Source: a virus
Length of the DNA stretch: 52,318 nucleotides
Strand: one strand, 5' to 3'
Virus record (IMG/VR): IMGVR_UViG_3300025012_000117
Span: 1 to 52,318 of that record
This document shows, piece by piece, positions 1 to 52,318 of the stretch. Position 1 is the stretch's first letter, and every line of letters starts with the position of its first letter. The translations under genes and the position numbers were made by a program. The notes under the pieces are model-generated. The model saw nothing but the letters and a program-made list of their open reading frames with translations, made no database searches and was not told the origin of the DNA.

Positions 1-148
1 GTTTTGGATTGATATGCTTCAGTGTTTTATTACGGAGTTCGGAGTCGGAAGTCATGATGAATACAGGTCCTATCCATTCGGTGTCAGTGATTAGCTTACC
101 GGGGCATAGTGATTTGAAAGAGTCTAGGTGTTCGTGATTATTAAACAT
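1..148 (-). CDS. Partial hypothetical protein, leftward small gene
   Basis: A reverse-strand frame opens with ATG at 148 and is still open at base 1, so only the first 49 codons are visible. It begins MFNNHEHLDSFKSLCPGK. The start is set by a strong TAAGGAGG ribosome site a few bases upstream. I do not recognise the family. It is the last visible member of a leftward series of small genes running from 1814 to the window edge, probably early or accessory genes. The gene boundary is well supported; the function is unknown. Confidence 0.7.
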   Translation of the reverse strand, partial: MFNNHEHLDSFKSLCPGKLITDTEWIGPVFIMTSDSELRNKTLKHINPK

Positions 149-178
149 GTGTTATCCTCCTTACGAGCTGTCGGGCTA

Positions 179-475
179 CTACGCTAAGTACTCATGTTCT
201 CGACAATACACCTTTCCGGTATCGGGGTTACGGGCACCGTAGGAGACGCAATCATTACATCCTTCGTGTGAGCATCTAACGGGTTTCCCCGGACCGATAT
301 ATTCAAGCTCGTTAAGAAAACGGTCAGATAATTGGTTTTTACCTATAGAGCGCAGGTCAGACTCGACATTGCTTGCATAGCGGCCCAGGTAGTCAATGCC
401 GAGAGATTTGATTTTTGTAATAGTGGATAAACGACTAGACAGTTGCTTGTCGATAAAACGAGTTCTTGTGCTCAT
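179..475 (-). CDS. Small putative zinc-binding protein
   Basis: This 98-residue protein starts at ATG 475, two bases past the stop of the upstream gene (TAG at 477-479), with an AAGGAAGG ribosome site inside the end of that gene. The N-terminal half is basic and likely helical. The C-terminal third carries CSHEGCNDC followed by YCREHE, a Cys/His arrangement suggesting one small zinc-binding module. No family name can be given. The tight coupling to 477-626 and 623-844 indicates one leftward transcript. Confidence 0.72.
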   Translation of the reverse strand: MSTRTRFIDKQLSSRLSTITKIKSLGIDYLGRYASNVESDLRSIGKNQLSDRFLNELEYIGPGKPVRCSHEGCNDCVSYGARNPDTGKVYCREHEYLA

Positions 476-476
476 C

Positions 477-626
477 CTAATTCCTTCCTTCCCTTATTTT
501 GGACAGTAGCTCTTTTAGCTTTGCGTACTCGGTATCTGTGAGCTGGAATGTTCGGCGAGTGCGTCCTGTTGGTTTGCGACCGGAGCCGGGTCGATATCCT
601 CCGTGGGTTGATTTGTTGGTTTTCAT
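477..626 (-). CDS. Small basic GGYRPGSGRKP protein
   Basis: This 49-residue gene has an ATG at 626 that overlaps the stop of the preceding leftward gene in an ATGA junction, indicating translational coupling. The protein has the N-terminal motif GGYRPGSGRKPTGR, followed by a short segment ending FQLTDTEYAKLKELL. Proteins with this glycine/arginine-rich start are common in phages and integrative elements and are often assumed to bind nucleic acid; that assignment is inference. It is short, but its spacing to both neighbours strongly supports it. Confidence 0.65.
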   Translation of the reverse strand: MKTNKSTHGGYRPGSGRKPTGRTRRTFQLTDTEYAKLKELLSKIREGRN

Positions 627-844
627 GACTTGAAACTACCGCGTGCTGTGGCTGGATATTCTGCGCTACCCGGCCATATCGAGTCTATAGTGATCGTGAT
701 ACCATCCCCGCTACGACCTGTGCAAAACTCATCTAGAGTGCCATGGCAAACCGTTTTGTACGAATCGATGATATGTGGAGCGTGAGGACCTTCTATTTTA
801 CAAAAGCTAGTCTTGTTAGATCCTGAAAAATTAAAGCTTGGCAT
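623..844 (-). CDS. Hypothetical protein (73 aa)
   Basis: The gene starts at ATG 844 after an AAAGGAG ribosome site. The segment 842-865, covering start codon and ribosome site, is repeated exactly at 1180-1203 in front of the next gene upstream. The protein opens MPSFNFSGSNKTSFCK, has three cysteines and no membrane segment, and I do not recognise it. Its stop overlaps the start of 477-626. It lies in the leftward small-gene operon and its role is unknown. Confidence 0.68.
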   Translation of the reverse strand: MPSFNFSGSNKTSFCKIEGPHAPHIIDSYKTVCHGTLDEFCTGRSGDGITITIDSIWPGSAEYPATARGSFKS

Positions 845-912
845 TTTTAAAACTCCTTTTCCCCGCTCCTTACGAGCTGCCGGGCTGCATTAGGCAGGAC
901 CTTTGACCTGCT

Positions 913-1182
913 CTATTTGGCCATAACTTCGTAGTCGATCCCGTTTTTTCCGATGGCGTAGCCAACCTTTTCTCCCCAATAAAATCCTTCGTTGGCCACT
1001 AAGTGGTGAGCAAAATCTTCCTTAGCTTCGGCTATTTTCTGCTCAAGTGCCATGTAGTTCTCAGCCTCGATAGTGATGGTTTCGTCTACTCCAAAACATG
1101 GGCTACTTCCGTTTTCATCGACAAGGTACAGATTTACTGTTTGGGTTGCACTGGTCAGCGTGGATGTAATGATTAGTTTCAT
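913..1182 (-). CDS. Hypothetical protein (89 aa)
   Basis: I chose the ATG at 1182 because an AAAGGAG ribosome site lies just upstream; a longer frame to 1242 exists but would read through that site and the leader hairpin. The protein begins MKLIITSTLTSATQTV, looks like alternating beta strands followed by a helix (ALEQKIAEAKEDFAHHL), and matches no family I can name. It is the first gene behind the promoter at 1258-1287 and probably shares a transcript with the genes to its left. Confidence 0.7.
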   Translation of the reverse strand: MKLIITSTLTSATQTVNLYLVDENGSSPCFGVDETITIEAENYMALEQKIAEAKEDFAHHLVANEGFYWGEKVGYAIGKNGIDYEVMAK

Positions 1183-1257
1183 TTTTAAAACTCCTTTTCC
1201 CCGGCTCCCTTTGTAGCCTGTCGGGTTATTTACTACCTTCAAACTTGATCTTGATTT

Positions 1258-1287
1258 ATTGTAACATAATCATGTTTTGATTGTCAA
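1258..1287 (-). promoter_or_regulatory. Leftward sigma-A-like promoter
   Basis: On the reverse strand a consensus TTGACA (1287-1282) is followed after 18 bp by TACAAT (1263-1258, five of six matches). It points at the gene starting at 1182 and the small genes to its left. Confidence 0.65.
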
Positions 1288-1380
1288 CTACTTTTTCAAG
1301 TTTATTTAGGATGCTTGAGCTTAGTAATTAGCGTTGTAATGCAATGTTAATCGGTGAGCTTAGGGCAAGGGCAAGACTCT

Positions 1381-1515
1381 CTATTTGAGAGCCTTGAAGT
1401 ATGCTTCTAGTGCCTCTGCTACTATCTTAGCCATTGCCTTGTTGGTGTCCTTGGAGTGCTGGTCTAATTGTTGTCTTAGTTCTAGGGATATTTTGGTGTT
1501 TAGGACTACTTGCAT
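1381..1515 (-). CDS. Ribbon-helix-helix (CopG/Arc-like) DNA-binding protein
   Basis: This 44-residue gene starts at ATG 1515 behind an AAGGAGG ribosome site. The sequence has the ribbon-helix-helix layout: a short strand MQVVLNTKISLEL, a first helix containing LRQQLDQHSKD, and a second helix AMAKIVAEALEAYFKAL. Such dimers bind operators and commonly act as small transcriptional repressors or antitoxins. No toxin gene is adjacent, so a regulator of this leftward region is more likely. The fold is inferred from pattern alone. Confidence 0.7.
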   Translation of the reverse strand: MQVVLNTKISLELRQQLDQHSKDTNKAMAKIVAEALEAYFKALK

Positions 1516-1531
1516 TGGGTTTCCTCCTTCG

Positions 1532-1550
1532 CCGGGCAATAGGTCCCCGG
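1532..1550 (-). promoter_or_regulatory. CCGGG/CCCGG leader hairpin before ribosome site
   Basis: On the transcript the arms 1550-1546 (CCGGG) and 1536-1532 (CCCGG) can pair just upstream of the ribosome site of the gene starting at 1515. Comparable hairpins precede the ribosome sites of the leftward genes starting at 844 and 1182. Confidence 0.35.
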
Positions 1551-1613
1551 CTGACCTTGTGGTATTACTTCTGCACCCTACTTAAAGGATGTAGAGGCTA
1601 GATCAAAAGCTCT

Positions 1614-1814
1614 CTAGTTTAACACCATTTCGAGATATGCTTTTTCATAGTACAGGGGAAATGTGTTTTCTTTAGCTTCTTCTCTTCTTTGGATCTCCCT
1701 TTTGCAGTCAACCAACCATCTCTCCAAGGTTTCGATGTCCTTGAATTCAACGCAATTATCAATAGTACCGATAACATGTTCGTGGACGTACAGCTTAATT
1801 TTGTCTAGTGTCAT
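1614..1814 (-). CDS. Hypothetical protein (66 aa)
   Basis: Starts at ATG 1814 behind an AAGGAGA ribosome site and is the first gene downstream of the strong leftward promoter at 1958-1986. The product is charged and probably mostly helical, with the segment DIETLERWLVDCKREIQRRE. No domain is recognised. It may be an early protein made right after infection or induction, judged only from its position next to the promoter. Confidence 0.7.
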   Translation of the reverse strand: MTLDKIKLYVHEHVIGTIDNCVEFKDIETLERWLVDCKREIQRREEAKENTFPLYYEKAYLEMVLN

Positions 1815-1957
1815 CTTCTACATCTCCTTCTTAATTGAACCTTCCGCATCGTTCCAACTCCTGCTTCGCTTGGCTGTCTCAGATCATCACTCGACTGAGG
1901 GACGCTTTCGTTTGGCTGAGTTGGTAGAGGATGCTTTCGGTTCTTGATCTTATCCAT

Positions 1958-1986
1958 AGTATATAGCTAGTTGGCTAGTATGTCAA
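1958..1986 (-). promoter_or_regulatory. Strong leftward promoter
   Basis: On the reverse strand an exact TTGACA (1986-1981) is followed by a 17-bp spacer and TATACT (1963-1958). This is a near-ideal vegetative promoter and is expected to drive 1614-1814 and the ribbon-helix-helix gene at 1381-1515. Confidence 0.75.
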
Positions 1987-2084
1987 GAGGTATTTAGGGA
2001 TTATTTTAAATTTGTTTTGAGTTTGGTTTGGCATATATAGAAGTAATGTTTTAAGGGTGCTATTAAGTTATTGAGTGGAATGTA

Positions 2085-2112
2085 TTGAATTGCTTATTAG
2101 TGGGCTTAGAAT
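2085..2112 (+). promoter_or_regulatory. Possible rightward promoter for packaging genes
   Basis: TTGAAT (2085-2090) and TAGAAT (2107-2112) are separated by 16 bp, about 45 bp before the gene at 2156. The match is moderate and the spacing short, so this is only a candidate. Confidence 0.3.
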
Positions 2113-2155
2113 AGCATTGTAGGGATTATGGTGGGGTATTAAGGAGGGATGACTG

Positions 2156-2401
2156 ATGGATATGGATTATGAGAGTAAGGAATATACAGATATGAAAGCT
2201 CAGAAGATGGCTATAGAAAAAGTTAGCGCGAACAAAATGAAAAAGATAATAAACGGGAAGATAGAGCAAGAAAATATGGTACTCGATTGGCTCCGTCTTA
2301 TACCTACTATGACGATTGAGAAGCACGAGAAGTTAATCAAGGTTAATGCTAAAATTGAGGCATTGAAAGAATTGATCGAGGAAGTAGATATTTTAGATTA
2401 G
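2156..2401 (+). CDS. Hypothetical helical protein upstream of terS
   Basis: Starts at ATG 2156 with an AAGGAGGG ribosome site. The 81-residue product is highly charged and predicted to be almost entirely helical (for example KAQKMAIEKVSANKMKKI and KINAKIEALKEL-like segments near the end). It precedes the small terminase gene by 17 bp and is likely cotranscribed with it. Small helical proteins at this position are common in phages, but no function can be assigned. Confidence 0.72.
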   Translation: MDMDYESKEYTDMKAQKMAIEKVSANKMKKIINGKIEQENMVLDWLRLIPTMTIEKHEKLIKVNAKIEALKELIEEVDILD

Positions 2402-2418
2402 ATGGAAGGTGATTAAGT

Positions 2419-2964
2419 ATGGCTTTCAAGCTTACGGTTAAACAGGAAAACTATGTACAGGGTTTATTTAGAGGATTGACTCAAAGGCAAGCATATAAGG
2501 CGGCTTATGATGCTGAGAATATGACAGATAAATCCATAGATGAGAAAGCTTGTGAATTGGCGGCTAACGTCAAGATATGTGAAAGGCTTGAACAATTACA
2601 AGATGAGATTAAATATAGGAACATGGCAACGGTCGAAAGAGTTGTTGCGGAATATGCCAAAATAGCCTTTTCAGACATAAAAGACTTCGTTTCGTTCAAG
2701 ACTGAGAAGACAATTGTGGACACTGATGATGAGGGAAATCCTATATATGGATACAAACAAATAGTAGATGCCAAATCTTCTGAGGAAATAGATGGATCTA
2801 TGGTGAATGAGGTGTCTATTGGCAAAGATGGGACGTTTAAGTTCAAGCTACACGACAAAAAAGGTGCATTAGATATGATCGGTAAGCACCTGGGCATGTT
2901 TGTAGATAAGGTTGAAGTAGATGCCGCTCAAACTATCACAATCCGCATTGAAGACACTGAATAA
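2419..2964 (+). CDS. terS: Terminase small subunit
   Basis: This 181-residue protein matches the terminase_2 type of small subunit. The N-terminal part LTVKQENYVQGLFRGLTQ leads into a helix-turn-helix (RQAYKAAYDAE) and a helical segment with AANVKICERLEQLQDEI, and the C-terminal half is typical of the oligomerisation part. The small subunit recognises the packaging site on phage DNA and hands it to the large subunit. A GGAAGGTG ribosome site precedes the ATG. Unusually, terL does not follow directly: about 2.6 kb of other genes and non-coding DNA lie between. The family call is confident from sequence pattern. Confidence 0.88.
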   Translation: MAFKLTVKQENYVQGLFRGLTQRQAYKAAYDAENMTDKSIDEKACELAANVKICERLEQLQDEIKYRNMATVERVVAEYAKIAFSDIKDFVSFKTEKTIVDTDDEGNPIYGYKQIVDAKSSEEIDGSMVNEVSIGKDGTFKFKLHDKKGALDMIGKHLGMFVDKVEVDAAQTITIRIEDTE

Positions 2965-2976
2965 TATATTATTTAT

Positions 2977-2997
2977 AACTATTATATTTTAATAGTT
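2977..2997. repeat. AT-rich inverted repeat after terS
   Basis: AACTATT (2977-2983) and AATAGTT (2991-2997) form a 7-bp stem with a 7-base loop just after the terS stop. It lacks GC pairs and a clean T tract, so it is at best a weak terminator. Confidence 0.35.
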
Positions 2998-3005
2998 GAT
3001 ATAAT
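2997..3005 (+). promoter_or_regulatory. Extended -10 promoter element
   Basis: TGATATAAT (TG at 2997-2998, TATAAT at 3000-3005) is a perfect extended -10 box. No good -35 is present, which extended -10 promoters tolerate. It would start transcription at about 3012, into the inverted-repeat-rich non-coding region. Confidence 0.5.
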
Positions 3006-3097
3006 AGTGTCCTTCAGTGGTGGAATTAGCCCTTTGTATTATCATTTAGAGGGTGTTTTGAGAGGTAATAGCCTTAGATCAGCCTATAGGTTGATTC

Positions 3098-3130
3098 CGA
3101 ATGTGACACTATGCCGTTGTGTCACATTCG
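3098..3130. repeat. Perfect 12-bp inverted repeat
   Basis: CGAATGTGACAC (3098-3109) and GTGTCACATTCG (3119-3130) are perfect complements around a 9-base loop. The stem is too regular to be chance, and there is no U-tract to make it a standard terminator. It may be a protein-binding site or the core hairpin of an RNA. A second stem (ATCAGCC/GGTTGAT, one G-U pair) lies directly upstream. Confidence 0.7.
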
Positions 3131-3775
3131 TTTAGTGATCATGTGTTAGGACATGGCACAAAGCAAAGACTATTGGATATCCGGTAGCCAATGCTGCACA
3201 GATGAGAGTTGTGCTAGATGGCTGTCGCTCTACACTACTAGTCATTACCAAGGATGAGTATTGTCCTTGTCCTGCTCTCCCTGCTCTGCCCTATGGGGTA
3301 TGTCTGATCTGCCGGACTGACCGGACACTAGGGGTAGGGGGACGGTACTAGGACCACCGAGGCATGGGGCCGGTATACCCCTCGTATATATGTATACCTA
3401 TCCCCCTATCTCTCTCATTAATTCATCAACCATGAATACCTAAACCTCTCCTACAAAAACATAATCCACAAGTATATTCATACGAACACTTCCTAATAAA
3501 CTCAATACATAAAGCATAACTCCAACATAAGCATGAACCCCAAACATAAAGCAAAGCCCAATACCGCATTCCAAATTTTGCGCGCTCAATTTTTATATAT
3601 TTTTAGTAATGCCCTTTGCGAGAGTGAGGGGTGTTTGACGTTGGAATGGAACGACGTAAGCAAGACCCAAGAGAACTACTCTTAGTGTGACGACAAGCCA
3701 AAACCCTGTACCCCTTGGGGGAGTAAGGAAATATAGAGGTTGTGAATTATCACACTTGAAACGGCTAAGGCGGTG

Positions 3776-4378
3776 ATGAAATTGGACGAAAAGTCTACAA
3801 AGTATTTTCAAAGGGATGTCAATGCGGTCATTATGCCAGTTATGTTTAGTAGGGAAAGACTGGGTAACGGGAGGGAATACATCACGGCTACCGACCCTGA
3901 TACCGATAGGATTCTCTATGGATTCTTTAATAAATATCGTCCTCCTAAACCAGCCAAGGTTATCGAACTTGGTGTAGAGGGAGAACTGGATTCTGAGAAA
4001 AAGCCAAAGAAGAAGAGTTCCGGAAACAAGCTCACCTATGCCAAGTTGTACATCAGTGAGATACACAAGTACCCAAAGGATAAATTGAGTTATGAGTACG
4101 CTGGGATGTGCATGCACTTGGCAACCTATATCGAGTGGCATGATGGAAGTCTAGTCGTCGGTACTGGCAAGCGAAGGAAGCTAATGGAACGCAAGGACAT
4201 ATCAAAGGAGTTGGGGGTTAGTGATTCCACAACCAGGAGATTCGTTGCCAAGCTCGAAGAGTTGAAGTTAATCTCCAAGGTTGGGGATTCCTATAAGATG
4301 ATTGGTAAGTTATTCGGCAAGGGAAAGGAGATAAATGTTACTCCTGATATTCCAATGAAGGGAGATGTTGTGCCTTGA
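3776..4378 (+). CDS. Winged-helix DNA-binding protein
   Basis: I place the start at ATG 3776 after a weak AAGGCGGTG site; a GTG one codon earlier is possible. The 200-residue protein has a lysine-rich middle (KKPKKKSSGNKL) and a C-terminal winged-helix segment around RKDISKELGVSDSTTRRFVAKLEELKLI, which is the clearest part. It resembles the DNA-binding half of replication or transcription regulators of mobile elements. Its location between terS and terL is unusual; a role in late regulation or at the neighbouring packaging region is possible but unproven. Confidence 0.75.
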   Translation: MKLDEKSTKYFQRDVNAVIMPVMFSRERLGNGREYITATDPDTDRILYGFFNKYRPPKPAKVIELGVEGELDSEKKPKKKSSGNKLTYAKLYISEIHKYPKDKLSYEYAGMCMHLATYIEWHDGSLVVGTGKRRKLMERKDISKELGVSDSTTRRFVAKLEELKLISKVGDSYKMIGKLFGKGKEINVTPDIPMKGDVVP

Positions 4379-4545
4379 AAAATCCAAAGGAAGTCCTAAA
4401 AGTTGTAGTTGAATTTGATGAATACGGATTACCTAAACTGCCTGGTGATGGCGAGTATCCAGAGTGGGTTGCTTATGCGATACAAGAGTGGAGAACTTCA
4501 TTGATATCAGAGAAGAAGGCTTTGGGATTAAGTATCCCCGAATAA
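4375..4545 (+). CDS. Hypothetical protein (56 aa)
   Basis: A TTG start at 4375 overlaps the TGA stop of the preceding gene, with GGGAG about ten bases upstream, so coupled translation is likely. The product begins with lysine-rich residues and is acidic in the middle, with GLPKLPGDGEYPEWVAYAIQ near the centre. I do not recognise it. Its closeness to the winged-helix gene is the main support for it being real. Confidence 0.55.
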   Translation: MKNPKEVLKVVVEFDEYGLPKLPGDGEYPEWVAYAIQEWRTSLISEKKALGLSIPE

Positions 4546-4572
4546 TTAAATAAAGAGGAGTTGGCTTTAGAT

Positions 4573-5292
4573 ATGCCGATTAGAAGAGAAAAGATTACAA
4601 CGTATGAACAGGCGTTTAGATTAATTCATGTTTCGGTGACAGGAAAAGCAATGTTTATAGTTAAGGATTTAGAGAAACAGGGACACAATGAGAAGAGTAT
4701 TTCTTTTGCAATATGGAAGTCGTCGGAAAAACTATGCGGATTAAGAAATGACCCAAGGTTTGAGAGTATTTTTATTAACGAGATAAGAAAGTGGTCATGG
4801 CCTAGCGGTGATCCTCGATGGAAAGAGTTTCACAAGAAAAAAGAAGAAGAACTTAAAGCCATTGAATTAGATAAAATTGAAAAAAAGAGAAGAAATCAGG
4901 AACAATCTTACAAAAAGAGATATCCTGGTTTTATTTATTTTATACAGGGTGAATCCGGTGGTTCCGTAAAGATTGGATATGCCGCAGATATTACAAAGCG
5001 GATAAAGACATTACAGACAGGTTTCCCAGAAACTCTAATTATCGTTAAATCATTTCCGGGGAACATAAGCGATGAGGGCGGATTCCATGAAGAGTTTAAG
5101 GATTTTCGCATAAGGGGCGAGTGGTTTGATCCCATAGTATTGGAGAGTGCCGATATGGTTGTTGGTAAGATCCAAAAGGATAAGCAGTTTTGCTGCAAAA
5201 AGTGTGGTGGAGAGGAGTTAATGAATATCTTCGATGAAATGGGATTAGTTGGACGCGCTTGTGTGAGGTGTGGATTATTGGTGAAAGCTTAA
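4573..5292 (+). CDS. GIY-YIG-like (T5orf172/MUG113) nuclease
   Basis: I prefer ATG 4573 over an in-frame TTG at 4561, because the GAGGAG ribosome site abuts the TTG directly. The 239-residue protein has a basic helical N-terminal region, then a T5orf172-type domain beginning FIYFIQGESGGSVKIGYA with the conserved HEEFKDFRIRGEWFDP segment, and a C-terminal four-cysteine zinc ribbon (CCKKCGG ... CVRCG). Such domains belong to the GIY-YIG nuclease superfamily and occur in phage homing-type genes. Its insertion between terS and terL fits a selfish endonuclease gene; the activity is inferred. Confidence 0.78.
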   Translation: MPIRREKITTYEQAFRLIHVSVTGKAMFIVKDLEKQGHNEKSISFAIWKSSEKLCGLRNDPRFESIFINEIRKWSWPSGDPRWKEFHKKKEEELKAIELDKIEKKRRNQEQSYKKRYPGFIYFIQGESGGSVKIGYAADITKRIKTLQTGFPETLIIVKSFPGNISDEGGFHEEFKDFRIRGEWFDPIVLESADMVVGKIQKDKQFCCKKCGGEELMNIFDEMGLVGRACVRCGLLVKA

Positions 5293-5363
5293 TCGTTCCT
5301 CCCTTAACCCCTTCTTCCAAACTTAAACCCTTGATTACAAGCCCAATTTCAGGAGGAAATAGC

Positions 5364-5537
5364 ATGTCTGAAAACCGAGCATGTAAAGTATTTGATCCAA
5401 AAGACCCTACTTACGGCAAAACCAACTGCGCTTCATGCCTCGTATTCAACGGAACAACCTGCAAAGACGAACCCTATGTGATGGCAATACATGAACCCGC
5501 AACAATTATCCATACCGGATGGTGTAACCATGGCTAA
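5364..5537 (+). CDS. Small cysteine-rich protein
   Basis: The ATG at 5364 has an exact AGGAGG site eight bases upstream, so I prefer it to a longer frame starting at 5259 inside the previous gene. The 57-residue product has five cysteines (CKVFDP, NCASC, TCKDE, GWCNHG), suggesting a small zinc-binding protein. It sits just before the broken terL. Function unknown. Confidence 0.65.
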   Translation: MSENRACKVFDPKDPTYGKTNCASCLVFNGTTCKDEPYVMAIHEPATIIHTGWCNHG

Positions 5538-5572
5538 TATAGATATCTCTATTATTATTGGAGGTGATGCCA

Positions 5573-5677
5573 ATGCCCAACATTGATATACGCATAAGTG
5601 CTAAAGTGTTCAACAAGATATACATGCCATGCCTAGAGACTGATTTCCGCTATGAAGTATACTATGGTGGAGCCTAG
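5573..5677 (+). pseudogene. terL: N-terminal fragment of the large terminase, out of frame
   Basis: ATG 5573 has a GGAGGTG ribosome site and encodes MPNIDIRISAKVFNKIY and onwards to YYGGA, then stops at TAG 5675-5677. YYGGA is the start of the usual YGGAGSGKS Walker A of PBSX-type terminases. The continuation GSGKSVFIAQKYIYK lies in another frame starting at 5680. Five extra bases (TAGCT, or equivalently CTAGC) account for the break; a -1 shift at base 5674 would also rejoin the frames and give GGALAGSGKS. There is no slippery heptamer. A mutation or a sequencing error are both possible. Confidence 0.75.
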
Positions 5678-5724
5678 CTGGATCGGGAAAGTCGGTATTT
5701 ATAGCTCAAAAGTACATCTATAAG

Positions 5725-7086
5725 ATGCTCAAGCAAAAGATGAACCTGCTAGTCATACGGCAAACTGGTGATTCTAATAGAGATTCGACGTTCGCCTTAT
5801 TAAAGCAAGTTATAAACGAGTGGAAGGTTGATCACCTGTTTGTTGTCCGCGAGTCTGATCTTCGCATAACATGTAAGGCAAACGGTAACGCAATGTTATT
5901 TAAGGGGTTAGACGATGTAGAACGTTTGAAGTCCATAACCTTCTCTAAGGGCGAGTTGACTGATGTGTGGATAGAAGAGGCTAGTGAGGTTGAAGAGTCA
6001 AGTTTTAACCAACTAGACATTAGGCTTCGTGGAGGAAAACAGAAGAAACAGGTCATTATCTCCTTCAATCCCATTAACATAACTCATTGGCTTAAAAGGT
6101 TTGTCGATGATAAGCAAGAGAATAAGATGTCACTACATACCACCTACCATGATAATAAGTTCATTGACGACGAATACAAGGCACTCTTGGAGTCATACAA
6201 AGAAAAGGACCCTTATTATTATGACGTATATGCTTTAGGTCAGTGGGGAGTTTTAGGCAAAACCATATTCAATGCTCACAAGGTCAATGAACGTCTAACC
6301 CTAGTCCGAGACAGATACCCGGTCAAGCAAGGTTCCTTTACTTATGATTATGTGGGAGAGAGAATAGTAGAGTCATCTATTCGTTGGGTAGAGTCTGACG
6401 ATGGCTATATAACAATCTACGAGGATGTCATACCCGGCCTAACCTATGGCATTGGTGGAGACACATCAGGAGATGGATCAGACTACTTCATAGGTCAGGT
6501 TATAGACAATACATCAGGTAAGCAGGTAGCGGTACTTAGGCATCAATTTGATGAGGACTTATACGCAAAGCAAATGTACTGCTTGGGTAAATACTTCAAC
6601 TGGGCACTCATTGGTATTGAGACAAACTACAGCACGTACCCGGTCAAAGAACTTCAACGCCTTGACTACCCAGAACAGTACATTCGAGTAGTAGAGGACA
6701 CCATAAGCCAAACAACACAAAAGAGGTATGGATTCCAAACAACTAAGCTAACAAGACCAATTATTATTGCCGATTTAGCCTGCATCGTTCGAGAGCAAAC
6801 GGAGCTTATAAACGACCCTGAAACCCTGAACGAAATGCTAACCTTTGTTCGTAACAAAAAAGGCAGACCCGAAGCAATGCCTGGTGAGCATGACGACCTT
6901 ATCATTGCCTTAGCAATAGCCTATTACATCAGAGAACAGGGTATTATTAACGGAACGATCGTAGCGGCGGTAGCAAGGAATACGAATACAACAGTTAATC
7001 ATGACTACCAAAACGGAAAACATTGGTCGGAGATAGAGGATGAGCAGGACGAAGAAGGAAGTTTCATGAAAGGGTGGACGTTATGA
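5725..7086 (+). CDS. terL: Terminase large subunit (PBSX type), frame-disrupted at its 5' end
   Basis: The first in-frame ATG after the break is 5725, but it has no ribosome site, and the coding signal of this frame begins at 5680 with GSGKS. Visible elements from 5725 are Walker B VWIEEASEVEE (about residues 81-91), the coupling motif SFNP (about 113-116), and the RNase H-like nuclease domain with GGDTSGDGSDY (near 243) and the late motif GEHDDLIIALA (near 388). The protein is the ATP-driven motor and nuclease that fills capsids. Without the Walker A lysine the 5725 product could not pump DNA, so either recoding or a defect is implied. Confidence 0.85.
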   Translation: MLKQKMNLLVIRQTGDSNRDSTFALLKQVINEWKVDHLFVVRESDLRITCKANGNAMLFKGLDDVERLKSITFSKGELTDVWIEEASEVEESSFNQLDIRLRGGKQKKQVIISFNPINITHWLKRFVDDKQENKMSLHTTYHDNKFIDDEYKALLESYKEKDPYYYDVYALGQWGVLGKTIFNAHKVNERLTLVRDRYPVKQGSFTYDYVGERIVESSIRWVESDDGYITIYEDVIPGLTYGIGGDTSGDGSDYFIGQVIDNTSGKQVAVLRHQFDEDLYAKQMYCLGKYFNWALIGIETNYSTYPVKELQRLDYPEQYIRVVEDTISQTTQKRYGFQTTKLTRPIIIADLACIVREQTELINDPETLNEMLTFVRNKKGRPEAMPGEHDDLIIALAIAYYIREQGIINGTIVAAVARNTNTTVNHDYQNGKHWSEIEDEQDEEGSFMKGWTL

Positions 7087-7331
7087 ATTTTAATACAATT
7101 AAAACATTGCTCGGAATGGATACTTACAGAGGAAGCGTGCAGGAAAGAATAGATATTAGGCTTGAATCAATTAAGCAAGGTGGTCCATGGAACGATACAC
7201 CTGGTCTTAGGATACCTATGCGTAATATATCAGACTTCAAAAACTCCGAACCGCGTAAGGGTCAGGACAATAACTGGTTCATGCAAACATTTTGCTAGAG
7301 TAGTTAAATCATGATGTTCATGAAAGGGTGG
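7063..7331. repeat. 15-bp direct repeats flanking a portal-like gene fragment
   Basis: TTCATGAAAGGGTGG occurs at 7063-7077, inside the 3' end of terL, and again at 7317-7331. The second copy encodes a duplicate of the terL tail (FMKGW then a stop soon after). The intervening 240 bp hold the small gene at 7083-7298, which contains a portal-like peptide. This has the look of an insertion or duplication bounded by direct repeats. Confidence 0.7.
7083..7298 (+). CDS. Small protein with portal-like peptide
   Basis: The ATG at 7083 overlaps the terL stop in an ATGA junction, with AAAGGGTGG upstream. The 71-residue product contains TPGLRIPMRNISDF, closely matching the portal protein segment MPGLRIPMRDINAW encoded at about 9079. 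The rest is not similar to the portal. It is flanked by 15-bp direct repeats (7063-7077, 7317-7331). It may be a remnant of a portal-derived duplication or a small protein sharing a binding motif with the portal. I cannot assign a function. Confidence 0.55.
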   Translation: MNFNTIKTLLGMDTYRGSVQERIDIRLESIKQGGPWNDTPGLRIPMRNISDFKNSEPRKGQDNNWFMQTFC

Positions 7332-7340
7332 GATTCCTAG

Positions 7341-7514
7341 ATGGTATACGCAGAACCTTTTAGGCATTCGTGGATGAATGACATTTACTATAAACCAAGG
7401 AGAGTAGAACTAAGCGAAAAAGAGTTGAGCGATTTAAGGTTATTAAGATCAATGGGAGTACGGGAAGCTAGTCAAAAACTGGCTGACTATTCCTTTAATA
7501 AGTATCTAAGTTAA
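7341..7514 (+). CDS. Hypothetical protein (57 aa)
   Basis: ATG 7341 follows a GGGTGGGA segment about ten bases upstream. The product starts MVYAEPFRHSWMNDIYYK and ends in a helix (LSDLRLLRSMGVREASQKL). It sits between the terL end duplication and the gene at 7528 with a 13-bp gap. No family is recognised; support is positional plus a clean ribosome site. Confidence 0.55.
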   Translation: MVYAEPFRHSWMNDIYYKPRRVELSEKELSDLRLLRSMGVREASQKLADYSFNKYLS

Positions 7515-7527
7515 TAGGAGGTCCAAC

Positions 7528-7773
7528 ATGCCAACTCCCCTACAGCAAAAAGCTATAGATTGTCTTAAATTATGCTATATATGTCATACCCGTGATGGCG
7601 AACAATGGAGAAGGGCATACGAAATAATTTGCGCTAAGTATTCGGAAAAGGCAGTTATTGCTAAAATGGAAGAACTAACAAGCAGGGGATACATGGAGTA
7701 TGGCGTAAGCGTAAGAACCGGATGGCTCACCGACAAAGGAAGAGAGGCATTATTATCATGCCAACACCCCTAA
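7528..7773 (+). CDS. Small winged-helix-like protein
   Basis: ATG 7528 has a TAGGAGG site seven bases upstream. The 81-residue protein has two helices followed by a strand pair with AKMEELTSRGYMEYGVSVRTGWLTDKGREAL, the pattern of a small winged-helix domain, and three cysteines near the N-terminus (CLKLCYIC). It overlaps the start of the next gene. Role unknown; it lies between terL and portal and is likely cotranscribed with both. Confidence 0.65.
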   Translation: MPTPLQQKAIDCLKLCYICHTRDGEQWRRAYEIICAKYSEKAVIAKMEELTSRGYMEYGVSVRTGWLTDKGREALLSCQHP

Positions 7774-8033
7774 CAATCTCAATTTGCCTAGCCTTAACCC
7801 TTTCGATAACAGCAGGGTCTTTTTATTGGGGTAAATACATCGGCATAACCCTAAAAACATCTGCCGATAACCAAACTCGTATTAACCTAGCCACAAAACA
7901 AATCGAGGAAATGGCTGAAATAATTGAGCAGCTTAACTATCAACTCGACAATGACAAAAGGGAAAAGGTAGGTTATCCACCACAAAAGCAAGGATGGGAT
8001 CCGTCTAATCCTCTTAGCTCGGAAAGAAGGTGA
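7758..8033 (+). CDS. Small single-pass membrane protein
   Basis: I chose ATG 7758, preceded by GAGAGG, over a longer frame from 7722. The protein starts MPTPLTISICLALTLSITAG, a clear N-terminal membrane helix or uncleaved signal anchor, followed by an amphipathic helix with IEEMAEIIEQLNYQLDNDK and a proline-rich tail. It overlaps the preceding gene and ends four bases before the portal start. Spanin-like shape is noted but it is far from the lysis cassette, so I leave it as an unassigned membrane protein. Confidence 0.65.
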   Translation: MPTPLTISICLALTLSITAGSFYWGKYIGITLKTSADNQTRINLATKQIEEMAEIIEQLNYQLDNDKREKVGYPPQKQGWDPSNPLSSERR

Positions 8034-8037
8034 GTAA

Positions 8038-9912
8038 GTGAAGGACAAGCCGATTGACATTATAGATGACGATACTGACGTTAAAGAATTAATCCAAACC
8101 GAAGAAGAAAAGAAACTAGCAATGCGAGTGCAAGAACTATTTACAGCCTCTTATAATACTAAAAGCCAACTTAGAAAGCCTGATATATGGAAGAAGTGCG
8201 ATGATTACAAGCACAACCGGCAGAACCCACCAAAGAGCGATATAGATCCCGGAAGCGTGACGAATATCATTCATTCCATCATAGAGGCGATGATTGCCGA
8301 CTTGGTGGATAAGCCTATTGCTGTAGAAGCGAAAGGTCATGAACCATCAGACCATTTATTAGCCGAGCAATCAAAGCATATGCTTGAATTTGTGCTAAAC
8401 CGAAACAGGATTAAGTCAAAGCTCAATCAGTCTGAACATGATCGGTTAGAGTTGGGAACAACAATATTGAAGGTATATTTCGACCACGACGCTTTAGGTG
8501 GCAGAGGTCTTCCGATCGTTGAACCAATTTCACCTGCAAACTTCTTTCCAGACCCAAAGGTACAGAGTTCTCACCTACTCCAAGAAGGCGAGTTCATGAT
8601 TCACGCTGTACCGAGGCCGCTATCATGGTACAGGAAACAATGGCCGGAGCGCGGTAAATATGTTCAGCGTGAAATATCTGTGCCGTATAACCCTGAGATA
8701 TTCGAGGATCAAGGGTCTGATGAAACCGAGTTAACGACTAGCCAAAAGGCGTTACTCCTTGAATGCTACATGAAGGATAATGATGGTTCCACTTACTGTC
8801 TACATGTGGCAAATCACATTCTGCTCGAAGATTCCAGAAAAGTTCTGAACGGTAAAAAGGTCAACAGACGTGATCAATTCCCCTTCGTCTTGATCCCCTG
8901 CTACATCCAGAGAGGGCAGATATGGGGTCAATCAGACATTGAAATGCTTATTCCAACTCAGGACATCATAAATGAGATGGACGATAACATAAGAATTACA
9001 GCACGCCTTATGGGTAATCCTCAAGTTGTTGTAGGGATGGGAGCCGGGCGTTCATTTGATTACCGCAAGTGGACAAACATGCCGGGTCTTAGAATACCAA
9101 TGAGGGACATTAACGCTTGGCGCATTGTAGAACCATCTGGTGTTTCAGCAGACATTATCAATAGGCGTGAAAAGGGATTTCAGGAAGCGAACCTTATATC
9201 GGGGAGAACAGACTTAACTACTGAGCAAACCTATGGAGCAGTTAGGGCGGCAAGTGCTATTATAGCCGTTCAGCAGCAAGGTCAAAAAGGAGTTAACCAT
9301 AAGGCCGAGATGTTCAAGACTGGCTGGGGAGAGGTTCTTGAACTCATTATGGATGAGATAATAACTAATTGGGATACCGAAATGTGGTTTAGGATTGAGG
9401 GGGAGAAACCGGACTTTAGATTCTATGACCCTTCAAGATTGAGTGTGGTTCCTCAAATGATTCCAGATCAAAGACCTGTTTTGGATGAGAATAACGAACC
9501 TGTCATTGGGCTTGATGGTCCCGAAATGGAACACTTCATCAAACCATTAGAGGACGAAGAAGGAAACCAAATGACAAGAGAGGTACAATTAGACCTCTCT
9601 TTATCTATGGGTAATGGCTTGCCAAGCGATAAGGCGTTTATGTATCAGACGGTCGTGGAGTTATCTAAGGCAATAATTGATGGTCGGTCGGTTATTACAT
9701 GGAAAGAATTCCGCGAATACTTACGTTCCGAAGTCGGATTACCGTTAGATGATGACGTAAACATTCCCCAACCTCAATTATCAGGTATGCCTGGGCAACC
9801 TACGATGCCGGGACAAATACCAGGACAAATGCCTATTCCGAACACTGATAATATGAATGGCCAAGAAGGGCAGATGAATAATATTCTTTCTTCATTGCGA
9901 GGTGATGGTTAA
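8038..9912 (+). CDS. Portal protein (podovirus/P22-like)
   Basis: A GTG start at 8038 follows GAAGGTGAG. The 624-residue length, the early segment PDIWKKCDDYKHNRQNPPKSD, the wing and stem regions around RITARLMGNPQVVVG and TYGAVRAASAIIAVQQQ, and the low-complexity MPGQ-rich C-terminus fit the long portals of short-tailed phages. The portal is the dodecameric ring at the capsid vertex through which DNA enters and leaves and to which the tail attaches. It follows the packaging genes and precedes scaffold and capsid, the standard order. A short peptide of it is echoed in the gene at 7083-7298. Confidence 0.88.
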   Translation: MKDKPIDIIDDDTDVKELIQTEEEKKLAMRVQELFTASYNTKSQLRKPDIWKKCDDYKHNRQNPPKSDIDPGSVTNIIHSIIEAMIADLVDKPIAVEAKGHEPSDHLLAEQSKHMLEFVLNRNRIKSKLNQSEHDRLELGTTILKVYFDHDALGGRGLPIVEPISPANFFPDPKVQSSHLLQEGEFMIHAVPRPLSWYRKQWPERGKYVQREISVPYNPEIFEDQGSDETELTTSQKALLLECYMKDNDGSTYCLHVANHILLEDSRKVLNGKKVNRRDQFPFVLIPCYIQRGQIWGQSDIEMLIPTQDIINEMDDNIRITARLMGNPQVVVGMGAGRSFDYRKWTNMPGLRIPMRDINAWRIVEPSGVSADIINRREKGFQEANLISGRTDLTTEQTYGAVRAASAIIAVQQQGQKGVNHKAEMFKTGWGEVLELIMDEIITNWDTEMWFRIEGEKPDFRFYDPSRLSVVPQMIPDQRPVLDENNEPVIGLDGPEMEHFIKPLEDEEGNQMTREVQLDLSLSMGNGLPSDKAFMYQTVVELSKAIIDGRSVITWKEFREYLRSEVGLPLDDDVNIPQPQLSGMPGQPTMPGQIPGQMPIPNTDNMNGQEGQMNNILSSLRGDG

Positions 9913-10175
9913 TGGCCAATGAAATGACAGCTCAGGAAGAACAATATTGGTTACACTCGCTTAGTGGAGATCCTTTGATTGGGTCTTTTTTACGTACTCA
10001 GGGTATGTTTGGTGATCCAAGGATACGCGCGTTAAATCAACCTGTCTGTGGGCGATGTCAAAAACTTTCTTTGTGGCATGAAAATGGTGCTTTATGTCCT
10101 AGTTGTGGTCATTTAACCCCTAAAAATAGTAGTTATAAGCTCAAGACGCATCTCAAGGAAGGTTGGTATAAGTAG
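9912..10175 (+). CDS. Zinc-ribbon protein (87 aa)
   Basis: The ATG at 9912 overlaps the portal stop (TAATG), indicating coupled translation. The protein has an N-terminal helical part and a four-cysteine zinc ribbon, CGRCQKLSLWHENGALCPSC, around residues 46-65. Small zinc-ribbon proteins next to portal genes are seen in other phages, but I know no defined role. It may be a structural accessory. Confidence 0.72.
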   Translation: MANEMTAQEEQYWLHSLSGDPLIGSFLRTQGMFGDPRIRALNQPVCGRCQKLSLWHENGALCPSCGHLTPKNSSYKLKTHLKEGWYK

Positions 10176-10195
10176 ATGAAAGGTGGTAATTATCA

Positions 10196-10381
10196 ATGGA
10201 ATGTCCTGGAAAAGGTAAAGGAAAAGGTATGATGATCAGCGTAATGGTTAAGAAAGGTGGTGGCCCCATGAAAGGCAAGCCAATGATGGATGACGATGAA
10301 TACAAAGCAATGCCAAAAGGTCCAATGTCTAAAAAGACTATGGCTAAGTCAGCGCCAAAGGGCAAGGCTAAGAAAAAGTAG
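10196..10381 (+). CDS. Small lysine/methionine-rich basic protein
   Basis: ATG 10196 has an AAAGGTGG site upstream. The 61-residue product is dominated by Lys, Gly, Met and Pro, with segments such as MKGKPMMDDDEYKAMPK and a tail of SAPKGKAKKK. A similar basic low-complexity protein is encoded at 37088-37279. It may bind DNA or RNA non-specifically, possibly inside the virion; this is inferred from composition only. Confidence 0.6.
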   Translation: MECPGKGKGKGMMISVMVKKGGGPMKGKPMMDDDEYKAMPKGPMSKKTMAKSAPKGKAKKK

Positions 10382-10404
10382 AATTGGCAATAGGTAAAGG
10401 GTAG

Positions 10405-10485
10405 ATGTATCCTGCGTTTACTGAAAATCTTTATCAGGTGATCAAGGATAATCCGGGCATGTTTATGAAGAAAGAAGAGGAATGA
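10405..10485 (+). CDS. Very small ORF (26 aa)
   Basis: ATG 10405 follows AAAGGG and encodes MYPAFTENLYQVIKDNPG then a short charged tail, ending eight bases before the next gene. It fits neatly between its neighbours and has a plausible ribosome site, but it is so short that it could equally be a translational coupling leader. Confidence 0.35.
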   Translation: MYPAFTENLYQVIKDNPGMFMKKEEE

Positions 10486-10492
10486 TTTATTA

Positions 10493-10912
10493 ATGGGAAA
10501 ATATATCGGTGTAAAAATTGTTGAGGCCGAGGCAATGGGCTTGCATGACTTTAATGAAAACCATAACCACAATAAGGTTATTACCTCAACTCAAGGGAAC
10601 GAAGGTTATAAGGTTGTTTACCCTGATGGATACGTCAGTTGGTCACCTAAAGTTGTATTTGAGGAAGCGTATAGAAAGACTAATGGGATGACATTAGGGC
10701 TAGCTATCGAAGCAACTGGAAAAGGATTTTGCGTAGAGCGTGAAGGTTGGAATGGAAAAAACATGCACGTTACCAGGACTAAGCTTTATACTCCTGAGGG
10801 CATACAGATAAACAACGATTGTCTTCTACTGTTCAATGTTACGGGAAAATACAACACTTGGGTTCCGAGCATTACCGATATCTTGGCCGAAGATTGGCGA
10901 ATAGTTAAATAA
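10493..10912 (+). CDS. Tad2-like (DUF2829) protein with N-terminal phage domain
   Basis: The 139-residue protein has two parts. Residues 1-64 match the common phage domain with GYKVVYPDGYVSWSPK and FEEAYR. Residues 66-139 match DUF2829: MTLGLAIEATGKGFCVEREGW, then GWNGKNM, and the terminal WVPSITDILAEDWRIV. DUF2829 is the family of Tad2, which sequesters the signalling nucleotide of Thoeris defence. Key Tad2-like features (the Trp-Asn-Gly-Lys motif and the terminal LAEDW) are visible. It sits in the middle of the virion genes, ahead of a terminator, so it may be expressed late. Anti-Thoeris activity is inference from family. Confidence 0.78.
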   Translation: MGKYIGVKIVEAEAMGLHDFNENHNHNKVITSTQGNEGYKVVYPDGYVSWSPKVVFEEAYRKTNGMTLGLAIEATGKGFCVEREGWNGKNMHVTRTKLYTPEGIQINNDCLLLFNVTGKYNTWVPSITDILAEDWRIVK

Positions 10913-10924
10913 AGTCCAACTGAC

Positions 10925-10947
10925 GAGCTAATAAAAAAGCTCTTTTT
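10925..10947 (+). terminator. Intrinsic terminator after the Tad2-like gene
   Basis: GAGCT (10925-10929) pairs with AGCTC (10938-10942) and is followed by five T. The stem is short; it probably lowers rather than stops readthrough into the scaffold and capsid genes. Confidence 0.5.
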
Positions 10948-11026
10948 ATATGTCTAAAATTTACACTCGGAAAGACGAGACGGGCGAAACGATGGGATGC
11001 CGCCATCAAATTATGGAGGAATTACA

Positions 11027-11878
11027 ATGAAAAGACTTTTATCCATGAACTTACAGAAATTCTCTGAAACGGTCGTAGATGTGCCTGACGACGAGGCGCA
11101 AACCACTGAAACCACGGAAGAAACTGAAACCACCGAGACTACTGAAGCAGAAGAAACAACCGAGTCTGCGGAGTCTACCGAAACTGAAGAAGCCACTGAC
11201 GATACCGACGACCTTCCCGAACTACCTCCCGAACAGAAAAACGCCTTCCAGAAACGTCTTGAGCGCGAACAAAAGAAGATTCGTGATCAAGTAGAAGCAG
11301 AATCAATTGCAAAGTATGCCAAGCATCAAAAGATAATAGACTCCCTTGGTGGCGACCCTGACGCAATTGAAAAGGCTTTTCAGGAACAGGCATGGGCGAA
11401 GGAAGCTGAGGCTCAAGGGTACGCAAACCCCGAAGAGTCTGCATGGTATATCGGGCAGAAGAAGCAACAGGCCGAACTTAATGAACTCCGAGTCAAGGTA
11501 CAAATCAATGAACTGAAGGACGATCCCCTTTATGCCGGAATCAAGGGTTCGGAGAAAGAGATTCAAGCCTTTATGACTCGAACAGGTTCTACGGCTAAAG
11601 AAGCATACTGGGCAATAGGTGGAGAAGCCCGGGCGCAACAACTCAAACGAGAGGCCGAGCAAAGGGCAATCGTTAAGAAAGCTCAACCAAAACGTACTGT
11701 TCAGTCAGATAGTTCGACAGGGGATGCAGGGGCATTGCCTCCGTTACCTGCTGATATCGAGGTACAACGTAGGCAGATGGGCATTTCTCATCAGGAAGCA
11801 CTTGATCTGCTCGGTTCGGACTATGCCAACATTGACGACTATCGGAAACAAAAACAACTTAAACAGAAGAAAGGATGA
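11027..11878 (+). CDS. Head scaffolding protein
   Basis: The ATG at 11027 is chosen because TGGAGGA lies eight bases upstream; a longer frame from 10997 has no site. The 283-residue protein is acidic and helical, with a Glu/Thr low-complexity stretch near the N-terminus (TTETTEETETTETTEAEE) and coiled-coil-like helices around KNAFQKRLEREQKKIRDQ. Size, composition and position directly before a decoration-like gene and the capsid gene are typical of scaffolds, which template procapsid assembly and leave before maturation. The call rests on context rather than a motif. Confidence 0.78.
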   Translation: MKRLLSMNLQKFSETVVDVPDDEAQTTETTEETETTETTEAEETTESAESTETEEATDDTDDLPELPPEQKNAFQKRLEREQKKIRDQVEAESIAKYAKHQKIIDSLGGDPDAIEKAFQEQAWAKEAEAQGYANPEESAWYIGQKKQQAELNELRVKVQINELKDDPLYAGIKGSEKEIQAFMTRTGSTAKEAYWAIGGEARAQQLKREAEQRAIVKKAQPKRTVQSDSSTGDAGALPPLPADIEVQRRQMGISHQEALDLLGSDYANIDDYRKQKQLKQKKG

Positions 11879-11884
11879 TACTAA

Positions 11885-12328
11885 ATGGCACGTTATTTAT
11901 ATTCTGCATTAACAGGTACTAACGATTCCAAAACAACCACTCTCAAGATCGGAGCAAGCCAAACCATAGCGATCGGAGATATCCTGGCGATTGATGCAAC
12001 AACTAAGCGAGGAATTGCTGCAGTTGGGGCATCTACAGCACTATATGCCATTGCTGCAGCCGCAATTACCACGACTGCAAGTCCTACTTCTGCAGATAAG
12101 ATTCCGGTCACTCTGCTCAAGGGTGCGGTTATCCGTATTCCGTTCATTACAGCAGGGACAAAGAAGACCTTCGCCGACACTGATTTGTTTATCACAAAGT
12201 TCGACCTGAAGGACAAAGTATCTGTTGACCCTGACGATGTAACAGGGGGTATGTGTCACATTATTGACTACGATAACACTGCATTAACGGTGGACGTAGT
12301 GTTCGACGATGCAAATTTAGTTTATTAA
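11885..12328 (+). CDS. Capsid decoration-like protein
   Basis: Starts at ATG 11885, six bases after the scaffold gene. The 147-residue product is rich in Ala, Thr and Ile with alternating strands (TLKIGASQTIAIGDILAID, KIPVTLLKGAVIRIPF), the pattern of the small beta-rich proteins that stud capsids. It lies between scaffold and major capsid genes, the usual place for a head decoration or stabilising protein. Function is inferred from composition and order. Confidence 0.68.
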   Translation: MARYLYSALTGTNDSKTTTLKIGASQTIAIGDILAIDATTKRGIAAVGASTALYAIAAAAITTTASPTSADKIPVTLLKGAVIRIPFITAGTKKTFADTDLFITKFDLKDKVSVDPDDVTGGMCHIIDYDNTALTVDVVFDDANLVY

Positions 12329-12345
12329 GAAGGGAATGATTAACA

Positions 12346-13227
12346 ATGCCAATGAATACAAGCCAATTTCAAAACCTTTACTTGAAGAAAATAGATAAAA
12401 CCTTTTTCGAGGCGTGGGATGAAGAGTCTGAGCAATGGTCCAGATATCTTAAAGCTGAGACTTCTAGTCAGAATGCCGAGGTAACTCAGAACTTCGCCGG
12501 AATCGCTAAGTGGTCTAAAAAGGATGAGCTCGCCAACCCAACTGAACAAAAGTTCAAACTAGGAGACATTATCACGACTACGCATCAACCGTTTGCCGTT
12601 ACTGTGGTAATGAGTCGTGAGCAAGTTGACGATTCCAAATACAAAGAAGTGGAAGGCATGACCCGTGATGCTGGACATGCAGGACGGGAAACCCTTGAGT
12701 CTGAATGCATTGGAGTCCTTGATAATGCCTTTACTGTTAATCAGTACGACGGAGTTCCGTTGTGTTCTGACTCTCATCCTAATCGTGGAGATGCAGGGGG
12801 TGTTCAAGACAACCTGCATTCTGGTGCATTGTCGGACGCTACCCTGAAAACAGGATTAACCCTCTTCCGTCAGCAAAAGGATGAAAGCGGAAAGCAGATT
12901 CTCGCTCGTCCTAAAAAGCTTATTATCCATCAATCCAAGCAATTCTTGGCTGCTACTATCTTGCAATCTACTCTGCAATCCGGAACTCCTAATAACGACA
13001 AAAACGTCCTTCCGGCTCTTGAGATTGTGGATCTCGACTTCATGTCTTCTACTACTGCATGGTTCTTGCAGGGTTCTCGCCATGGATTGGTGCATTATTT
13101 CCGTGTTAAACCTGAGTTTATCCGAGAGAAGGAAATGCGCCAGAACGGTAGTTGGGTGTGGAATGGATACTTTAGGCATAGTACCGCAGTTGAGAATTGG
13201 CGCATGTTCGTTGGGAGCAGTGGTTAA
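12346..13227 (+). CDS. Major capsid protein (Mu gpT-like, HK97 fold)
   Basis: The 293-residue protein resembles the Mu gpT family of HK97-fold capsid proteins. Supporting segments are the N-terminal FFEAWDEESEQWSRYL, the central GHAGRETLESECIGVLDNAF, the conserved YDGVPLCSDSHPNRGD, and the C-terminal VWNGYFRHSTAVENWR. It forms the icosahedral shell together with the scaffold (11027-11878). AAGGGAATG provides the ribosome site. An HNH gene with its own promoter is inserted right after it. Confidence 0.88.
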   Translation: MPMNTSQFQNLYLKKIDKTFFEAWDEESEQWSRYLKAETSSQNAEVTQNFAGIAKWSKKDELANPTEQKFKLGDIITTTHQPFAVTVVMSREQVDDSKYKEVEGMTRDAGHAGRETLESECIGVLDNAFTVNQYDGVPLCSDSHPNRGDAGGVQDNLHSGALSDATLKTGLTLFRQQKDESGKQILARPKKLIIHQSKQFLAATILQSTLQSGTPNNDKNVLPALEIVDLDFMSSTTAWFLQGSRHGLVHYFRVKPEFIREKEMRQNGSWVWNGYFRHSTAVENWRMFVGSSG

Positions 13228-13250
13228 AAAAGAATTGTCGTAGGATATGC

Positions 13251-13279
13251 TTGTTTTACCTCTTTCCCTATGGTATAGT
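13251..13279 (+). promoter_or_regulatory. Promoter of the HNH endonuclease gene
   Basis: TTGTTT (13251-13256), a 17-bp spacer and TATAGT (13274-13279) lie 24 bp before the HNH start codon. An independent promoter inside the late block fits a selfish gene. Confidence 0.55.
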
Positions 13280-13302
13280 TATCACAGGGAGGGAGGTAAA
13301 TT

Positions 13303-14004
13303 ATGAATTGCGTTATCTGTGAAAATCCCATTATAGACAGGAATTCCCGTAAATATTGCTCAGAAAAATGTGCAACAAGGGCAGAGAGTATCCACCGGGC
13401 AGAAAGAATTAATTCGTTAAGGGTAAAAGTTGTTAAAAAATGTGTTCACTGTGGCAAGGAGTTTAGTCCTCACGTTAGGAATAAGTTTCAAACATACTGT
13501 TCTCCATCATGCAGAAGAAAAGAGAAATTCAAAAGAGATAAGGAAACAGGTAAGTATAACTTCGAATACGCCAGAGGATATGCCAAAAAAAACATTAAAC
13601 GTAAAAACGAGATGAACGACATATATCACGACCGAATAAGGTTTGGTGGAAATAAATATCCTGTGTTGGACCGAGATGGACAAAAATGTACTAAATGTGG
13701 AAAAATAAAGGGCTTAATAATTCATCATATTGACGGTAGCGGACATGATAAAAATCCAAACAATTCTATGGACAACCTAACAACTCTTTGTAGATCGTGC
13801 CATATGAGGCATCACGCATCCGGTGATAGAAATTATCTCTATAAGGAATTGACAGTAGAAATGTATAACTTAGCAAAAGAGGGAAGCAAAAGTTTGTTTG
13901 ATATGGCAATAAAATTAAATATGCATAGAGACACACTCCGTAGGAAAGCAAAGGAACTTGGGTTAGCTACAGACATAAGAAGAGAACTAAAGCTTAATAA
14001 GTAG
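13303..14004 (+). CDS. HNH homing-type endonuclease with zinc fingers
   Basis: ATG 13303 has an exact GGGAGG site. The 233-residue protein begins with two Cys4 modules (CVICEN ... CSEKC and CVHCGKEF ... CSPSC), followed by an HNH nuclease core with CTKCGK, IIHHIDGSG, NNSMDNLTTLCRSCHMRHH (about residues 127-170), and a C-terminal helix-turn-helix (SLFDMAIKLNMHRDTLRRKAKELG). This is the layout of phage free-standing homing endonucleases: metal-dependent nicking or cutting plus DNA recognition. It separates the capsid gene from the next structural genes and has its own promoter and terminator. Confidence 0.88.
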   Translation: MNCVICENPIIDRNSRKYCSEKCATRAESIHRAERINSLRVKVVKKCVHCGKEFSPHVRNKFQTYCSPSCRRKEKFKRDKETGKYNFEYARGYAKKNIKRKNEMNDIYHDRIRFGGNKYPVLDRDGQKCTKCGKIKGLIIHHIDGSGHDKNPNNSMDNLTTLCRSCHMRHHASGDRNYLYKELTVEMYNLAKEGSKSLFDMAIKLNMHRDTLRRKAKELGLATDIRRELKLNK

Positions 14005-14011
14005 CAAAAAT

Positions 14012-14033
14012 AGGAGGGGCTTATTCCCCTCCT
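14012..14033 (+). terminator. Hairpin terminator after HNH gene
   Basis: AGGAGGGG (14012-14019) and CCCCTCCT (14026-14033) form a perfect 8-bp GC-rich stem with a 6-base loop. The T tract behind it is poor (TCTCAATG), so termination may be partial. The stem also contains a ribosome-site-like AGGAGG. Confidence 0.5.
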
Positions 14034-14110
14034 TCTCAATGGATCATTTATCGAAAGATATTCAAAATATAGTTGGACAAATGACCCATTACATTCGAGG
14101 CGGTGAAACG

Positions 14111-14434
14111 ATGACCACTAAATATCCTGCTGCAATAGATACATTTACAACTAAAATTGACTACGTTAGCCCTATTATCGCAAAAGATATGAATGACGTT
14201 CAGGACGCTATTGTAGCTGTTGAAACTCTTCTAACTCATACCGTCGAAGAAGTTGGAAATATATCCACTACTAGGGCTACTAATGTTCAAATCGTAATCG
14301 GAGCGACATCAATAAATATTTTCAGGGATGGAGAGCAAGAGTCGTGGGCAGCAACAAGGGATTCGCGCGATAGGTTTTCAACGCTAACAAGGGGAGAAAG
14401 CACAATAAGTATAACGTACCCGCCGGAGGTGTAA
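14111..14434 (+). CDS. Small tail or virion-associated protein
   Basis: I take ATG 14111, preceded by GAGGCGGTG, rather than ATG 14039, which follows the hairpin without a free ribosome site. The 107-residue product opens MTTKYPAAIDTFTTKIDYV and contains DMNDVQDAIVAVETLL, a segment often seen near the start of phage tail fibre or neck proteins. It ends three bases before the beta-propeller gene, so the two may form parts of one structure. Function is only suggested by motif and context. Confidence 0.62.
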   Translation: MTTKYPAAIDTFTTKIDYVSPIIAKDMNDVQDAIVAVETLLTHTVEEVGNISTTRATNVQIVIGATSINIFRDGEQESWAATRDSRDRFSTLTRGESTISITYPPEV

Positions 14435-14437
14435 TTT

Positions 14438-15457
14438 ATGGTTGGTAAAGATTGGGAAGATGGATTTTTTATGGGAATAGCGGTTGGATCCACTAGCCAG
14501 ATCGAAAGCAGTGGCTACGGGATAGGGGATACTATTAAGGCCTCTAATCTAGAGCATATATCACCAATAGTATGGACCGTCGATGCGTATAGTGCAGGTT
14601 ATCCAATCAATGTAACAGTAGATGATGCTGGCAATGTATATACGGCATCTAGTACAGGGGTAAGAAAATACGATTCTGATGGAGTAATTATATGGTCAAA
14701 TACCGAGGCGGCCTTTGCTTATGATGTAGCAGTCGACGCTTATGAAAATGTATACGTAGCTTACCGTAATAGCCTGGGAACCAAAACTGTACGCAAGCTC
14801 AGTTCATCAGGGTCCGAAATATGGGCTAAAACAGATAACTCAAATGCAAACGGGATAGCGGTTGATGCTGACGGTAATGTATATGTAGCCTATGACATAA
14901 ATACAGCCCTCGCCAAAACTGTACGCAAACTAAATTCATCAGGGGTCGAAGTGTGGTCAAGAAATGATGTGAAACGAGCAACGGATATAGCCGTAGACAC
15001 AAGCGGAAACGTATATGTTTCTTATTATACTTATTCTGGGGTTACAAGCGTAAATAAGCTTGATTCATCAGGGGTGGAGTTGTGGGCTAAGACGGATGGC
15101 AGTAGTGCTACCGGAATAACCGTAGACTCGGAAGACAATGTATGTGTTTCGTATGATATGGCATCTACTTCAGGATATAGCTCTATACGCAAGCTTAATT
15201 CATCAGGGGTGGAGTTGTGGGCTAAATACGATATAGGACAGGCCTATGGCGTAACCGTAGATACAGATAATAATGTGTACGTTATTTATCGCCATTCTGG
15301 TAGCCGCAAGATTAGTTCTGCTGGTAATGATATATGGATTCTGCCTAGTAGGGTGAATAACGCTATTGCAACCGATTCGGTAGGACATGCATATATCACC
15401 ACTTACGACGGTTTAGTGAAATTTAATTCAGACCTTGAGTACACAATTGTGTCTTAA
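14438..15457 (+). CDS. Seven-bladed beta-propeller (NHL/SBBP-like) virion protein
   Basis: After a glycine-rich N-terminus the protein consists of seven repeats, each with a V-D-x-x-x-N-V-Y strand (NGIAVDADGNVYVAY is one) followed by a VRKLNSSGVEVW-like strand. Seven such units make a closed propeller of the NHL or SBBP type. Propellers bind ligands or partners on their top face, so a receptor-binding or tail accessory role is plausible. It lies between the capsid block and the head-tail adaptor. The fold is inferred from the repeats; no known phage homologue is claimed. Confidence 0.75.
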   Translation: MVGKDWEDGFFMGIAVGSTSQIESSGYGIGDTIKASNLEHISPIVWTVDAYSAGYPINVTVDDAGNVYTASSTGVRKYDSDGVIIWSNTEAAFAYDVAVDAYENVYVAYRNSLGTKTVRKLSSSGSEIWAKTDNSNANGIAVDADGNVYVAYDINTALAKTVRKLNSSGVEVWSRNDVKRATDIAVDTSGNVYVSYYTYSGVTSVNKLDSSGVELWAKTDGSSATGITVDSEDNVCVSYDMASTSGYSSIRKLNSSGVELWAKYDIGQAYGVTVDTDNNVYVIYRHSGSRKISSAGNDIWILPSRVNNAIATDSVGHAYITTYDGLVKFNSDLEYTIVS

Positions 15458-15504
15458 GAATAAAGTGATAGCCAAAGTAAGAGCAATAAAATGGAGGCGA
15501 TACT

Positions 15505-16053
15505 ATGCCTACGTATGGAGCAGATATAGCAAGTGAAGAACTAAACATAACGGACGGAACGACTCTTCTTGATGCGCTTAATAAACTCATTAGCGATACG
15601 GTACTATGGTCTGATGCTGTTAAGTGGTTTAATGATGGCATTAACGAGTTAGCTAATTATCTTGAGATTGAAACGAAAAGTAAAATTACAACAACTGCTG
15701 GAACTCTTAATTATCCAATACCTCTTGACTGCATATCTATTTACAAGGCAGATTTATCTTTCGACACATGGGGAACGGATATTATCCTATATGTAGATCC
15801 GGGTGATAGCTCATTTAATATTTACTACTATCGAAAACCTTTGTACTTAAAATATGTTACTGATGTTCCGACAGATGTTCCAAGTACATCACATTATGCG
15901 TTGGTCCTTTACGCAGCTATGAGGTATATGCAATCTGAGGATGATTTTGATCAGGCAAGGGAATTCGAGAAGTCCTTTGAAAAGAAAAAGAACTTGATGA
16001 TTGATCAAATACAAGGTAAGGTCTATCCGTCATTTCCAACGGTGGTGTGGTGA
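15505..16053 (+). CDS. Head-to-tail adaptor protein
   Basis: ATG 15505 has a TGGAGGCG site. The 182-residue protein has helices around DALNKLISDTVLWSDAVKWF and INELANYLEIET, a central strand region with TAGTLNYPIPLDCISIYKA, and a C-terminal helix. This pattern fits the adaptor that docks under the portal in short-tailed phages. It overlaps the start of the tail hub gene, which supports a joint role in building the tail. The family call is by pattern and order. Confidence 0.72.
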   Translation: MPTYGADIASEELNITDGTTLLDALNKLISDTVLWSDAVKWFNDGINELANYLEIETKSKITTTAGTLNYPIPLDCISIYKADLSFDTWGTDIILYVDPGDSSFNIYYYRKPLYLKYVTDVPTDVPSTSHYALVLYAAMRYMQSEDDFDQAREFEKSFEKKKNLMIDQIQGKVYPSFPTVVW

Positions 16054-17759
16054 TGTCTGAGAAGTTACTATACGAGGTTAAGGATATGTCTGGTGGCTTG
16101 AACGTTGGCACCAGGCCGCATTTAATTAGAGATAATGAAGTTCAGGATTGTCAAAACATTGACTTATTACCAGGCCAGGCGGCAACGTGTGATGGATACG
16201 GATTGATAAATTCCTTGTCGGCAGAAAGAATCTATAACTATGCTAAACGAGACGGAACAGTCCAACTTGTCCAGCAAGTAGCAGATAAATTATATATTGA
16301 TGGAACCTTAGTGAAGTCCGGCATTGTCGGGCTTCTTTCTTTTGAGACGTATCAGAATTTATTATTTTGCACTAACATTGAAACATCTTTTATTTGGAAC
16401 GGGCTTATATCGGTATGGGGAATAGAAAAGCCTGGGACAACCTGTACAGCAACGGTGTCAGGTGATGCTGGATTACCAAATGAGGAACGTTCGTATTACG
16501 TAACTTTTGTTAACGATCGAGGTCAAGAAAGTAATCCTTCTCCTGCTTCCAATACTGTCTCTCCTTCGTTAAAAAAGGTTGACCTAACAGATATACCAAC
16601 TGGTGAATCAAATACCGCCAAACGGAGGATATACGCCTCTGCTACCATTGGCAGCACAACAGGAACATGGTTACTCGTCGAGATAGCGGATAACACAACA
16701 ACAACGTATACCGACAATATGGCAGGGAGTTCTCTTATTATTGGTAATGCTTTAGAGACTGATAATGATCCACCTACTAAGTCTAGTTATATCTTAGAGC
16801 ATAAGAATCGGCTGTTCTTGGCACAGGGTTCCTTCCTTTACTTCTCCAAGCTGAATAAGCCAGAATCATTCCCTTTGTCTAACTACATCCCCTGTAATGA
16901 TGGAGGGGATAGGATCACGGGAATAAAAGTTTTAAATGATTGGATTGTAATCTTAAAGGAACGTTCAATTCAAATGCTCTCCGTAGAAGGAGAATCGTCT
17001 TCGTGGAAGTTTAAGACGATTAATGATAGTCGGGGGTGCCCTTACCCTGAAACTATTCAACTCTTGGACAATAATATAATTTTCATGGGCGTTGATAACC
17101 TGTATCAGATTCAACCAACTTTGGTTCAGGACGAGAGAAGCATAGTCCCAGTTGGTACGAGGATTGAAAGCCTTCTGGTCAATGAGTCATCCCCCATCAG
17201 TGTTGACCATGATGGAAGGTATTGGCTAAAGATCGGTAAGTTAATCATAATATACGATTATAGAAGGAATTACTTCACGAAGTATGTCTTCCCTGATGTT
17301 CCGAAGTCCTTTTGTGTGACAACTTTGAATAAACTTATTTTTGGCACAATCAAGGGAACTATGCAGTACGGAATGAGTAAAAACTTTAACGGCGTAGCAA
17401 TTAGCTCATTTGTTGTTGGTAAGGACTTCGATATGGGTAGTCGTAGTAGAATGAAAAAAATCAGGAAGATATTTGTTTATTATCGCAAGGAGACTGTTAG
17501 TGATAGTATGTATGTCCAATTCGGTACGGACAAGGTTGGTTATGGCGAAAAATTAACAATAGGACTAGCTAATGGGTATATGGAATGGGGAGACAATAGC
17601 CTGTGGGGTAGACTATGGGGAGGGCAATCGTCTCCAGGTCAAGAGTCTCAAGCAATATTCCAGAAAGATAACTACTTTAGAGTTAAGATGGGAAGCGATT
17701 CTATTCCTTCTCAGTTTTACGGGTTTGGAATTATCTACAAACTAAAAAGAATTAGGTAG
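16053..17759 (+). CDS. Tail hub/tail tubular protein B-like
   Basis: ATG 16053 overlaps the adaptor stop (TGATG). The 568-residue protein starts SEKLLYEVKDMSGGLN followed by RPHLIRDNEVQDCQNID, a start widely seen in the hub or nozzle protein of podoviruses. A fibronectin-like region lies around residues 130-230 (ERSYYVTFVNDRGQESNPSP), and the remainder is beta-rich, with LEHKNRLFLAQGSFLYFSK as expected for propeller-like hub domains. It forms the DNA exit channel below the adaptor. Confidence in the role is fairly high from the N-terminal motif and position. Confidence 0.8.
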   Translation: MSEKLLYEVKDMSGGLNVGTRPHLIRDNEVQDCQNIDLLPGQAATCDGYGLINSLSAERIYNYAKRDGTVQLVQQVADKLYIDGTLVKSGIVGLLSFETYQNLLFCTNIETSFIWNGLISVWGIEKPGTTCTATVSGDAGLPNEERSYYVTFVNDRGQESNPSPASNTVSPSLKKVDLTDIPTGESNTAKRRIYASATIGSTTGTWLLVEIADNTTTTYTDNMAGSSLIIGNALETDNDPPTKSSYILEHKNRLFLAQGSFLYFSKLNKPESFPLSNYIPCNDGGDRITGIKVLNDWIVILKERSIQMLSVEGESSSWKFKTINDSRGCPYPETIQLLDNNIIFMGVDNLYQIQPTLVQDERSIVPVGTRIESLLVNESSPISVDHDGRYWLKIGKLIIIYDYRRNYFTKYVFPDVPKSFCVTTLNKLIFGTIKGTMQYGMSKNFNGVAISSFVVGKDFDMGSRSRMKKIRKIFVYYRKETVSDSMYVQFGTDKVGYGEKLTIGLANGYMEWGDNSLWGRLWGGQSSPGQESQAIFQKDNYFRVKMGSDSIPSQFYGFGIIYKLKRIR

Positions 17760-17769
17760 GTGTTGACAC

Positions 17770-19749
17770 TTGGCAATGATACAGAACATAACTAGAGCTA
17801 ATAACTTTGTTAACGGAACACCTGCTGACGCTGAGGCCGTAGATGCTGACTTTGATGCACTATACGCGAAGTTGTCAGAAATATTATATGCGTTTAGTAG
17901 CGCGTCGATAGGGGAAAGCATTGCTGAAAAGATGAATTGTGCCCCGATTGACGGACTTATTGACGGTACTATTTACGAAAAGCTGGCTGACATTAAAAGC
18001 CAGCTTGGTATTGCGGTTACAGGTACGATACCCAATTCAAGCCTAGAAGCAACTAAGCTAGTTATTGAGCTACAAAGATTCCTTAAAAGCACGCGCAAGG
18101 AAAATGCAAACACCATGGCTGTCCACGATAAAAACGGACTAGCTATCCCAGGTACGAATAATATTTATGACTTATTAGATAATACGAACTCGTATTCTTG
18201 TGGGAAGCTAGATGCTACAAAGACTATGACAACTATTGCATTGAGTGTTGGAGCTACCAGTATAACCGTGGATGACGCTACCGGGATAGTGGCTAATAAT
18301 GAGTACACTATTCAACAATCCGATAAGATGCAAAGTTTTATAGTAACCTCAGTATCTGGAAAAGTACTCACCGTCCCTGCATTAGTAAATTCGTTCGGAG
18401 TTGGTGCTATTGTGTATCGCTCCAATGTCATACTCGATCAAGGAAGAATGGTATTCGGAACCGTGAGGAGCGTAACCTTCCCTGTTAAAATAACTGACCC
18501 GTCACTACTCCCTGCTGGAACGGTCAATGGGGTTGCCTATTCTCCTGATGGTAAGTGGCTTGCTGTAGCCAGTGGTTCAACTCCATATCTAATTCTCTAT
18601 AAAAGAACAGGAGATGTATTCCTAAAACAGCCAGACCTTGACGGAAAACCTACTTCTGATTGTTACTGCGTTGCTTTCTCAAAAAACGGAAAATACTTCA
18701 CGGTTGGAACTAGTGGCTCGACGACTTCTCATTATAAAATATCAGGTGATGTATTTACTAAGCTCACTCGACCTGTATCTTATCCTGCAGGAACAGTATA
18801 TGGTGCTGACTACTCAGAGGACGGAACATATCTAGCCCTTTCCCAATCCTCATCCCCGTATTTGGTAATCTATAAAATAGACGATGTTGTTTTTACTAAG
18901 CTTGCTGACCCTGAGACTAAACCAACTGCGACATGCCACGGCATTAAATTTTCTCATAATGGAATTTATCTTGCCGTATCGTCGGACGCTTCTCCCTATG
19001 TGTTCGTTTATAAAAGAACAGGAGATGTTTTCGATAAGATTAGTAATCCTGAATCATTACCAACTGGTGATGGTGACGCATTGTCATGGGGAAAAAACGA
19101 TGAGTATTTAGCGGTAGCGCACGAAGTAACTCCGTTCGTTACGATTTACAAAAGGACATCAGACACTTTTGCCAAACTAGCTAACCCATCAGTCCTGCCC
19201 ACTGGAAATGCGTTCGGTGCGGACTTTAGTAAGGATGGCAGCTACCTAGCGATAGCTCACGCGGTTACTCCTTTTGTCACGATGTATGACAGGCTAAATG
19301 ATACGTTCTCTGCCCTCCCTAACCCAATTTCTCTACCAGCAGACGATGCGAAGTGCGTTACATTTGGCCTTGATGATTCGTTTCTAACAATTGGTCATGA
19401 TACTAATCCCTATATATCAACGTATAAATGCGGAACAAAGGTTGCTAATATTGATGTTCGGTATAACGTAGTCCCTGTTGATCCGACAAAGGAAGTCTAC
19501 GCATGGGTTCACCATGAAAAAGACACCAGTTTTAATATTACGCCTACGCTATCAATCGTTGACTCTGGAAGCGATGAACTATATGCATCAATGGCGCTGA
19601 GTACTACAGAAGTAAACGACAATCTGATTATGGATTCAGTAAGAGGTTCTGCTTCTTTATCGAAAAGTAAGGTTACGTTTAAAATGGCGATCGCTAAAGG
19701 GGTAAACGTAGATAAGGCTATTACTAAAATACTTGGCTCAGTGGTTTAA
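17770..19749 (+). CDS. Tail protein with seven WD40-like propeller blades
   Basis: TTG 17770 sits seven bases after GGTAGGTG and is preferred; ATG 17776 is an alternative. The N-terminal third (RANNFVNGTPADAEAVDADF) is typical of phage tail fibre starts. From about residue 250 to 560 there are seven repeats of the form NGVAYSPDGKWLAVAS then PYLILYKRTGDVF, a WD40-like seven-bladed propeller. The C-terminal part is beta-rich. It is a good candidate for a receptor-binding or tail accessory protein. Together with 14438-15457 this tail carries two different propellers. Confidence 0.78.
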   Translation: MAMIQNITRANNFVNGTPADAEAVDADFDALYAKLSEILYAFSSASIGESIAEKMNCAPIDGLIDGTIYEKLADIKSQLGIAVTGTIPNSSLEATKLVIELQRFLKSTRKENANTMAVHDKNGLAIPGTNNIYDLLDNTNSYSCGKLDATKTMTTIALSVGATSITVDDATGIVANNEYTIQQSDKMQSFIVTSVSGKVLTVPALVNSFGVGAIVYRSNVILDQGRMVFGTVRSVTFPVKITDPSLLPAGTVNGVAYSPDGKWLAVASGSTPYLILYKRTGDVFLKQPDLDGKPTSDCYCVAFSKNGKYFTVGTSGSTTSHYKISGDVFTKLTRPVSYPAGTVYGADYSEDGTYLALSQSSSPYLVIYKIDDVVFTKLADPETKPTATCHGIKFSHNGIYLAVSSDASPYVFVYKRTGDVFDKISNPESLPTGDGDALSWGKNDEYLAVAHEVTPFVTIYKRTSDTFAKLANPSVLPTGNAFGADFSKDGSYLAIAHAVTPFVTMYDRLNDTFSALPNPISLPADDAKCVTFGLDDSFLTIGHDTNPYISTYKCGTKVANIDVRYNVVPVDPTKEVYAWVHHEKDTSFNITPTLSIVDSGSDELYASMALSTTEVNDNLIMDSVRGSASLSKSKVTFKMAIAKGVNVDKAITKILGSVV

Positions 19750-19761
19750 GGAGGCGGAACG

Positions 19762-21369
19762 ATGCCAACTACAGCTTATTATTCTAACGATGAGGATTTA
19801 GCAAGTGGCAGAAAATACCTTGGTGGAGATGTTAATTACATCAAGTGGACACCAGGGACGAGAATCAAGAAGGGGCAGCTAGGATTAGGTGGCAACGCTG
19901 TAATTCCAAACTCTGCTTATTACGGCGGTCAAGCATTGGGAGGGTACGATGCAGCAGGAACAGCCAATGAAATACAGAAATATCAAGGACTGAACAATGC
20001 AACAGCATCTGCAAATCTTCAGTATGCCCCACAGATTAACCCTATTAGTTCTAAGATTCAAGGGATACAGGCTTCGATGGCTGATGCTGCACGACAAGCA
20101 GAAGCGCAAAGATTAGCGGCGAATAACCTATCCTTGGACAACGTTAATCAGATAAGAAGACTACAGGATAGCAACAGGGGACGCACGAATGAGACGATGA
20201 ATACTAGAGGTTTAATGAATTCAGGTATAAATGATTATGCTCAAGGTCAGATTAATGCCTCCGAGGGTGCAGGGTTACGGAATAACCAAGCTCAGTTAGC
20301 TCAGACGCTCAAGGGTATTCAGGATTGGTTGAGTGGCGTGCAACAGACCGGACAGGGCAATGTTGCTGACTTAGAGTCTCAAAAGGCCGGATTGTTGGCA
20401 CAGGTTCCACAGTTGGCGCAGAGTATTTATGATAAGCAACAAAGTGACGCTGCAGCTGCAAAATTTGAGCAAGATCAAGCTATCGCCAAGTTAATGGGCT
20501 TTTATCAAGGTGAACCAACGTTGGCAGGTCAGGAATTTACTAGAGCTGGACAACAAGCTGATAGGACTTTTGGACTACAAGAAGGAGAGTTACTTGGTAA
20601 CTATCAAGGACTTCCAACTTTAGGAAGAGAGAGGATGAATCAGGATGTTAATCAGTTCTATCAAAAACAGGCGCAAGATGAAAGTCAATTTGGTAGATCT
20701 AATGCAATAGCTCAACAAAGGGCGAATGTGAATGAGTTTGAGGCAACGGGTAATATGCCTAACGGTAAAACTTCTGCTAATGTTCCAACTCCATTCATGG
20801 AAGCCGCTATTAATGCTGGTAACGCTACGGGTGTTGATCCTCTTCTGATTGCGGCTATCGGCAAGCATGAGACAGGCTATGGAACGCTTGGGGCCGGGAG
20901 AGAAGGGTATAGTTTGGGTTATGGCTACCCTGCACCGGGACAAGGAAACGCTAAATACCAAGATGCTCCCGGAGAATTTAGTAATCAAACTCTATCGGCT
21001 GCTAAACAAATTGCAGGGTATTTAGGAAACAAAGATGTCACATTGGAAAACCTGACTGACTTTATGAATAATAGTTGGAAGCCTGGTGACAGAAATTGGG
21101 CGAACGCTGTGTGGAGGGAATACCAACAACTTAATAAGGATGCAACGACTGTTGGGTCTGCTCCTACAAAGAAGTTAACTGGTCCCGAAAGAACAGACGC
21201 GGCAACGGCAGACGCAATGGATATTTTGAACCAGTTGGCGAACCAACATAAAACAAGAACTGAGATCATGAAGTTTATCAACGATAATTCCGGAAGGTTT
21301 GAGGCAAGCGGGGCAAGTTCGGCTTACCTAAGAGATTGGGCGGACAAGGCTTTTGAATGGGATGGATAG
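19762..21369 (+). CDS. Ejection protein with lytic transglycosylase domain
   Basis: The 535-residue protein has a Gln/Ala-rich helical N-terminal two thirds and a lysozyme-like domain from about residue 340 with VDPLLIAAIGKHETGYG, where the Glu in KHETGYG (about 369) is the likely catalytic acid. Such virion proteins are ejected with the DNA and open the peptidoglycan locally. It follows the tail genes and precedes the giant internal protein, the order of ejection proteins in podoviruses. A GGAGGCGG ribosome site precedes ATG 19762. Confidence 0.82.
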   Translation: MPTTAYYSNDEDLASGRKYLGGDVNYIKWTPGTRIKKGQLGLGGNAVIPNSAYYGGQALGGYDAAGTANEIQKYQGLNNATASANLQYAPQINPISSKIQGIQASMADAARQAEAQRLAANNLSLDNVNQIRRLQDSNRGRTNETMNTRGLMNSGINDYAQGQINASEGAGLRNNQAQLAQTLKGIQDWLSGVQQTGQGNVADLESQKAGLLAQVPQLAQSIYDKQQSDAAAAKFEQDQAIAKLMGFYQGEPTLAGQEFTRAGQQADRTFGLQEGELLGNYQGLPTLGRERMNQDVNQFYQKQAQDESQFGRSNAIAQQRANVNEFEATGNMPNGKTSANVPTPFMEAAINAGNATGVDPLLIAAIGKHETGYGTLGAGREGYSLGYGYPAPGQGNAKYQDAPGEFSNQTLSAAKQIAGYLGNKDVTLENLTDFMNNSWKPGDRNWANAVWREYQQLNKDATTVGSAPTKKLTGPERTDAATADAMDILNQLANQHKTRTEIMKFINDNSGRFEASGASSAYLRDWADKAFEWDG

Positions 21370-21380
21370 GAGGTAATTAA

Positions 21381-24300
21381 TTGGCTACTAATATGTTTGC
21401 GGATCTACTTGATAAGCCAAGTTCTCCAAAAGTAAAAAAGAATATGTTTGCCGACCTTCTTCCTCCTGAACCAAAGCAAGCAAATGTGCAGCCCGAGTTT
21501 TATGAGGATACTCCTGACTATACAAAATATCTGACTACTTCACATGCCGTTAGTTCGCCTGTTGTTCAACCTACTCAGCCCTCAACGTGGGATCAAGTAA
21601 AAGCAGGAGACATTAAGGGTTTAATTAATCAAGTAGGATTAGGTTTATCTCAAGGACTAGCCAATACAGGGGCAGCAAAGCAGAATGTGGACATTGCTAA
21701 TATGTTGACGAAGAATCCACTGCCTGGTATGGCCGATATAGGTAAGCAACAACTAGCAGAGATACAAGCTAATCAAGATTATTTAAAAGCGAATCCTGCC
21801 GAGTCTCTCCCTGCAATACTTGGGAAAGAAATTCCTAGCCTGCCTTTGTGGATGGCTGGTGAGGGCGCTGTTGGTGCGTTGGGCAAGGGTATAGGCAAAT
21901 TGTTCCCCTCTGTTATTCCGGCTGCTGAGAAGGTTGGTTCTAAGCTTCCTAGCTTCATTAAAGGCGGATTGACTGACGCGGCGGCTTACGGTGGAGTAGT
22001 AGCGCCTACACAGAATATCCAAGAAGGCGGGAGTTTTCAGGATCTTCTTGAGCGAGAGAAGCAGATTCCGAGCATTGCATTAGGCGGTGCGGTGGCGAGG
22101 GGAGCGTTTAAGGGAATAGGTGAAGGGGCTAAACTTGGTAAAGATGTACTTGGAGAAGGTGGTTCTCTCAGGCAAGCGTTGGAATTAAGGAAGCTTAATA
22201 TTCCTGAAATAAAGTCTAATCCTCTCGATGATGTGCAAAACGCTTACAAACCAACTTTTTCTCTTCAAGATATTAAATCTGCCAATCCTGTCAATCGTTC
22301 GGTTCAGCGCGGGACAGAGTTAGGAACATTGAGGGTTAGTGATAGGATTACCCCTCAATATAAAGCTAGGCAATCTGAATTGACGGATACGTTCAAGGAT
22401 CTCCCTATAGGTTCTACGAAGACCCCATTGGCACGTAATACCTTGCAGGAGAACATTGATAGCAGTATGGGTATTTCTAAGCCTACAGAGGTCTATCAGG
22501 GCTTAGATGCCTTTGGAAAACCCTTGCAGAATTATAAACTTAACACCGATGCCAAGAATACCATAGCCGAGATTACGGATAAGATGGATAAGAAGGTTCA
22601 AGATATAGCTAAATCCATGAGGCAAGCAGATGGGCAAACTAAGGTTGACTCTATCCGTAGTCAGGTTAAGGCTAGAGGTGGTATTAAGCAGGGAAACGCC
22701 GACATATTCGAAGAACAGAAAGTCATACCAAACTGGATTCGCAATGATAAGGGCGGCATGGCCCTAGATCAGATGGCAGACGAAATGAAGATGTCAACTG
22801 ATGAGTTATTGAGGGCTATAGATGATTCGGCGTATAGCAAAAAAGATTATATCACCGAGGCTTATCGTGTAGCGTACAAGGACCCTGAGTATCAGGCGTT
22901 GAGCAATACGTTGGACAAGTTGAAGGCTGATTCGCAAGGTAAGGTAAAATTACTTCGTAAGGATAAAATAACCACTCCCGATGATTTCCCATTTCCCATT
23001 AAGGATATTCCAATAATTCGTTATCAGAAAGAAGTTGGTCCGGCAACATATTCTGACCTAAGGGGAGGAACTTGGTACAACAGAGTAGACAATGTGCATG
23101 GCGAAAACACTGGTTACAATGCCGATGATAGCGCTGTCGGAGGGATGAATAAATTAGCAGAGAATTATACTCCCAAAAAACCATTGTTGGTTAAGGATAC
23201 GGAATCTGCTGGTGCAGGGGATGCCGCAATCAGGGCGATTAAGGGCGAGAAATATTTAGATGATGTTTATGAGGCATACTTTGATGGGCAGGAATCAATC
23301 AAGACATTGCTTGGTAAGTTTGGTATTCCTGAACAAGAAGCAACCCTATTAATGAAACATCCCGAACAGCCTCAAGTCTTATTGGATCGCGTTGGAACTG
23401 AGTTGGCGAAACAAAATGGCTACGATTCCATAGTCCATACTACCCCTAATGGATTGTATGCCGAGATTGTCAAGTTAGATAGTTCACCCGGTAGAATAAA
23501 GGCTATTGATGGTCCTATCAAGCTCAAACCACGCGAACTAACTCCAAAAACTACACCTGAAATACTCCCAATAGAATCATTTAAAAGACTGAAACCTTCA
23601 GGTAGCTTACCTGTAGATGAAGTTCCTAGACCTGTCAAGAAACTTACTCCTGTAGCTAAGGAGAAGTTGATTTGGACTAATAAGGATGGTATAGGGAGTT
23701 CTGGTGCAAAGATGAAGGATATTCCTAAGAGGGGAGAAGTTCCCGGTAAGTTGGAGGTTAGGCCTACTGGGGTTGAGGGTGCGAAGATTGGTGATTGGAT
23801 GGACCCGAAGTTGGCTGCGTCCGTTCATCCGGTGGCTGACAAGGTGATGACCATCCTTGACGATATTGAATCTTCAGCACTTGCACGTATTAAATCTAAC
23901 AAGGGGAGGATAAGCGCAGGACTTCCGGTGGATACCCTCATTGATTATTCCATATTGGGTGGAGTAAAAATAGCAAGGGGCGCAGTTAAGTTCTCCGTCT
24001 GGTCCGCTGAGATGATCAAGGATTTAGGCGATGAAGTTAAACCACATCTAAAAGAAGTATGGGCTAAGGCTAAAGAGCAACACGCCACAATGGTTGATGG
24101 AACATTCGAACCTAATATTCCCGCCGGAACAAAGGAGAGAGGATTTTCCAAGAACACAAGGACGGATATAAATAACCCTGATGCCCTAAGAGATAGCTAC
24201 ACCACGGATGCCTTGTGGTATAAACAGTTGGGAAATAAGGATGTAGTGGCGAAAGCTCAGGCTATTTTTGATCAAGGATTTGAATCTGCTAGAACTCAAT

Positions 24301-26474
24301 TGACCGAATTGGCATCACGGATGAAGCCAGAGGCTGTGCCACTTGCTAAAATGCTTTCAAGAAAGGCAACGGAAGATGGTAATATTCTAGGGTCTAGAGA
24401 AATAATTGCTGATGTCGCTGAGAGATTAACCCAAGCGGGTCAATTCAGCCAGGCGGCCAAGATATTGAGGGATGCAGATCCCGAAACATTCCTCTTAACC
24501 ATTGGTAAGCAGTTGAAGAAGTTGAACAAAGAAGGCGCGGAACAATACGGTAAAAAGTGGAGTAATGTCGAATTAACCCCTGATGAATTGACTATGGTAT
24601 CGAGTATTGAGCGAGGTAATCAAGCGTCTTACGAATCGGCATTTGAACAAATACAGGCGAGAATAGCTAATGAGATGCCTGCGAGTGCGTTTGAGAAGAT
24701 TAACGCTTGGCGTCACTTGAGTATGTTATTAAACATAAAAACACATGTTAGGAATATTTTGGGAAATGGTATTATGATGGGTATGAGGAAATCCGCACAG
24801 AGGGTATCGGGCGTCTTGCAAAAAGTAGCTCTGCCGGAAGCGGAAAGAACTCAGTCGGTGCTTGTTAGTAAAGAATACAAAGGGTTGGCTAATGACTACT
24901 TTGAGGCGAATAAAAAGGACTTACTGAGTGGTGCGAATAAATTTCAAGAAGGTATGAGTTTGAGGATGCCCGACAAGAGGGTATTCAGAAAAAGTCGTAT
25001 TGGAGAAAAGTTTGGCAAGGATATTGATGTATTAGAAAAGACGCGCAAGTTAAATTATAAGCTACTGCAATGGGGAGATAATCCCTTCTACAAGGCGGCC
25101 TATGTGGACCGTATAGCGTCATATGCTCAGTCAAAAGGGATAAAGGATTTCTCTAAGTTAGAGCAGGAAGCTTTTGATATTGCGGAACGAGAGGCGCAAC
25201 AGGCTACTTATAGAGACGCGAGCGTTATTGCTACTTTTTTAAACAAGGTGAAAAGTCCTGAAAAGGGTGCGAGTATCGGGAGGAAGACGGGAGCAGTATT
25301 AACCGAGGCGGCACTTCCTTTTACCAAAACACCCATTAACCTGATTAAAAGAGGCATCCAATATTCACCAATTGGTGTAATGAATGGACTGGCTGGAATA
25401 AAGTCATCCAAGGGCGCGGTTATTGCAATTGATGAGTTAGCTAAAGGATTAACTGGAACGGGTATACTCGGGTTAGGTTATCTCTTGGCAAGCAAGGGCG
25501 TGTTGACCGGAAAGGCCGAGAAAGACATTGACCTAAAGGCGTATAATGCAAATACTGGGAATTCTCCGTTCTCTGTGTTGGGCAAATATAGTTACGACTG
25601 GGCACAACCTTTCTCCGTTCCCCTGTCGGTTGGCGTGGAGATATTCAACGCTATCAAGGATAAACCGAATGATATGGCTAGAATGAATGGTCTGATTTCC
25701 AAGAACGATTCATCAAAGTTCGAAGAAATGGCACTTACTGCCGCGAATGGAATAATGGAAGGCCTTAACGCTTCGGGCGATGTTGTATTCAACATGAGTA
25801 TCATGAAGGGCATAAAAACATTGCTTGGTAGTGGTTACAATGGATTCATGGAGGGTATGGCACAGCTACCACAAGGATATGCAACTCAATTTATACCTAC
25901 ACTATCTAGTCAAATAGCAGGTACGATTGATCCTGTTAGTAGGCAAACTTATGTCAAGGGAAGCTTGCCTGGTTCAATGAGGAATGCCTTAGTATCTAGG
26001 ATTCCAGTAGCTAGTACCACGTTGCAGCCTCGACAGACTCCATTCGGTACAGATATGAAGAAGATTGAGAATCCAGCCGGTAGGGCATTTTCTCAATTCC
26101 TAAGTCCTGGTATTATCACCAAGGATCAAGGAATTAACCCTAAAGTGGATTCCGAGTTAAGGAGATTAAACAAAGCAGAAGGGTTATCTAATCAATTACC
26201 GACTATGGTTCCTAATTACATTGAAAAAACCCAAAAGCATCCCAAGATCGGATTATCCCCTGAAGAGACAACCCGATATCAGAAGCGTGTGGGTCAGTTA
26301 ACGTTAGCATCTTTCGGTAAGATCATTAATAGCGGGGCGTATAAAAATGCCCGCGCTAACAAAGCGAAGGGTAAATCTGCTGATGAGATAAAAGCTGATA
26401 TGCTGGCGACTGCGGTATCTGATGCTAAGGCACTGGCAAAGAAGGAGATATTAAAAGGCAAGGGTCTAAAATAG
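21381..26474 (+). CDS. Giant internal virion (polyvalent) protein
   Basis: A TTG start at 21381 has GGAGG seven bases upstream. The 1697-residue protein begins with a repeated NMFADLL motif (residues 4-10 and 21-27), then glycine/alanine-rich amphipathic stretches such as WMAGEGAVGALGKGIGKL. Residues about 430-500 (RGGIKQGNADIFEEQ) and about 555-700 (YSDLRGGTWYNR ... GYDSIVHTT) resemble domains of phage polyvalent proteins, the latter possibly an ADP-ribosyltransferase-like fold. The rest is long helical sequence with a hydrophobic GTGILGLGYLLASKG near the C-terminus. It is probably ejected into the cell. The enzyme domain call is tentative. Confidence 0.78.
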   Translation: MATNMFADLLDKPSSPKVKKNMFADLLPPEPKQANVQPEFYEDTPDYTKYLTTSHAVSSPVVQPTQPSTWDQVKAGDIKGLINQVGLGLSQGLANTGAAKQNVDIANMLTKNPLPGMADIGKQQLAEIQANQDYLKANPAESLPAILGKEIPSLPLWMAGEGAVGALGKGIGKLFPSVIPAAEKVGSKLPSFIKGGLTDAAAYGGVVAPTQNIQEGGSFQDLLEREKQIPSIALGGAVARGAFKGIGEGAKLGKDVLGEGGSLRQALELRKLNIPEIKSNPLDDVQNAYKPTFSLQDIKSANPVNRSVQRGTELGTLRVSDRITPQYKARQSELTDTFKDLPIGSTKTPLARNTLQENIDSSMGISKPTEVYQGLDAFGKPLQNYKLNTDAKNTIAEITDKMDKKVQDIAKSMRQADGQTKVDSIRSQVKARGGIKQGNADIFEEQKVIPNWIRNDKGGMALDQMADEMKMSTDELLRAIDDSAYSKKDYITEAYRVAYKDPEYQALSNTLDKLKADSQGKVKLLRKDKITTPDDFPFPIKDIPIIRYQKEVGPATYSDLRGGTWYNRVDNVHGENTGYNADDSAVGGMNKLAENYTPKKPLLVKDTESAGAGDAAIRAIKGEKYLDDVYEAYFDGQESIKTLLGKFGIPEQEATLLMKHPEQPQVLLDRVGTELAKQNGYDSIVHTTPNGLYAEIVKLDSSPGRIKAIDGPIKLKPRELTPKTTPEILPIESFKRLKPSGSLPVDEVPRPVKKLTPVAKEKLIWTNKDGIGSSGAKMKDIPKRGEVPGKLEVRPTGVEGAKIGDWMDPKLAASVHPVADKVMTILDDIESSALARIKSNKGRISAGLPVDTLIDYSILGGVKIARGAVKFSVWSAEMIKDLGDEVKPHLKEVWAKAKEQHATMVDGTFEPNIPAGTKERGFSKNTRTDINNPDALRDSYTTDALWYKQLGNKDVVAKAQAIFDQGFESARTQLTELASRMKPEAVPLAKMLSRKATEDGNILGSREIIADVAERLTQAGQFSQAAKILRDADPETFLLTIGKQLKKLNKEGAEQYGKKWSNVELTPDELTMVSSIERGNQASYESAFEQIQARIANEMPASAFEKINAWRHLSMLLNIKTHVRNILGNGIMMGMRKSAQRVSGVLQKVALPEAERTQSVLVSKEYKGLANDYFEANKKDLLSGANKFQEGMSLRMPDKRVFRKSRIGEKFGKDIDVLEKTRKLNYKLLQWGDNPFYKAAYVDRIASYAQSKGIKDFSKLEQEAFDIAEREAQQATYRDASVIATFLNKVKSPEKGASIGRKTGAVLTEAALPFTKTPINLIKRGIQYSPIGVMNGLAGIKSSKGAVIAIDELAKGLTGTGILGLGYLLASKGVLTGKAEKDIDLKAYNANTGNSPFSVLGKYSYDWAQPFSVPLSVGVEIFNAIKDKPNDMARMNGLISKNDSSKFEEMALTAANGIMEGLNASGDVVFNMSIMKGIKTLLGSGYNGFMEGMAQLPQGYATQFIPTLSSQIAGTIDPVSRQTYVKGSLPGSMRNALVSRIPVASTTLQPRQTPFGTDMKKIENPAGRAFSQFLSPGIITKDQGINPKVDSELRRLNKAEGLSNQLPTMVPNYIEKTQKHPKIGLSPEETTRYQKRVGQLTLASFGKIINSGAYKNARANKAKGKSADEIKADMLATAVSDAKALAKKEILKGKGLK

Positions 26475-26499
26475 CCCCTTGCCTAACTTTCTCTTATTA

Positions 26500-26715
26500 T
26501 CATTTTGATGCATTGATTTTCCGAGTGTGATAATCCTTAATTGAATCGCCTATATTCGCAAGTATTCCTGTCAAAGCAAGTGTTCCGAAAACAATTATAA
26601 GCATAACTGCCAACCAACTTGACCCACCATCCGCAATATAGCTTACTGCAAAAAGAAACATTATGAAAAATATAAATATTTCTATTTCCTCTATGTCTTG
26701 TCGAAATATCTTCAT
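26500..26715 (-). CDS. Two-helix membrane protein, reverse orientation
   Basis: ATG 26715 on the reverse strand has a GAGGGGG site. The 71-residue product has two membrane segments (IFIFFIMFLFAVSYIA and WLAVMLIIVFGTLALTGIL) and a basic tail. It is the only leftward gene within the late block and reads from a promoter placed back-to-back with the HNH promoter at 26751-26796. It could act during lysogeny, for instance in superinfection exclusion; this is speculation from orientation and topology. Confidence 0.7.
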   Translation of the reverse strand: MKIFRQDIEEIEIFIFFIMFLFAVSYIADGGSSWLAVMLIIVFGTLALTGILANIGDSIKDYHTRKINASK

Positions 26716-26750
26716 GCCAATTGCCCCCTCTTCTTTGTAAATTGTTCCTA

Positions 26751-26796
26751 ATTATATCATACTTTTACTGAAAGGTATCGCTAAGTATGATATAAT
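26751..26796. promoter_or_regulatory. Mirror-image divergent extended -10 promoters in an inverted repeat
   Basis: ATTATATCATACTT (26751-26764) and AAGTATGATATAAT (26783-26796) are perfect 14-bp inverted arms 18 bp apart. Each arm read outward is TGATATAAT, an ideal extended -10 box: rightward for the HNH gene at 26887, leftward for the membrane gene ending at 26715. Identical elements facing away from each other suggest joint control by one factor or by promoter interference. Confidence 0.7.
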
Positions 26797-26886
26797 AATA
26801 GTGGGCTAGGAGGCATCCGAACGAGAGTAACCCTACTCTCTGCCCATTTTAATTTTAGGGTAAATGCTGAGGGGGCGTTAATTTTT

Positions 26887-27810
26887 ATGGGAAAAACTAA
26901 GACATGTTTCCAATGCAAGAGGGATCTTCCTGCCGATAGACTCCACTTCTATATAGCAAGCCATACTAAGGATAAATTCCATTCCGCGTGCAAGGAGTGT
27001 GAAGGTCATAAGTTTTCCAAGCCTAAGCTGGTTGAAAAAGAAGGGCACAAAATATGCACAAAGTGCAATAGGGAACTACTTGCTACTTTACTTTACTTCG
27101 AGAAGTCATCCGATTGCAGATACGGAGTTTCATCCATATGTAAGGAGTGCAGAGGGCGAACCTTTATGATTCGAGAGCTAATACCAGTAATTGATGGGTA
27201 CAAGGTGTGTAACATATGCCGGGTTAATCTTCCGAATACGAAGGAGTATTTCTACAGTAGTGGTAGCGCATTAAGGCCTGACTGCAAAGAGTGTGAGAGC
27301 AAGAAAATCAAGGCTTACTATGTTGAAAATGTTGAACACAAAAGATGTTATGCTAGGGATTGGTATCAAGGACATTGTTCCAATAACGAAGAGTACAGGA
27401 TTAATAACTCTGTTAGAGCTAAGAAACATAGGATAGCTAACCAATATACTGATCGGTATAAGACTTCTCAGAACATTAAATCTCAAAGAAGGAGATCGCT
27501 GAAGAACAAATTGATAAGCACCCTGACCGCTAAAGAATGGACAGCTATAAAGCAGGATTTCAATAACACATGCGCCTATTGTGGTGAGAGAGAAGTTTTA
27601 ACTCAGGATCATTTTATCCCTTTAAAGGTTGGAGGGGAATACGCAATAACTAACATAATTCCAGCATGTAAGAGTTGCAATAGTCAAAAGAGCGCCAAAT
27701 TGTTTTCCTCATGGTATCCAACCTTCAAGCACTACACCCACGAAAGAGAAGCTAAAATACTCTCCTACCTAGGATACGTCAACGGACACCAACAACTCTC
27801 CCTACTCTAA
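26887..27810 (+). CDS. HNH endonuclease with three N-terminal zinc modules
   Basis: The 307-residue protein has three tandem Cys4 modules, each of the form CxxC ... CKEC (CFQCKRDLP/CKECEG, CTKCNRELL/CKECRG, CNICRVNLP/CKECES) in residues 1-140, a basic linker, and a C-terminal HNH core CAYCGERE, DHFIPLKVGG, NIIPACKSCNSQK (about residues 232-277). It is a typical selfish or host-dispersal nuclease. It has its own promoter, a structured 5' leader (GAGAGTA/TACTCTC hairpin) and a strong terminator, so it is an independent transcription unit. Confidence 0.87.
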   Translation: MGKTKTCFQCKRDLPADRLHFYIASHTKDKFHSACKECEGHKFSKPKLVEKEGHKICTKCNRELLATLLYFEKSSDCRYGVSSICKECRGRTFMIRELIPVIDGYKVCNICRVNLPNTKEYFYSSGSALRPDCKECESKKIKAYYVENVEHKRCYARDWYQGHCSNNEEYRINNSVRAKKHRIANQYTDRYKTSQNIKSQRRRSLKNKLISTLTAKEWTAIKQDFNNTCAYCGEREVLTQDHFIPLKVGGEYAITNIIPACKSCNSQKSAKLFSSWYPTFKHYTHEREAKILSYLGYVNGHQQLSLL

Positions 27811-27816
27811 ACCCCA

Positions 27817-27846
27817 AGACACCATAAACCCATGGTGTCTTTTTCT
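27817..27846 (+). terminator. Strong intrinsic terminator after HNH gene
   Basis: AGACACCAT (27817-27825) pairs perfectly with ATGGTGTCT (27832-27840) around a 6-base loop and runs into TTTTCT. Confidence 0.88.
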
Positions 27847-27866
27847 ATACAAAAAGGAGGAACCAC

Positions 27867-28091
27867 ATGGATCACTTCGACAACGCATCCGGCCCCGAAC
27901 AACGGTACCGCAACGACCTATTCAACGAACTACGCACCCAATCCTCCCTGCTAACCGAACTAAAAGAGCAAAACTCCCTACTCAAGGACATAATCAAACT
28001 CCTATCAACTCCAAAACCTGACCAACCAAAAGTGGTAAAGCGTGTTCCAGCCAAGAAGAAAGTCGATGCAATAATTAAGAGGGGGATTTAG
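27867..28091 (+). CDS. Small coiled-coil protein
   Basis: ATG 27867 has an exact AAGGAGG site. The 74-residue product contains a heptad-like stretch LFNELRTQSSLLTELKEQ and NSLLKDIIKLL, then a basic proline-containing tail (VVKRVPAKKKVDAIIKR). It ends two bases before the next gene and is probably part of the post-HNH late transcript. Coiled-coil accessory or chaperone roles are possible; no family recognised. Confidence 0.68.
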   Translation: MDHFDNASGPEQRYRNDLFNELRTQSSLLTELKEQNSLLKDIIKLLSTPKPDQPKVVKRVPAKKKVDAIIKRGI

Positions 28092-28092
28092 T

Positions 28093-28518
28093 ATGACAAT
28101 ACATTTAGGTGATGAATTCGGTAATGAGTACAATAAGAGTAATCCTGTGCCGACTTCTATTACTGGGAGTTTAGCAAATGATTTAGGGTTATATTTAGAC
28201 GGCACGGTTATTGCTGCGGGCGCAACACTTTATGGTGATTGGATTAATGATCTTGATTGGGTACGCCATATAGTTTTGTTTGTAAAAACAGATCAAACAT
28301 GCACGATACTTACCTCTCGTAAAAACAGAGCGTCAGTTGAGGCAATTGCAAATATTTTACTTGCCTCAACAGGTTTAACAGGTGGTAGCGTGGTAAGATT
28401 TACGTCTGCCGCTCCACCTGTTAGTTTACTTGGTTATAGTGCTAAATTTGGTATAAATAATATTGGTGCAGTGCCGACAGTGGTAGCGCAGCTTTATGTT
28501 CAATTATTAGGATTATAA
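28093..28518 (+). CDS. Hypothetical virion-like protein (141 aa)
   Basis: ATG 28093 follows AGGGGGATTT. The 141-residue product is rich in Ala, Gly, Leu and Thr without a clear membrane helix, with strands such as RHIVLFVKTDQTCTILTS and SVVRFTSAAPPVS. It looks like a beta-sandwich structural protein, perhaps a fibre or baseplate accessory. I cannot name a family. Confidence 0.66.
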   Translation: MTIHLGDEFGNEYNKSNPVPTSITGSLANDLGLYLDGTVIAAGATLYGDWINDLDWVRHIVLFVKTDQTCTILTSRKNRASVEAIANILLASTGLTGGSVVRFTSAAPPVSLLGYSAKFGINNIGAVPTVVAQLYVQLLGL

Positions 28519-28530
28519 GGAGGGTATAAA

Positions 28531-28803
28531 ATGAATGATCTTTTTGAAAAATTAGGGAAAAACAATCTATTGGACGGGGACAACATTATCCTTGAAAGGT
28601 ATGAAGGGGGTAACACTCAAACCGTCAACAAGGATATTTTTTTAGTTTTTTTCGGTGATGTTTCAGAGAGCCCAACATATGAGGCATTATCTGGAAATCA
28701 TACGTTTTTATGGGGAGATCCGCCTCAAAGTTTAACTTACAATGCTACGCAGTTAGGTTATCAAGGATATTTTGACCAATGGCATGAATTGGGTATAATT
28801 TAG
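28531..28803 (+). CDS. Hypothetical protein (90 aa)
   Basis: ATG 28531 follows an AGGAGGG site and the gene lies 12 bp after the previous one. The product begins MNDLFEKLGKNNLLDGDNI and contains many aromatic residues in its second half (TFLWGDPPQSLTYNATQLG). It may form a structural pair with 28093-28518. A terminator follows at 28836. Confidence 0.65.
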   Translation: MNDLFEKLGKNNLLDGDNIILERYEGGNTQTVNKDIFLVFFGDVSESPTYEALSGNHTFLWGDPPQSLTYNATQLGYQGYFDQWHELGII

Positions 28804-28835
28804 ACCTTCGCTAAAAACTGCATTTTATAATGGGG

Positions 28836-28860
28836 CACTCTAGAAATAGAGTGTTATTTT
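28836..28860 (+). terminator. Intrinsic terminator before lysis cassette
   Basis: CACTCT (28836-28841) and AGAGTG (28848-28853) form a 6-bp stem with a 6-base loop, followed by TTATTTT. Confidence 0.6.
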
Positions 28861-28888
28861 CCTATGGACATAGAAAGTGGGTGTTCTA

Positions 28889-29218
28889 TTGAAGAAACCA
28901 CTAATAATCGTCTTAATAATCATCTCATTTTTCTCATCACTTTTTCTATTCATTCACAGCAGGGGTTCACCTTCGATCAAAGTCATAGGCAATAACAACG
29001 TTTCAATTATCGGAGATAACAACTCAATGGGTGCTGAGAGGATAGACTTGAATAGGGCGTCACAGGAGGCCCTAGAATCACTCCCAGGGATCGGGAAAGT
29101 GTTGTCGGCGCGGATTATACAAGGTAGACCATTTAAGGACCTCCAGGACTTAGGGAGGGTAAAAGGTATCGGTGATAAGACGATTCAGGGGTTGGAAGGG
29201 AAAGTAGTGGTCCAGTAA
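28889..29218 (+). CDS. Membrane-anchored ComEA-like helix-hairpin-helix protein
   Basis: I place the start at TTG 28889 after GTGGGTG; GTG 28877 is an alternative. The first 20 residues (KKPLIIVLIIISFFSSLFLF) form a membrane anchor or signal segment. After a polar linker with NNNVSIIGDNNS comes a tandem helix-hairpin-helix of the ComEA type: IDLNRASQEALESLPGIGK, then LGRVKGIGDKTIQGL. In ComEA this domain binds double-stranded DNA on the outside of the membrane. Its presence just before holin and endolysin is unusual. It could capture DNA or anchor another factor; role unknown. Confidence 0.75.
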   Translation: MKKPLIIVLIIISFFSSLFLFIHSRGSPSIKVIGNNNVSIIGDNNSMGAERIDLNRASQEALESLPGIGKVLSARIIQGRPFKDLQDLGRVKGIGDKTIQGLEGKVVVQ

Positions 29219-29240
29219 AATTTAGGAGTTGGTTGAGTAA

Positions 29241-29513
29241 ATGGATGTTGCAACAATTGTAGAGGCATGTATCAGATTAGGAGTAATCCCATCATTGTTC
29301 ATATACTTATTATTCGACACTAGAAAAGAGCACGCTGAGCAGATAAAAGAAGCCCATGACAGGGAACGGCAACTCATGGAGAGTCTAGCTAAATCAGACG
29401 GTGTTCTTGAAAACTTCGCTGCCAGCCTTAATAAGATAGGTGAAACGCTCAATGGCATGGACAGAAGCCTTAGTTTCCTGCAAAAAGATGTTGAAAATTT
29501 GAAGAATGCATAG
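29241..29513 (+). CDS. BhlA/UviB-type holin-like protein
   Basis: The 90-residue protein has one N-terminal membrane helix (IRLGVIPSLFIYLLFDT) followed by a long charged helix (HAEQIKEAHDRERQLMESLA), as in BhlA and UviB proteins. These act as holins or bacteriocin secretion partners and open the membrane for the endolysin. It ends nine bases before the amidase gene, which strongly supports the lysis role. Confidence 0.82.
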   Translation: MDVATIVEACIRLGVIPSLFIYLLFDTRKEHAEQIKEAHDRERQLMESLAKSDGVLENFAASLNKIGETLNGMDRSLSFLQKDVENLKNA

Positions 29514-29522
29514 GAGGTAGGC

Positions 29523-30230
29523 ATGCAACTAAGAACACAGCGAATCAAATACGTTGATTTGCATCACACAGCCGGGCATGAACCAAATACCCAAGCCATC
29601 AGAGAATACCATGTCAACGTTCGTGGCTACGGTGATATCGGTTATAACTCAGTTATTGAGCCAAATGGCACAGTTGGAGTAGGACGTGATACCAAATGGG
29701 CCGGCGCACATGATCCCGGCATAGTCCCGGGAGAATCCTATCCCATGAATCAACTTGCTTATGCAATTTCACACATAGGCGACTTCATGGAAGAAGAGAT
29801 TAGCGAGGTTCAATTTCAAGCGTCTATAGCTGAGTGTGTGAGGGTTTGTAAGCTCTACAATATCCCATCAAGTGGTGTAAGACGGCATAGCGACCAATAC
29901 GCTACAGATTGTCCAGGGGATAATTTCCCTTACAAAAGATATATCACAGAGCTGGACAAAAGGTTGAAGGGTGGTGATGAAGTGTTAGAAGTAGCAATCT
30001 TAAAGTTTTCCGCAGAAGATGAATGGGCTGCAAAAGATATCGATGCCAAACTGGGAGGAGTGGCAAACTTTACGAGGCAGGGGGCTGGTAGGATTATTCC
30101 GAAGGACGCGATGGCAGCGAAGCGTTTGATTGTTGTTGGTGGTCCTACTACAAATCATCCCAATGAGGTCCTTTTAAGCGGAAAAACGAAATTTGATACA
30201 GCCGTAGTGGTTGGAAAGTATTTGGGTTGA
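29523..30230 (+). CDS. N-acetylmuramoyl-L-alanine amidase (endolysin)
   Basis: The 235-residue protein is an Amidase_2/PGRP-type enzyme. Zinc ligands are expected at His14 or His15 (DLHHTAGH) and in RRHSDQYATDCPG (His and Cys) near residue 120-130, with YNSVIEPNGTVGVGRD as core strand. It cleaves the bond between muramic acid and the stem peptide. The C-terminal 80 residues (LKFSAEDEWAAKDIDAKLGG to the end, with VVGGPTTNHP) look like a separate cell-wall-binding domain. An exact AGGAGG site precedes ATG 29523. No signal peptide is present, consistent with holin-dependent export. Confidence 0.88.
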   Translation: MQLRTQRIKYVDLHHTAGHEPNTQAIREYHVNVRGYGDIGYNSVIEPNGTVGVGRDTKWAGAHDPGIVPGESYPMNQLAYAISHIGDFMEEEISEVQFQASIAECVRVCKLYNIPSSGVRRHSDQYATDCPGDNFPYKRYITELDKRLKGGDEVLEVAILKFSAEDEWAAKDIDAKLGGVANFTRQGAGRIIPKDAMAAKRLIVVGGPTTNHPNEVLLSGKTKFDTAVVVGKYLG

Positions 30231-30243
30231 GAAAGGACATTTT

Positions 30244-30489
30244 ATGGATGAAGATTATGTCGAACAGCGTGAAGTGATTGAAATGAGTGATGTTATCAAA
30301 TTAATGAAGGATTGCAATGACATCAATAAGCGCTTCATGTGGGTTATCGCTATTGCGTTAATATGCTTCACAGTTATGGTAGGTAGCCTTGCCGGGTTCT
30401 ATTTTCTTGGGAATAACCATTCAGGTGTAGATCAAAAGGCAGTTCAGTCCGATGGGCGGCAAGAAGTGTATCAGAGTATCATAAAATAA
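30244..30489 (+). CDS. Single-pass membrane protein, possible lysis accessory
   Basis: ATG 30244 has AAAGGA upstream. The 81-residue protein has an acidic N-terminus, a helix (SDVIKLMKDCNDINKRF), a strong membrane segment (WVIAIALICFTVMVGSLAGF) and a short polar tail. It directly follows the amidase. It may be an antiholin or second holin subunit; this is position-based inference. Confidence 0.65.
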   Translation: MDEDYVEQREVIEMSDVIKLMKDCNDINKRFMWVIAIALICFTVMVGSLAGFYFLGNNHSGVDQKAVQSDGRQEVYQSIIK

Positions 30490-30506
30490 CCCTATGGTAA
30501 GGGGTG

Positions 30507-30665
30507 TTGGCAATTAGGAAAGAATATCGTTGTAAGAAATGTAATAAATTATTGGCGATCGAGGTAGACGGACAACTTCAGATCAGGTGCGTCCAGCGCG
30601 GGAAACATACTGACGGACACAAATGCGACACAATTTTAACTATTCCACTAAATAGGATAATGTAG
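30507..30665 (+). CDS. Com-like small zinc-binding protein
   Basis: A TTG at 30507 (or GTG at 30504) follows AAGGGG closely. The 52-residue product has YRCKKCNKLLAIEV near the N-terminus and two further cysteines (IRCVQRGKH, HKCDTIL), a four-cysteine pattern similar to Com, the Mu translational activator of mom. No mom-like gene is visible nearby. It ends about 40 bp before the first spike gene. The resemblance is short, so the name is tentative. Confidence 0.55.
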   Translation: MAIRKEYRCKKCNKLLAIEVDGQLQIRCVQRGKHTDGHKCDTILTIPLNRIM

Positions 30666-30705
30666 ACTTCGCGGCGCTCCTTTATTTTAGGAAAGGAGAT
30701 AAAAT

Positions 30706-32028
30706 ATGCTAGATTTACTAATGCCAGAAATTTCAGCAACTGCAGGTAATTACAGCGATGGCGTGGTAATAGGGAATATCGTGCGTTCTAATATTGTTGG
30801 AGCGTTTACTAGTTCCGTAATCCTTGATACAATATACGCATTGAGAAAAGAAAGTGTAGTTAGCGGAGAAAATGTAGGGGATCAGTTCTTGGATGTATCA
30901 GCTAATGCTATAGGTAATGTAGTGAATGGATTTAGCGCACTATCCGGTTTAGAATTATGGTTATCATCTATAAAAGATATTTGCGAAATATATGTACAAA
31001 TAGATACTCCAGGCGTGTACACGGGAACTATGTCTGTCCAAGAAAGCATAGATGGAGAAACCTTGGTTGACGTTGGAAATTTAGTCGATGGTTCAGATGG
31101 TTTAAGAGCATCAGCAGGTATATACAAAATAAGTTTTGACGATAACGATAACCGAAAGGCAATATCTCCGTTTTTCGGAGCGACAAAAAGGAAGTATATT
31201 GTCATAAGTAGGAGTTTGACAAGTTCCCCCCAAACCCCACTTTTAAGAAGATTATGGTTAGCTTGTTCTGATAATTCAAAGGAGTATTTAGATTTTACGG
31301 ATGCTGAAAACCAAGATCTTGCAGATCCTATAGATCAATCTTTTGTAGATTTAACCGTAATACCGAATATAGACGCTGACACAAACTTAGGTTTTTCCGG
31401 ATTAACTATGGGATTTGATAGAACTGATTATCGAGCAGTAGATAATACGTCCATTGTGCCTATTCATGAGTATTATGCTAGTGATGAGACGTGGAAACCT
31501 CTGCAAAATGTTGTTGATCCATCTAACTTTCATACAATTGGACCAACTAATTACGGTGATCCTACTGTACTTACTAAAGTAAGGTGGACTGTCCCGACAG
31601 ATTGGACAGCTAAGCCCCTTACGTTCGCACCTTCAATAACACCTGTTACAGCATATTGGTACAGGAACCGAATGGTCTCGATAGGTACGTACACCTTATA
31701 TGCTACTCCGTTATGGCGAGCTAGGTCGTTGTCATTTGGGAGTAGTCTGGCTTATGGTATATTTCACGCGAAAGCAAGTAGTTATTCATATGTAACGTTT
31801 GAAATTGGCATAGCGAGTACCGCGGACATGATTGTAGCCTTCGTTAATGCAATCACTGGTCAGTCAAGAAGCGTTACGATACCTCAAAACACATCTTCAA
31901 GTGGCTCAGTTACCGGGGGAAGGTTGGATTTTGTAACTCCTTTGGAAATTGGGGCAGGTCAACATTTACTAATTTCTCATATTTCAGGATCTGGTAATTT
32001 GCAGGATGTTCAATTACGAATAGGTTAG
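30706..32028 (+). CDS. Tail spike/fibre-like protein, paralogue 1
   Basis: ATG 30706 follows AAAGGAG. The 440-residue protein is beta-rich and is clearly paralogous along its length to the next gene: both start with LDL-LPEISAT and share ESIDGETL, FFGATKRKY, ASDETWKPL, TAYWYRNRM and the C-terminal GQHLLISHISGSGNLQD. This is a virion surface protein by context (after lysis genes, within the tail block). No catalytic motif is seen. The two copies probably form related subunits or alternate adhesins. Confidence 0.72.
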   Translation: MLDLLMPEISATAGNYSDGVVIGNIVRSNIVGAFTSSVILDTIYALRKESVVSGENVGDQFLDVSANAIGNVVNGFSALSGLELWLSSIKDICEIYVQIDTPGVYTGTMSVQESIDGETLVDVGNLVDGSDGLRASAGIYKISFDDNDNRKAISPFFGATKRKYIVISRSLTSSPQTPLLRRLWLACSDNSKEYLDFTDAENQDLADPIDQSFVDLTVIPNIDADTNLGFSGLTMGFDRTDYRAVDNTSIVPIHEYYASDETWKPLQNVVDPSNFHTIGPTNYGDPTVLTKVRWTVPTDWTAKPLTFAPSITPVTAYWYRNRMVSIGTYTLYATPLWRARSLSFGSSLAYGIFHAKASSYSYVTFEIGIASTADMIVAFVNAITGQSRSVTIPQNTSSSGSVTGGRLDFVTPLEIGAGQHLLISHISGSGNLQDVQLRIG

Positions 32029-32089
32029 TTTTCATAAGTCTCCCGAAATCCTTCGAGATTCAAAGATTGCATTAAGGGAGGTAATAATA

Positions 32090-33433
32090 TTGCTTGATCT
32101 ACGCTTGCCCGAAATATCGGCAACATCTGGGAGTATGAGTGACGGAGTGTCTATTGGAAATATCAATAGAACTCAGCCGGTAGCGGCATATAACAACTTA
32201 CTATTGTCAACGGAAATATTTGCTTTAAGAAGAGATACAGGAACAAGCAACATCTTTACAGATTTGTCGTCAGAAGCCATAAGTGAGGTTGATAATTCAT
32301 TCCTTCCGTGGGGTGATGATGCTACATTCTCATCAGGAGATGAGATATGGATTGCCGACGGAGAAAAGAATATCAATGAGATTTATGTACAAATTACAAC
32401 TCCTGGGGTATGGACAGGAACCGGATTAAGTGTCTTAGAGAGTATAGATGGAGATACGTTAGTTTCTGTGGGAAACTTAGTAGATACATCCAACGGGATG
32501 AGAAATGCAGCAGGGGTATACAAGATATCATTTGATATTAATTTAGCTAATAGAAAGTCCATCGCACCATATTTTGGTGCAACAAAACGAAAGTATGTAG
32601 TCTTGAGGCCTAACGGTCTTACATCTAAAACAACTTCTCCTAAATTAAGGAGGATATGGACCACTAGCAGCGAAGGTGCTAATGAATGGACAGACTACAC
32701 AAGCATGGTTACTGCAGACTTAACGAATTCTGATTTTGGTTCCATAGCTAATAATACAATTTTCCCCGTCATTGGTAGTGAGTCAAGAATTGGTTACTCA
32801 GGATTAACAATAGGGTTGTATGATGCTATATACAGGGGTATACCAAATAACTACAGTGTAGTTAGGGAATATTTAGCGTCTGACGACACATGGAAACCTC
32901 TACCTGACTATGTTGATCCGGGTAATAACTTCACAACAGTGTCAACTACGTATAGCGCGACTCCTACCTATTTATACAAGAAGTGGTCAATTCCCTCGGA
33001 TTGGGCAGCCAAAACCCTTACGCTTCCTCCGTCTACAACCCCAATTACAGCATATTGGGTGAGAAGGAGAATAACAGCCGTTTCGACCTATGGTCCCATA
33101 CCTATATACTTGTATCGTAGGAGGTCGTTGTCTTTTGGTGCAGGGTTAGCTACGGGGATATACTTTAAGAATGCCGTATCGTTTAGTTATGCCACATTTA
33201 CCATAGGTGTTCCATCGTCCACAAGTATGGTACTGGCCTTTACTAATGCCATCACTGGAGTTAGTAGAAGCATCACAATTCCTCAAGGTACAACTGATTC
33301 AGGAGCCTTGACTGGAGGGCGACTAGACTTCGCTTCACCGCTCACAATTGGACCCGGTGAGCATCTTTTGATCAGCCATATTTCAGGAACCGGAAATATA
33401 CAAGACATGGAGCTCCATTTAGATCCTCAGTAA
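32090..33433 (+). CDS. Tail spike/fibre-like protein, paralogue 2
   Basis: TTG 32090 has GGGAGG nine bases upstream and aligns exactly with the ATG of the paralogue at 30706. The 447-residue product shares the same order of conserved segments (PEISATSGSMSDGVSIGN at the start, GEHLLISHISGTGNIQD at the end), diverged throughout, consistent with an old tandem duplication. Beta-rich with no membrane segment. Likely a structural adhesin or spike part. Confidence 0.72.
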   Translation: MLDLRLPEISATSGSMSDGVSIGNINRTQPVAAYNNLLLSTEIFALRRDTGTSNIFTDLSSEAISEVDNSFLPWGDDATFSSGDEIWIADGEKNINEIYVQITTPGVWTGTGLSVLESIDGDTLVSVGNLVDTSNGMRNAAGVYKISFDINLANRKSIAPYFGATKRKYVVLRPNGLTSKTTSPKLRRIWTTSSEGANEWTDYTSMVTADLTNSDFGSIANNTIFPVIGSESRIGYSGLTIGLYDAIYRGIPNNYSVVREYLASDDTWKPLPDYVDPGNNFTTVSTTYSATPTYLYKKWSIPSDWAAKTLTLPPSTTPITAYWVRRRITAVSTYGPIPIYLYRRRSLSFGAGLATGIYFKNAVSFSYATFTIGVPSSTSMVLAFTNAITGVSRSITIPQGTTDSGALTGGRLDFASPLTIGPGEHLLISHISGTGNIQDMELHLDPQ

Positions 33434-33551
33434 TAAATATTGGAAGAAGTCGCGGGGGCAAGGCACAAAGCCAAGCTATTACATTATGGGGTAACTAATT
33501 AAATATCTTTACGCAGGTCTCGAACCTCTGAATTAAAAGGGGGTTTTTTCT

Positions 33552-36026
33552 TTGAAGAAAGGTTTTTTGACCGTAGCATACCCGCAAAATGCAACAGAAC
33601 AGGCAGCGGTACCCGTAGGACAGTTCGCTATACTTCCTGGTGAAAGTGAAGTCAAACAGAAATCAGCCACAGGCGAGATATCATCGGTCGGAGGTGGAGG
33701 AGTTGGAGGTAAAGCACAACTCACTACTGCTGGCAGTAATGCCTTAACCTATTCCTTGCACAACGGAAAAGAAGTTCACTGTGAGGCAGGGGTAACAGCC
33801 GTTACAATGGCATTGGCTGATTTCCAAGTAAGTGGAGAGAATATCTTTGGTTCGTTTTATCTATTCAACTATACCGGTTCTCCATTGCCACTTAGTTTAA
33901 CTGGTTTGTGGTTTGGAGGTATCAGTGAGGATGGAGAATCAGCAAACGACTTATTCGGAGCAGGAACGTTAGTAACAATTCCTCATTCCATGAAAGCATT
34001 GGTTATATTCGATGCCGATAAGTATGTAAGGGCTTCAATTTTAGGTAGTGAAGTAACGCAAACCGAACTCAATTCAAAGCTAACTAATATTGTTTCTGCA
34101 ACCGATAAAATATTAGGACGTTCCACAGCTGGAGCAGGAGCAATTGAGGAAATAACTTGCACCGCAGCAGGTAGAGACATACTTGATGATGCTGATGCAG
34201 CAGCACAAAGAACTACTCTAGGACTTGGAACATTGGCTACTTTATCAACGGTAGGTTCAACCAATATCACAGATGATGCTGTAACAAATGCAAAACTAGC
34301 TGATATGGCTGCAAATACCATTAAAGTTAATGCAACAGCTAGTGCGGCTAATCCAACAGATGTTACTCTTGCTGCTAATCAATTCTTAGCAAGATCAAGT
34401 ATAGGTAATGTCACAGCATTAACATTAACAGATACAGCCATTTCACTACTTGACGATGATAATACAACGGCAATGAGAACTACTTTGGGACTTGGTGCAC
34501 TTGCGACCAAAAATACAGTCGTTTCAACTGATATGTTCGATGGGATCGCAATGAGAAGGAACGAACTTAAGCGCAGACTTCCTAGGTGGAGTTCAACTGT
34601 TCTTGCAGTCGATTGTAATGGAGATTTTACCGACTTATCAAACGCACCAACAACTCTTACAACTACAGGTACCGTTGCATTTGTAGCTGATACTAACGGA
34701 ATTGGTACTCAAGTAGCAGACTTTGCAGGTGCTAGTAATTCGGTAACAGAAACTGCAATAGATTTAAATGGTCATTCGTTTTCGTTAGCATGTTGGTACA
34801 AAAAAGCTGCAGTTGGGGATTTCGGGTATATTATAGGGCAAACAGGTGCGGGAGTCACTAATAACACAATGCTGTTTGGGTATAATGGAGTGGCAGGAAC
34901 TTTTAGTCTTGTATTTTGGGGGAATGACTTAAACTACACATCTGCACCGAACGACACGAATTGGCATCATGCAGTTGGAACTTACGACACGTTGACTAAT
35001 ATCCAGGCTTTGTATATTGACGGTGTTTTAGTTTCAACGAGGACTTCCACATCAGACTTATTATCTAATAAAACTATATATATAGGTCGTTCGGAAAGTA
35101 ATGGAGAATGGGGAGGACTTGTTCAACAAGCAGTTATTTGGGATAATACTGTCTTGACGTCTTCTGAAATTGCTTCACTCTATTCAAAGGGTGATTTAAC
35201 ATCATTTGGACAGTTAGCGAATACAAGCAGTAGTGTAGAATCATTTTTGCTAAATACAGGTATTGCTAAATTATGGACTCCTAGCGACTTAACTCGTGCA
35301 ATTGATATTGATTTCTCAAGCGCTCCACTTGGAACATTGACTACCATAACAAATACTGGATCGCTTGGTGGAAATGCAGCACAAGCAACAGGTTCAAGGC
35401 AACCAGTGATAATAACGGATTTAAATGGAGTTAAATGTTGCTCGTTTGATGGAGTAGACGATTTTCTAGAGAGTAGTATTGCATGGCCGCTTGGTACTCA
35501 CTACGCATTATTTGCAGTTTATAGATACGTTGCAACTGGTCAAAATAAAATGATAATATCAGACGTTCACACACCAGATGGTAATATTAGTTATTGTATG
35601 GGTTTTGACAATGCGACCGGAGAACATACTTCAACCGCAAATTCCATTGGTGGCGCGCACTTCAATGGTTCTTGGAGAGCTGGGGCATCTACCGGATACA
35701 CAGCAGGTAATTTCGGATTCCACTTTGCGCAGTATGACGGCGTAAACATTGCAAATAAATCAAATGGTGGGACTACTGTAAATACAGCCCAAGTATCAGA
35801 CCCGGCAGGTGCACAAGCAACACTCACAAGAATAGCAGCAGATTGGAACACATCTACAGTGGACTATGCAAATGTGCGCATATTTAGAATATTAGGATTT
35901 GTAGCAGGTGCTGGTCTTTCCTCCGATACTATAGAACGGCTAGAAGGTTGGGCAGCTTGGACTCACGGACAGCAATCATTACTTCCCGCAACGCACACAT
36001 ACAGGTATAAAAGGCCCCTAGCCTAG
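33552..36026 (+). CDS. Large tail fibre with LamG-like lectin domains
   Basis: TTG 33552 follows GGGGG. The 824-residue protein begins KKGFLTVAYPQNATEQAAV, a cap shared with the gene at 36080. The middle holds fibre-like repeats (AQRTTLGLGTLATLSTVGS and MRTTLGLGALATKNTVVS). A LamG/concanavalin-type lectin domain spans about residues 370-540 (NGHSFSLACWYKK, NWHHAVGTYD, ALYIDGVLVS). A second beta domain (about 575-824) is paralogous to the body of the next protein, ending ERLEGWAAWTHGQQSLLP. It probably binds cell-surface glycans. Confidence 0.8.
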   Translation: MKKGFLTVAYPQNATEQAAVPVGQFAILPGESEVKQKSATGEISSVGGGGVGGKAQLTTAGSNALTYSLHNGKEVHCEAGVTAVTMALADFQVSGENIFGSFYLFNYTGSPLPLSLTGLWFGGISEDGESANDLFGAGTLVTIPHSMKALVIFDADKYVRASILGSEVTQTELNSKLTNIVSATDKILGRSTAGAGAIEEITCTAAGRDILDDADAAAQRTTLGLGTLATLSTVGSTNITDDAVTNAKLADMAANTIKVNATASAANPTDVTLAANQFLARSSIGNVTALTLTDTAISLLDDDNTTAMRTTLGLGALATKNTVVSTDMFDGIAMRRNELKRRLPRWSSTVLAVDCNGDFTDLSNAPTTLTTTGTVAFVADTNGIGTQVADFAGASNSVTETAIDLNGHSFSLACWYKKAAVGDFGYIIGQTGAGVTNNTMLFGYNGVAGTFSLVFWGNDLNYTSAPNDTNWHHAVGTYDTLTNIQALYIDGVLVSTRTSTSDLLSNKTIYIGRSESNGEWGGLVQQAVIWDNTVLTSSEIASLYSKGDLTSFGQLANTSSSVESFLLNTGIAKLWTPSDLTRAIDIDFSSAPLGTLTTITNTGSLGGNAAQATGSRQPVIITDLNGVKCCSFDGVDDFLESSIAWPLGTHYALFAVYRYVATGQNKMIISDVHTPDGNISYCMGFDNATGEHTSTANSIGGAHFNGSWRAGASTGYTAGNFGFHFAQYDGVNIANKSNGGTTVNTAQVSDPAGAQATLTRIAADWNTSTVDYANVRIFRILGFVAGAGLSSDTIERLEGWAAWTHGQQSLLPATHTYRYKRPLA

Positions 36027-36079
36027 TTAAATAAGGCTGTCATTCACTGGCAACCTATTCTCTCACAAAGGTGGTGGTG

Positions 36080-37042
36080 CAAGTGAGAAGCGGAACTCCA
36101 ATTATTTTTTACCCACAGAATACAACAGAACAAGTGGCAATTCCTACGGGGTCGTTGGCGTTACTATCTGGAGAAACCATAACAAAGGTGAAACTAAGCG
36201 ATGGAACATTTATCCCTTTAGGTGGCATAACAGACATTACTGATTTTGGTAGAGACTTGATAGACCTTCCGAATATAACCGAATTAAAGATATTGTTAGG
36301 TACGGCTACAGCATGGCAACCGACGTCATTGACTAGGCGAGTAGATGTTGACTTTACTAGCGCAAGCCTTGGCGCAATTTCTAGTATAGCTAATGCCGGA
36401 TCACTTGGTGGAGACTTTGGTCAAACAACGTCCTCGAAACAGCCTACAGGAGTTGACTTTTTAACGTACAGAGCCGCATCATTTGACGGAGATGATAGCC
36501 TTTCTGGTTCAACAGCGTGGTTAGTCGGTGCAAATTATGCTTTTTTTATTGCGTTTTCTTATGATCCAGACCCTCCGGAGCAACAATATTTATACAGCGG
36601 ACATCCCATAACTGTCAGGGCAGCTCATTCTGTTGGCTCTAGGAATACCACAGGTAATCTCGTAGGGCCTGCCCACAAGTCAAGCGATACATGGTATGCA
36701 GGTAATGGTAGCACGGCTAATTACGGCAACATTGATTTTGTGTACTGTTCTTACGATGGATCGAACTTTCATACAAAATTCAACGGTAGCATTGATTCTA
36801 TAGTATCTAATACAGCCGTTCCGGACACAGGATATAATACCGTTGGTGCTATTGGAGCGGCCAACATAGGCAGTGAATATGCCTATAATCTTAAAGGTAA
36901 AATTTTCCGAGTGATAGGATTTAGCTCTCATCAATCCGACACAGACATTGCGAAAATGGAGGGTTGGGCTGCATGGAACTTTGGTAGAACTAGTATGTTA
37001 CCTGCTAACCATCCCTACAAAAATGTTAGACCAATAGTATAA
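36080..37042 (+). CDS. Short tail fibre/lectin paralogue
   Basis: I choose GTG 36080 over 36071 because AAAGGTGG lies upstream and because the first 13 residues then align without gaps with the 33552 protein (MRSGTPIIFYPQN against MKKGFLTVAYPQN). The 320-residue product joins that N-terminal cap directly to the C-terminal lectin-like domain (SFDGDDSLSGSTAW, AKMEGWAAWNFGRTSMLP), omitting the repeat and LamG parts. It could be an alternate adhesin or a cap competing for the same attachment site. Paralogy is clear; function inferred. Confidence 0.75.
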   Translation, partial: QVRSGTPIIFYPQNTTEQVAIPTGSLALLSGETITKVKLSDGTFIPLGGITDITDFGRDLIDLPNITELKILLGTATAWQPTSLTRRVDVDFTSASLGAISSIANAGSLGGDFGQTTSSKQPTGVDFLTYRAASFDGDDSLSGSTAWLVGANYAFFIAFSYDPDPPEQQYLYSGHPITVRAAHSVGSRNTTGNLVGPAHKSSDTWYAGNGSTANYGNIDFVYCSYDGSNFHTKFNGSIDSIVSNTAVPDTGYNTVGAIGAANIGSEYAYNLKGKIFRVIGFSSHQSDTDIAKMEGWAAWNFGRTSMLPANHPYKNVRPIV

Positions 37043-37074
37043 GGCGGTTCTAAATGAGCCGCCTATCTCTTTTA
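37042..37074 (+). terminator. Intrinsic terminator after tail fibre gene
   Basis: AGGCGG (37042-37047) and CCGCCT (37059-37064) form a 6-bp GC-rich stem overlapping the stop codon, followed by ATCTCTTTT. Confidence 0.6.
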
Positions 37075-37087
37075 AAGGGGTGATATC

Positions 37088-37279
37088 ATGAAAGTATCTA
37101 AGGATTGCAAGGAGTACGAAACTAAGCACAAAAAAGAACTTCTGAAAATGTCTAAGTCCAATCTTCGTCATGGAATAGAGACCGTGAAGCTTGCTAAAGA
37201 AGAAGCAAAGGCCGCCAAGCCCGGTAAGTCTACTAAACCAATGAAGCCCACGAAGCCCATGAAGATGGGCAAATATTAG
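37088..37279 (+). CDS. Small lysine-rich protein with KPMKP repeats
   Basis: ATG 37088 has an AAAGGGG site. The 63-residue product is about one third lysine, with helix YETKHKKELLKMSKSNL and a repetitive tail STKPMKPTKPMKMGKY. It resembles the basic protein at 10196-10381 in composition and may bind nucleic acid or peptidoglycan non-specifically. It directly precedes a small holin-like gene. Confidence 0.62.
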   Translation: MKVSKDCKEYETKHKKELLKMSKSNLRHGIETVKLAKEEAKAAKPGKSTKPMKPTKPMKMGKY

Positions 37280-37288
37280 GAGGTATTT

Positions 37289-37471
37289 ATGATACTAGAA
37301 CGACTTAGAAAACCTGCATTGGCAATAGCTATTTTAGGTTCCGTGAAATTGGTGACTGACACGTTTGGGATATCAATATTAACCAACGAAAGCATTAACG
37401 CTATCGCCAATGGTGTTGCTGCAGTCGCTACTATTGTGGGTATTCTGATTAATAGGGATGCGGTACAGTAG
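37289..37471 (+). CDS. Small two-helix holin-like protein
   Basis: ATG 37289 has an exact AGGAGG site. The 60-residue protein has two hydrophobic segments (ALAIAILGSVKLVTD and AIANGVAAVATIVGILI) separated by a polar turn, matching small class II phage holins. With the BhlA-type protein at 29241-29513 this gives two holin candidates. It lies at the end of the tail-fibre block. Confidence 0.72.
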   Translation: MILERLRKPALAIAILGSVKLVTDTFGISILTNESINAIANGVAAVATIVGILINRDAVQ

Positions 37472-37477
37472 AGAGTA

Positions 37478-37486
37478 TGATATACT
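37478..37486 (+). promoter_or_regulatory. Extended -10 promoter of the structured RNA
   Basis: TG (37478-37479) followed by one base and TATACT (37481-37486). The preceding bases AGTATGATATA (37474-37484) are identical to those of the promoter at 26784-26794. Transcription would start near 37493, exactly at the first paired base of the RNA. Confidence 0.6.
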
Positions 37487-37492
37487 AAATAA

Positions 37493-37713
37493 TGTGTAGT
37501 GGCGAAATAGGTAACCGCTTCTCTAAGGAGATTTATCCGAGCCGAAATATGCCTCCTCTTAGCTAGGGAAATTAAAGCGCAACGGCATGTATGGTGCAAA
37601 TCCATACCTACACAAGCATCCGTACTCCGGTAGGCCGGAATAAGCTGATGACTACATCTTGATATGCATCCATGAGTAATCCTCTGCCTTTAATTAGGTG
37701 GAGGATTATTTTT
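37493..37713 (+). ncRNA. Candidate structured non-coding RNA with tRNA-like 5' domain
   Basis: No reading frame occupies this stretch. From 37493 a 7-base stem TGTGTAG (37493-37499) pairs with CTACACA (37608-37614). Next to its 3' arm lies a 6-bp hairpin GTATGG/CCATAC (37589-37607) with loop TGCAAAT, so the two stems can stack like a tRNA acceptor and T arm. A D-arm-like GCG/CGC hairpin with a GG-containing loop (37502-37518) follows the 5' arm. Further stems are CTAAGGAG/CTCC-TTAG, TCCGG/CCGGA (37626-37639) and GATG/CATC. The unit starts at a promoter and ends in a terminator. It lacks an anticodon arm, so it is not an ordinary tRNA. Class unknown. Confidence 0.55.
37677..37713 (+). terminator. 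Terminator of the structured RNA
   Basis: TAATCCTC (37677-37684) pairs perfectly with GAGGATTA (37701-37708), followed by five T. Confidence 0.7.
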
Positions 37714-37750
37714 ATGCCCAAATATAGGAATTAATAAGGTATTCACTTCC

Positions 37751-37779
37751 TGTACATTGCGCTATATTAGTGTTATAAT
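37751..37779 (+). promoter_or_regulatory. Promoter of small regulator operon
   Basis: TGTACA (37751-37756), 17 bp, TATAAT (37774-37779), the latter also carrying an extended TGT. It precedes the ribbon-helix-helix gene at 37799. Confidence 0.65.
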
Positions 37780-37798
37780 AGTGCTAGGTGGTGATTTG

Positions 37799-37933
37799 AT
37801 GAAAAGGGTTAACTTGTACATCACGGATGATCAAGAGAAGTGGCTCAAGGATCAGGTGGAAAAGTCTGGATTGTCAGGGGTATCCGAACTAGTTCGTAGG
37901 ATTTTCGATAAGGAGATGAAGGAGGATAAGTAA
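37799..37933 (+). CDS. Ribbon-helix-helix regulator (44 aa)
   Basis: ATG 37799 follows AGGTGGTG. The sequence MKRVNLYITDDQEKWLKD, then SGLSGVSELVRRIFDKEM, is a textbook ribbon-helix-helix: an N-terminal strand and two helices joined by a turn. It has the size of CopG-type repressors and of many antitoxins. It heads a series of small overlapping genes and has its own promoter, so autoregulation is plausible. No toxin is recognisable next to it. Confidence 0.75.
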   Translation: MKRVNLYITDDQEKWLKDQVEKSGLSGVSELVRRIFDKEMKEDK

Positions 37934-37941
37934 TAATTTGG

Positions 37942-38049
37942 ATGTGCAATAGAAAAAAGCTGTTTGACTTTAGCGGATACAAGATTATTGGAAATATTCA
38001 TGACGACACTGAATTATTGGTGATTTGGAAGGAGAAAATAACCGAATGA
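37942..38049 (+). CDS. Hypothetical protein (35 aa)
   Basis: ATG 37942 lies eight bases after the regulator stop and reads MCNRKKLFDFSGYKIIGNI to a TGA that overlaps the next ATG. GGAGG is somewhat distant (about 16 bases). The strand-rich short product and the ATGA overlap support it being translated, but it is too short to classify. Confidence 0.45.
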   Translation: MCNRKKLFDFSGYKIIGNIHDDTELLVIWKEKITE

Positions 38050-38333
38050 AAGAAAATAAGGAAGCGATTAACTTAAACACTCCCGACTATCTAAAGGGAT
38101 TGCATGACGGTTATATAAAAAATCGTACAGATTACTTCGAGCAATACGGAAATTTAGTAGCGGAACTAGATAGCCAAGTTCCAAGACAGTATATTATTAA
38201 GACGGAAACAAAAAGCGAAATGTACAGAGCGTTGAAAGCGTGTGAATATTATTTATGTAGAATGTCATTTGTTGACGAGGAATTATTAGAGATGGTTCGA
38301 AATGCGTTAAGGGAGGCGGATGGCAAAATATGA
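38046..38333 (+). CDS. Hypothetical protein (95 aa)
   Basis: I take ATG 38046, overlapping the previous stop and preceded by GAAGGAG, rather than an upstream in-frame ATG at 38025. The product is helical with LKGLHDGYIKNRTDYFEQYG and MYRALKACEYYLCRMSF. It overlaps the start of the next gene by four bases. It has no recognised family, and the chain of overlaps suggests coordinate expression from 37751. Confidence 0.66.
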   Translation: MKENKEAINLNTPDYLKGLHDGYIKNRTDYFEQYGNLVAELDSQVPRQYIIKTETKSEMYRALKACEYYLCRMSFVDEELLEMVRNALREADGKI

Positions 38334-38746
38334 ACTGTCAATCCTGCAACGAACCAACTAAATACATCCTTGGACTATGGGATGGATCAAACGGAACTCA
38401 TGGCGCAATATTCGACTGCCATAATCTAAGCTGTGAAATAAACAAGAATAGGTTACAGGAAGCTGATCGTTCCGAGGAAAATAGAAATAAGGTCATTGAT
38501 GAAAATGCGAAGAACGGTATATTCATGGAGTTAATCAAAAGCAGGAGGAAGTCGCTACTTATCACCATTATGAAGATGTCGCGATTATTAGGCATATCTC
38601 CTGAAACGTATAGCGATTATGAAATGTGCCGGGTTGCGCTGCCTGTGGAGATGGTTGAGAGGATTGAGGATGTTTTTAGGGATAAGTACAGGGAAAGCAT
38701 AGAAGAGAAAACATTTAAGGAGGCTTTCGGAGAAAATGAAGGCTAA
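38330..38746 (+). CDS. Zinc-binding helix-turn-helix protein
   Basis: ATG 38330 overlaps the previous stop (ATGA). The N-terminus has four cysteines (NCQSCNEP ... DCHNLSCE), likely a zinc site. The C-terminal half has an XRE-like helix-turn-helix, ITIMKMSRLLGISPETYSDY, followed by EMCRVALPVEMVERI. It is probably a small transcription regulator of the phage or prophage state. It overlaps the DUF1653 pseudogene start. Confidence 0.68.
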   Translation: MNCQSCNEPTKYILGLWDGSNGTHGAIFDCHNLSCEINKNRLQEADRSEENRNKVIDENAKNGIFMELIKSRRKSLLITIMKMSRLLGISPETYSDYEMCRVALPVEMVERIEDVFRDKYRESIEEKTFKEAFGENEG

Positions 38747-38930
38747 ATACCAGCACTACAAAGGTGGTATCTATATTCTCATTGGCTGTGGTAAGCATAC
38801 TGAGAGTAGGGAATAATTAGTTGCTTATACGGACAAATATGGGGAGCTGCATTTTCGACCAAAGGATATGTTTACCGAGAAGGTTGAGGTTGACGGGGTG
38901 ATGGTGGATAGGTTTATAAAAATATTGTAG
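38736..38930 (+). pseudogene. DUF1653 gene with in-frame stop
   Basis: Reading from ATG 38736 gives MKAKYQHYKGGIYILIGCG, then HTESRE, a TAA at 38814-38816, and then in the same frame LVAYTDKYGELHFRPKDMF and EKVEVDG, ending at TAG 38928-38930. The two halves together are a complete DUF1653 domain (YxHYKGG ... LVxY ... RPxxMFxExVExDG). A single base change in one codon explains the stop. It could also be a sequencing error or suppressed. Confidence 0.75.
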
Positions 38931-38943
38931 GGAGCTAAGAGGG

Positions 38944-39165
38944 ATGAATGGAAAATGTTTTGTGTGTGGAGGAATGAATAATAATATCAATAGGAGTCCT
39001 AACGTACGCATACATAAGGGATACGTATGTGATGTCTGCATTGCTGACTATATTCACAATCCTGTGATAGAAACTCAATCCAGTGATGCTGTCACATACT
39101 TTAAATCTAAACAGAAAAGCCATTGGCTAGTTAAATTGTTTTTCAGAATATTAAGTAAGGTATAA
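38944..39165 (+). CDS. Small zinc-finger protein (73 aa)
   Basis: ATG 38944 follows GGGAGCTAAGAGGG. Four cysteines (CFVCGG ... CDVCIA) form a zinc site in residues 5-33. The basic C-terminus KSKQKSHWLVKLFFRILSKV is amphipathic and may touch the membrane. No family is recognised. Confidence 0.66.
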   Translation: MNGKCFVCGGMNNNINRSPNVRIHKGYVCDVCIADYIHNPVIETQSSDAVTYFKSKQKSHWLVKLFFRILSKV

Positions 39166-39186
39166 AAAGTAGGGTTGTGAAGAGGG

Positions 39187-39330
39187 ATGGGAGAAAAAGA
39201 AATTCTCTTAAAAATAAACGAACTTATCAGAAAAGCTGAAGACGGAGACATAACAATAAAGGATGCTCATTATGCCATAAAAGTTATAATGCCTAGTGAC
39301 CAACAAGTAAAAGAATATTTCACACTTTAA
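39187..39330 (+). CDS. Hypothetical protein (47 aa)
   Basis: ATG 39187 is preceded by AGAGGG almost without a spacer, the same arrangement as for the gene at 38944. The product MGEKEILLKINELIRKAEDG and onward is short, charged and partly helical. A perfect terminator follows 12 bp after the stop, which supports this as the last gene of the small rightward operon. Confidence 0.55.
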   Translation: MGEKEILLKINELIRKAEDGDITIKDAHYAIKVIMPSDQQVKEYFTL

Positions 39331-39342
39331 TAGCACAAACAA

Positions 39343-39365
39343 ATACCCTCCAACTCGGAGGGTAT
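39343..39365. terminator. Bidirectional terminator
   Basis: ATACCCTCC (39343-39351) and GGAGGGTAT (39357-39365) form a perfect 9-bp stem with a 5-base loop between convergent genes ending at 39330 and 39369. T-rich flanks exist on both sides. Confidence 0.75.
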
Positions 39366-39368
39366 TAT

Positions 39369-39641
39369 CTATTTCAAAGGAATAAATATATTCATCACAC
39401 CTAACGTTGTTATCTCTCTGTCGCCATAGTAGGTAGTGAAAATAGTTCCAAAATAAAGATCCTTGGATGTTGTCGTAGAGCTTATCAAGGGATTACCGAA
39501 GAGAGAGACTAGGCTGGACTCTAAGCCTGATGTACTGCGTTCCATTACCTTATCCTTAGCCCATAATACGTAATCACTTCTAGGTGGGTTTGTGGCTGCC
39601 ATCACAACTAACACCACAGCTAATATCGCTAATCTTTTCAT
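39369..39641 (-). CDS. DUF4359-like secreted protein
   Basis: ATG 39641 on the reverse strand has AAAGGAGAG upstream. The protein starts with a signal peptide or anchor (MKRLAILAVVLVVMAATN) directly followed by NPPRSDYVLWAKDKVM, the NPxxxDYVxWAK motif typical of DUF4359 proteins. The remainder is beta-rich (YFGTIFTTYYGDREITTLGV). Family members are small exported proteins of unknown function. Its leftward direction groups it with the plasmid-like block and not the late genes. A prophage-expressed surface function is possible. Confidence 0.72.
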   Translation of the reverse strand: MKRLAILAVVLVVMAATNPPRSDYVLWAKDKVMERSTSGLESSLVSLFGNPLISSTTTSKDLYFGTIFTTYYGDREITTLGVMNIFIPLK

Positions 39642-39701
39642 CGTCCATCTCTCCTTTGCTCAAAATTATTATTACCTAAAAACGAACAATTATGCAAAAC
39701 G

Positions 39702-39735
39702 AAACCCTCTAATCATTACGAAAAGAGGGTTTTTT
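39702..39735 (+). terminator. Hairpin terminator between divergent blocks
   Basis: AAACCCTCT (39702-39710) pairs perfectly with AGAGGGTTT (39724-39732), loop 13 bases, in a T run on the given strand. It would stop rightward transcripts, and on the other strand could act for the leftward operon ending at 39905. Confidence 0.6.
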
Positions 39736-39745
39736 AGCCTGGCTA

Positions 39746-39789
39746 ATCGGTCACTGTATCGATCGTTCTTTATATCGGTCACTGTATCG
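39746..39789. repeat. Two 16-bp direct repeats
   Basis: ATCGGTCACTGTATCG occurs at 39746-39761 and 39774-39789, starts 28 bp apart, in non-coding DNA beyond the end of the leftward conjugation-like operon. Candidate binding or recombination site. Confidence 0.65.
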
Positions 39790-39904
39790 GTCGCCATAAA
39801 CGACTGATGTACAAGCTAAAATACGCTAAATACCTATTATTTTTCTAGGAAAAAGAGGGTTAAGGTGGAATGATTAAGGATTCTAAAGGACAAGCAAGGG
39901 GTGA

Positions 39905-40489
39905 TTATTTTAAGTACCTTATGGGATCGACGGCAACCCCCTCCTTCCTGACCTCAAAGTGTAGGTGCGGACCCGTTGATATACCCGTACTTCCACAACT
40001 ACCAACTCTTGAACCTGCGATTACGGGATAACCAACTTTCACAGATAACCCACTTAGATGACCGTATAAAGTCTCGACTCCATTTCCATGATTCACAATA
40101 ATCATATTTCCATAAATATCATCCCAACAAACCTTAATTACGTCTCCCTCCCAATACGAAGTTACGGGAGTTCCTGCGTTGGCGGCTATATCAATTCCAT
40201 GATGATCCACGCCATTGAAGTATTTTGTTATCTTACCTTTCATTGGTAGTTCATTATTACCTTGACCAATATTTGATATTTTTTCAACCGTTCCTTGAAT
40301 TGAATCTATCCTTGCGTTTAATCTTTTTAGGGTTGGAGTAAGGTCCTGCATAGTAGTCAACAACCCCAACATAATAGCCACCATTGCCACTAAATTGGCT
40401 AGTTGCTTTCTCTCTACGGCAATAAGGATTACATAGGCCACAAAAGACGCTACCGCAATAAATAGTATATGAAAAATACATAAAGCCAC
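39905..40489 (-). CDS. Membrane-anchored M23 metallopeptidase
   Basis: The 194-residue protein has two N-terminal membrane segments (IFHILFIAVASFVAYVILIA, LVAMVAIMLGLL), a short coiled-coil, and a LytM/M23 domain. Zinc ligands are His97 and Asp100... in HHGID, and the second motif GPHLHFE (His175, His177). M23 enzymes cut peptide cross-bridges in peptidoglycan. It is the last gene of a leftward operon with an FtsK-like ATPase and a small membrane protein, which fits a wall-opening role in a transfer-like apparatus. It could instead modify the wall of lysogens. Confidence 0.84.
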   Translation of the reverse strand: MALCIFHILFIAVASFVAYVILIAVERKQLANLVAMVAIMLGLLTTMQDLTPTLKRLNARIDSIQGTVEKISNIGQGNNELPMKGKITKYFNGVDHHGIDIAANAGTPVTSYWEGDVIKVCWDDIYGNMIIVNHGNGVETLYGHLSGLSVKVGYPVIAGSRVGSCGSTGISTGPHLHFEVRKEGVAVDPIRYLK

Positions 40490-40490
40490 A

Positions 40491-40727
40491 TCACATCACG
40501 CCTGCCGTAAATTCGAAGAACTTCTTGAGCAACTGCCACGCTACGGCTACTACCGAAAGGATAGCGACAATTATAGTTGCTGTTCTTAACATTCCTGCGA
40601 CCTGCCCCTTATTTACTGCTCCTAATATTAACTCCCCTAACCAAGATCCCACACCAAGCATAACTAAGATGATAATTACGAATCCCGGCTTACCTGGTCC
40701 GAATACCTCCCTTGCTGCTTCTGCCAT
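40491..40727 (-). CDS. Two-helix membrane protein (pilin- or VirB2-like shape)
   Basis: The 78-residue protein has a short polar N-terminus, two strong membrane helices (FVIIILVMLGVGSWLGELIL and TATIIVAILSVVAVAWQLL) and a short tail. Its start overlaps the end of the replication-relaxation gene and its stop lies one base before the M23 gene, so it belongs to one operon. The size and topology are those of VirB2/TrbC-like subunits of transfer channels, but sequence evidence is weak. A holin-like role cannot be excluded. Confidence 0.68.
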   Translation of the reverse strand: MAEAAREVFGPGKPGFVIIILVMLGVGSWLGELILGAVNKGQVAGMLRTATIIVAILSVVAVAWQLLKKFFEFTAGVM

Positions 40728-41376
40728 TTAAGCATTCCTCCTTTATTTGATCTAACGAATAAACACGAAATTCAAGATTATGGACATTCTCTTTATCAAT
40801 TTTCTCCTTGATAGACTTAACTCTTCCGGTAGTCACCACAATAATAGCAGGGAATCGCTTGGATAAAGGAACCCACCATTGATTCATATAGGCCCCTGAA
40901 CCAAAAAGATCGTTGTATTTTTTAACCTTCTTGGAAAAATCATTTCCGCTTTTACCAATATCCATTTCGACGAAATAGAAATACATAGCATCTTGCCATA
41001 GATTATTTATCCCCACAAAAGCATCCGGTCGAATAGTCTTGTAATCCTTAATCTCCCTGTCAAAACAATGAAGTTTTTCCATATTGGAGAGAGTTGTGTT
41101 TATCCAAGTGAAGACCCATGACACGCCTAGAACATGCTCTAATTGACCCGGCCTACGATCTAGGTAGTAATGATATGGTTCACCTAGTCTTAGTCTGTCA
41201 CGATTGATTTTAGCGTGTGGTGGAGTGGACAAGATAGTTAGTCGACGCTGAACTATACGTAGGCAATTACCCTTGAATAAGAGAAGGTGAACCATATCTG
41301 TGGTTAAGACTGTTTGGGATTCTAGCATGTCGATTAGCTCCCTATCGCGGCGACAACATTTTGCGTGGTTGTTCAA
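40690..41376 (-). CDS. Replication-relaxation family protein
   Basis: The 228-residue protein has an N-terminal winged helix (RDRELIDMLESQTVLTTDMV and RIVQRRLTILS), then LGEPYHYYLDRRPGQLEHVLG, then a core with YFVEMDIGKSGNDFSKKVKKY and AIIVVTTGRVKSIKEKID. This order is typical of the replication-relaxation (Replic_Relax) family found on Gram-positive plasmids and integrative elements, usually next to an FtsK/TcpA-like gene as here. The family is presumed to act at DNA processing or relaxation; the reaction is not established. It overlaps both neighbours. Confidence 0.76.
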   Translation of the reverse strand: MNNHAKCCRRDRELIDMLESQTVLTTDMVHLLLFKGNCLRIVQRRLTILSTPPHAKINRDRLRLGEPYHYYLDRRPGQLEHVLGVSWVFTWINTTLSNMEKLHCFDREIKDYKTIRPDAFVGINNLWQDAMYFYFVEMDIGKSGNDFSKKVKKYNDLFGSGAYMNQWWVPLSKRFPAIIVVTTGRVKSIKEKIDKENVHNLEFRVYSLDQIKEECLNGRSSKGGIRTR

Positions 41377-42475
41377 TCTTTATCAACTCGCTTCGTGCAA
41401 TCATTGGTCTATTGTTATAGAGTTTTATCGCTTCGTCTGGTTCCAGTAATAATGTTTGGACTTCTAATTTATCAAGACCACATTTATAGATAGCCCTGCC
41501 TTTTATTGCAGGGAGGTGTGCCGCCTCATCGCTGTCTAAGATCATCCTGGAGTTAATTATATCGGCCACAACAAAACATATCCTTCCGAGAAACATTGCC
41601 TTTAGATCACCAAACTTTTCAAACACTTTGGAGGATGGTCTCTGCGTGGCTGCAATTACATGTACTCCAACAAATCTCCCCATCCTTAGAAGCCTCCATA
41701 AGCTGTCTTGTGCATCTTCTGGCAAGTCTGCCCACTCATCTATAATTAGGACTATATAGGGCATCTGGTGGCCTTTCTCATGGTATTTTTTTATCTTAGC
41801 GCATGATGCCGACTTTAGAATCTTCTTTCGCTTATCCATCTCTTTATTCAGTGACTCGAACAAACCCTTAACCTGACTCATTTCATCTACTACTAAAGCC
41901 ATTTCATTAAGATAGTCAAACTCAGTCGATTTAGGGTCAATGATAATCAAGTTGGTGTCCGGTCTGTAAAGGAGGATTGAGTTTGCGATAACATGGAGTT
42001 GATTCGATTTTCCATAGTTCGTTTCCCCGGCTGTTAGTAGGTGCGGATACTCCACAAGGTCCCTGACTATTAATCCTTTGGCGGATATTCCTATCGGGAT
42101 AGGTAATTCCATCTTGGAGTATTTAGTGTGATCGAAAAGAGAATATGGGTATTTCTTTTTAAGTTCTTCGGTTATTACCTCCATCGTAATTGCCTTGCCA
42201 TGCTTTTCTATGTGGACGGAACCACCTGTAGCGTCTGAAAATAGATTAGTTTTCTTCTGGAAATCAGTAAACCCGGTACCAGGAGGAAGATAAATAGTAA
42301 ACGTCCACACTTCTCCTTTTTTTGACTTGTGGATAATCAAGGGTTTAAGCTCATCCTTGGAGTATAAGGCGTTAATGCAATCCTGAACCGCAGCGTGAGC
42401 ATCATTCCCTTTTCGATGCAACCAAAGTGATTTAAGTTGGTCCCTTACTTCCTCTATTGCGTTTTGTTGCTTCAT
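41342..42475 (-). CDS. FtsK/SpoIIIE-like DNA translocase
   Basis: The 377-residue protein carries the FtsK ATPase core: Walker A GETNYGKS (residues 150-157), Walker B IVLIIDEWADL (241-251) and the following HVIAATQRPSSKVF segment. It lacks long membrane segments, so it is shorter than host FtsK and closer to the transfer ATPases of Gram-positive plasmids. It pumps double-stranded DNA, in conjugation-type transfer or segregation. ATG 42475 lies inside the preceding gene with AAAGGGGATTG upstream. It is adjacent to a replication-relaxation gene, a common plasmid pair. Confidence 0.86.
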   Translation of the reverse strand: MKQQNAIEEVRDQLKSLWLHRKGNDAHAAVQDCINALYSKDELKPLIIHKSKKGEVWTFTIYLPPGTGFTDFQKKTNLFSDATGGSVHIEKHGKAITMEVITEELKKKYPYSLFDHTKYSKMELPIPIGISAKGLIVRDLVEYPHLLTAGETNYGKSNQLHVIANSILLYRPDTNLIIIDPKSTEFDYLNEMALVVDEMSQVKGLFESLNKEMDKRKKILKSASCAKIKKYHEKGHQMPYIVLIIDEWADLPEDAQDSLWRLLRMGRFVGVHVIAATQRPSSKVFEKFGDLKAMFLGRICFVVADIINSRMILDSDEAAHLPAIKGRAIYKCGLDKLEVQTLLLEPDEAIKLYNNRPMIARSELIKIEQPRKMLSPR

Positions 42476-42626
42476 CCATCAATCCCCTTTCTATCAATAC
42501 TTTCCTAAGTCCGTCTCTAATCATGTCGGCTAGTTCTCCTTCTTCAAAGCTAAGACACATAATAGCTTGCCGAATATCCTTATCCCTCTTTCTTAACCTT
42601 GCCCTAAGGATTGATATATCTTCCAT
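42432..42626 (-). CDS. Small helical protein overlapping ftsK-like gene
   Basis: ATG 42626 has an exact AGGAGG site. The 64-residue product (MEDISILRARLRKRDKDI, AIMCLSFEEGELADMIRDGL) is charged and helical and overlaps the FtsK-like gene by 44 bp in another frame. It heads the leftward operon 42626-39905. It may be a plasmid-type regulator; no family is recognised. Confidence 0.62.
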   Translation of the reverse strand: MEDISILRARLRKRDKDIRQAIMCLSFEEGELADMIRDGLRKVLIERGLMDEATKRNRGSKGPT

Positions 42627-42703
42627 TTGTGTACCTCCTGGGTAATCGTTGTGTTACATAAAGGTATGGCGCACAACTCGTCCAATATTACTGTTAAAAT
42701 TAG

Positions 42704-42733
42704 ACAAAAAAGAACCAGACATATTATGTCTGG
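42704..42733 (-). terminator. Terminator of the MerR-like gene
   Basis: CCAGACAT (42715-42722) and ATGTCTGG (42726-42733) form a perfect 8-bp stem. Read leftward it is followed by TTCTTTTTTGT (42714-42704), a good T tract. It overlaps the stop codon of the 42724-43275 gene. Confidence 0.75.
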
Positions 42734-43275
42734 CTGAATATTCTCCTCCACCACGGATTATTGCGTTGTTGTTGTATCACTTTAATATCATTGAGTCGTT
42801 GTATTACCTCATTATCCCTGTTCTCTACGTCCTTATATCCATCTTCGACCTTCTTGTGGAGTCCTGTAAACCCTTCATTAAACTCTGCCCTCATATCCTC
42901 AATTTCCTCTTGTAGTTGAATGATAATTCGGTTCTGCTTAGTAATTTCTTCGAGGAGGACGTGGCGGATAGTATGCGCTAAATCTTCTTGTTGCGTTGCC
43001 TCTGTGCTGTTGTCCGGTTCTTGCGTAACAATATCGGTTGTTACGTTAATTCCATACATTTTGTCTAATAGCTCTACTATTTGATCGTGGTCTAATTTCC
43101 TGACATATGATGCCTTAATAACATTCAATATCTCCACGGTGGATGATTTCTCAAACTTAGTCGTTTTTCCTTCTCCCTGGGTTCGAAAATATTGGAGGTA
43201 AACATCCTTGTAATATCGACAGGTACTTATGTTTATGTCAGTAAGTTCGGAGCATTGTTTAAGTGTTAGATACAC
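42724..43275 (-). CDS. MerR/RacA-like plasmid maintenance protein
   Basis: GTG 43275 is the first possible start (an in-frame TAA lies just upstream), with AAAGGA 12 bases before. The 183-residue protein has a MerR-type winged helix (YLTLKQCSELTDINISTCRY ... YFRTQGEGKTTKF), then a long coiled coil (QNRIIIQLQEEIEDMRAEF) and a basic PWWRR end. This layout is frequent in Gram-positive plasmids and some phages and is related to RacA-type DNA-binding proteins; partition or replication control is assumed. It reads away from the iteron-like repeats at 43361-43418. Confidence 0.74.
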   Translation of the reverse strand: MYLTLKQCSELTDINISTCRYYKDVYLQYFRTQGEGKTTKFEKSSTVEILNVIKASYVRKLDHDQIVELLDKMYGINVTTDIVTQEPDNSTEATQQEDLAHTIRHVLLEEITKQNRIIIQLQEEIEDMRAEFNEGFTGLHKKVEDGYKDVENRDNEVIQRLNDIKVIQQQRNNPWWRRIFSQT

Positions 43276-43360
43276 GACTTATGCACATCCTTTCTGTGGA
43301 TAATATCCTCGCGCATATTATTAATAAGATCACTCTTGTAAGAGTATTTCTTGTGGAGAA

Positions 43361-43418
43361 AGATTCTTTCGGGGTCCCCGTAAAATTCTTTCGGGGAGGG
43401 GGAAAGATTATTTCGGGG
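43361..43418. repeat. Three iteron-like repeats with exact 22-bp period
   Basis: The core TTTCGGGG begins at 43367, 43389 and 43411. The longer consensus is AAGATTCTTTCGGGG, with copies differing at one or two positions. The 22-bp period keeps the sites on one face of the helix, as in plasmid iterons or centromere repeats. They lie between the replication-protein gene and the MerR-like gene. Binding by one of these two proteins is inferred. Confidence 0.78.
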
Positions 43419-43428
43419 TTGTTGATAA

Positions 43429-43818
43429 CTATTGTCTTTCCTTCATCATCATTTCGTAGAGGGTATCAGGGCTTATTAATCCTTCTTTTACGGATCGTTC
43501 AAGGTGTTCAGTTACCTCCGAACAAAGGAAATACATTACCTTCTCATCTCCCGGTATCCCGGCCTTTACTATCCATATGTAACCCCGTTCTTCTAGCCAC
43601 ATCATGCCAGCTGTAACGCTTGGCCTTGATAACTTAGTTAATTTCAGGAGTTGTGGCATGGCTAGGTAGTCCCCAACCTTTTCCCACCCCCAGCATTTCC
43701 TTATAAGGGTAAAATAGCATTTAAGAGCAGCTAAGTTTGTTATCTCTGGCATAAGTTGGTCGAACACTATGTTTGGCACTTCTGTATAGTTTTTTTGCGG
43801 GCGCGGCAATTTGAACAC
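43429..43818 (-). CDS. Short winged-helix replication initiator/organiser
   Basis: GTG 43818 has AGGAG nine bases upstream. The 129-residue protein contains YTEVPNIVFDQLMPEITN, AALKCYFTLIRKCWGW and the winged-helix LLKLTKLSRPSVTAGMMWLE. The arrangement of this N-terminal domain is that of phage O-like and DnaD-type replisome organisers and plasmid initiators. It is shorter than most, with only a small C-terminal tail. It is flanked by iteron-like repeats on one side and by a long leader with antisense RNA signals on the other, so a replication initiator role is favoured. Confidence 0.75.
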   Translation of the reverse strand: MFKLPRPQKNYTEVPNIVFDQLMPEITNLAALKCYFTLIRKCWGWEKVGDYLAMPQLLKLTKLSRPSVTAGMMWLEERGYIWIVKAGIPGDEKVMYFLCSEVTEHLERSVKEGLISPDTLYEMMMKERQ

Positions 43819-43850
43819 AATAAAAAACTCCTATCAAACCAAATTAAAGG

Positions 43851-43879
43851 ATGACAGGAGCAAAAATGTGTTTTATACT
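43851..43879 (+). promoter_or_regulatory. Rightward promoter of the antisense RNA
   Basis: ATGACA (43851-43856), a 17-bp spacer and TATACT (43874-43879) form a good promoter reading against the leader of the replication gene. No protein gene lies downstream on this strand before the terminator. Confidence 0.68.
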
Positions 43880-43885
43880 AAATTA

Positions 43886-43957
43886 AAGCACATATAGATT
43901 CCTGTCTAGGGCCTCTTCGAACATCACTTTGGCGGTGGGTAGTTCGGAGAGGTTTTT
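43886..43957 (+). ncRNA. Candidate countertranscript RNA against the rep leader
   Basis: The promoter at 43851-43879 would start a transcript near 43886. An 11-bp stem, CCTCTTCGAAC (43912-43922) with GTTCGGAGAGG (43942-43952) and one G-U pair, followed by TTTTT (43953-43957), would end it after about 72 nt. The RNA is fully complementary to the 5' part of the leader of the replication gene and covers its GACAGGA element. This matches the layout of antisense copy-control RNAs of Gram-positive plasmids. Prediction from signals only. Confidence 0.62.
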
Positions 43958-43988
43958 CCTTTTCTCCCTAATTCGACAGGTTCAATCT

Positions 43989-44018
43989 ATTATCCTATCT
44001 AGCTGAAAAAATAAGCAA
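43989..44018 (-). promoter_or_regulatory. Candidate promoter of the replication gene
   Basis: On the reverse strand TTGCTT (44018-44013) and GATAAT (43994-43989) are 18 bp apart, giving a start near 43982 and a leader of about 165 nt. It overlaps the end of the small gene 43999-44112. Confidence 0.42.
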
Positions 44019-44112
44019 CAAACTCATAGAGATACCGAGGGTCGAGTATAGTTAGTTCATCATCCACTACTATCCACTTAAAGAACCCTGCTAAATCTCG
44101 TTCAATAATCAT
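43999..44112 (-). CDS. Hypothetical protein (37 aa)
   Basis: ATG 44112 on the reverse strand has AAAGGAAG upstream. It encodes MIIERDLAGFFKWIVVDD and a short aromatic C-terminus, ending at TAG 43999-44001. It lies between the repressor terminator and the replication leader. A candidate promoter is at 44137-44165. It is short, with no known family. Confidence 0.5.
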   Translation of the reverse strand: MIIERDLAGFFKWIVVDDELTILDPRYLYEFVAYFFS

Positions 44113-44136
44113 TTGAAAAACTTCCTTTCTTGTCTT

Positions 44137-44165
44137 ATGATACAATACATTTTCCCTGCTTTCAG
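44137..44165 (-). promoter_or_regulatory. Candidate leftward promoter
   Basis: On the reverse strand CTGAAA (44165-44160) and TATCAT (44142-44137) are 17 bp apart, upstream of the 37-residue gene and possibly reading on into the replication gene. Confidence 0.38.
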
Positions 44166-44220
44166 TTGGTCTTCATAACCATAATTACGACTATATATTT
44201 CCTTATATTTAAAAATGCGC

Positions 44221-44262
44221 AAAGAAAAGCGAGTATCCGTTGTATTACGATTGGATACTCGC
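44221..44262 (-). terminator. Terminator of the repressor gene
   Basis: GCGAGTATCC (44229-44238) and GGATACTCGC (44253-44262) pair over 10 bp. Leftward the stem runs into TTTTCTTT (44228-44221). Confidence 0.78.
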
Positions 44263-44271
44263 CAAAATATT

Positions 44272-44652
44272 CTATCTTGACTTCATTTTCTTGATTGACT
44301 CTAAGAGTTCGCGCAGGAAGATGGGGTCTATTTGTTCTATCGCTAAATCACGCGCCAGTACAGCATATGCTAGGCTCTCAGGCTTACTAAAGAATTCTAC
44401 TATGTCAGATGGGGGGTCGTATCCCGTTATCCTAGTAAGTGATTCCAAGGAAACAGCAGCATCGTCCATAAAAAAATAGGTATTGGCATTAAGCGCCTTG
44501 GCTATTCTCTCTAATGATTTCATTGCGGGGCGCTTTTTTTCATTCTCAATATCACTTAAATAAGGGGTAGACAATCCGCATTTTTTAGATAAATCAGAGA
44601 GTGTCATTTGTCTCAATTCTCTAACGTATCTAAACTTTTCTCCGTAATTCAA
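44272..44652 (-). CDS. XRE-family phage repressor
   Basis: TTG 44652 has GGAGGTG seven bases upstream. The 126-residue protein has an N-terminal XRE helix-turn-helix (LRQMTLSDLSKKCGLSTPYL, then SDIENEKKRPAMKSLERIA) and a C-terminal helical part without a LexA-type protease dyad. It is divergent to a second XRE gene at 44890, the classical immunity switch. It probably holds the lytic genes off by binding the TATATGATAA-type sites between the two genes. Without an autoprotease, induction would need another route, for instance the BRO protein or a peptidase. Confidence 0.85.
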   Translation of the reverse strand: MNYGEKFRYVRELRQMTLSDLSKKCGLSTPYLSDIENEKKRPAMKSLERIAKALNANTYFFMDDAAVSLESLTRITGYDPPSDIVEFFSKPESLAYAVLARDLAIEQIDPIFLRELLESIKKMKSR

Positions 44653-44668
44653 TTACAACACCTCCGAT

Positions 44669-44866
44669 TTATCATATAACTAATATGCTTCGCAACCCTA
44701 TTACTATACCCCGTTTATTGATACCACAACACGGTAAAATATACCTCTTAGCTATATGATAAATTATTTCATAAACTATTGACTATTTATCTATTAGCGT
44801 ATAGAATATGCGTATGGAAGAAATTATATACATCTTTTTGTAAAAAAAAAGTTATCTATATGATAA
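44669..44866. promoter_or_regulatory. Three operator-like TATATGATAA sites in the immunity region
   Basis: The 10-mer appears as TTATCATATA at 44669-44678, in the repressor leader, and as TATATGATAA at 44753-44762, upstream of the rightward -35, and 44857-44866, in the leader of the Cro-like gene. Exact copies near both start sites suggest binding by repressor and Cro-like protein. Confidence 0.6.
44779..44807 (+). promoter_or_regulatory. Rightward early promoter (PR-like)
   Basis: TTGACT (44779-44784), 17 bp, TAGAAT (44802-44807), directly upstream of the Cro-like gene and beside an operator-like site at 44753-44762. Confidence 0.68.
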
Positions 44867-44889
44867 GTGAGGGGGTGAACTTAAACAAA

Positions 44890-45111
44890 ATGAAGCCTAA
44901 GCAAAGCATTGGGGATAATGTTAGGGACTATCGTAAGAAACGCGGATTAGACCAAAGAGAGCTTGCCCTCATAGCAGAGTTATCAGGTCCGACCATTAGT
45001 AATATCGAGAGAAACGTTAAAATGCCATCCGTTAAAACTCTAGCTAAAATAGCTTACGTTCTCCGTTGCTCGGTAAGCGACTTGATGCAAGATGCAGTAG
45101 AAATAAAGTAA
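44890..45111 (+). CDS. Cro-like XRE regulator
   Basis: I take ATG 44890; GAGGGGGTG lies about ten bases before. The 73-residue protein is a single XRE domain: KQSIGDNVRDYRKKRGLDQR, ELALIAELSGPTISNIERN, MPSVKTLAKIAYVL. Small size and divergence from the repressor gene make it the Cro counterpart of the switch. It reads into the BRO-type gene. Confidence 0.8.
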   Translation: MKPKQSIGDNVRDYRKKRGLDQRELALIAELSGPTISNIERNVKMPSVKTLAKIAYVLRCSVSDLMQDAVEIK

Positions 45112-45124
45112 GGAGAGGTTATGG

Positions 45125-45772
45125 GTGAATACTCGTATTGAAACTTGGCTAGGCCACGAAATACGCTTTATCGAAGTTAATCCCAATGATTGGTGGGCTG
45201 TAGCAGTTGATATTTGTAAAGCCTTAGACTTGAAGCAAGTAACAAAAGCGTTAAAAGGTTTGCCATTACCCGGGGTTACTACTAGTAAGGTAGGGGTAGT
45301 AACGGGTGAAAGGCGAGATGGAACAATCTCAACCCAAGAAGTAATGATAAATATCATTGACTCTAAGAATATCTATCGATTGGCTTTCAAAAGTCGAAAG
45401 AAAGAAGCAATTCAGTTTCAAGATTGGGTATTTGATATCCTTGAAACCCTACGAAAATCTGATGGATTAGAAGGTTTCCAAATATTCCGTATGCTCGACA
45501 AGGAACATCAACGTGAAGCTATGCGCCAACTTAAATTAAATCTAACCAAACCTATCAAGGTTGATTACATCAAAGCCAACACGGTTGCCAATAAAACGGT
45601 ATCCACGATGTTCGGTTATTCAAGGATGTTAAAGAAAGATGCAATGACCCCTGAAATGCTTGTACAACGTCAAGAAGTGCTTAATGAAACCGTAAATCTT
45701 ATGGGAGTAAATGAAAAGTTTAATTTGGACCTTTCAATTGGTAAGACGGTTAGGGGTAAGTATTTGAATTAG
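45125..45772 (+). CDS. BRO-family antirepressor
   Basis: GTG 45125 has AAGGAGAGG upstream. The N-terminal half is a BRO-N domain (EIRFIEVNPNDWWAVAVDIC, KALDLKQVTKALKG, then SKNIYRLAFKSRKKEAIQFQ and DWVFDILETLRK). The C-terminal half is a separate helical domain with VDYIKANTVANKTVSTMFGY. Such proteins typically counteract the repressor or regulate early phage genes. Position directly behind the Cro-like gene supports the antirepressor role. Confidence 0.8.
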   Translation: MNTRIETWLGHEIRFIEVNPNDWWAVAVDICKALDLKQVTKALKGLPLPGVTTSKVGVVTGERRDGTISTQEVMINIIDSKNIYRLAFKSRKKEAIQFQDWVFDILETLRKSDGLEGFQIFRMLDKEHQREAMRQLKLNLTKPIKVDYIKANTVANKTVSTMFGYSRMLKKDAMTPEMLVQRQEVLNETVNLMGVNEKFNLDLSIGKTVRGKYLN

Positions 45773-45808
45773 GTGGACAAGCTTATTAAAAGAAAGTGAG
45801 ACACTAAC

Positions 45809-45994
45809 ATGCTAAAATCCATCCTCGAACAAACTACCGGCCCGCTAACCACAACTCAATTCGCACACCTCATGGACTTAACCACGACTGACATCATGGT
45901 TAATAACATTGGATTCAAGCGCAGGACGAGCATGGCATATGTTATCAGAGTGGCAGAGATTAGTTTTAGGATTTTAACTAGGTGGGAGGAGTAA
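45809..45994 (+). CDS. Hypothetical helical protein (61 aa)
   Basis: ATG 45809 follows AAAGTGAG. The protein (LEQTTGPLTTTQFAHLMDL, then IGFKRRTSMAYVIRVAEI) looks like a small helix-turn-helix-type domain, perhaps a DNA-binding accessory of the early operon. It is three bases from the next gene. Not assigned to a family. Confidence 0.6.
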   Translation: MLKSILEQTTGPLTTTQFAHLMDLTTTDIMVNNIGFKRRTSMAYVIRVAEISFRILTRWEE

Positions 45995-45996
45995 TT

Positions 45997-46179
45997 ATGG
46001 CTAAATATCGCGGAAAGTACAAGAAGTGCCGAACGTGTATACACTCTATCGAACCTTTAATGGTAATGGTACTCGTAAGGGAATCGTGCCCAAATAAGCA
46101 CAAGTTTTCGGGTGGGGATATGGTAGATAAGTACACATGCGAAAAGTGTGAACATTTTGAAGAGAAAGAGGGAAGTTAA
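45997..46179 (+). CDS. Small four-cysteine protein (60 aa)
   Basis: ATG 45997 has GGGAGGAG upstream and is preferred to an upstream frame from 45982. The protein opens [20 protein letters not shown] and has further cysteines in ESCPNKH and YTCEKCEHF, suggesting one zinc site. It is closely linked to the pentapeptide gene. Confidence 0.66.
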
Positions 46180-46181
46180 AT

Positions 46182-46910
46182 ATGCAAATTGGAGATTTTG
46201 TTAAAGGAAAGCCAAGCAACGGATATGGCATCACGAACGAGGATATGACGAGGGGTGTTGTGGTTGAGATATTATCCGGTGATCGTATCAAGGTTAAAGT
46301 TCTGGATCATGTAGATGGCGGAACTGGTACGTATGAGGTTAGTGCTGTCGGATTCGAAGTAATAGGACACCAAAAGAAGTTTGACAGGCCAGAAGTCTTA
46401 GAACTACTTAAAAACGGATGCAAGAAAGCAATATTGGATTACGACCTTCGCAGTGCAGACCTTAGCGATGCAGACCTTAGCAGTGCAGACCTTAGCAGTG
46501 CAGACCTTCGCGATGCAGACCTTCGCGGTGCAAACCTTCGCGGTGCAAACCTTCGCGGTGCAAACCTTCGCGGTGCAAACCTTCGCGGTGCAAACCTTCG
46601 CGGTGCAAACCTTCGCGGTGCAAACCTTCGCGATGCAGACCTTAGCAGTGCAAACCTTCGCGGTGCAGACCTTAGCGGTGCAGACCTTGATTTTTCTTGC
46701 CTACCGCTAAGATGTGGAGGACTTCGTTGGAAAATTGATAAACGTCTGGCTTGTCAATTGGCATACCACCTCTGCTCAATGCAGTGTGACGATGAGGAAT
46801 ATTTGAAGATGCGGGATTCTGTTCTCGGTTTTGCGAACCAATTTCACAGGTTTGATGAGTGCGGAAGACTAAATCCTCAAGAGAAAGAAAATAATCAAAT
46901 TGAAATCTAA
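46182..46910 (+). CDS. Pentapeptide-repeat protein
   Basis: The 242-residue protein has an N-terminal beta domain (residues 1-70, [28 protein letters not shown]), a short helix, sixteen tandem pentapeptides of type A(D/N)LxxA from about residue 88 to 167, and a C-terminal helical domain with four cysteines ([22 protein letters not shown]). The repeats fold as a quadrilateral right-handed helix. Some family members mimic DNA and inhibit or protect gyrase; that activity is only a possibility here. The six central NLRGA units are encoded by the same 15-mer, indicating recent expansion. Confidence 0.84.
46443..46682 (+). repeat. Sixteen 15-bp tandem repeats in the pentapeptide gene
   Basis: Units of 15 bp such as AACCTTCGCGGTGCA run in frame for 240 bp. 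Six consecutive copies are identical, while outer copies differ at one to three bases. Such an array can expand or contract by slippage without breaking the frame. Confidence 0.9.
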
Positions 46911-46930
46911 CCTAGAAAGCAGGTAATTAC

Positions 46931-47077
46931 GTGAGGAAAGACCAGAAAAGGCGTTTATCTTATCAAGAAGCCCAACGCATCAACTCTAAGTCAATTCCAA
47001 ACTTTAAGGATGTTCTGAATCCGGTGCAGTTAACTGAGGGGCAGTTGAAAGTCTTTACATCCAAACTTATTAAGTAG
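46931..47077 (+). CDS. Hypothetical protein (48 aa)
   Basis: GTG 46931 follows AGCAGGTAATTAC. The product starts MRKDQKRRLSYQEAQRI and is basic. It lies 20 bp after the pentapeptide gene and 12 bp before the next, in keeping with a real small early gene, but ribosome-site strength is moderate. Confidence 0.5.
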   Translation: MRKDQKRRLSYQEAQRINSKSIPNFKDVLNPVQLTEGQLKVFTSKLIK

Positions 47078-47089
47078 GGAGGATTCTTT

Positions 47090-47329
47090 ATGGTTAAACA
47101 AGCAACGCAGATTTGTATGTGTGGTGAAATTGTTAACCTATCTGACGGTGAAGTTAAGATAACCTGCTCATGCGGTAGAACTTGGGAAATTAGTACAGAA
47201 GGAGTGCTGTTAACTAATCTAATGTTTCCGTTTTGTCAGAGAGAATGTTCTAGGCGGGAGAATGTTCCTATTGTGGCAAAGCGTGAGCGTCCAAGGAATA
47301 AGAGGAAGAGGAGGGCGTTGAAATGCTAA
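47090..47329 (+). CDS. Cysteine-rich basic protein (79 aa)
   Basis: ATG 47090 has AGGGAGGA upstream. The N-terminal half has two Cys pairs (ICMCGE, TCSCGR) forming a probable zinc ribbon; the C-terminus is strongly basic (KRERPRNKRKRRALK). This suggests nucleic-acid binding. It overlaps the next gene by seven bases. Confidence 0.66.
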   Translation: MVKQATQICMCGEIVNLSDGEVKITCSCGRTWEISTEGVLLTNLMFPFCQRECSRRENVPIVAKRERPRNKRKRRALKC

Positions 47330-47634
47330 AGAAATTCGCCAAAGCCATCGGCTACCAAGCATCAAAAATAGGTTGGATCAATCGTGAAATACAAGCCTAT
47401 AAGATCGAGCAGGAGAAGAAGGTTATTGAGGAACGTATAAAGCGCAATAAGGCTGATTTTACCGAGTTAATGCGGTGTGGTAATACTGTTCGCGGTGAGG
47501 ATAAGGAAGATGGCAGGATGAAGGCTGTAGTGGTGGATTATGTTGGCAGGGGGATAGTTGGGGAGCCGTTTAAACCGGTGTTTTCAAGAGAAGACTGCTT
47601 GGCATGGGGAGAAAAGGTTGGGGATAGGTATTGA
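47323..47634 (+). CDS. Hypothetical protein (103 aa)
   Basis: ATG 47323 overlaps the preceding stop, with GGAGGGC upstream. The first half is a charged helix (REIQAYKIEQEKKVIEERI), the second a small beta region (MKAVVVDYVGRGIVGEPF). It overlaps the methyltransferase-like gene. No family known. Confidence 0.66.
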   Translation: MLKKFAKAIGYQASKIGWINREIQAYKIEQEKKVIEERIKRNKADFTELMRCGNTVRGEDKEDGRMKAVVVDYVGRGIVGEPFKPVFSREDCLAWGEKVGDRY

Positions 47635-48218
47635 GAGTGTTAGTGGCGTGTGAATACTCAGGAACAGTTAGGGATGCATTTAGAAAAAAGGGTCATGATG
47701 CCTGGAGCTGTGACATATTGCCGACAGATTCAGATCCTGCCTATCATTTTAAGAAAGACATTTCAGAAGTATTGACCATGGATTGGGACTTAATGGTTGC
47801 TCATCCACCATGCACCTACTTAACAAATAGCGGGGTTATGTGGCTCCATAAGGATCAAAAACGCTGGGATCTGTTATCTAAAGGCATAGATTTTTTCAAA
47901 TTATTTATTGATTCCGATATACCCAAGGTAGCTATCGAGAACCCCATCCCTCATAAATACGCTAGGGATGAGATCGGTAAATACACTCAGATAATTCATC
48001 CCTACATGTTCGGACATATGGAGCGTAAAGCAACTTGTTTGTGGCTGAAAGGTCTTCCGCTACTTGAGTCAACTAATCTAGTTAAGGAAGAAATGGAAAA
48101 ACTTCCAAAGAACCAGCAACAACGGTTGCATTATCTGCCGCCAAGTCCTGAAAGGGCAAAATTGCGTTCAAAAACATTCCAAGGAATAGCAGATGCTATG
48201 GCTGACCAATGGGGCTAA
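47631..48218 (+). CDS. DNA methyltransferase-like protein
   Basis: TTG 47631 overlaps the previous TGA; GTG 47637 is an alternative start. The protein opens RVLVACEYSGTVRDAFRKK, an SAM-binding-like first strand and helix, followed by DAWSCDILPT and the VAHPPCTYLTNSG motif, which resembles the PPC catalytic motif of cytosine-C5 methyltransferases. At 195 residues it lacks a normal target-recognition domain. This family is common in phages and often annotated as a cytosine methylase; actual activity is uncertain. Confidence 0.72.
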   Translation: MRVLVACEYSGTVRDAFRKKGHDAWSCDILPTDSDPAYHFKKDISEVLTMDWDLMVAHPPCTYLTNSGVMWLHKDQKRWDLLSKGIDFFKLFIDSDIPKVAIENPIPHKYARDEIGKYTQIIHPYMFGHMERKATCLWLKGLPLLESTNLVKEEMEKLPKNQQQRLHYLPPSPERAKLRSKTFQGIADAMADQWG

Positions 48219-48245
48219 AGACTCACATAGAAAGGAGCAACCATC

Positions 48246-48659
48246 ATGAGAAAATTAACCACAACCGAACTCCTAGCCATCCAAAACCTAGAGGACAGCT
48301 CGCTTATCGAGCAATGGTCAATTGACGGTCACTCCAACGCACTAAGACGCGTCACGGTCATATCCAAGGTTAATGCCGATTGGGACGAGATAGATGTCTT
48401 ACTAAATGCAATATTCCCTGAATTAGAATATCGAGGCAAGGCAGGGATTAGCGTCAAGGATGGTGTTATTTATGAGTGTTTTTCGATAGATGTGGATGGG
48501 GAGACGCTGATTAATTTAGTGATAAAGAAGACGATTGAGCAAAAAGAAGGGACTTCCGCGCTAACAGAAGTCCGGGATGGAAAGATTACTACTCACCATA
48601 ATTGTATCACGAATCAATCAAAATCAGAACTACGTGGGCCGTGTGAATCTTTTGTTTAA
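48246..48659 (+). CDS. Hypothetical protein (137 aa)
   Basis: ATG 48246 has AAAGGAGC upstream. The product has a helical N-terminus (TTTELLAIQNLEDSSLIEQW) and a central alpha/beta region (GVIYECFSIDVDGETLINL). The last 40 residues are polar. A GGACTTC/GAAGTCC hairpin lies inside the coding part near 48550. It precedes the nucleotidyltransferase-like gene by 26 bp. Not recognised. Confidence 0.62.
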   Translation: MRKLTTTELLAIQNLEDSSLIEQWSIDGHSNALRRVTVISKVNADWDEIDVLLNAIFPELEYRGKAGISVKDGVIYECFSIDVDGETLINLVIKKTIEQKEGTSALTEVRDGKITTHHNCITNQSKSELRGPCESFV

Positions 48660-48685
48660 GGTAAATTAAGGGAGGTAATTAAAGA

Positions 48686-49570
48686 ATGAAAGCTAAAACA
48701 ATCAAAGCAGTTCTAACTAAAAAACATAAGGATTTCGTTGCAACTATCCAAGATGAGGAAGTTCGCAAGCTAGTTGATAAAAACTCTATCATCACAGGCG
48801 GTTCAATCGTTTCGATGTTGCTCGGGGAAGATGTTAATGATTTCGACTACTACTTCACCGATCAGAACACTTGTGAAAAAGTGGCCCACTACTTCGCTAA
48901 ACAATTCAACCAATTAACGGGAAAATCAGTCGAGGTTCAAACCATGGGAAACGGCAGAGTAAGGGTATTTATTAAGAGTGCAGGGGTTGCGGAGGATGAG
49001 ACAGTCGAGAAATCAACCACAGAGTTTGACGATAAAGGTTTAGAAAGCTTAGGACTCAAGGAATTAACGGAAATAAAGGCTGAGGAAAAGCCTGAATATA
49101 GACCAGTTTTTCTTTCCTCGAATGCCATAACTTTAACAAACAAAGTGCAGTTAATAATTCGCTTCTACGGTGAAGCTGAGGAAATTCACAGCAACTATGA
49201 TTTTGTCCATGCAACTTGCTACTGGGAATCAAAGAACGGGAACCTCACTCTCCCTGCGAAAGCACTCGAAGCTATTTTAACGAAAGAGCTTATTTATCAG
49301 GGTAGCAAGTATCCATTGGCTTCGATTATGCGGACAAAAAAGTTTGTTCAGCGAGGATGGTCAATAAATGCAGGGCAATTTCTAAAAATGGCATTGCAGC
49401 TTAATCCAATGGATTTACTAGATGCAAATGTACTAGAGGAACAATTGACCGGGGTTGATTTGGCATACTTCGCAATTATTATAGATGGGATCAAAGAAAA
49501 ACATGAGAACGATCAAGAGTTCAAACTGGATAATAACTACTTGTTTGAGGTAATTAATAGGATATTTTAA
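48686..49570 (+). CDS. Nucleotidyltransferase-like protein
   Basis: The 294-residue protein has the signature of the Pol-beta-type nucleotidyltransferase superfamily near the N-terminus: IITGGSIVSMLLGEDVNDFD (about residues 36-55), with the GGS and a DFDYY metal-binding pair. The remainder (HATCYWESKNGNLTLPAKAL, ASIMRTKKFVQRGWSINAGQ) matches the phage version of this fold. It might modify a tRNA, nucleotide or protein; the substrate is unknown. AGGGAGG precedes ATG 48686. It sits just before the recombination genes. Confidence 0.74.
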   Translation: MKAKTIKAVLTKKHKDFVATIQDEEVRKLVDKNSIITGGSIVSMLLGEDVNDFDYYFTDQNTCEKVAHYFAKQFNQLTGKSVEVQTMGNGRVRVFIKSAGVAEDETVEKSTTEFDDKGLESLGLKELTEIKAEEKPEYRPVFLSSNAITLTNKVQLIIRFYGEAEEIHSNYDFVHATCYWESKNGNLTLPAKALEAILTKELIYQGSKYPLASIMRTKKFVQRGWSINAGQFLKMALQLNPMDLLDANVLEEQLTGVDLAYFAIIIDGIKEKHENDQEFKLDNNYLFEVINRIF

Positions 49571-49614
49571 GCGCATCGTCATTGGGAATTTGAGAAGAAG
49601 GAAGAGGAATAAGA

Positions 49615-51618
49615 ATGAAAATTATTAAACTTCAATCGTTATCTCTTAAAAACTTCAAGGGGGTAGAGGATTTTACCCTTGAATTAAACGGTAAAAGCGC
49701 TGACATTTTCGGTAAAAATGCAACAGGGAAAAGTACACTTTTTGACTCTAGCCAGTGGCTTCTTTTTGGGAAAGATTCATCAGGTAGAACGGATTACCAG
49801 GTAAAACCGCAGGATGAGGATGGAAACGAGATCCATCGCTTGGATTGCATTGTCGAAGGGGTTTTCCTTGTCGATAATAATAAGCTCAAGCTCAAGCGTC
49901 AACTCTCTGAAAAATGGGTGAAGAAACAGGGAACCCAAGTGAAAGAGTTTACTGGCAATGAAACTAAATATTGGGTCAACGATGTCCCGGTAAAAGCCAA
50001 AGACTATACTCTTGAAATCAACATGCTCATAAAGGAAAATATCTTCAAACTCCTGACAAATCCCCTCTTTTTTAATACCAATGAGAAGGGATTTGGATGG
50101 CAGGAACGGAGAAAGATTCTGTTTGAGATATGCGGTGATGTGTCGGATTCGGACGTTATTGATTCGCTAGTTTCCGTAGGCGACAAAAGTATGTTGGATT
50201 TACAAATGGTCATTAACTCCGGCAGGACAATTGAACAACACAAATTAGTAGTTTCGGAGAAGATTAAAAGCACTAAATCCCAAATGGATGGGATACCATC
50301 ACGGATCAATGAGCAACAACGAAATATCACAGAAGATGTCACTGACTACACAGCAATAGAAACCTCGCTACAAGCCCATAGAGACACTTTGCAAGCGATT
50401 GAATTAGAACTAGCTACTAACGCCAAGGGAGCTAGTTTATACCGCCAGAAACAGCAACAGGCGTATAAGTTGCAGGGCGAATTGGATGCTCGAAAAAAGG
50501 ATCTCGATAACTACTCTTTGTCTGGACTAAAAAAGGCAATTGAGGAAAAATCGCAACTCGAAGGTGAGAGATACCTTATATCCACAGAGGTTAAGAAGTT
50601 GGGTTCTAATTACGAATTAAGGTCCATGGAGCTAGAAAATATAGAAAAGTCAATTATCGAACTCCGTAAAACATGGGCAGAGGAAAACGCCAAACAATTC
50701 ATTGCCCCTGATGGGTTTAGCTGCCCAACTTGCGAACAATCACTACCCGAAGGTAAGGCGCAAGAGAAGATTGATAAGTTAAAGGAAAACTTTGACAAGA
50801 ATAAAAATCAGGTTATCTCCGGTGTTCGTAAACAGGGTACAGATGCAGGAAGTAGAGCTGAAGTCCTTAATAAAGAGAAAACGTTAGATGCTGAGATTTT
50901 AACCAAACACGAAACTAGATTAACTCAAATATACGAGAGAATTGTCGAGTTAGAAAATGACATAGAGCGCGAGAAAACTGAACACGGCAACGGATACAAC
51001 TATTCTCTTGATTTGAAATATTCAAGTCTGACTGACGAACTCCAAGCCTTGCAAGTCGAACTTGACAAGCCTATCGAAGATACAACTTCCGACCTTCTGT
51101 ATAAAAAGCAAGAAACAGCTTCCTTAATCGAATGGCTAAACAGAACACTCAACCAAAAGGAAGTTATCGAAAAAGCAAAACTTCGTATCGAAGAACTCAA
51201 GGCAGAAGAAAGCAAATTAGCTGCCGAAATAAACAGCTATGAGCGTCAAGACTATCTAATTAAGCAATTCACAACTGCAAAGGTCAAGATACTTGAGGAT
51301 TCGATTAACAACCGGTTTAAGACGGTTAAATTCAAGCTATTCGACACGCTGAATGATGGGACGGAAAAAGAAGTCTGCCGTACGTTAGTTAATACGAATG
51401 GCGTTTGGGTTGAATTTGATGGGGCGAATAACGGTGGCAAAATTATAGCTGGTCTTTCCATCATTGAAATGTTGTCGGAGTTTTACGGGGTATCATGCCC
51501 GATTTTCATTGATAATTTTGAGTCGATCACGGGTACTGTGGATGTAAACTCGCAAGTTATTAAGCTCATTGTGAGTGCGGAAGATGAAAAATTAAGAGTA
51601 GTGGGGAATAAAGCATGA
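49615..51618 (+). CDS. SbcC/Rad50-like AAA ATPase
   Basis: The 667-residue protein has an N-terminal ATPase lobe (LKNFKGVEDFTLELNG, Walker A FGKNATGKST at about 33-42), long coiled coils broken by a zinc-hook CPTC at about residue 370, and a C-terminal lobe with IIAGLSIIEML and Walker B CPIFIDNFESI. These are the features of SbcC, Rad50 and RecF-type proteins, shortened as in phages. The matching nuclease (SbcD) is not seen in the window. It is directly coupled to recT, pointing to a phage recombination system. Confidence 0.84.
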   Translation: MKIIKLQSLSLKNFKGVEDFTLELNGKSADIFGKNATGKSTLFDSSQWLLFGKDSSGRTDYQVKPQDEDGNEIHRLDCIVEGVFLVDNNKLKLKRQLSEKWVKKQGTQVKEFTGNETKYWVNDVPVKAKDYTLEINMLIKENIFKLLTNPLFFNTNEKGFGWQERRKILFEICGDVSDSDVIDSLVSVGDKSMLDLQMVINSGRTIEQHKLVVSEKIKSTKSQMDGIPSRINEQQRNITEDVTDYTAIETSLQAHRDTLQAIELELATNAKGASLYRQKQQQAYKLQGELDARKKDLDNYSLSGLKKAIEEKSQLEGERYLISTEVKKLGSNYELRSMELENIEKSIIELRKTWAEENAKQFIAPDGFSCPTCEQSLPEGKAQEKIDKLKENFDKNKNQVISGVRKQGTDAGSRAEVLNKEKTLDAEILTKHETRLTQIYERIVELENDIEREKTEHGNGYNYSLDLKYSSLTDELQALQVELDKPIEDTTSDLLYKKQETASLIEWLNRTLNQKEVIEKAKLRIEELKAEESKLAAEINSYERQDYLIKQFTTAKVKILEDSINNRFKTVKFKLFDTLNDGTEKEVCRTLVNTNGVWVEFDGANNGGKIIAGLSIIEMLSEFYGVSCPIFIDNFESITGTVDVNSQVIKLIVSAEDEKLRVVGNKA

Positions 51619-52318
51619 CAACAGATATAGCGATAAAGGAACAAACCATGGCAGAACGATTTATGGGCAAGGTAACGGAATTATTTAAAGGAAGCGTAGG
51701 GGAGATTGTCCTAACTAATTTCCAAAAACGTCTGATCCAAAACTATTTCATCGTTGCCGATATGACCCTTAAAACTGCTGAAGAGAAGCGTAAAAAGAAA
51801 ACCAAGAACCAGGACCCCTTGCCTGTTGTTTGGGCAAATATCGATATGGAGGAACTTTCCCAAAGCGTTGTAGCGGCCGCGAGGATTGGTTGGGACCCGC
51901 AACAGGACAACCATGTCAGTCTTATCCCATTTAAGAAGAATGGCGTGGCTAAATATGGATTAACCTTTATGCCTGGGTATCGAGGAATTGAACTAAAGGC
52001 AGTTAAATACGGCCTAGATGCTCCAAATGTTATTGTTGAACTCGTTTACTCTACCGACAAATTCAAATCTATCAAAAAGAGTCACACCAATAAGGTTGAG
52101 TTTTATGAGTTTGAGATTACCAACGACTTTGACCGGGGCCAGTTAGTGGGTGGGTTTTATTACCACTCATTCCCTGATAATCCAGAGAAAAATAAGCTTG
52201 TTGTTTTATCGATAAAGGACATCGAAAAAAGAAAGCCCAAATATGCCTCAGTTGAGTTTTGGGGTGGGGAAAAGGACGTTTGGGATAACGGTAAAAAAGT
52301 CGGCACGGAAACCATAGA
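51615..52318 (+). CDS. recT: RecT-family single-strand annealing protein, 3' end beyond window
   Basis: ATG 51615 overlaps the previous stop (ATGA). The frame is open to the window end, so 234 codons are visible. Typical RecT segments are VAAARIGWDPQQDNHVSLIP, YGLTFMPGYRGIELKAVKYG, and DRGQLVGGFYYHSF. RecT anneals complementary single strands in phage recombination and is usually paired with an exonuclease. Here an SbcC-like ATPase precedes it. Family call is secure. Confidence 0.9.
   Translation, partial: MTTDIAIKEQTMAERFMGKVTELFKGSVGEIVLTNFQKRLIQNYFIVADMTLKTAEEKRKKKTKNQDPLPVVWANIDMEELSQSVVAAARIGWDPQQDNHVSLIPFKKNGVAKYGLTFMPGYRGIELKAVKYGLDAPNVIVELVYSTDKFKSIKKSHTNKVEFYEFEITNDFDRGQLVGGFYYHSFPDNPEKNKLVVLSIKDIEKRKPKYASVEFWGGEKDVWDNGKKVGTETI

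Follow-up and report, generated by a model that had tools for sequence, protein, structure and literature searches.

The leader of a replication initiator gene in a tailed-phage genome was found to carry the anatomy of an antisense-controlled attenuator. We consider it probable, at roughly 0.8, that this leader acts as a pT181-type transcription attenuator by which a plasmid-like prophage sets its copy number. The window analyzed is the whole virus record IMGVR_UViG_3300025012_000117, of 52,318 bases. Sequence and folding model gave two mutually exclusive folds of the leader, one of them with an intrinsic terminator before the initiator (rep) gene, and a countertranscript with its own promoter and terminator could be placed by sequence inside the same leader. 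The anatomy itself, its conservation and a strand-specific pattern of wobble pairs were observed directly. An earlier note on this DNA had proposed an antisense RNA and mutually exclusive pairings following the logic of plasmid copy control, a proposal supported by the 15 conserved leaders and the strand-specific wobbles described below.

The initiator gene and its surroundings

The window encodes terminase subunits, a portal and a head protein, indicating a tailed phage. On the minus strand the genes follow in the order XRE-type helix-turn-helix (HTH), small ORF, leader, 129-aa gene, MerR-like, FtsK-like and Replic_Relax. The product of the 129-aa gene (43429–43818, minus strand; start codon GTG at 43818–43816), a winged-helix protein, matched phrog_678 in PHROGs (E 1.3e-10) and PF04492 in Pfam (E 8.6e-5, under the curated cut-off) and, by these matches, is a short O-like initiator. 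The matches, together with iterons and DnaA-box-like sites directly below the gene, give good support in the window to its earlier designation as a replication gene. Relatives of the protein, none reaching 40% identity, were found in 15 phage records (Acinetobacter, Pasteurella) and in seven plasmid-collection records. One further relative was found in a metagenome-assembled genome (MAG) of Bacilli, and a search of 395 genomes of that class returned the same genome plus one weak match.

Directly below the initiator gene, on the minus strand, lie three iterons of the CCCCGAAAGAATCTTTC type with 22-nt spacing (43357–43418). Two DnaA-box-like sites, TTATCAACA with one mismatch (43428–43420) and TTATCCACA (43303–43295), are found on the same strand, and the origin of the window is predicted by sequence at about 43295–43428, with the iterons inside. 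Iteron arrays were found directly below the initiator in 12 of the 15 loci scanned, and as many copies were reached in 0–1 of 30 shuffles; DnaA-box-like sites, one mismatch allowed, accompanied all 12 arrays. The iteron sequence varied between relatives, and at least one 22-nt step was constant in the 12 loci with an array. A wider scan also showed an iteron array in L036. No array was detected within the 1.8–3 kb scanned at L034, L039 and L051, which belong to one initiator group, and the idea of an origin below every initiator was not borne out, 3 of 15 loci being without iterons.

A 126-aa XRE-type HTH gene with an HTH_3 match (44272–44652, minus strand) lies upstream of the leader on the same strand, and a Cro-like HTH gene and an antirepressor gene are encoded on the plus strand, to the right of the replication module. 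From its position opposite the Cro-like gene, the 126-aa protein looks like a lysogeny repressor. In the lysogeny switch so delimited (44272–45772) the leftward XRE repressor-like gene faces the rightward Cro-like gene and antirepressor, and the initiator gene sits on the repressor side.

The gene below the initiator was read as MerR-like with a coiled coil, with no significant Pfam match. The FtsK-like and Replic_Relax genes (40690–42475, minus strand) are co-directional with the replicon, and the FtsK-like protein has relatives in Bacillus phages and Gram-positive plasmids. Replic_Relax was rejected as a constant partner of the leader, a match being obtained in 2 of 21 records by a search that under-reports, since it missed the window's own protein, which passes when scanned as an ORF.

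Rival pairings in the leader

Four minus-strand segments of the leader, CCUGUC, GACAGGA, CUCCUGUC and GAUAGGAG as RNA, take part in competing pairings. Segment 1, CCTGTC (43975–43980, inside AACCTGTCGAATTA at 43969–43982), can pair with segment 2 or with segment 4. Segment 2, GACAGGA (43900–43906), is the antiterminator and is covered by the predicted antisense RNA. Segment 3, CTCCTGTC (43853–43860), provides the 5' arm of the terminator and, read on the opposite strand, overlaps the −35 box of the antisense promoter. Segment 4, GATAGGAG (43828–43835), combines the 3' arm of the terminator with the ribosome-binding site, and a run of six T follows it directly (43822–43827, minus strand), just before the start codon. 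Hairpin 3:4 was computed at −16.5 kcal/mol and ends nine bases above the start codon; with TTTTTT directly after it, it has the form of an intrinsic terminator which also holds the ribosome site.

TCCTGTC (43859–43853, within segment 3), GACAGGA (43906–43900) and GATAGGAG (43835–43828) were found on the minus strand exactly where the earlier note had put them. Its scheme of three segments held as regards the rival pairings and was incomplete, the fourth, upstream segment at 43980–43975 having been missed, as had the run of six T. The same note had proposed that translation is blocked. Occlusion of the ribosome site is retained here as a probable second layer, and it was not upheld as the main effect, because the six T right after the blocked hairpin predict above all termination of transcription, as in pT181.

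Between the leader and a candidate promoter for its mRNA (CTGAAA-17-TATCAT, 44137–44165, minus strand; 9 of 12 consensus positions, weak −35 box) lies the small ORF of 37 aa (43999–44112, minus strand), with kin before 14 of the 15 leaders; its product in the window had no Pfam or PHROG match. In L008, L009, L036, L039 and L046 this ORF is longer, with a hydrophobic end. The −10 region of the candidate promoter was kept in the eight sequences aligned. An alternative −10 box, GGATAAT above segment 1, was rejected, being altered in L008, L009 and L036 among others; in the terminated fold of L003, moreover, these letters are paired with the stretch that follows segment 2.

An antisense promoter and terminator inside the leader

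On the plus strand the promoter ATGACA-17-TATACT (43851–43879; 10 of 12 consensus positions) precedes a hairpin with five T (43911–43957; stem 43911–43953, T5 43953–43957). Taking a start 7 nt after the −10 box, the script predicted an antisense RNA of 72 nt (43886–43957, plus strand). Promoter, stem with five T and transcript of about 72 nt all agree with what had been claimed earlier, the first on the sequence and the second by folding. The region 43880–43965, which contains the antisense stem, folded at −26.4 kcal/mol (z −2.94), a value matched by one of 200 shuffles. For the minus strand of 43816–44018 the margin over shuffled sequence was much larger (z −4.75), with none of 200 shuffles folding as well.

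By itself the promoter match is unremarkable, with 11 such matches in 3 kb against 8.3 ± 3.1 expected. The combination of an antisense promoter with a strong antisense terminator 40–140 nt further on never arose when the window leader was shuffled 200 times, and arose once in 1,200 shuffles over six leaders. In a scan of 456 real upstream regions (those of ORFs of at least 120 aa in loci over 5 kb, duplicates included) the combination was present in 27, of which 18 were replication-gene leaders and nine were not. Three of the non-replication hits, in the window upstream of 26887 (plus strand), in L030 upstream of 2893 (minus strand) and in L050 upstream of 1084 (minus strand), precede a gene for an HNH endonuclease and HTH genes resembling that of the phage repressor.

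Rfam holds a pT181 ctRNA family. No relevant family was matched at gathering score over the whole window, nor at E up to 10 over 43750–44150, where the best match was DdR13 (E 0.12, far below its cut-off). DNA similar to 42600–44800 was not found in phages; the leader itself had no similar DNA in the plasmid collection and one 24-base match in phages, at E 0.5.

Conservation of the leader in related phages

A search with the initiator protein gave ten viral loci, and an alignment of eight gave 25, those ten included. Leaders were sought with a pattern made of the segment 1 core and the loop AAGTGAT, from which segments 2–4, both promoter boxes and the T run were excluded. This returned 26 stretches with 19 distinct 150-nt cores, 15 of them true leaders, the window included, and 14 complete; L052, cut by a contig end, was left out of the 14-leader counts. 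Four cores (L028/L037/L045, L035, L041/L053 and L048) were dropped as chance matches, their antisense folds (one representative each) being −7.6 to −9.1, with no segment match and no terminator. Seven of the 15 leaders (window, L003, L004, L005, L008, L009 and L013) could be reached via the initiator protein; in the eight found only by the pattern, the segment 1 core is conserved by construction.

In all 15 leaders the best antisense promoter match fell at the same place (9–11 of 12 positions), and the hairpin between segments 1 and 2 was stabler as antisense (−21.9 to −28.5 kcal/mol) than as sense (−13.0 to −21.7 kcal/mol). The T tail of the antisense hairpin is T5 in eight leaders, T4 in three, and shorter or broken by C in four (L013, L034, L036 and L039). 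A T-rich run follows hairpin 3:4 in all 14 complete leaders, with T6 in the window.

Changes of the segments in relatives without compensation had been named in the earlier note as evidence against the pairings. In the 14 leaders, pairing was kept in 195 of 196 cells for 1:2 plus 3:4, the exception being one T-T in L036, in 97 of 97 for 2:3, where L008 has a gap in an additional cell, and in 83 of 84 for 1:4. When the columns were slid by 1–3 positions the values became 39–44, 36–53 and 25–58%, respectively. In L013 and L036 a T-to-C change in segment 3 is matched by A to G in segment 2 and by G in segment 4, so that this position can still form either of the rival pairings; most changes in the switch pairs are wobbles. 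Column shuffles reached the observed value in 144 of 500 trials for 1:2 plus 3:4, 16 of 500 for 2:3 and 500 of 500 for 1:4. By themselves they give no covariation support for 1:2 plus 3:4 or for 1:4, and modest support for 2:3. This control is weak; variation within the segments is small, the leaders are related to one another, and segment 3 has a second reason to be conserved, as it is also the antisense −35 box. The switch claim therefore rests on the near-complete retention of pairing and on strand asymmetry, not on strong covariation.

The strand asymmetry was read from wobble pairs. The stems of the antisense hairpin held 166 Watson-Crick pairs, 45 pairs that are G-U only on the antisense strand and three that are G-U only on the sense strand; G-U and C-A were treated alike when these stems were chosen, and the 45 include outer pairs formed with the U tail. 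In the 14 leaders the opposite held for the switch pairs (1:2, 2:3 and 3:4), with 32 sense G-U and no antisense G-U. Two RNAs from opposite strands, each holding its own structure, would explain these wobbles, one RNA would not, and the counts, made on related leaders whose cells are not independent, point to selection on opposite strands. The leader switch is real and conserved and, judged by this evolutionary signature, functional.

Predicted operation of the switch

Folding of the nascent RNA without segment 4 favoured pairing 2:3 (P > 0.5) in 12 of the 14 leaders, at P 0.63 in the window; the exceptions were L013 (P 0.26) and L034 (P 0.03). When the antisense-covered part was roughly blocked, all eight terminator pairs formed in 11 of 14 leaders, seven of eight in L036, five of eight in L031 and none of eight in L046. 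The full-length window leader without antisense RNA already had the terminated fold as its optimum (−56.8 versus −52.7 kcal/mol), so the ON state would have to be kinetic, with read-through depending on folding order. Copy control requires that the antisense RNA turn the gene off, and this is the sign that the model predicts.

From the anatomy we infer the two transcripts, termination at hairpin 3:4 and the following sequence of events. In the nascent mRNA, segment 2 would pair with segment 3, RNA polymerase would pass and the initiator would be made. The amount of antisense RNA should rise with the number of phage copies. Once bound to the sensing hairpin and segment 2, it would leave segment 3 to pair with segment 4, and the hairpin with its U6 would end transcription immediately ahead of the start codon; on mRNA that has already been transcribed, the same hairpin may also hide the ribosome site. 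Segment 1 would favour termination when paired with segment 2 and oppose it when paired with segment 4.

Relatives with other leaders

Four loci (L010, L011, L012 and L014) have initiators 59–67% identical and leaders of different sequence. Each showed an antisense promoter match of 10–11 of 12 and a strong antisense terminator, predicting an antisense RNA of about 70–89 nt. The leader of L010 precedes a 91-aa gene, which itself stands before the initiator. L010 and L011 have a terminator-like hairpin that stands about 24–26 nt above the start codon and does not include the ribosome site. The model formed this hairpin whether the leader was blocked or not, so that the anatomy alone is shown in these two. 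The scan found no T-run terminator before the gene in L012 and L014. There, blocking of the antisense-covered part lowered the unpaired fraction of the ribosome site from 0.66 to 0.05 (L012) and from 0.51 to 0.23 (L014, with the antisense end set too short by the script). The wider initiator family shares one layout, in which the terminator overlaps the ribosome site, stands apart from it, or is absent with predicted occlusion instead.

Alternative explanations

The observations were weighed against other ways in which such a leader could work. In control of translation only, as in pSK41 and as in the earlier note, the antisense RNA would induce the hairpin at the ribosome site and block initiation while transcription goes on. 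The position of the ribosome site in segment 4 fits this, as do L012 and L014, where no T-run terminator was found and blocking left the ribosome site more paired in the model. It is nevertheless unlikely as the whole explanation: T6 follows the hairpin directly in the window, a T-rich run does so in all 14 complete leaders, the terminator-like hairpins of L010 and L011 leave the ribosome site outside, and pT181, which has the same overlap, is described in the accessible text of its sources as acting mainly on transcription (PMC5703833, PMC5435934). Collision of polymerases, or degradation of the mRNA in a duplex, could instead be the main effect, with the switch pairings secondary. Two predicted promoters do converge across the leader, and convergent transcription also matters in pIP501, as far as the available text goes (PMC4981023). 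Neither process needs alternative pairings, yet these are kept in 14 leaders, in two of them with both sides changed, and we regard this explanation as improbable.

Still less weight falls on attenuation by a leader peptide, in which translation of the small ORF rather than an antisense RNA would choose between 1:2 and 2:3, as in amino-acid operons. A small ORF precedes 15 of 15 leaders, one frame has a stop codon across segment 1 in every leader, and the upstream ORF of L013 ends inside segment 1. Against this, the window ORF ends 18 nt above segment 1 and showed by eye no run of regulatory codons, and both the antisense promoter and the strand-specific antisense hairpin would be left unexplained. 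The L013 ORF differs from the others, having about 60 aa and ending at 4857 (plus strand) within segment 1, where its translation could disturb the switch. A short ORF ending in segment 1 was rejected as a general regulator, a start codon being absent in 4 of 15 leaders. That promoter-like match and hairpins came together by chance has next to no probability: the promoter match does not exceed expectation by itself and nine of the 456 upstream regions passed the scan without being replication leaders, but the 15 conserved leaders, the strand-specific wobbles and the single success in 1,200 shuffles refute chance for the anatomy. An antisense-controlled transcription attenuator is the reading retained.

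Comparison with known systems

The closest likeness is to the repC attenuator of the Staphylococcus plasmid pT181. The accessible text of its sources describes an antisense RNAI of 87 nt, similar in length to the about 72 nt predicted for the window, and, as here, an antiterminator at the foot of a sensing hairpin and AGGAG within the 3' half of a terminator hairpin that lies shortly before the start codon (PMC5703833, PMC5435934, PMC4878617). The leader of the window differs in being carried by a tailed phage, in matching no Rfam pT181 family at either threshold, in having no similar DNA in the plasmid collection, and in controlling an O-like winged-helix initiator rather than a Rep_trans nicking protein. 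By the tests run it is pT181-like in logic, not homologous.

With the copR-RNAIII-repR module of pIP501/Inc18, as described in the available portions of PMC4981023 and PMC5703833, the window has several features in common. An XRE HTH gene stands upstream, on the strand of the initiator, where CopR is encoded in pIP501; the leader, of about 300 nt when counted here from the candidate promoter, contains an antisense promoter; and rep is preceded by a T-run terminator and followed by an origin. The initiator here is not of the RepR/RepE type, iterons are present, the antisense RNA is shorter (136 nt in pIP501), and the 126-aa HTH protein stands opposite a Cro-like gene with the looks of a lysogeny repressor. 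In the RepA_N plasmid pSK41, according to the accessible text of PMC5703833, the ribosome site is hidden in a hairpin whose formation the antisense RNA induces; L012 is predicted by the model to act likewise, whereas the hairpin of the window has its T6 run and should also terminate.

Exchange of the leader between replicons

The initiators below the 14 leaders formed three blastp groups at 1e-3, with 7, 3 and 4 members, the proteins of L046 and L050 being cut by contig ends. Members tested from the other two groups (L031, L039 and L051) had DnaD-like or replication-initiation families as best or near-best PHROGs; they also matched the O-like phrog_678 weakly (E 9e-9 to 8e-4), and a remote common origin is thus possible. 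The window leader is 92–93% identical to those of L031, L034 and L039, whose initiators had no blastp match to the window initiator, and 77–80% identical to those of L003–L005, whose initiators are 91–93% identical to that of the window. Leader identity does not track initiator identity, which indicates from the sequences compared that the leader moves as a cassette, independently of the gene it controls. The contig of L039, a leader-carrying phage, also encodes a protein read from its translation as TnpB-like, of transposon type (2541–3635, plus strand).

Pairing of the window antisense RNA with the leaders of L031, L034 and L039 was computed at −129 to −134 kcal/mol, against −145 with its own leader; shuffled antisense RNAs gave a mean of −34.5 and a best value of −49.8 kcal/mol. 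It is conceivable on these sequence comparisons, though we hold it only tentatively, that temperate phages swap the copy-control cassette and that replication of an incoming phage could be silenced by a resident prophage whose replicon is of another type.

Prophage lifestyle and implications

Phage structural genes and a plasmid-type replicon stand together in the window, the combination that defines a phage-plasmid, recognized here by sequence only. No match to tyrosine-integrase or serine-resolvase profiles was obtained in any of the 17 records searched out of 20 leader contigs (L003, L006 and L052 were left out); records may be fragments, and the search is weak, since the tool used for it failed to detect the Replic_Relax protein of the window itself. 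A ParA profile matched in two of the 17 records, the L050 and L051 contigs and not the window, and, as read from translations, L010, L014 and L051 each have a ParA gene no more than about 2 kb from the initiator. Given that the initiator lies on the side of the repressor in the lysogeny switch and that no integrase was detected, a plasmid-like prophage is likely, and we infer that the likeliest role of the module is to maintain the prophage extrachromosomally at a set copy number.

Several RNAs encoded by phages regulate phage genes, among them lambda OOP, P22 sar, P4 CI RNA and P1 C4; to our knowledge none of these is a countertranscript attenuator of a prophage replication initiator. Among the open-access literature matches listed, by their titles and abstract starts, none reported an antisense attenuator of a phage replication initiator, and nothing among the matches listed dealt with how plasmid-like prophages set their copy number. 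Extrachromosomal mycobacterial prophages with RepA or RNA-based origins are likewise phages maintained as plasmids with replication and partition functions; the accessible text of that source does not name an antisense attenuator (PMC7157519).

For one group of phages, the leader described here offers a concrete and testable answer to the question of copy number, namely the logic of pT181 placed on the repressor side of a lysogeny switch. The leader family would also supply natural variants of an RNA switch that, according to the available text of PMC5435934 and PMC4878617, is in use in synthetic biology. Should silencing across exchanged cassettes prove true, it would amount to RNA-based incompatibility or superinfection immunity across replicon types, a cross-immunity between different replicons that the usual same-replicon view of plasmid incompatibility would miss.
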